DNA from: Odiellus spinosus
Taxonomy: Eukaryota > Arthropoda > Arachnida > Opiliones > Phalangiidae
Assembly (NCBI GenBank): GCA_963920705.1
Contig: OY987227.1
Location: forward strand, 28,191,935-28,255,934
Length of the DNA stretch: 64,000 nt
Reading direction: 5' to 3'
Part shown: piece after piece, positions 1 through 64,000 of the stretch
How positions within the stretch are numbered: position 1 is the stretch's first letter
Layout: the number at the start of each line of letters is the position of its first letter
Made by a program: the position numbers and the translations under genes
The notes under the pieces: model-generated
What the model was told of the DNA's origin: nothing
Databases searched by the model: none
What the model saw: only the letters and a program-made list of their open reading frames with translations

Positions 1-1059
1 ATAGTTGATTATACAAGATATAATTATACCTAAAAATATAATTGAAATTATTACGAAACTGTCTCTTTAACTCTTAGCGTGGTGGGGTGGACAAACGGGG
101 CGGGGGATAAAAAGTAGAAAGAGAGGGGGGCAATGACGGTAAACAAGACAATCCTTGATCCGAGAGAGATGAAGCTGCAATTATCAGAATGGCCCGGGGT
201 CATCTCTTCCACTATTGGTCCGAATGAAGCGAAATGATCGGATGACGATGAGGCGAGTGTTGTCGGGGGACACTGGGAGAGGCGTCCCCGCGGGGGGATT
301 GAACCGTAAGGCGGACGGTGGGGGAGAGAGTGGGTTTCGGCAGGTTGGCCCGGGGATTTTGTTTTGCAAAGGGGAGGGGGAGGCCTTGAAAATGAGGGTC
401 TAAATGGTTTTAACATGGAGGCTTTCCAATTCTGCTCTCATTGGAGTCGTAATCTAACGTCATTTAGGCGAAATGGTTAGCATTCTCGCGTGGGACGAGA
501 GAGAAGTGTCGGACACTCTTGAATTCGTTGTACACCCGAGTTCACTGAGTTCAGCTTTGACAGTGCATTGAGTTCGAACTCTTATGAACTCAGCTTTTGA
601 TAGTGCAGAGTTCAAAAATTTTGTAAACCCGATTTCGCGAATGTCAGCACCCTTGTTCGCTGAAGAAAATGTGTATGTTTTTAAAGATGGTTTTGTCTTA
701 GACATCTCCCATTATTAGTCCTCCTTGCTTAAGCGATAAATCTGCGTCCTAGACGTAAAACCTGGTGCCAAATCTTGGAAATATGGTGTATATTATTTAA
801 TAGCGCCCGCAGCTACTATTATATATATATATACCTTTTGGGCGGGGTCACTTAGGTCAAACCAGATTGAAATTAAACCCTGCTATACGTAATCACTGCT
901 GGCTCTCGCTTTCCCTTTCCTTAATGGTGTGTAAAAAATAGTTTTATCAATTTTGTATTTTTATGTGACTTGGAAAGATCAGGGTCCATTTACACGGGTT
1001 TGGGACATCGAGAAAGAGCTTCGAAAATACCACCGATCTATATTTCAGCGTCAAAACAA
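1..1059. other. Intergenic DNA, no gene recognised
   Basis: The first kilobase has a G-rich patch near 60-370 that is open on both strands but matches nothing I know. A short imperfect direct repeat near 545-610 has two copies of a unit like GAGTTCAGCTTTGACAGTGCA. A run of TA dinucleotides lies near 818-833. The phrase GGTTGGCCCGGGGATTTTGT near 343 recurs near 39070, so part of this is a dispersed repeat. Confidence 0.5.
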
Positions 1060-1186
1060 TGTTTTATAAATCGATTTATCGTAGCTTCATCTATCGGTTG
1101 TTGAAACCGAATCGGTACGAAAGTGGTTCCCGAAGCAGTTTCGAGAAATCGAATCAAATCGATTCCAATACCTAGTACGAACGCGT
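1060..1186. repeat. Family F dispersed repeat, copy 1
   Basis: This stretch shares blocks with 8275-8430, 58771-59013 and 61336-61540. The shared blocks include ATCGATTTATCGTA, GGTTCCCGAAGCAGTTTCGA and AATCGATTCCAA followed by a CCTAGTA(T/C)GAACG end. The four copies differ by internal gaps and orientation, which is typical of an old short interspersed or MITE family. No coding potential is seen. The exact ends are not fixed by target duplications. Confidence 0.6.
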
Positions 1187-1634
1187 CCTCCTTTTAACCT
1201 ATCAAGGGATAAATGCCAGAACTATTACTTTAATAAAATTTAGAAGCTCCTACTTCGTGTACCAACCCGAATAAACGAACTCTGCGTGTAAAAGATTAGT
1301 AGCTGAGGCACCTAAACGGGGTTACGAGCTTCCACAAATAAAATCCATTAGTCTGAGAGAAATAAAACTCTTCGGTTTCAAATTAAACGCTATAACCAAG
1401 TTTAATTAGCAGTTTGCGAAACTAATTTTATTTCCCGCGTGGTTTAATATGGCTTATTAATTCGTTTCAACGTATCTCCTACAAAAAAAATGGCATTAAA
1501 CTTATTGGATTTGGGGTGAAATTTCAGACGAAGAGAAAACAAAAAATTGTTTTGGGGTTATTTGATACGAAGCGCGCTTGCATCGCGAATTAAAGCGACA
1601 AATCTAAGGGGTTTAAACAGTAAATTGACAATAC
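1187..1634. other. Intergenic DNA, no gene recognised
   Basis: A+T-rich single-copy-looking sequence between a family F copy and a family A MITE. I see no open frame of note, no tRNA boxes and no tandem repeat. Confidence 0.5.
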
Positions 1635-1956
1635 CAGAAGCCGATGAAACCCTCTTTTGAAGTCTACTACTCCAATGTTCCATATAGCGCACCTCTCTGT
1701 ATGGGTAAAATTCCCAATTTTACGAGTTAGAAGGGGTCCTACTTCATCCCCCCTGTCTACGGAAAATTGGAAATTCTCTCTCTCCACAAACGACGACGTT
1801 TTTTGGACGAACTCCGAGGCTGCTAGAGATATTCGCTCCGAAAACATCTACCGTTAGGAGGCGTACGGATCGCGCCTTTTGAGAATAACCCGTACAGAGA
1901 GGGGTAGACAAGACACGGGAGTAATAGACTTCAAAGGAGGGTTTCATCGGCTTCTG
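1635..1956. mobile_element. Family A palindromic MITE, copy 1
   Basis: A 322-bp non-autonomous element. It begins CAGAAGCCGATGAAACCCTC and ends with the reverse complement of that. The outer inverted repeat is about 38 bp, and a second inverted block (CCTCTCTGTA-GGGT) lies further in. It is flanked by a perfect 7-bp duplication, ACAATAC, at 1628-1634 and 1957-1963. It lacks 12 bp present in the other copies (the GACGAGCTCCCG segment). It has no transposase. The small open frames here are by-products of the palindrome and recur in every copy. The 7-bp duplication does not settle the superfamily. Confidence 0.9.
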
Positions 1957-4584
1957 ACAATACTGAAGCTTGAAAAGGGAAGATTAAACTTATTGAAATG
2001 AGGCTATTTTTAAAAGTCAAAGTCATGGAGAGTAAAAGTAGACTTTAAAATATAGTTTCTCTCTTTTTATTCCCTTTAAAATTAATTTCACAGCAAACAA
2101 AGTTGTTTTACGCTCTTTTTGGTGCAACCTGGCTTTCTTCTCTATCTTGTGGCGCCTTTTTTGATTGGAGAGAGACTGAGGGGGGGATGGTTTTCCAGCT
2201 GATGGCCACGTGCTTTTCAAACAACGGGCAAGGCTAAACTGGTCTCCAGACTCGCGCGCTTTTTGGTGGCGCGTTCGTCTCGGCATTTTGTCTAGATAAT
2301 GTTTTGACGCGATTATACTAAAAATGGCGGGAAAAAAAAAAGAGGATTCTTTGGCGTGGGAAAAATCGTTTTTCTCTCCATATATACCATCCCCTTTAAA
2401 TGACGGTGGTTATCTCTCCGTTAGAAAATACGACCAGCTGTTTGCCATAACAAGATCATCGCGCTAGAGAGAAGGGTGGAGAAAATTGTAAATCTATGCG
2501 GGTCAAAACCAGAAAAAGGGGTCAAAATTTTGTTTATAAAAGTTTAATTTTCCGCGACTTTTTTTATTAAGCCTAAAGGAAAGGGGCCTGGCGGAGGAAA
2601 AAACCCTTTTGAAATATGTTTTTCTTTTGATTTCGAACTAGAGATAAATGTTTTTTATTAGACGAAATGAAAGATGGGAACTTTCAATTAGATTAGATTA
2701 GATTTTTTTTTTATCCAGCATCCTAAATCTTTTGATGGCTAAGCCGATTTTATGCGTGGGCGATATACAACCCTATCTTATAAAATTATCCCTTTACTAA
2801 AGCTTTACTACGTAAGAGAGATATGGTTTATTTTGCTTTGGTAGAAGTTCCAAAAATATTATCCGATTTATTCTAGCGTATCATTGGAGCGTTATTGCTG
2901 GTTTTATGGGAATCGGTGGTTTTATATCGGGATACCCTCTCTCTCTCTCTCTATTCCTAATTTGATTTCATTTTGAACTATAATTTTTCTCTAAACTTTA
3001 TTTGGAATATAATCTTGGGGTAGCCCGGGCTAATAATAATCTAGAGTAAACAAAGGAAACGAAATTTTTATCCGTTTCTTTTTCCCCCTTAACGGTGACC
3101 TTTTGAACCGAGGTTGGCGCCGGCCTCGCCACGTTTTGGTTCCTTGACGATAGATTCGAAACACTTTGTTTTCTTGACTCTTCTAAAGAGACACGAACCT
3201 TAAGTTATCCAACAACCTCATCCGAGGATAGATGGCCGCGTTCGTGATCAATCTCACGCCGTCTGACTCTGACAGTCCACGATTATTCCTCAACCTTCGG
3301 CGGAAAACGCTTTTATGACTGGGTTGCCAGACTTATACCGTTGAAACGCCTTTTTTGACTACATTAGTAACTCAACGATAAGTGCATTTACAAAATCCAT
3401 TTTTAATACAAATTCGTAAAGCTCTTTTTTTTTTCCACGGCCGCCATTAAGAAGCGCTGTTCCCATAAATGCCCTTTTCAGGCAATACTCTTTTTCTAAT
3501 TAATAATTAGTTGTAATCGGAGACTTTTTAAGCCATGACAACATTCAGAAGTATGAAGAGCCGTATTGAATATGACCAAAAGTCTATTAGTCTATAAAAG
3601 TAAACAACGCCCATTAGCTTTGATTGACCAGCGAATTATCTGAATCCAACCAAAAATATATACAAGGTATCTAGACCACGCTTTTATCCCACTTGATTCG
3701 CGTCTAATAGCTTTGGTTTTAGTAACCGGATAAACTAGTTTCCTTTATATATATATAAATGCGAAATTATATTTGTTAAATTTCAAGTTTCTATGACTGG
3801 GTTTTTGGCGTCGCGTCGTGATTTCTACGATGGCGGACAGGTGGCGCCCGCGGTCTCATCCTCGATATATTTTTTTTATATATATAAAAAGGGCAATATA
3901 CTTTTTCAAGGGGCTTTTTTTTCTTTTTTTTTTCTGTTAAATTATGCCTCCTCACTCTCTCTCGCCTCTAGGTTGGAAACTTACGTTTTCTAACGTAACC
4001 GACTGGTTTTCTTGAACTTTTTTTTTCTTACTTTTTGGCGGGAAACCTTAGGAAAGTGTACTCTTGTCAAGAAGCGCGCTTTTTCGACGCCACGCGGTAC
4101 AAAACTGGTTTTTTATTTTTATTTTTTTTAGGCATACTAGCGTCATTAATATATTTCATTGAATTTTATTTGAACCCGAATGGCAATTTGCTACCTCCTC
4201 CTAAGATTAGATATAAAACACTCTTGGTCGGTAATATCGCGATTAAATAATACTTAAAATCGATTTAATCAGGCTTAAATTAAATCAAAAACTGTTCTTA
4301 ATTTTGATTTAAATTTGCACTTTCTCCGTTTTTCCAAAACCAAAAATATTATTCTGTTTACTCAGGTTTGCGAGCAATCTATATAGATTATGATTAAATT
4401 ATCTAGATTATTGGAATTAGCCCGAATTAATCCAGATGAATTACTTTATGACCAAATATTAGGTTTGAAGTTGATTATTAAATAATTGTTTTTTTTTAAT
4501 CACTAATTTTGATGAACAGTAAAAATTCAAATTTTATATTCGCCATTTTCGATATTTTAAAAATAAATATTGCCCGCAATAGTT
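1957..4584. other. Intergenic DNA, no gene recognised
   Basis: A+T-rich sequence with poly-T and poly-A runs, a short CT run near 2937-2953, a T/A-rich tract near 3868-3890, and GGCGGGAAA motifs near 2323 and 4037. A short frame from ATG at 3231 is not convincing as a gene. No splice-bounded coding exon was recognised. Confidence 0.45.
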
Positions 4585-4676
4585 TACGTCATCACTATGG
4601 TCACGTGGCTGTTGTAGAGCCTACAGTTTATTCTCGTGAGGTGTTTTTAGTGAAAGTACTTAATAAAGGAAGTCCT
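4585..4676 (-). repeat. Family J dispersed repeat, copy 1
   Basis: Reading the minus strand, this matches 43309-43433 and 61182-61303. All carry a TTAAGTACTTT block, a purine-rich GAAAA block, then CTCTACAA and CACGTG followed by ATAGTGATGACGTA. It is the better preserved end of a longer repeat whose other end carries the block CAATGTTAAA. No target duplication was identified. Confidence 0.55.
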
Positions 4677-4684
4677 ACCTTTTG

Positions 4685-7600
4685 AATATGCCGTTTTAAT
4701 AATATGATAAAACTAAAAACATTATAGACATTGGAAAATAATAGACAGCGTCACTTTAATTAGTAAAAAGAATAATTTATATCTAGTTGACTTTATAATT
4801 GTTTTAAATTTCGTTCAAGGTTGGGTATGGTATATGTTTATAACCTACTTTTCTTGTAAGGTTAAAGGTGATTCGACGATTAACTAATATTAATTTATTT
4901 TTTATTTCTAGGGTCATATATATTCAAAAGGTGATGGCTATATTGGTAACCTCGGCCGATAAATATGTCGTGACTGCTCGAAGACAATTAGTTTACGCCC
5001 GCTCCACGGTTAACTGATTTCATCCAAGCCTCTACATGAATTTTGAGTGAACAATATTGGATACCGCACCTTATCTTTGGGTAAGTTTAGAATTTTATAT
5101 TTTTTATATTTTTAGAAATATAATAAATTTTTATTAATGTGTTAATCGGTCCTATTACTAATCTTAAACGCGAGATAATTGTTCATTTTTAATGGGGTTT
5201 GGTATGGCCCATATTCGTACGACTAAGATGTTCTGTTTTTTCCGACTGTTGAAATAGGGTTGAAAGATGTTTGAATTACCTTATTTAATTGTGGGTAGAC
5301 AGATTGGATCGCTTATATTCTTTCGACTAATTCCTATTCATCCCCCTAATCCCTTTCTAAGACGATCCGATTGATTGCGGGGATTGAAATAAGCGCGGTA
5401 CACTGGACATTGTCCGATAAATTTATCAAATGTCCAAATTAATTTTTAAGAGGTAATCACTTGACATTTGTCCAATAAGGATCAGGGAATTCTGGAAATG
5501 TCTAATAATTATTTAAAATGTTCAAAAGGGGATGGGGATTACTGGACAATTGTCCTAAAATAAAATTAATGGCTCCTGGCCTGTTTGACAGAATGTCCTA
5601 TTGACCCCGAATCTCATTCGACCGAATATACTTAGTCGAAATTTGTTTAAATTTACAAATCATTGTAAGGCATTTCTAATATCTATATCATCGTTACGAC
5701 ATCGCTCGCATTTTATAATTACTCTATAGTAATTACTTGGCGCGTAATTAGCCGGGATTAATGACGTAATAATAATTTTCGATCAAATGGGATTTTCGGT
5801 TTCAATAAGTCGAGACAATTTCGTCAGAGCAAATAAAGGCCCATATAATAGAGACACGCACGTATCCTAAGTGATGGGGAAAGTTATAAAGCGGTAGTTT
5901 TTTGTTCACGCGCCCTTATTTCGTGTTCTTGCATAATATAGTAGCGATTGTGTTGGGCCAAAACAATTCCGGGTCCCCCACTCGCGCTTTAGGGCGTCCC
6001 AAGGTTAAGAGTTCAATAGCTTAAAAAGAAAAAAAACATAAATTATACGTGGACAATAAATACGTACGTCAAACCTTAATGCGTAATTATCCCTATGTAC
6101 GAAAGATATTAATTTGGGGCAATCGGATTGACATCTCCCCCCCCCCCCCTTAATGAAATATATATTAGCGTACGTTAAACCCTATATAAGAAAAATAAAA
6201 CAAGTCTTTTCACGTTTACAAAATATCACCTAAATGGGGGTAAAAACACAGCGTCCCTATCCTCTAAAAATTGAGTCGGAGAGGCCCGCTGCTCTCGAAG
6301 ATCCGATAATTCCCGTCCACGCTCTGCTCTACCAATCCCCGGGCGTCTTTAAAAGTGATCAAACAAGACAATTTTTCCCAATCTGCATTCGCCAAAGCAG
6401 CCCCCTCTTTAATATGTCCTAGAAAGATAATTTTCTCTTTCTCACTCAAAATATATAAATTACAAACAAGGGTAGCCAGACATATTAATTATTCTCCGTT
6501 CTCAATTCACTTTCATGAGTCAAACAATTTAGCAAATTGTCCAAAAAAAAAAAAACAAAGAACAGAAAATATAGGAAATATAGGACAGGGCTAACGTAAA
6601 AAAAACTAGAGTTAATTATCTAGACGCGCACTCAGATAGTTCGTGTCTACGGGCAAAGAGATTACGTTTCTTTGCTATACACGCGCTATACCGTTAGCCT
6701 TCAGACTCGAGATATTCCCGGGGATAGATTACCTCATCGAAATTAATTCTTATTGGCTATCAATAGATACGCGTCTTTAATAACGTATTTAATTTAAACA
6801 TGTTTCTTCTAAACTCTATAATTCTATTAACATTTTCAATCAATTAATGAGGGATTGAGGGACGCAGTTTCCGCTTATCCTCGATAGATGGCGTTTTACT
6901 TTTATAAACCAATTGAACAAGCCGACTGGCTTCTAAACAAAGGATGTATTGGAAATATGATGAACCATGGGCTAGCTGTGACGTTTTATATTACGTGTTT
7001 AAGGGAACTCTTTCATTATTATATAAACTTAGGGTTGCGTAATTAGATGATGATGCATGCTTAGGTTTGTGAAGAGCTCTATCGATTGGTTTTGCGTGCC
7101 TCTCTTTGTTCTCATTGGACAGATTATACTCTTAAATTATCATATTTAGTAATGAAGTTAGATGATCACGTTTCCATAGGAAGGTATTGTTTCCAATACG
7201 CCACGCGGGGAAAGGAAACATTATTTTAATTATACTATTTATATGATCCTGCCTTTTCTCAATCATCGCGACAAAACTAAAACACCTAAAACGTTTTCTC
7301 GGTTTAAAACCAAGTTCTAGCTTCTTTCACAAACGATATCGAGCCATCTCGAGTTTTTCTCTCCCTCGCGATGGCTGGTACACGCGATGCGGCGTACAAT
7401 AATTTATTATTTTCTCCCTGGGGCGGAGGAAAGAGGGATTTTCGTGAAAGTAGAGATTTCTGGGTGTATTATAAGACAGGTTGGCGAGCGAGGCTATACG
7501 TTCTGCTATATAGCACCGCGGGCTACGAGCTCAAAATATTACGCGAATCAACGTAAAAGCTGTACGGTAAATATCAGCGTAGTACTTTTCAAGACACGTT

Positions 7601-8274
7601 TAAACGTCTTTTCTGATACTTATAAGAGGGGAGAAAAGTTTTTTCAATTCCTCCTGATTTTTTTTTATTTTTATTTGGTATCATTCGAATTAAACGTAAC
7701 GCTGTAATGTTTGATTTGTTCATTATAACCCCATACTTTCAATCGGCCTTCTTCCCTGCCTTCTTTACATTGATTCCTTTCTATTAGACGGAATAATATA
7801 CAACTCTCCACGCGAGTAACCTACAATTTTTAATACATAATACACGCGTTCTAGCTAGGACTAAATCCCCTTCTTTTCACCCCGTATACAAGCTGGTTTC
7901 CTAAAGGGAGGGGTACCCAAACAAGTGTATAGACCTTTTTCAATAGAAGTAAATTTTGGTTAGAGATTGTATATATGGTTAATGATTTAGTTGCTTTCCC
8001 ATTTGTATTTTTTTTTTTTTTTTCCTCCTTTTGGCTCCAGGGTTAGCCTTGGAACTCGCGAGAGGCTTGATTTATTCAAGGGTTATCACAATCCCAGTAA
8101 GATAGTAACAAAAACAATAAGTATGTCAGTAATAAGTAATCATCTTGAAAGCAATTTGCTCAATAATCACGCAGTGAGGTCCTTAAAGGGTATCCCATTA
8201 ACGCAATAACTACCAAAACTCAAGTGTTACCAGTTTTCATTTTACATTCAATTGAGGTGTATGTGGTTAATATG
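4685..8274. other. Intergenic DNA with a cluster of TGTCC half-sites
   Basis: No gene recognised. Between about 5400 and 5600 the pentamer TGTCC or GGACA recurs many times, including palindromic TGGACAATTGTCC-type units. A C-run lies near 6136-6150. Open frames near 7371-7707 match nothing I recognise and have no clear splice sites. Confidence 0.45.
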
Positions 8275-8430
8275 TCGAAAATCGATTTATTGCCGAAGCA
8301 GTTTCGAGAAATCGATTCGAGAAAAGAGGGTTTTCCGTTCACACGACTCTAGAGAAATGTTTTGAAGCTGTTTAAATCGATTCCAAGGCCTAAATCAAAT
8401 CGATTTCAAAGGCCTAGTATGAACGCGGCT
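8275..8430. repeat. Family F dispersed repeat, copy 2
   Basis: It shares GCCGAAGCAGTTTCGAGAAA, AATCGATTCCAAGGCCTA and GCCTAGTATGAACG with the other family F copies. The block TTTTCCGTTCACAC in its middle is also in the copy near 61.5 kb. No coding frame. Confidence 0.6.
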
Positions 8431-9040
8431 ATTCATATATTAGACATTATTGGAACGTATAATTATCAGTGCACATAATGGTGAACGAAAAAGAGTTATA
8501 ATAAAACTAAAGACTTCAAATTAATGGGCCGACGTCGAGTATATTACACTCAATATAAATGACCACCTTTCAGCTCAGTTCAATTAAATTTCACCAATAA
8601 ACAGACGCCTATTAAACATTTTAAAGTATATCCCTATATTTTCGTGACAATTTCGTATACGACTCTCTAATCAATAATTGTTTTTATTCGCGCATCACTG
8701 ACCTTTCAATTTATTCACCCTCTTAACTCATCTTCACTATTGAACTGAGTGTAAAAATAAATTACTTAAAAAATCAAGTCTCCAGGCAGACGTTGTTTTT
8801 CAATAAATTTTTACCTTTTTTTTCAAATTTGCGTAAAAAAAATTGGTAATGAAAATGTCTAATTTGCTGTAGAGAAAGTATATATATACTTCGACGTATT
8901 ATTAAAGGTAGAAGTAGTTTTGACCGCCATGTTAAACCTGGTAGAAAAGAAAATAGATCGTAATCCACTCCCTTTGAAACAGACTTATAAAGGTCTTTAC
9001 CATTTTATAACCAAAGAAGAAAAATGGAAAAAAGTTGATT

Positions 9041-9062
9041 TTTTTTTTTTTTTTTTTTTTTT
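9041..9062. repeat. Poly-T tract
   Basis: An uninterrupted run of about 22 T. Similar runs lie near 33824-33845, 34149-34172 and 46821-46852 (about 32 T). Some may be old poly(A) tails of retrotransposed copies, but nothing beside them proves it. Confidence 0.7.
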
Positions 9063-9434
9063 CGCTCTCGAAATCATTGGAGCGCATCTTCCACAAAAGA
9101 GATGATGGTGGACCTTGCGGTTCGGGTTCACCATGCGTAACGCCTTAGCGACGTAAACTACGCTATAATAATACCGTAATAATTCAAAGACATATAGATA
9201 TTCTACAGTTTAGAACCAATCAGAGATGACAACGCGTTCAAATCAACCCGAATCAGTTCTGGACAATTTTTTTTTCATTTCGCGATATATCAATATGTTC
9301 AAAAGTCCATAACGTTATTCCGCCTAAGTTCCGTTACTCTTTCCCGTCTAAAAATATCGTGGAAGAGTCTAAAACACTCGAACAAGACAGGGGTGATGAC
9401 TTTTTTGGCTAGTTTTGGTACCTGGTCCTTTGCT

Positions 9435-9850
9435 GATTAAGAATACTAAAATAATGAGAAAAACAGTAAGATAACTAACCAAAAATATTTCATTATTTTA
9501 TAATCAATTTCCAAAGTTCCGATGCTAGCTCGGTGAACTAGACTAGAACGACCTGTATTTATTTTTTTTAATATTCGCGGCTGTTCTTGTCGCCAATCAC
9601 GAGCGAGTACGCGTATTTTAAAAATACGCGTACTCACTCGTGATTGGTGACCAGATCAGACCGGAATATTAAAAAAATACGGCTCGTGCTCGCCTAGTTC
9701 GACGAGCTAGGCAGCCAAGGCTTAGCATCTTCAAGTTTCGGAACTTTGGAAATTGATTATAAAATAACGAAATATTTTTGATGAGTTATATTATTTTAGC
9801 ATTCTTAATCGATTAAAAATAGGTTGTTTTGGCCTTTCATTCTCCCTTTT
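9435..9850. mobile_element. Family C palindromic element, left-truncated copy
   Basis: This is about 415 bp of large imperfect inverted repeat. The left arm starts GATTAAGAATACTAAAATAA and the right arm ends with its counterpart plus the outer block CATTCTCCCTTT. The outermost left end seen in the 23.5-kb copy is missing here. The centre (about 9589-9650) is a near-perfect 60-bp hairpin built on GAGTACGCGTATTTT and its complement. No protein is encoded. Confidence 0.75.
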
Positions 9851-10511
9851 ATGATACGGGGTGTTGTTTACTTTTATGGTATAAGGTTATTTACTTTTGA
9901 TATGATATGGTGTATAGTTCTTTAACGCGTCGTAATTGCTTATTGCGATTGCAACGACGTGATCGACCTCGAGAAGTCGCAAAATGGGGTGGAGACGCGA
10001 TGGTTACGCTTGTTTCTCAATATGAGACAATATTGAAGCCATATATAGCGAGGAAAGTTCTATTATTTATAGATATGATTAAAAAACTCGGCGTTTCTAT
10101 ATTTTGTTTCCAGTATCAATAGATCGTGAGAAATTTTATCTATAGGCGCACTTTCTCGCCCGGGCTTGGTAAACCTTTATCAATTTTCGTTTCGCGTTTT
10201 TTATATACGAAATATATATTTTTAAACGAGCAAAGTTTAATAATTATTAATTAATCAACAAAAGATTATTGCCCAGAAGAACTATATAAAAGCAAAAATG
10301 GGATAACGTAATTAAAACGAATTTTTTTTGCAATATAATTTAATTGATAGAAATAAATTGGAATTAAAGGTTAAATATGATGCGTCTCTATAACGTAATT
10401 ATATCTGTAGATTGAGAAAGTGTATTTCTTTATAAATAAGGTTAGTGAGGGTTAGATCGGACACGCTAGAGTTGGGACACTCTTTTTTGGAGTTTAGTAC
10501 ATATTTTATTT
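9851..10511. other. Intergenic DNA, no gene recognised
   Basis: A+T-rich, with one short open frame on the plus strand (9907-10122) that resembles no known protein and has no splice context. Confidence 0.4.
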
Positions 10512-10648
10512 CGATTTGGGTCGAAATGATCGAATTTCATATGATCGATTGAGTTAAAAAACTAACCTAACCTAACCTAAATATTTCGATCATTTAATCC
10601 AAAAAACTGGTTTCGATCACTTAAAAGTCGATCAATTGGGACGATACC
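10512..10648. mobile_element. Family B element with (CCTAA)3
   Basis: A 137-bp element nearly identical to 30523-30669. Both start CGATTTGGGTCGAAATGATC and end AGTCGATCAATTGGGACGAT. The body is built from repeated GATC-containing blocks (GATCGA, CGATCAC, TCGATCA). In the middle is a telomere-like run, here three CCTAA units, against five in the other copy. It is non-coding. Diverged relatives lie near 37465-37585 and at the head of the array near 57.17 kb. Confidence 0.8.
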
Positions 10649-11855
10649 TTTTATTTCTCCATTGAAGTTAATACATTTATAGCGAAAGACAGAAGTTGTC
10701 AATTTAAAATTAATTTTTTGATGTTGCAAAAATGCAAAATTGTTCTCGTAATAATATTATAAAATATAGGGTTAAAAATGAAGCAATTATTTGCGTATGA
10801 TTATCATAGTTTAAAAACTAATCAAATGCGGAATTATTTTACTGGTCTCTTAATATTTTACGGCATTTCTCGCTCTCATGGCTATAATTAATTAATGTTA
10901 ATTTCAATGGAGTAGGTGCAAAATCATATTGTTGTAGTGTGCAGAGCTTATACTATATTCTTTTAATGTTTCTTAGAGTCCATATCTAAAAGTTTCAGTT
11001 AAATAAGCAAAAATTACTATTTTAAATTTAGAAATATTTTAAAATAAGATTTATTATTGATAATATTCTCTCGATTTTGCCCAAAATTATATAAAAAGGG
11101 AGATGGCGTAATGGGGAAAGCTGAGGCGGTTTGATACACAATGTTAAATGTCATAGAGAAAGAAGTAGTCCGTTCTAACTAATATCTTGAACGCGACATA
11201 ATTATTCAAATGATGTTGAGGAAATCAGAATTAGAAGAATCTTAAATCTGTCGGTTTCAATTAAATAATTTAAATTTGCTCATTATTTTCCCTTGAAAAA
11301 TATCTGTTAAAAATGCATTTGCGTCAAATTGTCGGTTATAGTGTTATATCCATTATCTCGGTTCTTTATTTTCATTTTTTGTTTTTGTCTTATTATTTGT
11401 CGTTCATTCGCGCTTGCAAATTTTAAATTGCCCGATAACGCGCGTTGATAAATCAAATGCCTTGTTGTTAAATCTCTAATGCGTTTCGTAATTCTTACTA
11501 GTTTTGAAGGACCCGCTATCGAGCGGCCAGAGAAAATTTTTATCTTTGGACACCTGCTTATCTCTTATTATATATAGTTTTTATTTTTCTACCACCCTCG
11601 AAATAAATGACTGATTTTTAAAGAAGATTAATATTTTTCAGATCTTATCGTAATAAGCGTATATTCTTTATCGTCGTTCGCGTTAAAATATTTGAAACTT
11701 TTTGAATTAGGCATTCGCTATTGTATTTAGTATTTGTTTTAGATCCTCTATGTACTCTTAATATTTTTATAATAACAAGGCATTTGTTTAAAAGGCAATT
11801 TAATCATATGCAGGAACTATAAATTCTGGAACAGAACTAAGGTTTAATATAGAAC
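10649..11855. other. Intergenic DNA with a tRNA-box-like repeat fragment
   Basis: Mostly A+T-rich. At about 11101-11170 there is TGGCGTAATGGGG (A-box-like) followed by GGTTTGATAC (B-box-like) and CACAATGTTAAATGTC. Related CAATGTTAAA or TAATGTTAAA blocks recur near 59476 and 60999. The box spacing is too short for a real tRNA. I read it as part of a dispersed SINE-like repeat, at low confidence. Confidence 0.35.
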
Positions 11856-12193
11856 CAGAAGCCGATGAAACCCTCCTTTGAAGTCTACTACTCCAATGTT
11901 CCATATAGCGCTCCTCTCTGTATGGGTAAAATTCCCAATTTTACGAGTTGGAAGGGGTCCTACTTCTTACCCCCCTGTCTACGGAAAATTGGAAATTCTC
12001 TCTCTCCATAAACGACGACGTTTTTTGGACGAACTCCGAGGCTGCTAGAGATATTCGCTCGACGAGCTCCCGCTCCGAAAACATCTACCGTTAGGAGGCG
12101 TACGAATCGCGCCTTTTGAGAATAACCCATACAGAGAGGGGTAGACAAGACCCGGGAGTAATAGACTTCTAAGGAGGGTTTCATCGGCTTCTG
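11856..12193. mobile_element. Family A palindromic MITE, copy 2
   Basis: A 338-bp copy with both termini intact. A perfect 7-bp target duplication, ATAGAAC, lies at 11849-11855 and 12194-12200. It contains the GACGAGCTCCCG segment missing in copy 1. It is very close in sequence to copies 3 and 4, which implies recent spread. No protein is encoded. Confidence 0.9.
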
Positions 12194-12428
12194 ATAGAAC
12201 TGGTATTCTGGTCGTCGACTGGGTTGAAGCCTTCCTTTTATCTTAGGTTGTCACGTGGTCTCGCAGGGTCGAGCTGCTAGGGTAGACGCGGGTCCTTTGG
12301 GTAAATCTCCTGGGGTAGATGAGGGAACCAATGCTGGAAATAAGCCCTTATCCCCACGCCTATGGATTCCTTTACCATCCCCTTTACACGTTATTTATAT
12401 TTTCTATGCAAATAACTGTATATTTGTC

Positions 12429-12525
12429 TTAAGGCGGATGCACACGGACCTATTTTCACGCGTTTCACGCTTATAGAAGTGTTATTAACGCGCGAGTTTC
12501 AAACGCGTGAAAATAAGTCTGTTCC
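12429..12525. mobile_element. Family E element, right end decayed
   Basis: It begins TTAAGGCGGATGCACACGGA and continues CCTATTTTCACGCG, as in the complete copy at 62753-62863. The internal inverted partner (CGCGTGAAAATAAGTCTG) is present, but the outer right terminus has been lost. Non-coding. Confidence 0.65.
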
Positions 12526-12543
12526 CATTTATTTCCCGCTTTA

Positions 12544-12606
12544 TGTCACGTGATAAGGTCGGTTTCGCGCGGTCTTTTTGGTAAAAGTACTTAATCCAGA
12601 AAGTAA
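12544..12606 (-). repeat. Family J repeat fragment
   Basis: The minus strand carries GGATTAAGTACTTTTAC and a CGCGCGAAA block followed by TTATCACGTGA, matching the family J core seen near 43.3 and 61.2 kb. Confidence 0.45.
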
Positions 12607-14800
12607 TACCATTCGTATGAAAATAATCGTTCCCTTTAAATATAAAAAATCGAGATTTAATTTCATTTTTCATAGTTTAAAAAAATATTCTGGTGTGAAC
12701 GTGGCTCTCAACCGATCGACGTTAATTTTGTGCTAAGTCACTTCTCGATAGCTCTAGACTTATTAATAAATAATGCTTCGCCGTTTCATGTTACGCGTTC
12801 AAAAAGGGGTGGCTTGGCCTTCGCCTGGTCCCTTCTCAATTCTTTGTAAATGCGGTAATAAGCGATCATAATCTTGATGACTAATTTAATTTTTATACAT
12901 TTATTTGTCACCGATTAATCTTGACATACAACACGTTTCCACGTCAAATAGAATGAGTTTGAAATTTTTAAATTTAGATTATTTAAAATATAACGCTGTA
13001 AAATATTACCACCTAATTTCGCTGACAATACTATTCGAATATTTGTTAGATATAACCTCGAATATAACAAATAGAAAAAGTATATTATTATCTTAGATAA
13101 GAGGGAAATAATGTTAATATTCAAATCGGATTTAAAAAGGATTAGTACTTCCGAAAATATTCCTAATACCTCTTTGACTGTCTCAATATTATTTAACTAT
13201 AAAATTTAGTGCAATTTAGTTTTTGCTGTGGTTTCTTTACCACAAATCTTTATCTTCTTATTTAACTCGAAGTACTAAGGTCCGGGTATGTTGGGCACTA
13301 TTTCAATTATAATTTTCATTGAGGCGCAAACTTAGGCGGATTAATTCGCAATGTCCAACTTCATTTTGAAAAAGTAGTTTTTTGAAGATTCTTTTCATGG
13401 GCAATTTCGTTAAAAGTGGGTAATATTCGTAAGACTGTTTAAACCCCTAATTTAAGACCCGTGATATAAATATTCGGTTGTAGTGTTTGCGTTAATGGTT
13501 GGGCTTTCTCAGCTGGCGCGCTTTCGTTTTCGCAAAAATCGCCGTCGCGAATCGCTTAAATATCCTTATTTCAAACGCGAATAACCGTCAGATATCTCAC
13601 GCTGGGTAACCCCGCGGAAAAGATAATCTCATAGCCACTTTTCTCAAATCAACCCGAAACCCACCTTATTCCATCACTGCATTAAAGATTCGCAAATTTA
13701 ACGTCTGTTCAAAGGAATAGTTCCTTCGTATGATTCGAATAGTCTAGAACTTCCGAGGGATAATATAACGCGTTCTAAATTCCATTTCTTATCGAAATTG
13801 AATTTTATTTGATCGAATCGCTAGGCTCGACAACTAATGTAATTGTCCAACTAATGATGAAATCGGCTGGCGAGTGATGGACATATGAAATATGGAAACC
13901 CAGTCGTGGTCTCTTGAAATTACGCTTTAGCGCGTTCGTGTAAGCGTGAAGCGTGGAATCTGCGTGAGAGTGATGGAATCGACCCGCTAATGGACAAATC
14001 TTTAGCTTTAAGCTTTGCGCTTGGAATCTGCCGGCGAACGATGAAATTTTACAATCGTATTGCAAAGATTGTGACTTGTAATGAGATGCAGTTTCTGTTA
14101 GGTTGAACCTATTTAATTTACATTACATAGCGGTACTTGTTACGTGATAGTACACCTTTGAAAATTTCTGAGTGGATAGTCATTTTTTCCCTTTAATCTG
14201 GAAAAAAGGCTCCATATTGTGCGGTCGTAATTTTTGAAACGGGTGATCATTTTCCCGCGCTTCGTCTTTCTCTACGCTGGATGTTTTTTATTCGTTCGCG
14301 CCAAAAATTATAGTTAGCGCACGCGTTCCCGCCACGCGCTGCGTTGTGGCGAGCCATTTCATTCGGCGTGGGCAACACGCTGAGTTGCTCGTTAAATTAA
14401 AACCCTTTTGAAAAAGAGATCGTAAAAAAATATATAATGCATTTTTTATACTAGATTTTTTATTTTCCATATATTTTCACCCTCTTTGGTCAGAACATTA
14501 GAATTGACATTATACAATGAAATAATTTAAGGGATAATCTTTAAATTACGCCTTGCAAAAATTGAGAGCGCTGATTACAGCCCCCTTACTTTACGAGCTT
14601 CCATGAATTGTCGTATTTGGATCATGACGCGCCCAATTGTCCTTATAGACTCAAACTTCTTGGTGAGAATTTCACACATTATCTAAAGAGTGCAAGTTCT
14701 TTAACAACGGTCCTCAGTCCTCACGCGGAATTGAATAGACGATGCGTTTTCTAAAGGTGGTACTTGACTTGATACGGAGTGCATGGTGTCTCCATGGATC
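12607..14800. other. Intergenic DNA, no gene recognised
   Basis: A+T-rich sequence with short open frames on both strands (for example 13805-14065 minus, 14288-14470 minus). None resembles a known protein or is bounded by splice sites I trust. Confidence 0.4.
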
Positions 14801-15030
14801 AAGAAACGATAAATCCAGGACATGTCTCTAGAGACATGTACTAAAAGAAACAGGCTACGTCATCACCGTACCGTGATGACGCGTTTTTTGGGGTCAAGTT
14901 TGTACAGTCAAAGCTATGGCGTTTTGGGAGAAAAGTGACTTCATATGACGTCACACGCTGTTTGTTTGGCCGACCGAGAATTTTATTCCTTCAAACAGGG
15001 AAGAGTCATGTCCTGGATTTATCGTTTCTT
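14801..15030. mobile_element. Family M MITE
   Basis: A 230-bp element with perfect 24-bp terminal inverted repeats beginning AAGAAACGATAAATCCAGGA. Inside are a near-palindrome, GTCATCACCGTACCGTGATGAC split around its centre, and a TGACGTCA site at 14946. The phrase CATGGTGTCTC occurs just outside both ends (14782 and 15034) and may reflect an imperfect or earlier duplication. No coding frame. It is the only copy in this window. Confidence 0.8.
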
Positions 15031-17915
15031 CGCCCATGGTGTCTCTATATACTTAATTTGCATACTGTTACGTCATAGAAACCAAAAACATATCTTACGA
15101 ATTTGATCTTAGAAGCGTATCCTTCGTTTGTATTTATTTTAGCTTCTACTGGTTTACCTGTAAGCTTGCTACTCGTACGAGTTGTAATAAATTAATAATT
15201 AATTTACTATGTTTAGAAAATAACATAAAGGTCTGAAAAGAGATGTTCCAAGTACGAATAATGCTTTATAAACGTCCCACTAAAATTGGTCAAACCGAGA
15301 TTTTTGGTTCGAGTCTTACTATCAAATCGTGGTCATTAAGAACCTTTGTCGTAAAATATCCACTCCACATGTTTAGGTCTTCGCGAATAAGGTTCCTCCC
15401 CCTCATCGAGCGAATACTCGAATAATAAAACGAAAAAGTTATAAAACTAAAAATAGCTTTCGGTCCGAAAGAGGCTAAAAATTATAACAAGGAGAATATG
15501 ATCGGCTCTCCTTCAAGTTGGTTTTACGTATTCCTAGCTTGCTAAACACGCTGTTACTCGTAAAAAACGGTTCTGAGCAATAATTCTTCCCCGAGAGACC
15601 GTATTGGAGACGCAACTGTAAAATAAACTATCCCCCCTTTTTTTTTCTTCTCGTTGAAAATTTTACGACTAAATCCTGTCAACCGCAGATAGAGCTTTGG
15701 CCAAGGCCCGATTTATGACGTAGAAAACTCCCATCTCTTTACCGGGCTAAGCTAAGTTCTTAAAACGGGATGAACTCGTGTATGGCTACCGAACAAGGCT
15801 TAAATTCAACCCCCACTTTTTGCTATTTAAATTGTAAATATTCTTACGTTGGGTCCCTTACTCTAGCTCTCTACTTTTATACGCCATAAATTTAACGACC
15901 GTAGACGATTTCTGGCCTAAAAAAACTAGCGGGGAACGTATCCTCTCTTCCCAAATTTATGGTTTGGAGATTTTCCGAACACGGATTGCGTATTATCGTT
16001 CCAACTACTCCGTTCTTTTGCTTTTACAAAGGCTTAAGTTTTGCTCTGGAGTTCTCGGCTCCTTCATGTTGGAGTTAATATTGGTCGTTAAAACGCTTAA
16101 AAAAAGGTTTTAAAAGTGCGCAATGAGTATAAAATTGTTATCTGCGATGAGCATTCGTTGTTTAAAATGAAGCTATTAAAATATTTTTAGAGCTATCCCT
16201 AGTTTTACCAGAACTGCTGGTCATTTTGCTTCCGAAAACGCTACATTTTTTATTGTCTGAGATTCTAATATCCCTAGTATTTTTAAAATACGAAGTGTCG
16301 TGTACTGTTACCATCTATATTGAGGGTGCTTAGTGCAATCAAACCGATTGAACAGAGTTTTAATATTAGTACTCGTATAACGCGTGTGCTAGCGCCCAAA
16401 AAACAATAATTTTGACGTTATAGTTTTATTTATCGTACCAAATTACCAAAATTTGCGCAATTGTTTTCGGGATATCGTGTTTGCCTGAAATACCCAAATT
16501 GGCGCAGTTGCTATTGAGCTCGTCTCAATACTTGGTGCAAGTTCTTCAGTTCCTTCCAAATAAGTAATTAAGGCTTTCGATTTTGCCCACTGTTTTTCTA
16601 ATGTTTAAATTAGGGGCGGAAAGTTGCATTTTCTAAATCTAAAAACTTAACAAAAACCATTCAACAATATTATATTTTATTTTTTGCAATAACGAGCGTA
16701 AAGTCAAACACTTAAGATTTTAATAATTGGAATTGTGGTAATTATAGATCCGGGAAAATATTAAACGAGGAAGATTAGATAGATAATTCTGCCAAGTTTT
16801 GGATGTGAAATTTTAAAGGTTTATATGTGGCTAATTTTTAATTGGGCATATTCTTATGAAAATATATTTTTCGGGTTGGACTCTATCTACACGGGGTTGA
16901 CGCTATCACGGCGGGAAAAAAATTGTTTATTGGTTATAAAGATGGAGTTGCGTACTGTGATACTGTAACCAAATTCATTTTCATAATTGCATTACATACC
17001 ATATATCTTTTCAAAGATGCAGTCTAATTTACGTACGCGTAAAAGAAAAAAAGTTCTCCAATTAAGGGAAAGTGTAATAATTAATGATTATTGCCGCGAG
17101 CGACAATATCAAATATAATAAAAATAATAAAAGTCGTGGCTCTATTCCCCGCAGACTCCGAGTAAAAATATAAGACATTGGGTTTTCTTTAGTCAAGCGA
17201 AGATAATATATCTTTCGAGAATATCAAACAAATTTTAATATCAAAAAGGAGATTTTGAAGGTCGCGCGTGATTCGCAATTTCTCCATTTTCTCGCTCCTA
17301 TAGTGAGTGGTACGTGCGCTTAATTATGCAAAGATGATCAAATTTGATTATTAGTAACGATAGATTTGATATTTTTCAAGATCCGTTTAGATGTTGAACG
17401 CGTCAGAATTTAGGGTGTTACGAGGTACGAAGTTATCGCGTCTGAAAAGAAAGAAAAAAAAAAAAATGCAAATTTATCTGGTTAATTACCGTTTCGTTTA
17501 TCGAAAAATTTAAAATATCAGGAAACAATATATAAATATACAATTGAACTAAAGATTAAAGATATTATCCGTGGAAAATTTCCCGCCTTTTTTTAAATTT
17601 AGTAAGATACTATTTTGATTTGCAATTAAACTAAAAAGAACTAGGGCCACATTAAGTTGCGAATGAAATTATCTGCTCGAGTAATATTCTTGAAATTACG
17701 CATTTATTTACAAGACAAAATCCCCCAAACAAAATCCGAAAAAGCGTGTACAAATTAAAATCAAGCAACATCCAAGTGTATAATTTAATGAAACTAAATT
17801 TTTGCAATTCGGTGCCAAATAAAGACACCTTTTGTTTATAAACCCCCCCCCCCCAAAAAAAAGTTGCGTAACCGTTTTTGACACCACCCCCTTATTCGAG
17901 AACCAAACGTTTTAT
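15031..17915. other. Intergenic DNA, no gene recognised
   Basis: A+T-rich. It holds C and A homopolymer runs near 17846-17862 and a GGCGGGAAA motif near 16912. No exon, RNA gene or tandem array was recognised. Confidence 0.45.
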
Positions 17916-18595
17916 CAGAAGCCGATGAAACCCTCCTTTGAAGTCTACTACTCTAATGTTCGATATAGCGCTCCTCTCTGTATGGGTAAAATTCCCAATT
18001 TTACGAGTTAGAAGGGGTCCTACTTCATCCCCCCTGTCTACGGAAAATTGGAAATTCTCTCTCTCCACAAACGACGACGTTTTTTGGTCGAACTCCGAGG
18101 CTGCTAGAGATATTCGCTCGACGAACTCCCGCTCCGAAAATATCTACCGTTAGGAGGCATACGAATCGCGCCTTTTGAGAATAACCCATACAGAGAGGGG
18201 TAGACAAGACCCGGGAGTAATAGACTTCAAAGGAGGGTTTCATCGGCTTCTGGCTAAACAAATAGGGCAATTAGCCTAAATATGGTATAATTATTTCTTT
18301 ATAAGGTTGTCCTACAGGTCGATTTAGTGAAGAAACTCTAGTTCTAGGGTGGTTTAGTGACCCAAGAATAAAATGGCGACTGTTAGTGAAACTAGCGAAC
18401 GAGTGGGAGAAAATATTGTTGTATGGAGAATTATATATTTTGATATTATCGAAAAGGTGGTTATCGAAAAGTAAAAATAGTTTTAAACTCTGTCTTTATC
18501 AATCTATAGGAATTGTTTTATGTTAGATCGAAAACAAAATTGATAACGATATAAGATGAATCATCTAAATCAAAGGAGGGTTTCATCGGCTTCTG
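17916..18595. mobile_element. Composite family A element with doubled right end
   Basis: A full-length family A MITE (17916-18252) is followed by 318 bp of unrelated sequence. After that comes a second copy of only the right terminus (18571-18595, ending GGTTTCATCGGCTTCTG). The 7-bp duplication GTTTTAT flanks the whole unit (17909-17915 and 18596-18602) and not the inner MITE. So the outer pair of ends appears to have moved as one 680-bp element, carrying captured DNA. No protein is encoded. Confidence 0.85.
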
Positions 18596-18602
18596 GTTTT
18601 AT

Positions 18603-21377
18603 TTTATGGGAATAGGGAAGGCAATCGTGTTTTTGTTTATTCTTTAAGTTTACTAATTTTTTTGCTATTAAATAGTAAATCATATTCTCCAAGGCCAACG
18701 GTATAAATTTCTTTAGTCTATTCGATGGTTTTCGACCTTGATTTGTCAGCAATTACAAAGTAAGGATAACCGTTATCTCAATAAGATTGTTTTTTTAAGA
18801 GATAAATCGCGGGCCTAACTTTGTAGACGCTGACAACAGCGGTTAATAATAGTTAGAGCTATCAAGAAATAGTTAAATGTTACCTTCTTCCGGGTTCGGT
18901 TTAGCTAAAAAGTCTAGTCCTTGAATCGAAGGCCGTGAGTTTAACTACTCTATATCCTTTAGATTAACTCCATAGGGGTGGTCGCTCAAAAATCGAGGCG
19001 TGTGATGACGGAGTTTTTAAACTTTCATTTTTCTTCCGGGTGCGAATCGAATCTTCCTCGACATCTTAACTTGAAACATAGACCTCCCATCTTCCGTTAC
19101 TTAAAGTATAGGTTTATAACTATGTCATTTTATCTTGGTTTGAATATCATCGCCCTATTTGGGTGAATTCCAAATATTGTTTTTATTTTTTTTTTTTTTT
19201 ACTCGGCATATATACTTATATTTTATATACTACTGTAAACAGAAACCCAGCCCGTATTGTTTATGGACGTTTCAGGGTCGGTCGGTAATTTTTAGTATTT
19301 AAATTATATTGGTGATTTAGTGAAATGTCGAGTTTTAGGCAAAAAAGTCGTAAATTTAAAATTTAAATATATTTATCTTTGCTATACCTTATTTTTTTTA
19401 ATTATCTAAAACTAATATAATATTATGTTACGTATAACCTAACAAATACGAATCAGAAAATCGTCAAAAATATTACTTTACACTTGATTAATAGTAATTT
19501 GGGGATTATTTCCCACCACTTATCGGCCCAGTCTTATCGGATAAACAAGAGTTAACCCTTAGCACTCCTAATTAATCATAACTATATAGAAAAAAAATAT
19601 TGTTTTTAATGTTTCCCGGCCTCATCAGTTTATTATTTCAATCGAAAGCAAAGGTTACGAAGCTCGTAAAATATAGTTGATTTTTTTTGCGCGTAATTTT
19701 TTAATTTGTACGTAACCTTCACCCCAAAAACTTATCTCGTTCAAAGAGAGAATGAAATGTGGACAATTTCGGGATTTAAAAGATTTTTTTGGGGTAAATT
19801 TATGCCCTTGTATTACATTTTTCAAAACCTTAATCTCATTGGTGGGGTTTTTACAATTGCTATATCACCACTAATTTAATGGTATTATAATTAAAATCAC
19901 GAGTAAATCATCCTTCAAGTTTATAAGACGACATACTGCGGGTGACACCCCAAGTATTCTCTGACGACAAAACTCTTAGAACCACATACCAATCATAATA
20001 CGCCTTGTTGCAAACTTGAAGCTTGATTTACCCGTGTTAAAACCATATTCGCCCGCGGTTTGCAGCAAATCAAAAAATAAATTTAATTTCAAGCGTTAAA
20101 TCAATCAATTAAAGCTAAGGAGTTTTCGAGTTTTATCATCCCTTCAACGAAGTATAAAAAGTTATCTCGCGAAATAAATCTTTCGTTTAAATTGTAGCTT
20201 TTTGAGGAGGGATAGAGGGGGGCTCGTCTCTCGAAGCGATATGTAATTGGATCTAAGGGAGAAAATATATTTTGGACACTCAATCGTGTAATTTCTGCCA
20301 CTCTCTTTTTCCTTATCTCTATCTCCATGAGACGTACTTGAAATCTCTTTTGAAGAAACGTCTTTAAATAGGCTTTTCTTAAATTATATTACAGATAAGA
20401 AAGGTTTAAAGGTTTTAACTTGGAAGAACTATAGAAGGATCTCCGCCCGGTATTCGTTAGCCTTTAATTGCGTCATAATACCTTTATACGCTTTTTTATT
20501 GGTTGTGACGTATTTGCCCCTCAGGGTCATGATAGGTCGGAAATCGGACGTCATTCGCGCCATTTTCGACCATTATTGTAACCTATTACAACCCTTAGCG
20601 GCAATACGTCATCGCCAATTAGAAATCATATGGTCATTATGACGCGATAGAGTATTATCGGCACACAATTATACTGGCCCAACCTGTTTCAATTATGATC
20701 TGGGATGACTCCATATACTGTCGTCTTTATTCTCAAACTTTCAGTCTTTGAGTCCCTCTATAGTTCCTCCAAGGTTTTAACCAGCTCTCTTTTAGAGTTG
20801 TAAACGAACGTCTCCGATTTCAAATTCGAGAAAAATCTTGGTTGCAAATCTCGACGTCTTACTTTTGGGAGACGGGCTTTTCTAGTCGCGATTGCGTGGG
20901 TGACGTGTTTTTGTCAGGGGCAGCGTGTTACTCGCTTCAAAACTGCAGGGCGTTAAACTCTTATCCGTATACTCTCCCTAGTTACGGCCAGTTATCTAGA
21001 AAGCGTGGCTCGATCCCGTAACCAGTGTACGAGCGTAAATAAGTGGTCCTTTTAAGATTAATAGTTTCTTATAGAAGGATTATTTAATATTAATTGTTTT
21101 TAAAGTAGTAATATCAGTTGAAGCCCTTTTTTATATTAAAGTCAATGTCATCATTGTATTCGAATGCCCATTGGTTAAATTTTTAAAAACGCCATACCTC
21201 TGGGCTGACGCGAAATTATCGCTAGTGCCAGAAGTATACGAGCAAACCATCTATCTTCTAACACGCAATGACTGACTCTGCAGAAGACATTCAGTCGCTT
21301 TCACACTTAGGTGTTAAATAGGGGAGATTGTTTCGGGTATTCTTCGCCACTTTCCAGCGGAGGTTAGCCAGTCAGGA
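18603..21377. other. Intergenic DNA, no gene recognised
   Basis: A+T-rich. A TACGTATT or AATACGTC inverted pair lies near 20505 and 20608. Open frames are short and match nothing I know. Confidence 0.4.
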
Positions 21378-21887
21378 TTGGTCTGGTCTTTCACTTATTC
21401 GGGAGTAGTAAGGAGTTTAGCGAAACCCGAAGGAGGTGAAAATATATTTGCGAATAAAGGATATCTATGCCCTTTATCCGCGTGCATGGTGCGTTTACGT
21501 GTACAGATACTCTCATTAGTACCCGTTGGTCTTCGCGTAGAAGGGGGATACTGCGCGTTGAACTACAGTAGGCGGGGAGGGAATAATCTTCAAGCTTCCT
21601 ATGAGCGAAAGAATGAAGAGAGTTGTCGCGGGGGATTCTTAGCCTTCATCCATTACTCCAACCCATGCCTGGACAAAGCAAAAGTGACAGTTTACTCTCC
21701 GAGTCTTCTCTTCCCCTCTATATTGAGCTCATACTCCCTAAACATCTCTTTTTCCCGTCCAGATTCTGCGTTTTCTAAATTAAAAGAGTCGGTGACAATG
21801 ATTTTACACGAAAGTAAATTTAATTCAGGCCAGGGGGTTATGTTACGTGGCGCCACCTCGAATAAAGCGTTATTGGCCCCTATATGA
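21378..21887 (+). CDS. Unrecognised 169-codon open frame
   Basis: This is an ATG-to-TGA frame in a locally less A+T-rich patch. It is longer than expected by chance for this base composition (my rough estimate is well under one such frame in the window). The predicted peptide has no motif, signal peptide or domain that I recognise, and its composition is not clearly protein-like. It is followed 300 bp downstream by another frame on the same strand. It could be a lineage-specific gene, an old transposon fragment or chance. Confidence 0.2.
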   Translation: MVWSFTYSGVVRSLAKPEGGENIFANKGYLCPLSACMVRLRVQILSLVPVGLRVEGGYCALNYSRRGGNNLQASYERKNEESCRGGFLAFIHYSNPCLDKAKVTVYSPSLLFPSILSSYSLNISFSRPDSAFSKLKESVTMILHESKFNSGQGVMLRGATSNKALLAPI

Positions 21888-22193
21888 TTACGGATCGCTA
21901 ATGCCCCTTCTATATTTTTTGGCTACAGACCCGGTTGATCGGTAAAAATTAGGACAAAAACAGATTGGGGCCAGCATTGCCTAAAGTATTAAAGGCAGGG
22001 TGAAATAGAAAATGAAGTTATTTTTTTTTATTGTCACGTTTCTAAAAATTAGGCATGTTTGCGAAGTAAAACATTAATGATACTGTCTCTGTATTGTACG
22101 AGTAATTGAAAACCTACAAATCTTGACACAGAATTATAAGGAGGACCGACAGCCTCAAGCCCCGTTTTCAATCGTGCTTCAAAACCAATACGA

Positions 22194-22622
22194 TTGTTAG
22201 AGAAAATGTCTTCGTTTCAAAACGAGGTTTCACTTAACCGTGTCACTTCCGCTTTAAAAGATGAGATATATGTCAGTTCGGGGAGTCTCTATTCTCCTCG
22301 AGTTTCTCTCCTTTTATTCCTAGCAAAGTCTCTATTAAATAAAGCTCTTCAAAATTTAATCATTTATGCTAAGAAATTATATTTGGGTGTAGTGACATCC
22401 CAATGGGTTATTTATGAGATCAGGGGAACAAAAGTTGAGAAAAGTTTTCGAAACTTTTATATTCCACATGGATCGAGAGGTTTAAAAAAAAATCCACACG
22501 CTTACTGTGACGGGTTTGGACTTGTTTTGGCGGTTGCCATGCGCTTTCCCGATATAGGGGTTCGATTTGACCTGCTGAAACGTAAACAACATTCGGACCA
22601 ATCCGAATGCGCTACAATATAA
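22194..22622 (+). CDS. Unrecognised 142-codon open frame
   Basis: An ATG-to-TAA frame on the same strand as the frame ending at 21887, but not evidently joined to it. Its end overlaps a small inverted repeat (ATTCGGA-CCAA-TCCGAAT, 22590-22608). There are no recognisable domains. A frame of this length could arise by chance about once in a few such windows, so I hold it only as a candidate. Confidence 0.15.
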   Translation: MLEKMSSFQNEVSLNRVTSALKDEIYVSSGSLYSPRVSLLLFLAKSLLNKALQNLIIYAKKLYLGVVTSQWVIYEIRGTKVEKSFRNFYIPHGSRGLKKNPHAYCDGFGLVLAVAMRFPDIGVRFDLLKRKQHSDQSECATI

Positions 22623-22935
22623 CCAATGAAAAGTCGCGTAAATGAGACGAACCAGTCTTTTTCATACGTTGAAGTTTTAACTTGACACCGAAACCTCTTT
22701 ACTCGCTTCAAGATAGTTTTGTAAAGGTTAAGGTTAGTCTCCTATTGATCTACTTTCTCGAGGTAACTGATCTCTTATCGTGGAAAAAGTATCACTGAAT
22801 GCCAAAGTTAAGGATCTCTAGGGAGGGTTTTTTAAATGAAAAGTCCTATACCCTCATGAACCATAATAATTTATATCATGTTACCAAGAACTTATTTATG
22901 TACATGAGAACATGGGAGCAAAATTATTGTTAATA

Positions 22936-23172
22936 ATGCTCGGAATTTGACCAATTTTTATTAATTAGATAGATTTACTGAATTAAATCTTAATTAAAAT
23001 ATATTTTTTATCAATCCAGTTAACTTATCCAAAGATAAAATAAAAAATTAATACTCTGTTTTTATCCGAAAATGGCAATTTATCCTAGAATATTATCCGA
23101 GTTATTCGTTCGGATAAAAACAGTAAAACACTTGAAACGAATTCTAAGAATTTCAATTTTCTTATCCAATAT
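22936..23172 (+). repeat. Family Q dispersed repeat, copy 1
   Basis: It matches 31848-32172 in the opposite orientation. Shared blocks include ATGCTCG, GATAGATTTA, AATGGCAATTTATCCTAGAA, TATTATCCGAGTTAT and TTTCTTATCCAA. The A+T-rich body repeats ATCC/GGAT pairs. No coding frame. Confidence 0.6.
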
Positions 23173-23490
23173 GTTATTCGTTTCAATTTGAGTGAATTGT
23201 TAATAGATAAAGCTTCGAGCGCGTTTATCTTCGGATAAACCAAGCATCTATTTAACTTTTATCTGAATTTACGACTCGCATTTGTTTATTCACAAACAAT
23301 AAATTCGAAAAAATAAAATATCTGAAAAAAATATTCATTGCGTTGAAAATAATCGCGAAAGATTATCGGGGAAAATCGATAGGCAAAGTTGTTATCGATA
23401 ATTGAACGTATCCGAGTAATCAGGTTCGCCTAACACTCTAAGACATATTCAGCACCTTTAGAAAGCAAGGTCTTTTTGAATTTAACTAAT

Positions 23491-23792
23491 TTAAAGGGAG
23501 AATGAACGGCCGAAACAACCTATTTTTAATCGATTAAGAATGCTAAAATAATGAGAAAAACAATAATATAACTCACCAATACGCGTACTCGCTCGTGATT
23601 GGCTACAAGAACAGCCGCGAATATTAAAATAAATACGGCTCGTGTTCGCCTAGTTCGCCGAGCTAGGCAGCCAAGGCTTAAATTATAAAATAAGGAAATA
23701 TTTTTGGTGAGTTATATTATTGTTTTTCTCATAATTTTAGCATTCTTAATCGATTAAAAATAAGTTGTTTTGGCCTTTCATTCTCCCTTTAA
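23491..23792. mobile_element. Family C palindromic element, complete copy
   Basis: A 302-bp element with TTAA at both edges (23491-23494, 23789-23792). Outer ends are TTAAAGGGAGAATGAACGGC and its near complement. Long inverted arms carry AATCGATTAAGAATGCTAAA. Only one arm of the central GAGTACGCGTA hairpin seen in the 9.4-kb copy remains. A TTAA target is typical of piggyBac-like elements, but there is no transposase to confirm this. Confidence 0.8.
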
Positions 23793-24256
23793 TCAAACCA
23801 GTGAGGTGTAGTCACGGTGGTCACTTTAAAGACTTAGAGAAATTAGAGAGACGTATATTTATTGAGATATTTTTCGTGGTATTCTTGTAGTTATTCGTTT
23901 AGACTGGAAGGGGCTTGTTTTCGAAATATAAAAGGTGCGTGATAAAAATAACCGAAACGACGTGCATGTTCGTTACGATGAATGAACACCGCCATCTCCA
24001 CCTTCCATTATTTTTCATTGCCATACGAAATTGCAAAAATTGTAATCAAAATCTGAAATGATTTCTGGTTAAATCATTTCGAGCCGAATATGAACCAGTA
24101 TAATAGTTTTAGGATGTGTGGCGCTGATGACGTCTTAACTGTCTTTTACCAGCTGCGTGTCAACACGTTATTATTACCAAACGCGTTAATTTATAATATT
24201 TTTTTTTAGTAATGATCATATAAAATTGAGGTTTCCGTGAAATTGGGACTTTACCT

Positions 24257-24411
24257 TTAAAGGGAAAATGACACGGAAAAATAATAAAATTATTTATATT
24301 TAGCATAGTTTAATATTTGTTTGTAAATTTTTTAAATAGTGTATTAGGCCTATTTAAACAATAAGGAATCGATAAAAAATCACTTGTTGTTAGGTTGCAT
24401 CCTCCCTTTAA
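24257..24411. mobile_element. Family D element, internally deleted
   Basis: It starts TTAAAGGGAAAATGACACGG and ends GGTTGCATCCTCCCTTTAA. The right 115 bp closely match the right end of the complete element at 60131-60574 (AGGCCTATTTAAA, AATCGATAAAAAATCACTTG). The middle and most of the left arm are gone. TTAA is present at both edges. Confidence 0.7.
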
Positions 24412-27040
24412 TGATTTTTACGTTTGACTATACCTTTGTAAAGGTCGCTAGTGATTCTTATCGCGACCCTCCTAGTGGTATGACACTGCGTACCAAAATA
24501 TTTTAAACCATTTTCCCTAAACAAAATAGTTTAAACGGCACCTCACGCACCGGATTCTTTAGTATTTTTTTATTATGGCGGTGTTTATATCAGATCTTGT
24601 TTATTGGTGCGTTAAGAGGACGATTATTTTCTTTCGAAACATTTATATTTTTCTCCGTCGACGTGATTAACGGATTTCCTGGTCTATTCTTATACGTATT
24701 CGTCCGAAAAAGTGGCAATACTTAAACCCGAAAATATGCTAATTATTATAAGTCCCAGGTGTATTGAACTTTAATAATAAGGACCCCTTTTGTCGAAAGA
24801 AGAGATCAACTTCATCGGTGGCTCTCCCAAAAATAGTGACTCATTTAAAAGAAATATGGTATATTTTGTTAAATAGTAGCTATAAGCCTAGCTACAGGTG
24901 CCAACATGACTCCAGTTATATAATGACTCATAGCCCGAACTTTATAAAGGATAAGTCTCACGAAAAATATTATTTCTCAACAGTTTTGTATTTTTATACA
25001 CTTTGTATCTCGTAAAAAAGTTCTAATAGTAATTAATATTAATTTTGAGGATTAATTAACAATCTCTGTACCCGCGTACGTCCGTAACTTAGGCCGTTCT
25101 AAGGCAACTTAATTAGTAAGGCAATTAAGCCCCGCTTATTTTCACGTCCCTACGTCATGAGTACATTAACTGCACGCGTTGCAAATGTTTCCACCCATCG
25201 AGTCCGTGTCGACTAATTCGCTATATAAAAATGCATTATTATATTGTTTTTCAAGAGACTTGTTCTTCTATTATTTTTTATCTTCATCTATTCCATCGTC
25301 ATAACAGACTGTGTATAAATATTGGCCCAATGAAAGTCAATTTTGACTAGGAAGCCTGCAAGCGTGAGGGGGGAATAAGCCGAGAGAGAGGGAACCGTGA
25401 ATCTGGAAAGTGATGTAAGATTTGGTGTACCGAATTAGCCTCTGGCGGTTCGGTAAGAGGTTGGGGAAGTAATGGTTTCGTTTTGATGGCTGCCTAGAAG
25501 CTCACTTGCCTTTTTAGTTACGCAAAAACATTTTTTTTCTTGAATCACTATAGCGCTCATGATCTAGACCGCTTTCGTTTATTTTTGCGCAACAATAATA
25601 TCAGACAAGCAAAAGGGCATGAAACATCGTAGTCTCTGCGCATGAGCAGATCCGATTCATTGGGTTGCCTACGTTTTTGTAGGGTGTCTAAATTAACCCA
25701 AATTGTCAAATTCAGGGGCATGCTTCAGTTTGTTAATAGGATAAATAGATAAATATATAAAGGGAGGAGTCCTTTTTCGTAAGTTGAGCGTCGACGTCAC
25801 CCGTGACGTTTCTTGTATAGAAACACGGCGCCCGCAGTCAGAATGACAAAATTCTAAAGATCTCTAGTTTTATTCTCAAGCTTAACGCCCGCTTTCTCCG
25901 CGCCCGCGCTCTTTATACATCCGGAACTCTAGGGGATGAGTGACGTCTACAGTGACGCGGCCGCTAAACTAACAAGTTGATCAAGCCGAACTGAGCTATT
26001 TATATAATCATCTATTGGCGTTTGACAGAGGCATAGGGCCTAAGAGAGATTGACTGGTTACATGAACGGTGAAAATGGCAGGGGCAATTCGGCCACGAGA
26101 GAAGTTACTTGAAATTTCATGGGGTAATAATAGAGGGTCAGAAGTCAAATCAAAGGAAAACCAGGCATCATCATAGATGGAGTGTAACTCGTAACTTTGG
26201 CCCCAATTTTGATTAACGTAACTTCAGGCGCTTAGTGGTCATGTCGCGCAACTACCGTGGTTCGTACGAGCCGTCTTATTTTTAGTAAGGAGGGGTACAA
26301 TGCTTTTATTGGAGAGGCCATATCGGTGGTAGAGACGCTTATAGTTTATTCTAATCACATCGTCGTAATCGTTTTCCCTTATTTCTATAATCTCATTTTT
26401 TCTTAGAATTTCAATTTTTTAGGGACACTAATTATAAGTTAGGCGGGTAGTCGTGATATCAAATGTTCATAAAAAAGAGTTGAATATGGAAATGAAGGTG
26501 TGTTTCGGAAGATTATTTCTCGGTATTTATTTGTTATTCATCTTTACTCGAGATAATGTTCAATTAACTTAACAAGTGGCAGGAAATTACTCTTATTTAA
26601 ATACTATAATTGGGTATCGTGAGGTATACGCGCCATTCTTAAAAGCGTGTATATTATTTTTGGCGCCATACACCACCACTTATTTTCTACGTTGTTTTTA
26701 ACTTCGCAGGAAATTGGGTCATGATTTATAGTTCGATAATTGAAAGATATTAAATAACAAATTGTAGGCCTAAATATCGTATTTATATCATAAGTACATA
26801 ATATTTTCCAAATTACGGATCGTGTTCGTATCAAGCCAATAAATTCTAATATAAGAGAAATTGTTCAATACTTTTGACATTTTGCAACTATAAGAATATC
26901 TCTATCGTCCCGTCAAGTGGTTTTGTTTTGCTCTCAGAAACTAATACAAAGAACACTAAAATCAGACCAAGAATCATTTTCATCTTCGTTTTAACGATTT
27001 GGGTCCGCACGCGCATTTGCCCATTTGTGTATTTACCCAT
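24412..27040. other. Intergenic DNA, no gene recognised
   Basis: No convincing exon. An 83-codon frame at 24764-25015 (plus) and a 76-codon frame at 26604-26834 (minus) match nothing I know. Confidence 0.4.
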
Positions 27041-27043
27041 TTT

Positions 27044-27690
27044 TTTCATTTGCGCCGTTTTTTATTTGCGCCGTTTTTTATTTGGGCAGTTTTTTATTTG
27101 GGCAGTTTTTTATTTGGGCAGTTTTTTATTTGGGCAGTTTTTAATTTGCGCAAGTTTTTTATTTGCGCAAGTTTTTTATTTGCGCAAGTTTTTTATTTGC
27201 GCAAGTTTTTTATTTGCGCAAGTTTTTTATTTGCGCAAGTTTTTTATTTGCGCAAGTTTTTTATTTGCGCAAGTTTTTTATTTGCGCAAGTTTTTTATTT
27301 GCGCAAGTTTTTTATTTGCGCAAGTTTTTTATTTGCGCAAGTTTTTTATTTGCGCAAGTTTTTTATTTGCGCAAGTTTTTTATTTGCGCAAGTTTTTTAT
27401 TTGCGCAAGTTTTTTATTTGCGCAAGTTTTTTATTTGCGCAAGTTTTTTATTTGCGCAAGTTTTTTATTTGCGCAAGTTTTTTATTTGCGCAAGTTTTTT
27501 ATTTGCGCAAGTTTTTTATTTGCGCAAGTTTTTTTATTTGCGCAAGTTTTTTTATTTGCGCAAGTTTTTTTATTTGCGCAAGTTTTTTTATTTGCGCAAG
27601 TTTTTTTATTTGCGCAAGTTTTTTTATTTGCGCAAGTTTTTTTATTTGCGCAAGTTTTTTCATTTGCGCATTTTTTCATTTGCGCAATTC
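27044..27690. repeat. 16/17/18-bp minisatellite with graded variants
   Basis: A tandem array whose unit is T6-A-TTTGCGCAAG. From left to right there are two units ending GCGCCG, then four 16-bp units ending GGGCAG (ends at 27089, 27105, 27121, 27137). Next come 23 units of 17 bp ending GCGCAAG (27154-27528), seven 18-bp units with one extra T (27546-27654), and two degenerate CATTTGCGCA units. Because 17 is not a multiple of three, all forward frames stay open with a 17-residue periodicity. The long open frames here are therefore artefacts of the repeat. Confidence 0.95.
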
Positions 27691-30522
27691 ATTTCAAGTC
27701 TTTTGATTGAACGAATATAATGAATAATACTCCAGGGAAAATTTTAAATAATGCTATAGATGCAATTTGAATTATTTTAAAACATGTGCTCTATATAACT
27801 TCTAAAAATTTACAATAAAACTATTATTTTGCAAAATCACCGTTATACGCTGATAGTGTAAGAATCTTCCCACGAGAATTGGTATAATATTCTCTATCCT
27901 TTAACGGACTTTTCGCGTCAAAAGCCATACACCCTCACAAATACAAGTATTAGTCATACACCATAGGGTATTTCCCTGGTGCTAAATGTGATCTTTTCAA
28001 GTTTTTACGAGATCTCGGTTTACGCGGCAGGTCCCGCTTTCAATCCACCATTTCAACGACGTTTCGGCACCATCAGCTGGTCGGGACCATCCTTGGTACG
28101 GGATCAGTGTGGGAATGTCCGTTGGCAAATCTTCAATATATACCAAGTCGGCGTTTACGAGCTGGAGAGGTACAGACCCCAAAAAACCTTCTTTCAGTTT
28201 TCACCTTGCTCTTTCGAGAACACGAGCGCGGGGGGGGGGGGGGGGGGGTTGGTATAAGAACCAAGCTTCATCCACCAAATATTGAGGACTATAGAGGGGG
28301 GGCCAAATTCGGTTTAGGAATAACGGGGGAATGTCCCCCAATTCTTATTCTACAAGCAACCCCGAGTTTTTTATCCTCGAAATATATGAATAACCTTCTC
28401 TCCCTTAAAATGAGGGGGTTTTAGAAAATCTATTGTATAACTTAGTAGAGGGGGGATCGCGTACCACCTTTTGGTAAAAGCGAGACAGCCTCGTGACCCG
28501 CGCACGCTGCACCGGTCTTCTCGCGCGCCCGGGATGGTCCTGCTGGAGAAAAGGGTCTCTTCTATAAGCACCCGAAATTTCTCCCGCCAAACATTGAGCG
28601 CTTTCAACCAAATAAATTGTAGCCAATGTAGGTAAGGTTATTTAGTTTGAGATGATACGATTCAGTATGGACCTTCTAACGTATAACCATACTGTTGGCT
28701 CTATTTCCTCGGACGAAGATGAATCTTTGTCCCGGGAAGAAAAGTGAAGAAACAATCCTAGAGTGTACGTGGCGTGAGTCACTCTGAATCGCGATATACG
28801 GGACAGTAAACGTATTATACTTTTGGTAAGGTGGGAAAGTTTTTTCATCTTTAGAATCTACTGTTGTAGAAGCGGTAGCGGCGCGGGTTTAGCCCCTAAC
28901 AACAAGGATGGTGCTTCGGGCTATTAATAGTGTAAGATTTTCGTCGCTAAGATGGCACCAGTGTTAGAGGTCCTTCAATAATTTACTACGAATTGACATT
29001 ACGATCAAAACCAGAATGCGCTACAAAAGTCAAACTTCTTACACACATTCCACATTACAATAAAATTAATCCCGTTATGTTTCATAGTTCGCAAATTTCT
29101 CTAATTGTCGAAATAAATTTGTAGAATTATTTTTCTTAAACAACAATTATTAATATCACGTTCCCGCACACTGTTGGTCGTATTTGATGTAGAAAAATCG
29201 TAGGAGGACCGAAAAATCAAGTGGGTCTTCTTTAAGTTCTTTTACCCGTTGCCATGGGAAAATCGGTTAGCGCTTAATATCTTATTGGTTCCAACTTATA
29301 TTTTTCGGGGGGGGGGGGGAGTTCTTTATAGAACTAGTATTGGTACGCCACCTGCCCCAAGACCGAAATGACGTGGCCACAGGAGTGCAGTGGGGTGGTT
29401 TCTAGATGCAGCGAGTCTTTTAAAGATACACATCAATTGAAACGCGTGATTTTTACCGAGCATTCTCTATTTCTTCATGCTAGCTTATTTGTGATCTTTG
29501 GTGGGAAACTTTTTTCGGTACTTTTCTTTTCGTCGCTCGTCTGCCCGGCTGAGGGGGTGGTGACTCATTTTTGTATTTGGGCCCTTTTTTTTTATTTTAT
29601 ACATTTTTTTTTCGGGTGTTATGGCGTGTGATGTGTCATTAAAGAATATATGCCGCTTTAGTTTTGTTAAAGATGGAACGCCGGCAATTTTTAAGAAGGG
29701 GCGTTAGTATTAAGTGACGTGGCTTCCCAATAATCTAGAATAATTTGGCCCCTGCGGGTTGATTTCGTCGTTAGTCATTGACTTTGTTAAAATATTATTT
29801 CGAATCTTTATTGAAATTGAATTGAAGGAATGAATTTTAATTGTTTTGCCATTTCTGTAGAGAAAATTACGCTTCATAATTTATGCCCAAATTGATAATA
29901 AATTAAAAATATTTAAACAAAAATAGATAAAACAAATTAAAAAATATTTTTTCGTCCCTTATCTATTTAAAAATGGTTAGACTTTTCCTTTAAATGAGTA
30001 TATTGTCTATTGACTCTTATTTGACCTTAAATTGGAAGCACGCCCGAAGCCAAACACCACTTGATCTCTAACGTAACAAATAATAAAGTATTGAAATTGC
30101 TAAAATATCATAGACCCTAGTTATGGTTTATGAATGAAAAACATTATTTCACTGCAAATAAAATCTACACGGTAAATGCTAATCTTCGAATAATTTAAAT
30201 AAAAAAAATTTAAAAGCGAAATTTTAATATCAGCGTGTAAATTTGAAAAATATTTAAATTAGAGCGTAATTACGATGCCGTAATGGTTTTGTAATGGTGT
30301 TTTTAAAAAATATCTTGTAAACTATCTCTCCCCCTCTTTAGAATTATTCGCCCCAACGAACTCATTTTCCAAATTGAATCGGAGGGGAAATAATTAAAGC
30401 TAACGAATAATTTAATATTTAACTCATTTTTAATAATATCAAGTTCATAGTATATTTATTTCAATTTATTTTTCATAAAATTAATTATTTACGTGGCATA
30501 TCATTTACACAATATGTTTTGA
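27691..30522. other. Intergenic DNA, one possible retroelement remnant
   Basis: The stretch 28010-28180 reads, on the minus strand, CTGATGGTGCCGAAACGTCG, which resembles the hammerhead-type core found in long terminal regions of Penelope-like elements. No reverse transcriptase is visible. G-runs lie near 28229-28248 and 29309-29321. Other open frames are short and unrecognised. Confidence 0.35.
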
Positions 30523-30669
30523 CGATTTGGGTCGAAATGATCGAATTTCATATGATCGATTGAGTTAAAAAACTAACCTAACCTAACCTAACCTAACCTA
30601 AATATTTCGATCATTTAATCCAAAAAACTGGTTTCGATCACTTAAAAGTCGATCAATTGGGACGATACC
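30523..30669. mobile_element. Family B element with (CCTAA)5
   Basis: A 147-bp copy, essentially identical to 10512-10648 except for two extra CCTAA units in the central run. That single difference accounts for the whole 10-bp length gap. Non-coding. Confidence 0.85.
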
Positions 30670-30893
30670 GTTTTGACTATGGTGATTAACTTATATTAAT
30701 ATTAGTTAACGAGACTGCTACTTCATGGTTGAGAAAAACAGTTAGTGTTTTTATTGTCTATGGATTATATATTTTTTTTTCATAAACGCGTCACGTCTCG
30801 AAGCGCGAGGGGAGGGGTTACCGCCTAGTTCGTCTCTCGTCATAGCTTAGCCAATAAGAATAGGATCAGTTCCTAGTTAACCATTAGCTGGAT

Positions 30894-31230
30894 CAGAAGC
30901 CGATGAAACCCTCCTTTGAAGTTTACTACTCTAATGTTCCATATAGCGCTCCTCTCTGTATGGGTAAAATTCCCAATTTTACGAGTTAGAAGGGGTCCTA
31001 CTTCATCCCCCCTGTCTACGGAAAATTGGAAATTCTCTCTCTCCACAAACGACGACGTTTTTTGGATGAACTCCAAGGCTGCTAGAGATATTCGCTCGAC
31101 GAGCTCTCGCTCCGAAAACATCTACCGTTAGGAGGCGTAGGAATCGCGCCTTTTCAGAATAACCCATACAGAGAGGGGTAGACAAGACCCGGAAGTAATA
31201 GACTTCAAAGGAGGGTTTCATCGGCTTCTG
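30894..31230. mobile_element. Family A palindromic MITE, copy 4
   Basis: A 337-bp copy with both termini. The flanks GCTGGAT and GCTGGTT fit a 7-bp target duplication with one substitution. Open frames inside are the same shadow frames seen in the other copies. Confidence 0.9.
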
Positions 31231-31847
31231 GCTGGTTTCATTGAGATCAGAGCGTGGCTTTATCTTTAACTAAATTTAATTTCATTCATTTTTATTTCTA
31301 ACTTTTGTTTTCAATGAAAGTTATATTTAATTTCTTAGCCATAGGGATTTGCACGGCGAATTAGATAACAAACTCGTTGAAACTAAGCGTGCTATGATGA
31401 CTCGCTTTAGAGGACCCGGGTTAAGGATCCGATTCGTTACCCGAACTAATTGAGGTGAACCTCTATTTTTAAGTATATTTTTTGCTAACACTCTATCGCG
31501 CCAAAAATTAATATTGACGGATGACACCTTTTTCGAGTTTCGAAGAGAAGGAGCGCCAAATTTCGAGAGCTTTAAAAATAACACCCTGACGCCCGTATAT
31601 TAATTTGTTCAGTCACGATTAGTCGATTAAATTTCAAAACGTGGTGCATTTGGTCCGTTAATAGTTACTAGATACGGTGTTTTTGCTGTAAGGTCACTAT
31701 ATCGCGAATTTGGACTATTATAGATGGGTCAAACGTCTCGTATTTAAAGGGCATATATTACGAAATTCGTGTAATTATTTGCTCTTCTATTAATACCTTA
31801 ATTTTTTGTCTTGATGAGTTTTAATTAAAACCTTTAGCTGTATAACA

Positions 31848-32172
31848 TTGGATAAGAAAATTCGCATTCTTAGAATTCGTGGAAAATAATTTAAATAAAT
31901 TTCAAAACTTACAATTCGAAGAAAATAAATAAAACAATAAAACCAAGGTTTAACTTTTATTTATTATTTTTGACGAATATATATTTTTAAATTTTCTTAT
32001 CCAAATGTATAACTCGGATAATATTCTAGGATAAATTGCCATTTTCGAATAAAAGCCGAGTATTATTTTATTATTTTAACTTTGGATATCTTAACTGGAT
32101 AATCTATTTATCCGTAATAACTAAAGTTATTATTCCCTAGATCTATCCAATTAATAAAATTTCGAGCATTAA
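31848..32172 (-). repeat. Family Q dispersed repeat, copy 2
   Basis: A reverse-orientation relative of 22936-23172, longer by an internal A+T-rich insertion (about 31900-31985). The two lie 9 kb apart as an imperfect inverted pair. Confidence 0.6.
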
Positions 32173-33043
32173 TCAATCCTTTTATTATTTCTACGCGTGA
32201 ATAGTTTTAATTCATCTCGAATCAACCACGCTATCAAAGAGCGGCCTTCATTTAATTGAGTTGAAGAAAAAAAGGGGAGAGGGGATGGCCTGCTCAAGCC
32301 AGTGTTTAGGAATAAAAAGGGACTTTACATTGCAGTTTTCTAAATTTGAATTTATTTTGGGAATCCCCGTGACAACAAAATCCAAAATAAATTTTAAACT
32401 TTCATAGTCTATGAGACTTTTCCTTTTCGCGGTATAATACGTGCATGATCTTTTGGGGACCGAGGGACCAATTTAATTGGGTCATTGGAGTGCTCTCTTC
32501 TTTTTTTGGGGGGGAGGGGGGATTGAGTATTACTCTTTGATATCAATAGCGTGCACCAGCTAGTGGCGTCTGCCAGGTGTAAGGGTGGGTCTTCCCTCAC
32601 TTTGCAAGCTTCGCGGAGTACAATGGGTCTATTATATTACACCTATTAATTCCATGGTAATCGTCGCGAAGCTACCGGTCATCAAGTTATGTAATCTTTT
32701 TTTTTAATACCTTTTATTATATGACGGGACGGTGTGGAAAAAAGGGGGATGAGTTTTTTTAATGGCCAAATGGGATAGATAATTCCATCGTTCCGTGTTA
32801 TTGTCCACACCCTCTTTATTTCAATTAAACTCGGTTATAAACCTACTAATAATTAACAGATGGTTAATTTTGTCAATCCCTTGATTGATTTACAGTTTTT
32901 TTTATATAAATTACAATCTGATATAACCATTTTTATTTTTTATTTTGCATCGAGATGAAGGAGTTAGGTTTTTATTGTTAAAAATAGTATCTGCGCGTAG
33001 AGCTCCTAATTGGATAATCATGAATTATCACGATAGATGGCTC
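32173..33043. other. Intergenic DNA, no gene recognised
   Basis: It contains a G-run near 32508-32521 and no recognised exon or RNA gene. A 63-codon minus-strand frame at 32409-32600 is not convincing. Confidence 0.4.
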
Positions 33044-33396
33044 CTCGGTTAATTGAGATTAAACCTCTGGCTAATTGTTATTAAACAGGGTTGCCACGGG
33101 TCAGGGAAAACGGGGAGAAGTCAGGAAAATTGAAAATGAACCAAAAAAGTCGGGAAATTTTAAGATATTTTAAAAAGTCAGGGAATTTAAAGATCTGTCG
33201 AGATTCCCACGCTATTGAAAATATTTATTTTTAAGTAATATAAAAAATAAAAGGTTAAAAATTGGGTAGTCGGTCGGGGAAAATCGTTGGAAAAGGTCAG
33301 GGAAAAACCTGGAAAAGTCGGGAAATCTGAAAAAACTGTGGCAACCCTGTTAAACCTCCGTTAAATCTGATTAAACCGGCTCGTCTGAAAACGGTA
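33044..33396. repeat. Family K repeat interrupted by a family G element
   Basis: The flanks of the family G insertion (33044-33085 and 33350-33396) carry GATTAAACCTC and TTAAATCTGATTAAACCGGC. These match blocks at 41290-41395 and 47205-47321 (TAACCGGTTTAATCAGATTTAA and reverse). Family K is thus older than the insertion. Confidence 0.55.
33086..33349. mobile_element. Family G element, compact copy
   Basis: A 264-bp element starting CAGGGTTGCCACGGGTCAGG and ending ACTGTGGCAACCCTG, so the inverted ends are CAGGGTTGCCAC. The flanking pentamer TTAAA is present at 33081-33085 and 33350-33354. The body contains two units of AAAAAGTCAGGGAATTT type, the ancestor of the ten-unit array in the copy at 55.5 kb. 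No coding frame. Confidence 0.75.
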
Positions 33397-34251
33397 TAAC
33401 AGGGATAATTGAAAAACAAATCTTAAATATAAGGGTTAAATCCGAGCTTCTTTACAACGCGTTAACGCAAAGTGGTGAAAACGTTTTTACAGGAGTTGAA
33501 CCAGTCACCTCTAAAAATAAATCTAAAAAAGAAATGGGGCAAAACGAAAAAGCATTGAATCACGAACTGGTTGGGTGTCATGATCGGAAAACGAGTTTTT
33601 CTTTATAAACCACGAAGATCTTAAATAAATTTCCGAGACTGTTGTTTTTTTATTTTTTTATTTTATCTCTACACAACTCTCGATCTCGCTGACTTCATAA
33701 TAAGATGACGTCACCCCTTGTTTTCTCGCCCCTCTTTGGTAGCCCATCGTCTTATCCGAAGTCGTTTCGCTTGGCCAGTCAGGCGTGCGTTCTCCTCACT
33801 CCGCGATGCTCCCCGTGAAAACCACCTTTTTTTTTTTTTTTTTTTGATCGAATCTTATTTTTGCGCCACGCGTGTTATGCTAGGGTTTTAGAGAATAAAT
33901 TAAAGCTAATAACACGGGGCGATAGTAGGTCTATAACGATTGCCGTTGCCCGGGCTTTTCAAGTTTTTTAACCTTTAACTCCCTCGCCCTATAGAGACAG
34001 AAGCGGCCGGCCGAGGCTTAGAAATAAAAACCCGTTTTTTTTTATTCATTTATTTTAGATAAAATATATTTTAAAAAGGTATAATGAGCGCTTTATTAAC
34101 CGACTCTATATAAATTGCCGGCGTTCGTCTCCAAAACTAATTTGCCTCATTTTTTTTTTTTTTTTTTTTTTTGGTTTTTAATGGGTTTAACTCGGAGTAT
34201 AAACTCCTGAGACGTGACTGGAGTGGAAATAGTTTTATTCAAGGCTGTTAA

Positions 34252-34400
34252 TTAAAGGGAAAATGCAATCTAGTGTTTTTTTTTTCGATTCCTTAGTGTT
34301 TAAATAGGCCTAGCCAACCAGTAAAAACTTACCATCAAAATAGACTTAGCTGGATTCACGGAGATCGTGATTTTTTCGGATTAATGGGGTTAACACAGCC
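34252..34400. mobile_element. Family D left-end fragment
   Basis: It begins TTAAAGGGAAAATGCAATCT and continues TCGATTCCTTAGTGTTTAAA, ATAGACTTAGCTGGATTCA and CGGAGATC, matching the left half of 60131-60574. A further decayed relative lies near 34900-34975 (CCAGTAAAAATTTAAC, AATAGGCTTAGCTGA). Confidence 0.6.
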
Positions 34401-36767
34401 TTAAATATTTATTTATAGAACTGTTCGGGCAGTTTTTAAGCCCAATGCTCCGGCTGCTCCAGGAGGAGCTCTCTAAAATTATTGCGTTAATAGCTATCGG
34501 AGTGCTCCAGGAGCATTCGGAGGAACCCTAAGAACTAAATCGTAAAATCTGCAAAAACGTTAATTGAATCTATTTGCCTCTCCATTCCCTACGTCTTAAT
34601 ACTCCTTGGTAATCCGAAAAATGGGTGGATTAGGGAGTAGGGAGAGCTGTTAGATACACGCGACAGACTCGATTCCTTGGGTTAAAAAACCTTCTTATTA
34701 TTGTAATGTTTAGATCTATCCTATCTCATAATGGTTTTCTATCTCGAAATGTCATCGCGTGCAAAGAGGGAATTTCCCCAAAATTATTTTTATTCTACCT
34801 AATAATCGTAGATTATTATTATTATTACCAGGAGTCTATAAAAACACACTCTAAGAGTATAGAACTTATTGTAAGGTGAATTTTAAAATCGCTCTTGAGG
34901 TTAAGCAACACCTAATCCACCAGTAAAAATTTAACGATAAATTATTAAACCAGAAAATAGGCTTAGCTGAATTTTTTTCCCATTGAAGGGTCAACCTCGG
35001 GGTCAACCTTAATAAATATAAGGTGGGAGCCATTGGGTTCATCGTTATTGGTCCGATTTTATACTTAAAATTTAACTTAATCAAATTAATTAATTTAAAA
35101 ATCAATTTTCATTTTAAATAAGTTTTTTTATTTTATTTTTCGTCGTGGAAAAAAAATAGGATTAACAAAATTTTTTTAACTGAGCAGTTTTCAGTTCTTT
35201 TTATCATTACTTAAAAAATGAATTTAAGCGTATATACATTTTCAAACCGGTTAATTTTTACCTTAATTTAATTTTAAATATTAATTAAAAAAAAAATTCC
35301 AAATAAGGTCAAATTTTTAGAGATATCTCAAAGCAAACAAAATATATTCTTTGACTTAAATTTAAAAAAAAATTATCACTTTACGTAATGAGATCAACTG
35401 AAAAGATTAATATTATGAGATTATTTTTTTTATTATACCGGCTGAAGCTTGGATTTATTTTAAATAATATGACTCTAATTACGAGAGAGATGATACGATT
35501 ATTAATTACCGTACTAATTAATAAACAAAACTATGGGGTAATTATGAAATATAATAAATCAATTTTAAATTAAAAGCGATGGTTGAAATGACACGAAAAA
35601 AAAAACATGCGGAAAAAAAAAATTTTTTGGTTTTTTTTCTATTTTGAGCCATACATTTAAAGTTTTATAATATATATAAATATTTACATTAAAATAAAGA
35701 CAATAGGTTGGCAACTTCATGGAATTCATATATATATTGCTATATATATATATTAGAAATATATTTTGGTTACCAACAAATACATTAAGAAACTAAAAAG
35801 TTACACTTAGATAAAACAAAAAAAACCTTATAGACACGTCAGCCAATAAAAATCCATTTCGACGGAAATATCTCGAGTCTGAAGGCTGACGGCGAGAAAA
35901 AAATATATCTCTTCTCTCCGCGCCCGCAGACCGAACCGGTAAATATGTAAAGGAGACTTTATGTTAATTAATTTATTTTTTACACTCATTTAAAAGAGAA
36001 ATTAAAATAAGCCCTCTTTAAGTTACATTTTTTTTTTTTTGGCAAAACGATTTTTTTTTTTTATTTTTTACGAAAAAGCACAAAATATTTGAGATCAATT
36101 ATTGAAACGCTGAGTACTTTTTATTATTTATTTTCAAAATAGTTCATTTAAAAATTAAAAATGACATATAATACACTCGTCTTCGGAAAGATGATGGGGT
36201 ATGCTTGGTGTCTGTTTCAACCATATATATATAATGAGAAATATTCAAGTTTTTGGACCCTTTTTTTAAATTTCTGTATCGCTGCTTTTAAAAATTACTA
36301 ATTTCATGTTTTGGTTCGGTTTTTAGTAATAAAAATATTATGTTATATATATTATTAATAGTAGAAAAGGCCTGTCTAAGTATTTATATTTATATAAAAA
36401 AAAATCACTTTAGATATTAGAAAAAAAATAAAAAAAAATTAAGAAACCCCGTGAAGTCACGAAATTAGTCCATATTTTATACAAAATGTATATCAAAAAT
36501 AGGACGGATGTCCTATATACTATAATATTAAGTTTTTCTTCACATTTCAGTTAAAAAAAACTAATTACATCAACAAATGTAATTATTAATTAGTCATCAG
36601 TCAAATGGTTAAGGCACTGTACAAGTTATTCTTTACTTAAAGTTCAATTGTTTTTGGCATAAATAGAAAGAACTCGATGGTCTATCGCGTCACGTGGTAT
36701 ATCCACGCGTATTTTTTCTAGCCACACTCACACAAAAAAAAAAATTAAAATACCTAAAGTATTTGTT
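34401..36767. other. A+T-rich flank and probable 3' UTR region
   Basis: No coding frame is recognised. The stretch just below 36768 should hold the 3' untranslated region of the minus-strand gene. The first canonical AATAAA signals I see on the minus strand lie near 36120-36132, about 640 bases past the stop codon. Whether they are used cannot be told from sequence. T/A-rich tracts lie near 35690-35760 and 36215-36235. Confidence 0.4.
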
Positions 36768-36947
36768 TTATAGAATACGACATAGTTCCATTGGTTGTCG
36801 TTGATGTCCTGGTCGTACGCCTCTCGCGTCCGCAATTTCTCTTCTTCGAAAATGATCAACTTGGTTGAATGGTTGTAGAAAGTAACGGAAAAATGAAACC
36901 AGCAACTCCGCTACTTCAACTTCCATAGATCTTCGTTGTCGATCCCT
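36768..36947 (-). CDS. BH3-only-like gene, last coding exon (C-terminal tail)
   Basis: This exon gives residues 273-331 of the predicted protein and ends in TAA at 36768-36770. It is entered at phase 0 after a CTATAG acceptor, with a CTAAT branch-like motif about 15 bases upstream. That matches the phase-0 donor of the BH3 exon. It encodes a basic start (RDRQRRS), then a hydrophobic and aromatic stretch (VAELLVSFFRYFL, about residues 284-296), then a charged, Arg-rich tail. In BIM and BMF the BH3 motif is likewise followed by a short hydrophobic C-terminal segment that helps membrane association. The role here is inferred from that position. The exon is short enough to be missed by simple length cut-offs. 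Confidence 0.7.
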   Translation of the reverse strand, partial: RDRQRRSMEVEVAELLVSFFRYFLQPFNQVDHFRRREIADARGVRPGHQRQPMELCRIL

Positions 36948-37464
36948 CTATAGTTTTCGGATTAGCGAATATTTGATGGGAAAATGGCAGGGAAAATATA
37001 ATAAAAAACTCCGTCATATTGAGTTCTGAAGCTTCGGGTTTTTATAGAACGTAAAACAGGGGAAAAGGAGAAAGCAAAGGTTTAAAAAAAAAAAGTTTTA
37101 AAAAAATTGTTTTTTCTTGGGATTTGAAAAGAAAAATGCGAGCCTTAAGAGTACAATTTTATTTCTATCAACGTGTTAGCGTATATAGTTATGAACCGAT
37201 CAACGAGTGTAAAGCTTAAATTAAAAATTTAAATGGGAAGAGGGCCTTAATTAATTTCAAAATATAATTATCATATTTCTTATTTGGGAACCGGCAGCTC
37301 TTATAATTTTTTCTAGTTTGTAGAATTATTTCAAAGGTTTTTTGATCAAGGTCTTGACGATCTTCAATACTACAATGATAGTATAAAAATTTTAACTTTT
37401 TGAGAAGAAAATTTGGTTCTTTTAATTAAATAAAATCCTTTTTAAGGGCGTAGGTTCATTTAAT

Positions 37465-37585
37465 CGACTTCAAAATGATCGAAACCTGTTTTGTCTAATT
37501 GATCGACACCCAAAGTGATCGACAATGGCTTAGGTTAGTTTTTTAACTAGTTGGACATTTGGGAGTCGATCAAGTGGAACCAAAT
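37465..37585. repeat. Diverged family B repeat
   Basis: It contains AATGATCGAAACC, ATTGATCGACACCCAAAGTG, GGCTTAGGTTAGTTTTTTAA (the complement of the AACTAACCTAA segment) and GAGTCGATCAAGTGG. These are the same building blocks as 10512-10648, in altered order and with one CCTAA-like unit only. Confidence 0.5.
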
Positions 37586-39730
37586 CCTTTTCAAGGCCTC
37601 GCTTAAAATTCCACCTTTCAAGAAATGATTAACAACTAAATAACTTCCAATATAACGCGACTCCTTGCTTTTTTACTCCACGTTGAGACATTGACGGTAG
37701 AGATAATATTTCATCCAATTGGGTAAAAATAAGTCTAATTGAGATCATCAAATGATTGCAGCAATATTTCAAAGAACTAGAACTTTTGTTAACTTGACAG
37801 AGTTAATTACGCGCGTCTCTCATTAGTTATTTATATTTATTTACTTCAAACTAGCGCACTGACTGAATCTTTTGCAAAAGTAAATTCTACGTAACCTTTT
37901 AAAAATTGCAAAAACTACAAAACATTACTATTCCTCCTAGCCTAGAAATGGACTACAATACGGCTGGGGATTATATGTTGTATCCGATTTCTTTTAACCA
38001 TTTATTATAACCGTATTGTCAAGAGTCAGCTGACATGTGAGGAAAAAAGGGGTTTGCCTTAACTGATACCAAGACCAGGGGAGTTCTTGTTTAGTCGAAA
38101 CCTCCCAAGTTCAAGGTCGGAGGTTAACCCTAAAAATAGGCTCGCCTACTGCCACCAAACTGATAAATAATAACTGATACATTGGTTGAACTCGGGCATC
38201 ACCAAAAATCGGGGGTGGTTTTTTTTTTCTAGCATCCCTGCTACTTGATTGTTACTACCCTAGCCACCATCTCTTCCTAGTACCATCTCCAATCTTAGTT
38301 TTCAAAACGTACGAATCTACACTTCGCGGATATTTATGAGGAAAGAAAGGGTACCCTATTGCAAATTGCGTTTCATAAAATCTACTTTAGAAATCCCCTT
38401 ACCCCATGGCCCGTTTCAAAAGCGGAGCTACAAACAGGCGGCTGTAAATGTAATGTAATTTTAACCCCCCTCGCAAACCAGCCTGGAGTTACTCGTGACT
38501 TTGACTGACTCTAGTGAATTCTTTCCACGTAAACCTCCTTGGAAAACCAACTTATCTTTGAACTATGGAGAAGGCCCTATATTACGAGGGAATACAAACT
38601 CTCAGTATCTATTAAAGTTGATCTATTTTAAATAAAAGCTATATGAGAATCAATTTATCCTTTTATCGAGAGTGAAGCTATTTCTGGTTTAAAGTTAACT
38701 AGTATGGGATGATACGGTATCTAAAAAGTACGGAGCATATAGCTATGGTCTGAGACGACGTAAATAAAGTTTTTTTTCTAACTATCCCGACTAGGACTAG
38801 GAGACTAGGAGAGAGTGGCCAGGTGGCGTCTGCTCCCCGCGCAACTTACGAGTACAGGTGTTAGCAGGGGCATACCGTGGGAACGAAAAGTTCTAGTATT
38901 GGCTTCTATATATGTTTTTACTATCAAAATCTTTTAGGGGGGAAATAAAACGCTAGTAAGAACAGCTGGGCAGAGATTGTGACGTCACAAGATGCGCGTA
39001 AAAAGGGAATATACCAACACCTACGAGCCCAAGGGTTCTGAAGGACCGTAGCTTTTCAATTTTTTTTGGTTGGCCCGGGGATTTTGTTTGCGGACGAACC
39101 TATTTCTTTATGCGCGTGGTAATACGTATTACAAGCTTTAATAATCCGCTGGGAGTTCGTGTAACACGTGCGACTGCGCAAAATGTCAAAAGAGACGTTT
39201 TTGGGTATTGACAATCAGCGACAATAAAACTAGGCTCAATTTTGGTTCCCTATAAAGATAGAGAGATGTATATCTTGGTACGCGTTGAAATCTAGATCTG
39301 ATTCTGAAAAGGCTTATATTTATGTAATCAATTTTGATCGTAACGCCACTTCTTATCTGATTACGCGTATTGTGGAATCATACGTGTTAAATTTATAATC
39401 AGTTGACTAATTTTTTACCTAAAGAGTTTTACTTCTACCGTGCACTAGTTATTTAGGAATTATATTAAGTATAGAAGTTCAAAGGTTTAAGAAAAACATA
39501 ATTTAGAATTTAATATGGTTAAATTAATTTCAAAATTTTGATTGAATTTTATGTAAAATGAAAAATTAGACCAAGATATATCGTTAAGTACCGTTGAAGG
39601 CTTAGAATAATATGATTGGTCCTATTTTTGCCTTAACCTAAGCTAGAGAAAACTAAATTAAACACTTAATTTAAATGAAATCCAGATAATTTTATTTGGA
39701 ATGCCGGTTACTCTATAAAACCTATAGACC

Positions 39731-39882
39731 TTACGAAGCGACCGGTCGTGGGTGGGGTTTTAAGCTCGCGACCACGTGCCAACGTTTTAACGCTTCGCGA
39801 AGCACCTGATTGGCTTTTGAAATCTATGCCTATATCGCGTGCATGCTGTTTGACCTTTGCAAAAAGAGGTTGGCTTCGTAAA
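39731..39882. mobile_element. MITE-like segment with TTACGAAGC ends
   Basis: A GC-richer 150-bp patch in intron 2 bounded by TTACGAAGC and its complement GCTTCGTAA. Both strands are open by chance over much of it. No second copy was found in the window, so identification as a mobile element is tentative. Confidence 0.35.
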
Positions 39883-40365
39883 AATACTTTCAAGCTCTGC
39901 CATGGGCATTATTATTGGTTTAATTTTTAATTTAGAGTAAAATCAGATTATAGATAAATACAGCAAACCCTCGTTTTAGAAAACGTTCTAATTTTAGATA
40001 TAACCATTATTAAGGGAAAGTATAACAAGTTTGGTTAAATATGGCCCACAATCAACTTCTAAGAATAAAAATATAAACTAAGAAATAAAGAATTTAGAAT
40101 TATATTAAAAAAAAAAGCTTTTTTTTATTCAAATATATAAATCCAAACCGACGCGTGACATAAATATTCAACAAATTGTCGCGTAATACGTCACTGTGAC
40201 GTCACGGTCGAACATTTATTCTCAATTGGACGGTTTTTAAAATACTCTATCAGATTTATTTAAATTGTAAGGGGCGGGGCACGCCGACATCTTGCTTGTT
40301 AAGAATATAAATGTCAACAGTCAACTATAGGTGGTGCCCTTAACCTTTAGTTAGGCAGTAGCTAC

Positions 40366-40497
40366 CTGGGACGGAAATAAGCACAAGTCAGTGGAAATTG
40401 TCTCGTAAGAAAAATTCTGGTAAAAAAAAATCTAGAGCTCAGCTAATTTTTTTCAATTGCTAAGCCCAATAAGTAAATTGTCTTATTTCCGTCCCTG
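40366..40497. mobile_element. Short hAT-like MITE (family O)
   Basis: A 132-bp element with inverted ends C(T/A)GGGACGGAAATAAG. It is flanked by a perfect 8-bp target duplication, GTAGCTAC, at 40358-40365 and 40498-40505. An 8-bp duplication and CAG-type ends are the hAT hallmark. It lies in intron 2, about 280 bp beyond the BH3 exon's splice donor. Non-autonomous. Confidence 0.9.
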
Positions 40498-40774
40498 GTA
40501 GCTACAGGTCGCCTAGCTTCAACTGGAGTTGCCTGTGGCCATTTCTATTCTTATTCCAAGATGTCTTCGCGCTTTATGAATCTGTAATTTTAAAAATAGC
40601 ATTCATTTCGGCGCGAATTGATCTTGTCGTTTTAACGTTACTGTCTTTTAGCATTTTAGTTCAATCTAGCTTAACGTGTACTGTACTCTTAGGCTCGCGG
40701 GTTATACAAAACAATAGTATAATTAAGCCTAAATATGTATAAAAATGAATCATTTCCATGATAAGAATACTAAC

Positions 40775-41028
40775 CAAAAGAATATCAGCTCGGCGACTGT
40801 CCTCGAAAGCGTCGCTCAAAGATCTCAATCGGTTCCCGGCCGTTTGAAAGGGATTTTCTTCCTCTTGAGGGGTCAATGGATGGCCGTGAGGGTCAAAGAG
40901 TGGGAATGACGTCGTTGAAATGGACCTAGGCCTCGTTCTATGGACGGAAGGTGGCAAGACGTCGGGTAGAGGTCCCGCCATCCCGGCGCTCGCCCGTCTT
41001 TGTCGAACTGATGGCTCGGTACGAGCGG
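40775..41028 (-). CDS. BH3-only-like gene, exon with BH3 motif
   Basis: This exon gives the end of codon 188 and residues 189-272. The acceptor is strong (a T-rich tract ending CTAATTTTAG) and the donor reads TTTTG then GTTAGT. Entry is at phase 1, exactly as the upstream exon leaves, and exit is at phase 0. The peptide is Arg- and Pro-rich, then acidic (PQEEENPF), then NRLRSLSDAFEDSRR at residues 253-267. That fits the BH3 pattern: small or hydrophobic A251, L255, L258, small S259, invariant D260 and F262. BH3 helices of this pattern bind the groove of anti-apoptotic BCL-2 proteins. S instead of G before the Asp is tolerated in known BH3 motifs. Function is inferred. An internal ATG at 40981 is probably not the start, because the frame is open back to the acceptor. 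Confidence 0.75.
40796..40843 (-). other. Candidate BH3 motif
   Basis: Residues 250-265 of the predicted protein. The core LRSLSDAF has leucine, two residues, leucine, a small residue, aspartate, one residue, then phenylalanine, as in BH3 helices. The weakest point is the first hydrophobic position, which is alanine. Confidence 0.5.
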
Positions 41029-41289
41029 CTAAAATTAGACAACAAAAAACTTTGTTAATTAGTATTGAGTTAAAGTTGGACTTTTATAATTATTTCTCTA
41101 GTGCCCGGGTGATAGGGGCGACTTGGTCAACCCTTTATCTCAAATAGAAGGAGATTTGTGGCCTGTCAAATTCAGACCTTTTCAAGGTTGGGCGAAATGG
41201 GGGAATGGTTAGAAATTTCACTCGCATTTTTAACGAGAGCTTTATCAGGAGAATTAGGCTTAGCAGACGTATAAATTAAACGAGAGGGA

Positions 41290-41395
41290 CAGATGAGGCG
41301 TACGTAATTAACCGGTTTAATCAGATTTAATGTAGCATTCTCATTTTAATAAATCACGGATAAATCTAATTAAAACGGCTAATTACGCTTCGTTT
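41290..41395. repeat. Family K repeat
   Basis: It shares TAACCGGTTTAATCAGATTTAA-type sequence, GTAGCATTCTCA and GGCTAATTACGC with 47205-47321. Both are in intron 1. Confidence 0.5.
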
Positions 41396-41479
41396 GAAGA
41401 GGGTATACACGCGAAGTTAAATACATTTAATTTTGACTTAAGATATTTTAATGAAGTATAATTAATTTAATTAAGTCTG

Positions 41480-41935
41480 ATATAATAAATTGGTATTAAT
41501 AATTAATTTAATAATAATAATGAATATAATAAATTGGTTATAAATAATTAATTTAATAATAATAATTAATATAATAAATTGGTTATAAATAATTAATTTA
41601 ATAATAATAATTAATATAATAAATTGGTTATAAATAATTAATTTAATAATAATTAATATAATAAATTGGTTATAAATAATTAATTTAATAATAATTAATA
41701 TAATAAATTGGTATAAATAATTAATTTAACAGTAATAATTAATATAATAAATTGGTTATAAATAATTAATTTAATAATAATAATTAATATAATAAATTGA
41801 TTATAAATAATTAATTTAATAATAATTAATATAATAAATTGGTTATAAATAATTAATTTAATAATAATTAATATAATAAATTGGTATAAATAATTAATTT
41901 AATAACAACAATTAAATTAATATAATAAATCGGTT
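41480..41935. repeat. 42-45-bp A+T-only tandem array with higher-order pattern
   Basis: About ten units of the type GGTTATAAATAATTAATTTAATAA(TAA)nTTAATATAATAAATT. Units differ by one TAA triplet (45 or 42 bp) and by GGTTA or GGTA at the start. The variants recur in the order long, short, short, GGTA twice over, so blocks of four units seem to have been duplicated. It is in intron 1 and has almost no G or C. Confidence 0.85.
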
Positions 41936-42827
41936 TAATTAAAGCAGTTATTACTTAAATTCATTGGAAAATTTCCTATTAATATGTTAATATTATTCGT
42001 ATAAAAATCCTTTTCAATCTCCCTTTAATTTCTTTGAATCAAAGCGTGGTTGGTTCTCCGTGATAGAGAAAAGTGCTTTTATATAGGAAAGACTCTTCAT
42101 TTCAATAATGCAAAGGGTGCATTTCGAACTTATCTCGGCCCTACATATCGTGATGGGTCTATTATATTATAAATTTTGAAGTGCTGGGAAAATTATGGTA
42201 CCGTAGACGGGGTTATAGAATTTTTATTTTTCTTAATTAATTTATAGCGAAGTTTATAGGGTTGACGCGCCCGGAGAAATACTATAATACAGAGAAATTA
42301 GAGGAGGGAATTCGAGATTGACATCCATTTTTGACAGGTTGAATCGGATAATTGGTATTTGATATCAAAACCTATTTTTATTTTTGGACATTTAAATTTG
42401 GTGGGGGCTAGATTTCTAAAAGTGTCGAGAATTTTTAAATTTTGAAGACGTCCCGCGTGACTCATACTCTAAGGATATTCCAAAATTATTTATATTTAAG
42501 ATTTTTGCAAACGCTATTTCTTATCCTATGAGATTTAATATCGCGAATCAATCCGCCTCAGTTTTCCCCGTTTTGCAAACTCCGCTTGAATATCAGTAAG
42601 GTCTGATTCTTGAACCTGACAAACACGCAAATTTGGAAATATGTCTAAATAAATTTTGCAAAACAATGGCATTAAGGTAACTAGTTTTAAAATTAAAATA
42701 TAATTAGCAAAATCGAGTTTGAAAAATGCAATGTATTTGGTTAATTGTTGCAAAATAATATACGCACTTTTTACGAGTAAAACAGTGCAATATTATTTAA
42801 AATTTTAATTTTCTATTAAATTAAATA

Positions 42828-43125
42828 AAAAAGTTGCAAATTCATGACGAAAAATTCAGTTTTTAATAAAAAGCTGCAAATTTCATGACGAAAAATTCAG
42901 TTTTTAATAAAAGCTGCAAAATTCATGACGAAAAATTCAGTTTTTAATAAAAAGCTGCAAAATTCATGACGAAAAAATCAGTTTTTAATAAAAAGCTGCA
43001 AAATTCATGACGAAAAAATCAGTTTTTAATAAAAAGCTGCAAAATTCATGACGAAAAAATCAGTTTTTAATAAAAAGCTGCAAAATTCATGGCGAAACAT
43101 GCAGTATTGAATAAAAAGCTGCAAA
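42828..43125. repeat. 41-bp tandem array
   Basis: About seven to eight units of AAAAAGCTGCAAAATTCATG followed by ACGAAAAATTCAGTTTTTAAT. Middle units are identical, and the outer ones diverge (GTTGCAAATT on the left; GGCGAAACATG and CGCCGAAAATT on the right). This is the expected edge decay of a tandem array. It is in intron 1. Confidence 0.9.
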
Positions 43126-43308
43126 ATTCACGCCGAAAATTTTATTTTGAATTAAAAAAAAGTCATCCTTAGAGAAAATCAAAATAATTCTTTGTACGAC
43201 CAGTATATATTTAATTTTAATTTAAGGGCATAATTAAAATGCATTAAATATTTTACGTTACAATATGATGCCAACAACCAAACGATAATTTTAGTACGAA
43301 AGGTAGTT

Positions 43309-43433
43309 GACTTTCTGGATTAAGTACTTTCACGAAAAAAACGGCGCGAAAGCTAACTTTATCACTCGCGCAAAAACGCGCGAGAAGCGGCTGTAGGCTC
43401 TACAATAGTCACGTGCCCATAGTGATGACGTAG
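43309..43433 (+). repeat. Family J dispersed repeat, copy 2
   Basis: It begins GACTTTCTGGATTAAGTACT and ends CACGTGCCCATAGTGATGACGTA. It matches 61182-61303 along its length and 4585-4676 in reverse. Fragments lie at 44698-44726, 49868-49915 and 60009-60055. Confidence 0.65.
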
Positions 43434-46400
43434 TATGGCTAGGAAAAATTAGAAAATGGCGATTATACGGTCGCTGTAATTTTGTTCTATGACATATGTA
43501 TATATATTTTGAATCGTTTTTTAACGATCTTTACGAAAATATGACTCAATTTCCATTTGGAGTTCGTGAAAAATACTTAACAGGCTCGCTTTTAAATTGC
43601 AATATAAACCATCAAGAAAACAAGACGCGAGTTTAAAAATAATCCGCTAAAAAACGGTAAAAAAAAATAATCCCGGAAAAACTAGTGATGCAATTCTCGA
43701 GAGGGAGAGAGAGTTGACATCACCGGTATATTTCGAGCGAATTTTTTCTTTTTAACTTTATTAATGAGGTTGGTATATATTATACCTCCTCGAAGAGGAG
43801 GATAGAAAATGTATGGATCGCGGAACACCCGCTGAGAAAAAAGGCTAGCGTTATTAAAAGATTTCAAGACAGGCGATTTTTATGGCGCTAAATAATAATA
43901 ATTAATTATATGGTGTATTTTGCTAATATACAATGAATAACGCGTTCCAAGCAAATTTACCCAAAAGAAATTATGTCGTGTGTTTCTGGTGAGTTGCACC
44001 ATGATCGGAAATAGCCTAACTCCTTACAGAACTCTAATTATAGTGGGGATTAGTGCGCGGGTCAAGCTAAGGTCAAAGATTTCTTAGTCATAACACGATA
44101 TTTGTAAATTTTAAAACTTTAAGGTTAGGGAGTTTCGTTAAAATACATTTTAAAGATTTTCACTGGAAGTGGGCTCACCTTCTGGAGGGAAAGCCTATAG
44201 GGTGAGTTTGTTTTCAGGGTAACAAGCGGAAGAAATTGATCTTAAAATAAATTATGACTTCGTCCCAACCTTGAAACAAAAGGCAACATATTCCGTAGAA
44301 ACGGGTTCTATTTAACGGCTATTTTTGTTACTTTCAAGGTTGGAAAAAGTATGGAAAATTCTATACTTTGTAGCAATCTTGAAAAAAGGCAACATCTTCG
44401 ATACAAACCGATGCTTTTTAACGGCTCTTTTATCCGTTTCAAAGGTTATTTTATAAGAAGGCTTTTAAAACAGTTATTTTGAGATTTTCAGCATGATTTC
44501 GTGATTTCAAAATATGTAAATTGTGAGATTTTAAATGATTTGGAAGATATTTTTGGAATGTGTATTGGATTTTGTCAAGTGTTTGAGCCCTAATTTTCAT
44601 TACACAAAGGTCATGCGCAATTTTGTATACTTTGAACTAGGACACGCGTGAGAAAAACCTAAATTTTAATAAATTTTAAAATAAAAATTTTCCGCAATTC
44701 TACGTCATCACTATGGTCACGTGGCTATTAATATCTTTGATTTTAATTAAATCATATATTACTAAAGTGTTCATCTTACAGAAGGACCTCTAAAAAGTTT
44801 CATAAACTAAATATTATATTACTATGGTTATGGCAATAAAATTAATAGCGCATTTATATCTATCTACAATTTAATTAGGCTGCAAATTTGAAATATAATA
44901 CACTTTAAAAGCGTAACCTTTCAGCACCCCATTTCTTAATAAAAGCTTTACTGTAACCTCGCCATTATTTCAAGCAAAATTTCTTTTTTCAACAAGAAAC
45001 TGGGGGACCAAACACTGGCCCAAAAAAAAATCTTTTAGGCTAATAACAGTGGAAAGATGTCTCGAGGTTAAAGTTCGAAAAGGGCCCCTGAATACTATGA
45101 CAGATAAAAATCTTTTAGGAAAAAAAAAAAAAAATGATAAAAAGTGGCTCGTGTCTGAACGCTTTTTTAAAAAAGGCGTTTTTTTTATCAAAAGTTTTCA
45201 AGTTAAAAGATTAAAAGGGGAGCGAGCATTAAGTTGTAAAAATCACCCCCTGCATACTCCCGATAGAGCGTGCTAGTGCTCTATGAAATATAGAAATCCC
45301 CGGGCCACTAAGTTAAAAAAAAATAATAAAAAAAATGATAAGGGATCGTGACGTAACTGCGCACGCGCGACTAGTTTTTTTCTTCTTCCTTTTAACTATC
45401 TTTACAACTCTGCCTCTCTCTCTTGATCGCTTTTTTCTAAACTTTTTTTTAAAGAGATGGTTTCACGCGTTTTAGATAAACATTTTTTAAAGTGCCAGTG
45501 ACATTTATTTTAACAATGAATATTAAAACTAATCTAATATGATTGAAAAGTAACCTATGCCGTTTTTAAACTATTACTTATAATATTAATAAATTAACGA
45601 GATAGATTATTAACTTTTGTTTTTATGTCACCCGAGATCTCACCTCTCCATTCCCGCGTTTTTTTGTAACGTGGGTTTTACAACCTTTTTACCAAAACTT
45701 CATTTACATTCGCGGGATTAATAATTTGCGTGACGCAAAAAATTCCAAATTATTGAATAATGTTTATCAACCGCAATGATATAATAGGTTAATATAATGA
45801 ACTTTTTGACTCATTTAACTTGTTTATTTAGCTGATTCGTCACTGTTTAATAACGCAGAGTGACGTAGACTATGACGTCTTTGAAACAAGTGTAGTTTAT
45901 ATTATTAATTCTGATAATTAACACGAATTCATAATGAAATCTCAAAATAATATTTGGTTAATTAATGAAGTATATTAAGTTTTAAATACTATAAAATAGT
46001 CATAAAGATGAGTGATATCACTTTTTGGCGCAATTTCATTCCAAAACAAAATGTGTTATAGACATTCGAGTCAAGTCTGGAGTAAAAAAAAAATTCCAAT
46101 AAGCATTGAGATCAGCTGTTTATGTTTGACGAAATATGTCACCTACACTTTGATATTATTTAGAACCGAAACAAATCTTTAAATATTACGAAACTATCTC
46201 TTTAAAAATTGGCAACTCGCGTGGCAGTCCCGGGCAAAAAGATCCCAGTCCGGTTTTCTTTACATCTCATTATCCCGGTAGGGGGAGACGAGAAGTGTGT
46301 TCGGAGGAGGATAGTTTAAGAAAAATAGTAATAAAATATAAAAAAAAAAAAACTCCTTTTCACTACGTGATAGGTCCCGGGCAAAAATCTAAGCTTCTTA

Positions 46401-46821
46401 TTGGTTAAGAAAACGGGTAAAGTCCATTTAAAGATTTATTTCGAGGGGAGTGGGGATTAATTTTTTTTTTTGTACTCTCTTGGAGAAACCGTGATCTCGG
46501 AAGTTGTAGGATCGGGAGAACGCACGTGTTGGAGATTTTCGAAGGGGAATGACGACGTTGTTTACGTTTTTTTTAGGTTGGGAAGCTTGTTTACTGTCAA
46601 GGCAACCGCGCGCCCTCTCGCCAAGGGGTCACTATTCCTAGGGTATAGTGGGGGAAATGTCCGAATTGGAAAGAGGCCACTGCTGGCTACGTGGATATAA
46701 ATCTCGGTTTTTTTTTCTTCGAGTTGATTGTTTACGTCAAGAAAACACGGTTTAGATGGATGGTGCCAAATACACAAACACACTTGGCGAGATATTTGGA
46801 ACATTTATTTTAGAGGGGAAT

Positions 46822-46853
<32 letters not shown>

Positions 46854-47204
46854 GTTATGGGAATCACGTACGTATACGCGGTTTAGAGAGATACTTATCT
46901 ATATTTTAAATTAACTAATAGTTATCTAAAAGAACTTTATTCTGGTGATAGAGGCTTCATTTATATGTTATCAGTATATTTGGCATTAACCTTACGAGTC
47001 ATTCACTATATGGAATTTGTATCATCCAACTTTGACATAGTTATCATTTTTATATAGTTCATTTAATTGGGTTATGACTCACGCAGTTTCGTTCGTAGAA
47101 ATTGAAAAACTACTTCTTTTCGCGGATTTTGATATCAAAATCATATTTTTACATAATAATTACAATAAATCTTTAGTTTAGTAGCTTTATACTCTTATCA
47201 GACG

Positions 47205-47321
47205 AGGCGTAATTAGCCGGTTTAATCAGATTTAACCGTGGTTTAATCACGATTAATCGAGGTTTATAGAGCTGAGAATGCTACGTAAACATCAGTTAAA
47301 TCTGCTAATTACGCGGGTTTT
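47205..47321. repeat. Family K repeat with inverted ends
   Basis: It starts GGCGTAATTAGCCGGTTTAA and ends TCTGCTAATTACGCGGGTTT, giving inverted TAATTAGC/GCTAATTA-type ends. In between lie AATCAGATTTAAC and GAGAATGCTACG. It sits 60 bp inside intron 1 from the exon donor. Confidence 0.55.
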
Positions 47322-47381
47322 CTGAGATAAATGATTCGTACACCTCCCAAAAACCAAAATAAAATGAAATTTTCGACTTAC

Positions 47382-48012
47382 CGAAAGACACGGTCGGTGA
47401 TCGTAATTGAGTCGATTCTGTTTGAGTGCCAATCGTTCTTCTTTCGACGCAATAAGCCGGAGGAGCTGAACCTCCCCGTTCGCGAGTTAAATAAGCGGAT
47501 TGATAGCCGCTGGCCATAAAGTTCATTGTTGGCGACAAATAAGGCGAAAAGGGGCGGATGAATGACGGTTGGCTTCGACTAATTGGTATGGAACTGCTAA
47601 CGGAGCGCAATCCACTAGGAAGAGATTCGTCCGACGTATTTCTGGGCATTTCGACGTCTTCGTCGCTGGCCGCGTCCAACTCGTTCAACGAGGCTGGTGG
47701 CGTATTGTAATTGGGCATGACGAAGTTAAAGTCTTCGAACGAAAAACTTCTGGTACTAGTATTGCTAGAAGGCGAAGCTTCGTATCCGGAATCTTCTTCC
47801 GGTTGGACGAAGGACCCGTTACGACTGGGTCCTCTGGATCTTCTCCGACGACCTCTGGGATGTCCCGATCGTCTATAAGCTGTCGATGTCGTATTAGGTA
47901 GCGGGAATTCTAAGTTATTAAGTTCGTCGCTTAATTCCTCCATGGAGTAATGAGCGCCGCCACACTTTTGTTCGCTATGTCTAGTTGGAATTCCAAAAAC
48001 GATTGCCGAATC
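47382..48012 (-). CDS. BH3-only-like gene, first recognised coding exon
   Basis: An open frame bounded exactly by an acceptor (TTTTTAATAG, whose TAG is in frame) at 48012 and a strong donor (TTTCG then GTAAGT) at 47381. The likely start is the ATG at 47943, giving MEELSDELNNLEF. The 23 codons before it are also open, so translation could begin in an upstream exon. Residues 1-187 come from here. They comprise an acidic start, an Arg-rich cluster (GRRRRSRG, 31-38), a long Ser/Pro/Asn-rich disordered stretch, a PPAY motif (161-164) of the WW-domain-binding type, and TIGTQTE (170-176). The last has the TQT core of dynein light chain LC8 ligands. BIM and BMF also carry a TQT motif upstream of BH3. 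The exon leaves at phase 1, matching the next exon. The family is not proven, so no symbol is given. Confidence 0.85.
47416..47436 (-). other. Candidate LC8 (dynein light chain) binding motif
   Basis: Residues 170-176, TIGTQTE. The TQT core is the classic LC8-binding anchor, used by BIM and BMF for tethering to the cytoskeleton. It lies in a disordered Ser-rich context, as such motifs do. Confidence 0.5.
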
Positions 48013-48149
48013 CTATTAAAAATTATAGCGTCGATAAGATTAGATAATTGATAATAGTAAAAATAAGTCTTCGATAAGAATGAATAGTGGGTCAAATAAC
48101 GCGCGCGGAAATTGTTATAACTCGAAAAATAATTTCCTAATTCTTTTAC

Positions 48150-48182
48150 CAGGTATTTGAACCCGGACGAGTGAGAAGACAC
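48150..48182 (-). other. Possible 33-bp upstream micro-exon
   Basis: On the minus strand, CATCCTACAG precedes and GTAAAAG follows a 33-base segment that reads VSSHSSGFKYL at phase 0. That would join in frame to the 48012 exon across a 137-base intron. No pyrimidine tract supports the acceptor and no start codon is linked to it, so it may equally be untranslated or chance. Confidence 0.25.
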
Positions 48183-48349
48183 CTGTAGGATGACCGTTCG
48201 TAATCAGACTACCGTAACTGGGTGACTAATTGGTGAGTAATTAATTTATGCTATTATTTATTGTCACGCGTCGCTGAAGATCGATAAATTTCCGTTTGAA
48301 TCGATCGTAAGCCGATATCTACGATCATTTTGAGTAAAAAAAGGGGGGG

Positions 48350-49000
48350 GGGGGAATACAAAGTGATGATTAGCTCCCTCACACCTGAACGGTAAAAGTT
48401 ACCGGACTAACTTCTCTTTCTAATAAAAACTTGCCCGGGCGCGTTTACCGCCGCCTGGCAGCCATCATTTAGGGAGAACTCCAAATATATATGAAATAAT
48501 AAATTTAAAAAGGCAAAAAATAAAACCAACCTTAAATATTAATTTAAATTAAATCGTATATTTTAATTTATTAAATTGATTGTATAATAGTTAAAATTGT
48601 AAATATAAAATCGCGATCGAGGAGCGAGATTTAAAAGCGACCTTCCACTACGAATACAGAAAGCGTAATGACTGGTTTATTTCGTCTGGTTTCGCTAGTA
48701 TATTTTCCAATCCCAAGTCTTCTCTCTCTCTATCCGATCTAAACTCCCCCAACGTGTTTAATTTGGATCTAAACCGCTCGGTGGCGCCCCGTGACCCAGA
48801 CACGACGGTGGTTATACCGTGACGCGTATCTTGACGTCATTTTTTCCCTTAATATTATTGGCTAAGACATTTTGGGAGAGACCAAGTTTAAGTTTAAGGT
48901 TGTTGCCCTTATTCTTGTTTCTAACTCTGGTGTCATCCGACGGACGCCCGTTCGGAAAAGAAGAAAGTTTAGTGAAGTTTTCACGGAAGTGATTTTTTTT
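48350..49000 (-). promoter_or_regulatory. Possible promoter region of the BH3-only-like gene
   Basis: Upstream of the first coding exon lie a G/C-richer patch (48435-48470), a TGACGTCA element of the CREB/ATF type at 48832-48839, and a run of CG-containing sequence near 48780-48830. No TATA box or transcription start can be fixed. The assignment rests on position only. Confidence 0.25.
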
Positions 49001-53125
<4,125 letters not shown>

Positions 53126-53285
53126 CTCTCCTACCAGAGTTCCAAGCTTTAACCACTCGCTATAGGGAGATAGCGAAGAACGGAGGTGGAAAGAAAACTT
53201 GACGTCATAGAACCCATTTACTGGGGGGAAATCTTGTAAGCGCGAATACTGATAACTCCCTCACTGACTACGGTTACATTGGGCT

Positions 53286-53841
53286 CAGCGTTGCCAGACG
53301 TACTATAATTATAGTACATTTCGATAATTTCAAGAAAAATTTCTGGGCGTACTATAATTTCAACGGCGTACTATATAGTACGCTTTTTGCGATAATTTGT
53401 GCATTTTTCCGATAATTGTGCGATAATTTTTAAATGGTAGATTTTATATCGAAAACTTTAATTTTAGTCAACTTTGTACTTCGTCACATGGCCCACTCTT
53501 AGTATTACTCTGCTCTTAGGGATCCACAGCCTACTGCTTTTGTATTTCCGTAGAAGCAAAGCGTGTGATAGGCTAGCCCGAGAGCTCCGAGTTGCCTTGG
53601 CAATAGGGATATAAGTTGTGTTTTAACTGCCGCTAGGTTCCCCGCGTGCCACTGCCAGTGAAGTTTAGGCTGCTCAAGAGTTTGTTCATAACAAAATAAC
53701 ATTTTCGTGGGCGACGTCATATATATTTGCATTTGAATTCAAAATTCGCGCCAAAAATATAGCGTACTATAATTTTCAAGAAAAATCGATAATTTTTGGA
53801 ACCAGGTACTATAATTTTAGACTTTTGATCTGGCAACGCTG
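53286..53841. mobile_element. hAT-like non-autonomous element (family H)
   Basis: A 556-bp element with 13-bp inverted ends CAGCGTTGCCAGA. It is flanked by a perfect 8-bp duplication, ATTGGGCT, at 53278-53285 and 53842-53849. The subterminal regions repeat TACTATAATT and CGATAATT several times, like transposase-binding repeats of hAT elements. It encodes no transposase. It sits in the left terminus of family I, and the intact right terminus at 54846 shows the uninterrupted target. Confidence 0.93.
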
Positions 53842-54340
53842 ATTGGGCTCTGAACGTCGACGTAAGGGAACGTCGACGCTCATTTTTTCCATGTAAACGG
53901 ACGAACGTCGACGTTCGAGGAGATACGTCGACTTAACGAAAACTACCTCGAACCGTCGATTTAAGGACTTACGTCGACGTTCGAGGTAGCATGTAACCCG
54001 TGAAAGTCGTTGTTCGCTGCTTAGCAGAATTTTTCTTACTTTATAAATGCTACTATTTTTTTGATATTGCACTTTATTTTCTAAACTACTTTATTCTCAA
54101 GCGAAATAACGATTTTTTTAACATATTTAAATTATTGAACAAAGTAGCCAGCTACTGAAAAATTCGTTAATAGCAGAGGTTTGATTTTCAAAATTTAAAA
54201 TAAATTAACTGATATTATTTAAGATAAGCGTATATAATTTAGTACATACAATTAATATTATACTATATAATAAATACTATATTATATTAATATTATTAAA
54301 TAAAAATCAGAGGCAACTAGTTATACCGAAATAATATACC

Positions 54341-54673
54341 CGATTTAATTTTAAAGATCCCGATTTAATTTTAAAGATCCCGATTTAATTTTAAAGATCC
54401 CGATTTAATTTTAAAGATCCCGATTTAATTTTAAAGATCCCGATTTAATTTTAAAGATCCCGATTTAATTTTAAAGATCCCGATTTAATTTTAAAGATCC
54501 CGATTTAATTTTAAAGATCCCGATTTAATTTTAAAGATCCCGATTTAATTTTAAAGATCCCGATTTAATTTTAAAGATCCCGTTTTAATTTTAAAGATCC
54601 CGATTTAATTTTAAAGATCCCGATTTAATTTTAAAGATCCCGATTTAATTTTAAAGATCCCGATTTAATTTTA
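54341..54673. repeat. 20-bp tandem array, 16 full units
   Basis: The unit CGATTTAATTTTAAAGATCC is repeated 16 times without length change (54341-54660), then a partial 13-base unit. Only one substitution was seen, in the unit starting 54581 (CGTTTTAATT). The near-identity implies very recent expansion or homogenisation. Confidence 0.97.
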
Positions 54674-54862
54674 TACATGGCCATCCTAACGTTTCTAACA
54701 TTCCATACCAGAAAACCCCGTTTGGAGGAAATATTCTACAGGGGTACATTCAAACGACGACAATGTAACCGCTCCCTTTTTCCGAATGTCGACGTTCACG
54801 AGCGTCGACGAAACGTCGACGTTCCCTTACGTCGACGTTCAGAGCCCAATGTAACCGTAGTC

Positions 54863-55488
54863 AAAAAGGGGAATGAATCGAATGACACCTAGGTGAGAGA
54901 TAGAGATCTCTGACGTGTCAATGTTTCCCTCGCTGACTCCCTATAGTTTTCCCCAGTCTCCCGGATAAAATAGAGCCTTATTACAACCCATTCAAATTCA
55001 GTATCGCTCCTCATTGAAAAGTAGTTCGTGTTCTTTCCACCTTGACGTAACCATATAGGAGTGAAATTTTGTCGCCAATCTATATCTATACGTCAGATAT
55101 AGATCTTAACCTATACATGTAGATAACTCAAAAAATAGACACTATAAGATTAAATAATGTCTCAAAAATAAACTAAAACTAATGAATTATCAAGTCGAGA
55201 ATCATTTTGGGGGGTTTTTTTTTTTTTTTGTGACTATTAATTGGTTTGGAATTTTATCTTAAAAAAATATTTGCGCCCTTATATACGATTAGTATAATTT
55301 TGGTATTTGTTAAGGCGCGTTCAGATTATGCAACTTAAGCCATCTGACAACGACCCGACTAGGCAGCCTGCGACTTGTCAGTCCAAAGAGTCAGGTCAGC
55401 TCAAGCGTTCACAATACCAAAACTTCGAGGGGATAACTACTCGCGAAAGTCCCGAGTGAATTCGCAAAAATGTCATCCGTAATCAAGT
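54863..55488. other. Intergenic DNA, no gene recognised
   Basis: A+T-rich with a poly-T run near 55217-55229. Nothing coding is seen. Confidence 0.4.
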
Positions 55489-56047
55489 CAGGGTTGTCAC
55501 GGGTCAGGGAAAACAGGGAAAAGTCAGGGAATTTGAAAATGAACCAAAAAAGTCAGGGAATTTTAAGATATTTTAAAAAGTCAGGGAATTTTAAGATATT
55601 TTAAAAAGTCAGGGAATTTTAAGATATTTTAAAAAGTCAGGGAATTTTAAGATATTTTAAAAAGTCAGGGAATTTTAAGAAATTATGAAAAGTCAGGGAA
55701 TTTTAAGAAATTTTAAAAAGTCAGGGAATTTTAAGAAATTTTAAAAAGTCAGGGAATTTTAAGAAATTTTAAAAAGTCAGGGAATTTTAAGATATTTTAA
55801 AAAGTCAGGGAATTTAAAGATTTTTTTTTTCAAGAAGCCTGGAAATTCCAATCATTATCCGCGGAAAAGATTCTCAGCCGACCGTGTCAGTTGTATAGAT
55901 TAGAACAAAGATACATCTGCAACAAAGTTTGGCGAACGCGATTGCAAAATAATATAAAAAATAAAAGGTTAAAAAAGGTTGGAAAAAGTCAGGGAAAAAC
56001 CTGGAAAAGTCAGGGAATTTGAATCTGAAAAAACTGTGCCAACCCGG
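55489..56047. mobile_element. Family G element with internal 28-bp expansion
   Basis: It starts CAGGGTTGTCACGGGTCAGG and ends ACTGTGCCAACCCGG, matching the 264-bp copy at 33086-33349. Between 55550 and 55820 the unit AAAAAGTCAGGGAATTTTAA plus GATATTTT is repeated about ten times, against two in the compact copy. The right terminus has two or three substitutions. Confidence 0.75.
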
Positions 56048-56331
56048 CAAATGAAGTCTTAAGTGAAACTTAATCAAACACTGAAAAAATCTCAATTATC
56101 TAGCAAATTTATATAAATTTCAGAAATTGTCAAATATATGACAATTTGTGAAATTATACATAGGCTAAAATACGCAACGTCATGGTAATTGATTTGTTGA
56201 ACGCTTTCAAGATCAATGGCGTCTGGAATGAAATTGGGTCATCATCTCTCTCGGTGCGCACGCACCTTCCTTCCAAATTTACGCGTGAAATTGAGGAATG
56301 AGGATTAGCTAGGAATCGTAATAAAGGATTG

Positions 56332-56541
56332 AATTGGAAATTCTCTCTCTCCACAAACGACGACGTTTTTTTTTGGACGAACTCCGAGGCTGCTAGAGAT
56401 ATTCGCTCGACGAACTCCCGCTCCGAAAACATCTACCGTTAGGAGGCGTACGAATCGCGCCTTTTGAAACTAACCCATACAGAGAGGGGTAGACAAGACC
56501 CGGGAGTAATAGACTTCAAAGGAGGGTTTCATCGGCTTCTG
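56332..56541. mobile_element. Family A MITE, left-truncated copy
   Basis: This is the right 210 bp of the family, from AATTGGAAATTCTCTCTCTC to GGTTTCATCGGCTTCTG. The left terminus and first third are missing. It has two extra T in the GACGACG-T run compared with the full copies. Confidence 0.9.
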
Positions 56542-57160
56542 ATAAGTTATATAGGATCATCTGTCTTATCGAACTTTTCACTTGCACATCAGTACGTGTG
56601 TACCGGGAGTCAAATTTTAATTTCTTTTTCGTTAACCGGTATTTTTTTCAAGCACGCGTTACTTTCAAGATCAGACTGCCGCCCCTCTTGAATCTAGGTC
56701 ATTGTCTAACGAAATCCCTCTCTCAACGCCTGCAAGTATCCTTTCAATTTCTCCAAAATGAAACCGAGAGTTTTTATCCGAAAATAATTTTCCCCTAAAG
56801 GTATGTGGAAAGAGATGATCGTCCGATAGCAAACTCTCAGGATGCTCGCTCGCGTAATATCCCGTCTTTCTGTACACGTCGGGGCCAGTCTGGCGCTTTC
56901 CCTCAGCATGGCTTGATTTTGTAATCAGGCGACAGGCGGCGGCGGGTGTAACTCGTCTGGCATTATAGGGGAATTTATTGACTTTCTTTGTGGTTAACCT
57001 TTAAAATACTACGCTAAGAAAATGCTCAAGATTATATTTAGAGCATTTTTATCTCTTTGAGAAGATACGATTGATATGGAATCATTTTTAATGGGGATTG
57101 CGGAAGATAACCTTTTTTTTTTTGCCATCAGTCATCAATGTTTTTGTTTTGCTATTTTAC
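56542..57160. other. Intergenic DNA, no gene recognised
   Basis: Somewhat G+C-richer near 56640-56960, with overlapping short frames on both strands. None is recognised and no splice-bounded exon is evident. Confidence 0.4.
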
Positions 57161-57225
57161 ATGATTTGGGTCCGAGTGATCGACCTTCAAAAGATGGACG
57201 GAAATGGATAAATCATTGTCGATCG

Positions 57226-58133
57226 TTCGGAAAGGCGATCAATTGGGCAAAACTATTGGTTGATCATTTGAAAGTCAATCAATTGGGCAAAACTTTTGGT
57301 TGATCATTTGAAAGTAGATCAATTGGGCAAAACTATTGGTTGATCATTTGAAAGTAGATCAATTGGACAAAACTTTTGGTTGATCATTTGAAAGTATATC
57401 AATTGGGCAAAACTATTGGTTGATCATTTGAAAGTAGATCAATTGGACAAAACTATTGGTTGATCATTTGAAAGACGATTAATTGGGCAAAACTATTGGT
57501 TGATCATTTGAAAGTCGATCAATTGGGCAAAACTATTGGTTGATCATTTGAAAGTCAATCAATTGGGCAAAACTATTGGTTGATCATTAGAAAGTCGATC
57601 AATTGGGCAAATTATTGGTTGATCATTTGAAAGTAGATCAATTGGGCAAAAATCCCTGGTTGATCATTTGAAAGTAGATCAATTGGGCAAAAATTCCTGG
57701 TTGATCATTTGAAAGTCAATCAATTGGGCAAATTATTGGTTGATCATTAGAAAGTCGATCAATTGGGCAAAACTATTGGTTGATCATTAGAAAGTCGATC
57801 AATTGGGCAAAACTATTGGTTGATCATTTGAAAGTAGATCAATTGGGCAAAACTATTGGTTGATCATTTGAAAGTAGATCAATTGGGCAAATTATTGGTT
57901 GATCATTTGAAAGTCGATCAATTGGGCCAAACTATTGGTTGATCATTTGAAAGTCGATCAATTGGACAAAAATCCCTGGTTGATAATTTAAAAGTCAATT
58001 AATTGGGCAAAGCTATTGATTGATCATTTGAAAGTAGATCAATTGGGCACAACTATTGGTTGATCATTTGAAAGTCGATCAATTGGGTCAATCCCTTGTT
58101 AATCATTTGAAAGTCGATCAATTGGGAAAAAGT
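57226..58133. repeat. 40-bp tandem array, about 22 units, in a family B context
   Basis: The unit is ATTGGTTGATCATTTGAAAG followed by TAGATCAATTGGGCAAAACT. Most units are exactly 40 bp and a few 39. Variants include TCGATCA, TCAATCA and CCCTGG. Each unit holds an inverted TTGATC/GATCAA pair. The sequence just before (57162-57225) begins GATTTGGGTCCGAGTGATCG, like the start of family B, and the unit resembles that family's tail (AGTCGATCAATTGGG). Open frames crossing it are artefacts. Confidence 0.93.
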
Positions 58134-58770
58134 CCCACCATTAAAAATTATGAAAATACATTTGTTTTCATAATTTGTTTTGCATATTCTGTAAATAAAC
58201 TAAAAGTAAGTTTTATTTTTAATCGTAATTTACCCTTTAACAATTGAAGACTGTCGAACGAAGAATGCCTTAAAATTATATTTAATTTCGACAAAAATAT
58301 AAATTAATAATTCTTCTAAAATCTTTTTCTCTTCTGTAAATAATGTTTGACAAAGCAAACAATCCTCGGTTATTAAGTATGAAGGGAAGGTAAAGTTTTA
58401 TTTGTTCGCTCGGCGTACGATTTTGAATAGCATCCGTAAAGGATTAAGCTTAATATAAAGCATCCAGGCTCGGTAATATTAAAGCAATATAGGACGAGTT
58501 AGAAGACCCTGGTGCACTTGTCGCAAGAGTGTTAAAATTGCCACGTCGGCTGCAGCGTCTACTTCCTTCCGTTTCTGTGATGTAAGGATGGACGGGTTTA
58601 AGTTTCCTGCTCGCGTGCGATGCAAAATACGAGAGAAGGCCTCGAGTATCAGCGTACCATTAAAAATAGCTACTCCCCATTCAAGGTTATTATGTATTTT
58701 TTAATCGAAAACAGGCTACAGTTCTATTGGACTCTGGAACTCTTGACTTAAAACTCGATTCCAAGGGTCC
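58134..58770. other. Intergenic DNA, no gene recognised
   Basis: A+T-rich, with no features beyond short repeats. Confidence 0.4.
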
Positions 58771-59013
58771 GCGTTCGCGCTTGACACTTTGAAATCGATT
58801 TGAACCAGTTTATAAAGGCCTTGGAATCGATTTACGCCATTTCAAAACGTTTCCCTTTAGTGGTGTGATCGGGACACCGCCTTTTCACGAATCGATTTGA
58901 TTCGATTTCTTGAAACTGCTTCGGGAACCAGTTTCGTGCCGATTCGATTTCAAAAACAGATAGATTAAGTTACGATAAATCGATTTATAAGGATAACGCG
59001 TGAACACGTGACC
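58771..59013 (-). repeat. Family F dispersed repeat, copy 3
   Basis: A reverse-orientation copy carrying GGCCTTGGAATCGATTT, CTTGAAACTGCTTCGGGAAC, GATAAATCGATTTATAAG and GCGTTCGCGC. It is the longest family F copy, and its two ends contain complementary AATCGATTT blocks. Confidence 0.6.
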
Positions 59014-60130
59014 CTTAAAACGATTCCTAGCGAAACATTAAAGTTTCTGACGGCTAGGCGATATTTTTTGATTAAAAAAACGTCTTTTTAACGAAATACA
59101 GGATAATATAGGACTTGTTTGAAAAATATAGGATTTTATAGGAATTAGGACCACTGGGCTCCCTGAATTAATTTAAACATCAAAATTAAACGTCTATTAA
59201 TTGTTTGAAATTATAAGAATACGTCTTCCCAAAATAAATCCAAAAGCTATTCCATTTTTAGCCCACAGTTTATTTCTACGCAAACCCCATTGAAAATGAG
59301 TCACCCGTCGTATACCTCTTGAACCCAGATTGATCTTGGCCCACGAAGGAGTAGTTCGTACCTCTCTTTTGGGTGGTCCTTTAAAATGAGACCCTAAAAA
59401 ATATAGGGCCCTTGTTTGGCGTCGAACGTTTAAAGAGAGCGTGAAGAAGAAATAAGTAAAACTAAGGTGGATCGTTACACAATGTTAAACCTCGTAGAAA
59501 TAAAGTAGTACACGTGATAACCCTTTGAACACGATTAACCTAGCTATGTTATGTAGATGAGACCGTTGTGTGATGTAAGCTTAGACGAGAAAAACACCTC
59601 AACACTCGGTGAAGTGTCTTGTATAGTGAAATATCTTTTCAATCTCCCTTTGCGCTATTTTAAAGAACGTGTTCGCTAAAAGAAGATGGTCCATGCTTGG
59701 GGATCTGCCCCCTTTGTGGATGAAACTGTCTACCTTTACGCTAGAATGCATGAATCACCGATAATACTAGCTACCGTGTCGACTTAGAGTTCATGAACCC
59801 GTTTTTTCACAAAGAAATGGTCAAGTTTTACGAGTAATATTAACTTTAAGCTAAAACGCCTTATTCATAATTGTATACCTCTCGCGGTTGACGCCTTATT
59901 AATAAACTTCAAAATAAAAATATCAAAAATATATAGGTAATATTTTTTCCCTCGTGACGTAGTTTATTGAACGTAATAATGTTAATTTTGATACGAAAGG
60001 AAGGAGTTTCTGGATTAAGTACTTATACGAAAAAGACTTCGCGAAATTGACCTAATATTTTTTTTTTTTTTTGTGTTTATAGGAAAAGTTGTTTGTTTTA
60101 TTGCGAACGAAAATAGTGTCATTTTGCGCG
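59014..60130. other. Intergenic DNA with family J fragments
   Basis: It contains ACACAATGTTAAACCTCGTA near 59473 and GTTTCTGGATTAAGTACTTA near 60009, which are the two ends of family J separated by about 500 bp. No gene recognised. Confidence 0.4.
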
Positions 60131-60574
60131 TTAAAGGGAGGATGCAACCTAACAACAAGTGATTTTTTTATCGATTCCTTATTGTTTAAATAGCCGCCTA
60201 ATCCATTACTGAAAATATTTACAAACAAATATTAAACTGAAAATAAATTTAAAACTTACCTTGAAAATAGGCTTAGTGGGATTCATGGAGGTCCTGTTTT
60301 CCTCGCGTGTAAGGTCTAGCGACCAATCGCGCGCGACGTAAGTCTCGTGGAGATCTCGCGCGAACGACGGGCCTTCGCTCATTGGTCGCTAGACCTGACA
60401 CGGACGCGATTCAGGATCTCCATCAATCCCGCTAAGCCTATTTTCAGGGTAAGTTTTAAATTTATTTCTAGTTTAATATTTGTATTGTAAACTTTTTATC
60501 GATGGATTAGGCCTATTTAAAAGATAAGGAATCGATAAAAAATCACTTGTAATTAGGTTGCATTCTCCCTTTAA
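60131..60574. mobile_element. Family D palindromic element, complete copy
   Basis: A 444-bp element with TTAA at both edges. The inverted arms start TTAAAGGGAGGATGCAACCT and continue through CAAGTGATTTTTTATCGATT and AGGCCTA. The centre (60312-60396) is a G+C-rich hairpin with AGGTCTAGCGACCAAT and its exact complement, rich in CGCGCG. The TTAA edges resemble piggyBac-type insertion. No transposase. Confidence 0.85.
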
Positions 60575-61181
60575 GAGTAGTTCCCACTAGCAAAAAAACA
60601 TTTTAAAAATGACAAAAAATTGGAATCATGCGTCTGACTCTAATACTTAAATGTTACGAGCATCTTTTGGCATCTAACCTTGATATTTGCGCCTTAATTA
60701 CCCCACAGTAGATTTATTCGAAACTTAATAGCGAGTTTTCAAACTATATCTAAACCTTAAGCGCATTAATACGCTATATGAAACCTAACAAGAAACAAAA
60801 TAGTTTTTTTTTTGTAAACCATATATATATTCTTCAACAGCTAAAATTCAATGTAAGAAAAACTTTATCTACCCAGTTAGAAAGAATGAGTCATTTTTAG
60901 TTATTTCCGGTACTGTATAGCGTCAATTCAATTTAGTTCATGCTTATACTCCGGTTCAAGGGAAGTTGTCTCAATGGTCAAAGCTTACGCCGATTGATAC
61001 GTAATGTTAAATTCCATAGTAAAAAAAATACAACTACTTTTAAAGATTGGTTTTCAAATAAACCTTGCATCTCGATATAAAACGTCAGATTTTGGTTTTA
61101 TGAAACCAAGGCTTAACAGATATGTTAAAAATTGCCCCAATACGTATGAAATATATACGATAATTTTCTTAAAAAAGGTAG

Positions 61182-61303
61182 GACTTTCTGGGTTAAGTAC
61201 TTTTACGAAAAAGACCGCGCGAAAAACACCTTTTCAAGTGCCAGAACGCGCCTGAATCAACTATAGGCTCTTCAATAACCACGTGACTATAGTGATGACG
61301 TAG
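61182..61303 (+). repeat. Family J dispersed repeat, copy 3
   Basis: It starts GACTTTCTGGGTTAAGTACT and ends CACGTGACTATAGTGATGACGTA. Upstream, at 60965-61030, lies the CAATGGTCAAAGC ... GATTGATACGTAATGTTAAA block that may be its other end. Confidence 0.65.
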
Positions 61304-61335
61304 TATTGGGGGCAATTTTTATTTTAAAATTTTCT

Positions 61336-61540
61336 TAATCGATTTGAAACGGTAAAATCAAACTGATTTTAATCGTCACGCGTTCACGCATTATCGATAT
61401 AAATCGATTTATCGTAATTTCATCAATCGGTTGTAGAAACTGGTTCCCGAAGCAGTTTCGATGGGTTTCCGTTCACACTACTAAAGAGAAACGATCTGAA
61501 ACTGCTTAAATCGATTCCAAGGCCTAGTATGAACGGAGCT
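61336..61540 (+). repeat. Family F dispersed repeat, copy 4
   Basis: It shares ATAAATCGATTTATCGTAAT, ATCGGTTGTAGAAACTGG, CCCGAAGCAGTTTCGA and GATTCCAAGGCCTAGTATGA with the other copies. It follows directly after family J copy 3. Confidence 0.65.
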
Positions 61541-62556
61541 GTGTCATGAAATTATCTAATTGATGCCCATAGCGGAAGCGGAAACGTAAAACCCTTAGCG
61601 GTTGTAGAGTTAAATAAATATACTATTAGAGGGTTTGGAAGCAATTGGGCTCGTGACGTCAGTGGGCCAGTTAATTTGCTACTATATAACTATACATCGA
61701 ATAAATTGTCGATTTTCATATCTTACAAATCTATCCGATAATTATTAGAAAATTCCTTTAAATTTTATAACTATGCTAATCAGCAAATTTAGGTGACTAT
61801 CTCTACCTTATAATTTCCATATATTTTCATTATGATACTTGTTTCCGTAAACGTGGATTTATTCGTTATATAAAAGCAACGTTTATCAAAAAAATTCATC
61901 ATTTGAGATAAGCTTAGTTTTCAAATTTAGAAATAGTATACATGAGAATTAACGCGTGCACGGCAGGTTGACTGTGCTAAAGTGATTACGTAACTGAGTA
62001 CGTATTTAGCATTGCCAAAGGCTGTAGTCAGTTACGCAATCTCGTTATCGGTGAACAGATTCGTAATTAACCCCGCTTTAATTTCTACGGCTCTTTTGTT
62101 CTGTTAAATATTAACGTTCCCGTACACGTTTGTCGTACGCTATTACGCAATCTCTTTGTTTTCCTCGAATTTCATTTTAACTTTCGCCAAATGAAAGCTT
62201 ATCTATAAAGCTGGCTTGTTATTTATAATTGAGTCATACAAGTACGTCACTTATAATATAGACGTCACCTGGAATTGAAAGCGCCTTACTTTCCCGACAT
62301 TCCTTACACCTTAATGTTAATAGGCGAAACACATTTTACTATGAGTTGTACGAACGGAATTTTAGGCGGAAATGCCTGAAAACACGGAAAATGAATAAAG
62401 GTACTTACAGTGACGTACGATGTGTTTTTTACCTCCTTTCGAGGAAGTATAGGACGCTTGCAAACACTGGATTATAGGAATCGGAAAAAAAAAACACACA
62501 GGCTTAAAATTAACCGGTAAAATTTGCCACGAAAAGCGCGCAAAATCTTTCGTGTA
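61541..62556. other. Intergenic DNA, no gene recognised
   Basis: A+T-rich. It carries a TGACGTCA site at 61654 and several TACGTCA or GACGTCA variants near 62245-62265. No exon recognised. Confidence 0.4.
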
Positions 62557-62892
62557 AGATTCAACACTTAATATTACTATCTTAATTGGCGCGTGTTTTT
62601 GGCGGGAAAACTTGTCCGGGGATCTCTCTCGCGCGCGCTAAAACTCCCGGGGATTGAGAGGAAGGGGAGGGGTGATAAGAGGGAAAACTCGCGCGTGTTT
62701 GGGCACGTCATCGTCTTTATTTTTGGCGGGAAAATGGCTTTAAAGCTACAGTTTAAAGGCGGATGCACACAGGACTATTGCCACGCGCTTCACGCTCGCG
62801 CGCCAATGGTACTTCTATCAGCGCACGAGCGTGAAAATAGGTCTGTGTGCATCCGCCTTAAAAAGGCGGGAAATCAAAGTGGTTGAAATTGG
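62557..62892 (+). repeat. Direct repeat unit 1, E2F-like sites, interrupted by family E
   Basis: It matches 63541-63796 over about 220 bp. Shared blocks include TTGGCGGGAAAACTTGTCCG, GGGGATCTCTC, CCCGGGGATTG, CGTCATCGTCTTT and AAGTGGTTGAAATTGG. It contains TTTTTGGCGGGAAAA at 62596 and 62720 and AAAGGCGGGAAA near 62862. A family E element is inserted at 62753-62863. An open frame across it encodes nothing I recognise. Confidence 0.8.
62753..62863. mobile_element. Family E short element, complete copy
   Basis: A 111-bp hairpin element with inverted ends TTAAAGGCGGATGCACACAG. TTAA lies at each edge. The inner arms carry CACGCTCGCGCG and its partner CGAGCGTGAAAATAG. The second direct-repeat unit lacks it and gives an approximate empty site. 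Confidence 0.8.
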
Positions 62893-63540
62893 CGCGAAAC
62901 TCAATTTTAAGACTAGTTTTGCAAAATACAGCAAGATTTAATGTGGAAAAAATAGGCGATTAATAATTTAATTTTAATTTAGAAAATTATATGAGTCTGA
63001 TGGGCTATTATGAGCAGATATTTACATGCCTCAACTACATTAAAAGATATGCCTCTTTGCCAAAAGCGTAAAAACTCAAAAAAGTGGCTTCAAAAACATC
63101 TTTGTACTGTAGTGGTCGGGAAAATTATAGTCTCCTGGTTTTTGAGCCACGGTGGAGACATATAGATCATATTGTGAAACCTTAGCTATGTTTGTCACGA
63201 ATAAATTAACTCTATTGTTTTAAAATATTACAATTTAAATCCCCTAGACATATTTTTAATAATTATTAAATAAATACCATAGAAAACATTATTTTTATTG
63301 CGCCCCATTTCAATATGGTAACTGTAGGAGCATTATACTTTTTTAGGTTTGTAATAGAGTAAAATGAAGCTTAGATTCAAATTCCTTACAGTTCTAAAAT
63401 CTGCACGTCACTCGAAGATTCATCATAGGTATTTTACCCACGAATTACGCGTTTGTTTATTCTCTTAGATAAAAGGCGAAATGTTCGAGGTGAAATCCGT
63501 AATAGATAACGGGTACACTAATTATCACGTGATAGTTTCA

Positions 63541-63796
63541 AGATTCAACCCGAAAACACTATCGTAATTGGCGCGCGCTTTTTTGGCGGGAAAACTTGTC
63601 CGGGGATCTCTCGTGCGCGCGCGCGCGCTAAAATTCCCGGGGATTGCGATAGAAGGGACTCGAGGTGGGGTGATAAGCTGGAAAAGTGGCGCGTGTTTTT
63701 TGTCTCGTCATCGTCTTTGTTTTTGGCGGGAAAATGATTTTAAAGAACGGTTTAAGCTATCTTAAAAAGGCGGGAAACCAAAGTGGTTGAAATTGG
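63541..63796 (+). repeat. Direct repeat unit 2, E2F-like sites
   Basis: The second member of the tandem duplication, one kilobase downstream of the first. It holds GGCGGGAAAA sites near 63585, 63725 and 63769 and a (CG)n patch at 63614-63630. Where unit 1 has family E, this unit reads TTAA-GCTATC-TTAA, so either a small footprint or an independent change is present. Confidence 0.75.
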
Positions 63797-64000
63797 ATTC
63801 ATGGAGATTCTGTATTCTAAGCACTTTTAGCCATCCACTGTACTACACCATATGAAGCAGGCATTGAAATACAATTATTAAATTATATTGATATAATAAA
63901 TTAGCACCATACCTTTTAAAATTTTAAACAATCACGTGGCATTACGCAATATAGCGCTATCTTTTTTTTATGGGAGGTGATTTCCTCGCGAATGACTGAT
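63797..64000. other. Window end, no gene recognised
   Basis: It begins ATTCATGGAGATTCTGTATT, similar to an internal block of family D. The rest is A+T-rich. Confidence 0.4.

Follow-up and report, generated by a model that had tools for sequence, protein, structure and literature searches.

A candidate BIM/BMF-type BH3-only gene split over three exons in Odiellus spinosus

Does the minus-strand locus described here encode a BH3-only regulator of the BIM/BMF type? If so, it would supply the missing trigger of the three-part switch in an arthropod that has BAX-like and BCL-2-like genes, and the age of the switch would become testable. According to a review, BH3-only proteins are reported in C. 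elegans and not in insects (PMC8998228). The Drosophila BH3-only protein is seen by its authors as convergent (PMC10107002), and the Bcl-2 and Bax proteins of a tick are described as interacting through BH3 (PMC8336254). No literature treating BH3-only proteins together with chelicerates was found in the searched library.

The window, that is, the whole stretch of 64,000 nucleotides analysed, contains three exons that can be joined at GT-AG sites into one frame of 331 codons (Table 1). The three-exon model with matching phases and about 331 codons, proposed in an earlier note, is thus right in its coordinates and reading, with phases 1 and 0. The positions 47381/41029 and 40774/36948 given there mark where each intron begins and ends. 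In the translated product the pentapeptide GTQTE occupies residues 172-176 (TQT 173-175), LRSLSDAF residues 255-262 and a hydrophobic stretch residues 284-296, in agreement with the placement of these elements from 173, 255 and 284. TQT ends 12 residues short of the last full codon of exon 1.

Table 1. Features of the candidate gene and of an alternative C terminus (window coordinates)
Feature	Coordinates	Strand	Description
Exon 1	47943-47382	minus	562 nt; starts with ATG at 47943 (CCATGG context); N-terminal part rich in S, P and R; LC8-type motif RTIGTQTE
Intron 1	47381-41029	minus	GT-AG, phase 1, 6,353 bases; tandem and interspersed repeats
Exon 2	41028-40775	minus	254 nt; residues 188-272; BH3-like AGNRLRSLSDAFEDSR at 251-266
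Intron 2	40774-36948	minus	GT-AG, phase 0, 3,827 bases; donor GTTAGT and acceptor CTATAG/AGG, weaker sites
Exon 3 (least certain exon)	36947-36768	minus	180 nt, ends with TAA; hydrophobic VAELLVSFFRYFL at 284-296, then 35 residues
Alternative C terminus, intron 2 retained	40774-40661	minus	VSILIMEMIHFYTYLGLIILLFCITREPKSTVHVKLD, then stop; strongly hydrophobic, but AT-rich and with a codon score of non-coding type

The splice sites had been called clean, which holds only in part. As ranked within the same strand of the window by a rough positional weight matrix built from a consensus, donor 1 (TTCG/GTAAGT) falls into the top 0.4% of the GTs and donor 2 into the top 8.5%, and acceptors 1 and 2 fall into the top 15% and the top 30% of the AGs, respectively.

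One possibility is that the frames are open by chance and there is no gene. Among 60 first-order resamplings of the 64 kb, one produced a stop-to-stop frame of at least 235 codons, as in exon 1, and so did three of 60 resamplings of 16 kb with the composition local to exon 1; the length of this frame alone is thus only mildly unusual. Under a codon model built on 681 codons, exons 1 and 2 score only slightly above zero and are unremarkable among the ORFs of the window: neither frame is among the top 10 of 185 ranked ORFs, and the antisense frames over these exons rank 2nd and 9th. On the other hand, the GC content of exons 1, 2 and 3 is above that of the flanks (49, 56 and 43%, compared to 35% for the window), donor 1 is near-ideal and the phases match over all three exons. 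Moreover, the exons have no BLAST copies elsewhere in the window at E 1e-3; both introns do match elsewhere at this threshold. Chance frames at this locus are therefore a very improbable explanation. Exons 1 and 2 look reasonable as exons, and exon 3 is weakly supported.

Elsewhere in the window, ten other ORFs or ORF parts (of 116 of at least 70 amino acids) produced two weak Pfam matches, below the curated cut-off. The Rfam collection had no matches over the window at the gathering threshold.

The C terminus allows several models. Within the next 9.7 kb there are 70 in-phase acceptors opening at least 30 codons, many of them sharing a frame, and 14 of these, that of exon 3 included, yield a tail with hydropathy of at least 1.8. 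Exon 3 is only 34th of the 70 in similarity to the BIM tail and 5th by codon score, and is not set apart from the alternatives. Taken together with the weakness of donor 2 and acceptor 2, this suggests that the C terminus may be mis-modelled: intron 2 could be retained, with a stop after 40661 and a strong transmembrane-like tail of hydropathy 2.99, or another exon could follow. Such an error, which would be compatible with the other readings of the locus, seems rather unlikely, as the retained tail scores -11.3 bits in codon usage and exon 3 +1.9 bits, with a GC content by codon position of 65/38/25% in exon 3. The 11-residue hydropathy maximum of the exon 3 tail is 1.80, compared to 1.85 in BIM. 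A hydrophobic stretch after the BH3-like segment is present in both C-terminal models, whereas exon 3 itself is uncertain among the acceptors.

The BH3 motif has the form h1-small-x-x-L-x-x-h3-small-D-acid-h4. In the candidate segment G252, L255, L258, S259, D260 and F262 agree with it, and both h1 and the acidic position after Asp are occupied by Ala; the segment is thus a candidate BH3 motif with two weak positions. With a PSSM made from 11 vertebrate BH3s it scores 11.93 and ranks first among 25,210 positions scanned in the window ORFs of at least 40 amino acids. However, this first place is no more than the chance of a 64 kb scan, since a nonsense frame at 35890 comes second with 11.74. 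The score is within the range of the 11 known BH3s, each left out in turn (6.8-25.5). In three BOK-like proteins of this genome, the top-scoring positions, which we take for their BH3s, reach 10.7, 13.6 and 22.5. The hydrophobic moment of the segment is 0.47, compared to 0.63 in BIM and 0.76 in BMF. In an AlphaFold2 model of exon 2, made from the single sequence (mean pLDDT 71.8, pTM 0.35), a helix is predicted over residues 247-270, and further helices over 195-201 and 241-245.

The five residues GTQTE upstream of this segment are identical to the core (positions -2 to +2) of VSRGTQTE, the optimal LC8 motif obtained by phage selection. At positions -3 and -4 it is preceded by Ile and Thr, whereas the (K/R)xTQT form requires Lys or Arg at -3; we consider it a candidate LC8 motif of this type. 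The partners of LC8 number in dozens, and therefore the TQT motif alone does not point to apoptosis.

Similarity searches returned little. Neither the whole protein nor any of four pieces of it matched a Pfam family at E<=10, and in particular PF08945 (BIM) and PF15185 (BMF) were not matched; the C-terminal part of human BIM matched PF08945 at 1.5e-20. With zero Pfam families at this threshold, the protein also appears to have no further BCL-2 homology region or fold, as expected of a BH3-only protein. In the PDB, the only sequence match of the joined protein at E<=10 was the unrelated chain LR_gamma6 (0.24), and the BH3 peptide had no match. Alignments to human BIM and BMF scored at the level of shuffled sequences; one z near 2 (1.9) came from pairing of unrelated regions. 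One scan of exon 1 against viral contigs found no relative. As to the intrinsic disorder expected of a BH3-only protein outside its BH3 helix, the charge-hydropathy value is marginal (0.411 against a boundary of 0.415).

These data leave a serious possibility, somewhat short of even, that LRSLSDAF resembles BH3 only by chance and belongs to a disordered protein of another kind, which might nonetheless be a genuine client of LC8. Indeed, homology was not found with Pfam, with the PDB or by alignment to BIM and BMF. The minimal pattern L-x3-[GAS]-D occurs in 23% of shuffles of the 331-residue protein, the PSSM score of the segment is reached in 0.8% of 5,000 shuffles and nearly equalled by the nonsense frame, and an LC8 predictor (PMC3078936) accepts 242 motifs, spread over 219 human proteins. 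On the other hand, only 7 of 200,000 shuffles contain TQT[DE] with a strict BH3 core after it, although such figures overstate the case because the motifs were picked after the sequence had been seen. A chance look-alike would also have to sit in a predicted helix and in an exon layout like that of BIM.

In human BIM (BCL2L11), the first coding exon ends with E2C, which carries the dynein motif; BH3 is encoded in E4, and the tail, as taken from figure legends, in E5, the last coding exon. Here the LC8 motif, BH3 and hydrophobic tail follow in the same order on exons 1, 2 and 3, the tail part depending on exon 3, and the tail hydropathy and amino acid composition are close to those of the human sequence. 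Judged by the GTQTE core and the motifs on successive coding exons, the predicted architecture is in some ways more BIM-like than first described. Unlike BIM, which has 198 amino acids, the candidate has 331; its LC8 flank is TIGTQTE instead of DKSTQTP, its h1 is weaker, no acid follows Asp, 35 residues extend beyond the hydrophobic stretch, and the sequence similarity is not significant. It shares with BMF the motif order, a non-acidic residue after the BH3 Asp (Ala here, Gln in BMF) and the continuation beyond the hydrophobic stretch, but not the sequence outside the motifs. EGL-1 of C. elegans is also an ecdysozoan BH3-only protein, and is not known to carry an LC8 motif.

Another arthropod BH3-only candidate, Sayonara (Drosophila CG14044), belongs to the coiled-coil family PTHR21974. 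In the excerpts of their paper, its authors infer that BH3 arose within this other family, in Diptera, and the LC8/BH3/tail layout is unmentioned there (PMC10107002). By analogy, the present protein could be a functional BH3-only protein whose BH3 is convergent in an unrelated protein, and hence no orthologue of BIM or BMF. This form of the BH3-only reading agrees with the lack of a homology signal to BIM and BMF. However, convergence would also have to account for the BIM order of the LC8 motif, BH3 and the hydrophobic tail, each on an exon of its own, and we regard it as unlikely.

The assignment to BIM/BMF-type BH3-only proteins, made in the earlier note, is partly supported. The architecture agrees with it, and so do the GTQTE core, the exon layout and the presence of BCL-2 family genes, but membership in BIM/BMF does not follow, given the silence of Pfam, the shuffle-level alignments, the two weak BH3 positions and the uncertainty of exon 3. 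We consider the chances evenly balanced that the locus encodes a working BIM/BMF-like BH3-only protein that is disordered for the most part. That it is a true BIM/BMF orthologue in a non-insect arthropod is possible but doubtful. In that case LC8-tethered BH3-only signalling would be older than the protostome/deuterostome split, and would have been kept, together with BAX-like and BCL-2-like proteins, by lineages other than those of the fly and nematode models.

Partners for a BIM/BMF-like protein exist, since the genome encodes BAX-like, pro-survival-like and BOK-like proteins. The best PDB match is BAX for L006 (3.4e-10), a BCL-2/BCL-xL chimera for the pro-survival-like L005 (1.2e-14) and BOK for L003 (4.9e-20), one of the BOK-like proteins L001-L004. 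The BH1 arginine, which pairs with the BH3 Asp, is present, as we read the sequences, in L001-L004 (WGR) and L006 (VER); in L005, WGR is replaced by WSH.

The open frame, the splice-site dinucleotides, the motif positions, the BCL-2 family genes and the predicted helix are observed, and from them we propose a mechanism. Once expressed, we infer, the protein would dock on the LC8 dynein light chain by the residues around GTQTE and be held on motor complexes, from which stress would release it. The amphipathic helix around LRSLSDAF may then enter the groove of L005, L006 and L001-L004, so that killers would be freed or activated and the cell could be killed. The hydrophobic C-terminal stretch may help the protein to reach the mitochondrial membrane.

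The mitochondrial layout of the host is clearly of the arthropod type and suggests that the animal is probably neither an insect nor a crustacean, but a chelicerate or a myriapod. The telomere repeat of its genome is TTAGG, as in arthropods.

Three minus-strand exons join into a single frame of 331 codons, as the earlier note had proposed, and both introns are of the GT-AG type. The splice sites, described there as clean, are canonical throughout and donor 1 is near ideal, but the donor and acceptor of intron 2 score lower by a rough PWM built from a splice-site consensus. The GC content of the window is 35%, below that of all three exons. The exons have no BLAST matches elsewhere in the window; introns 1 and 2 both have such matches. 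A frame at least as long as that of exon 1 arose in 1 of 60 whole-window resamplings and 3 of 60 local ones.

Exons of the candidate gene and tandem repeats in the window
Feature	Position	Strand	GC	Copies	Open frames (codons)
Exon 1	47943-47382	minus	49%		
Exon 2	41028-40775	minus	56%		
Exon 3	36947-36768	minus	43%		
17-base tandem array	27042-27687			37.9	three: 191, 248, 286
Minisatellite, 20-base unit	54339-54673			16.8	
Minisatellite, 40-base unit	57230-58131			22.6	

A small codon model, trained on 681 codons from exons of BCL-2 family genes in this genome, gives slightly positive scores for all three exons and a clearly negative one for the tail read through unspliced intron 2, and thus favours the spliced C terminus. 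The model is not strong evidence of coding, since the frames of exons 1 and 2 fall outside the top 10 of the 185 window ORFs of at least 60 aa, and the antisense frames over them rank 2nd and 9th. When all 70 in-phase acceptors within 9.7 kb that lead into at least 30 codons are compared, exon 3 comes fifth in codon score, and its hydropathy and similarity to the BIM tail do not stand out.

The BH3-like segment, AGNRLRSLSDAFEDSR, was scored with a PSSM derived from 11 vertebrate BH3s. Its score of 11.93 is the highest of 25,210 positions in window ORFs; the runner-up, at 11.74, belongs to a nonsense frame at 35890. Known BH3s, each left out of the PSSM, score 6.8-25.5, and the top-scoring positions in three BOK-like proteins from this genome 10.7-22.5; the pro-survival-like L005 reaches only 2.7 at its best position. 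The level of the candidate was attained in 0.8% of 5,000 shuffles of its protein. TQT[DE] followed by a strict BH3 core occurred in 7 of 200,000 shuffles, the motifs having been chosen after seeing the sequence. Alanine at h1, the first hydrophobic position, alanine directly after the conserved aspartate, and a hydrophobic moment below that of BIM and BMF all count against a BH3. In a single-sequence AlphaFold2 model of exon 2 alone (pTM 0.35), a helix is predicted across residues 247-270 (pLDDT by block 83, 86, 85, 62), preceded by a non-helical block with pLDDT 81; a helix predicted from one sequence alone is weak evidence. The main rival explanation, a chance BH3 within an unrelated disordered protein, is a serious possibility, though short of an even chance.

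LC8 itself is known from nearly all eukaryotes. The candidate LC8-type motif, RTIGTQTE, is identical at positions -2 to +2 to VSRGTQTE, the phage-selected optimum reported in PMC3078936, and departs from the natural consensus at -3 and -4.

In the gene model the LC8 motif is on exon 1, the BH3 on exon 2 and the tail on exon 3, an arrangement that may resemble that of BIM. In human BIM, according to PMC4695108, the dynein motif is in E2C, within one exon together with E2A and E2B, the BH3 is in E4, and E5 is the last coding exon; PMC2871139 has every BH3 of BH3-only proteins confined to a single exon. The motif order described in the earlier note is present in the model. Sequence comparison found no sequence-level homology to BIM/BMF, and therefore the candidate is not classed as their orthologue; it looks as if built to function like them. 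No arthropod BIM or BMF is named in titles or abstract openings among the matches listed in the open-licence literature on invertebrate BH3-only/BCL-2 proteins and BIM/BMF. Of the single explanations, a BH3-only protein like BIM or BMF is the best, and we give it an even chance, an estimate that takes into account the close PSSM runner-up and the codon ranks. As the explanations partly overlap, these estimates do not sum to one.

A PF00452 profile search of the genome yielded six BCL-2 family loci. By PDB comparison of three, L006 is BAX-like, L005 pro-survival-like and L003 BOK-like; the other three are similar to L003, as judged by eye. The BH1 arginine, also read by eye, is present in five of the six, with WSH instead in L005. 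The BOK-like L001, L002 and L004 lie inside about 60 kb of contig C1 (about 19.99-20.06 Mb), likely a local duplication. The presumed BH3s of L001, L003 and L004 (QLKLLCQQL, ELERIGPEL, HLRRLGTEL) lack the usual aspartate, which the candidate has.

The long ORFs in the 17-base array are a repeat artefact, since it is open in three frames. An interspersed repeat with five minus-strand copies in the window (1778, 12000, 18059, 31037, 56345) reads as a common peptide, ERISLAASEFVQKTSSF..ENFQF, with variants. CpG observed/expected in the window is 1.38.

The assembly comprises 443 Mb in 286 contigs, the window being inside C3. The telomere repeat common in arthropods is TTAGG. Among six contig ends inspected, that at the end of C1 consists purely of TTAGG (388 copies in 1,944 bases), unlike the start of C1 (L007), where TCAGG and TTAGG runs are mixed; three further contig starts have no telomere array, and one reads N. 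The mitochondrial genome is contig C286 (16,074 bases), whose protein genes follow the arthropod order. In insects and crustaceans trnL(UUR) is usually between cox1 and cox2; in C286 these frames are 3 bases apart and trnL(UUR) adjoins nad1. A ricinuleid also has it beside nad1, according to PMC2231378. The layout would suit a chelicerate or a myriapod. The tRNA placement at L033-L034 of C286 is unusual: trnL(CUN), trnI and trnQ lie on the same strand, with an approximately 870-base gap that follows trnL(UUR) on one side and the presumed rrnL on the other.
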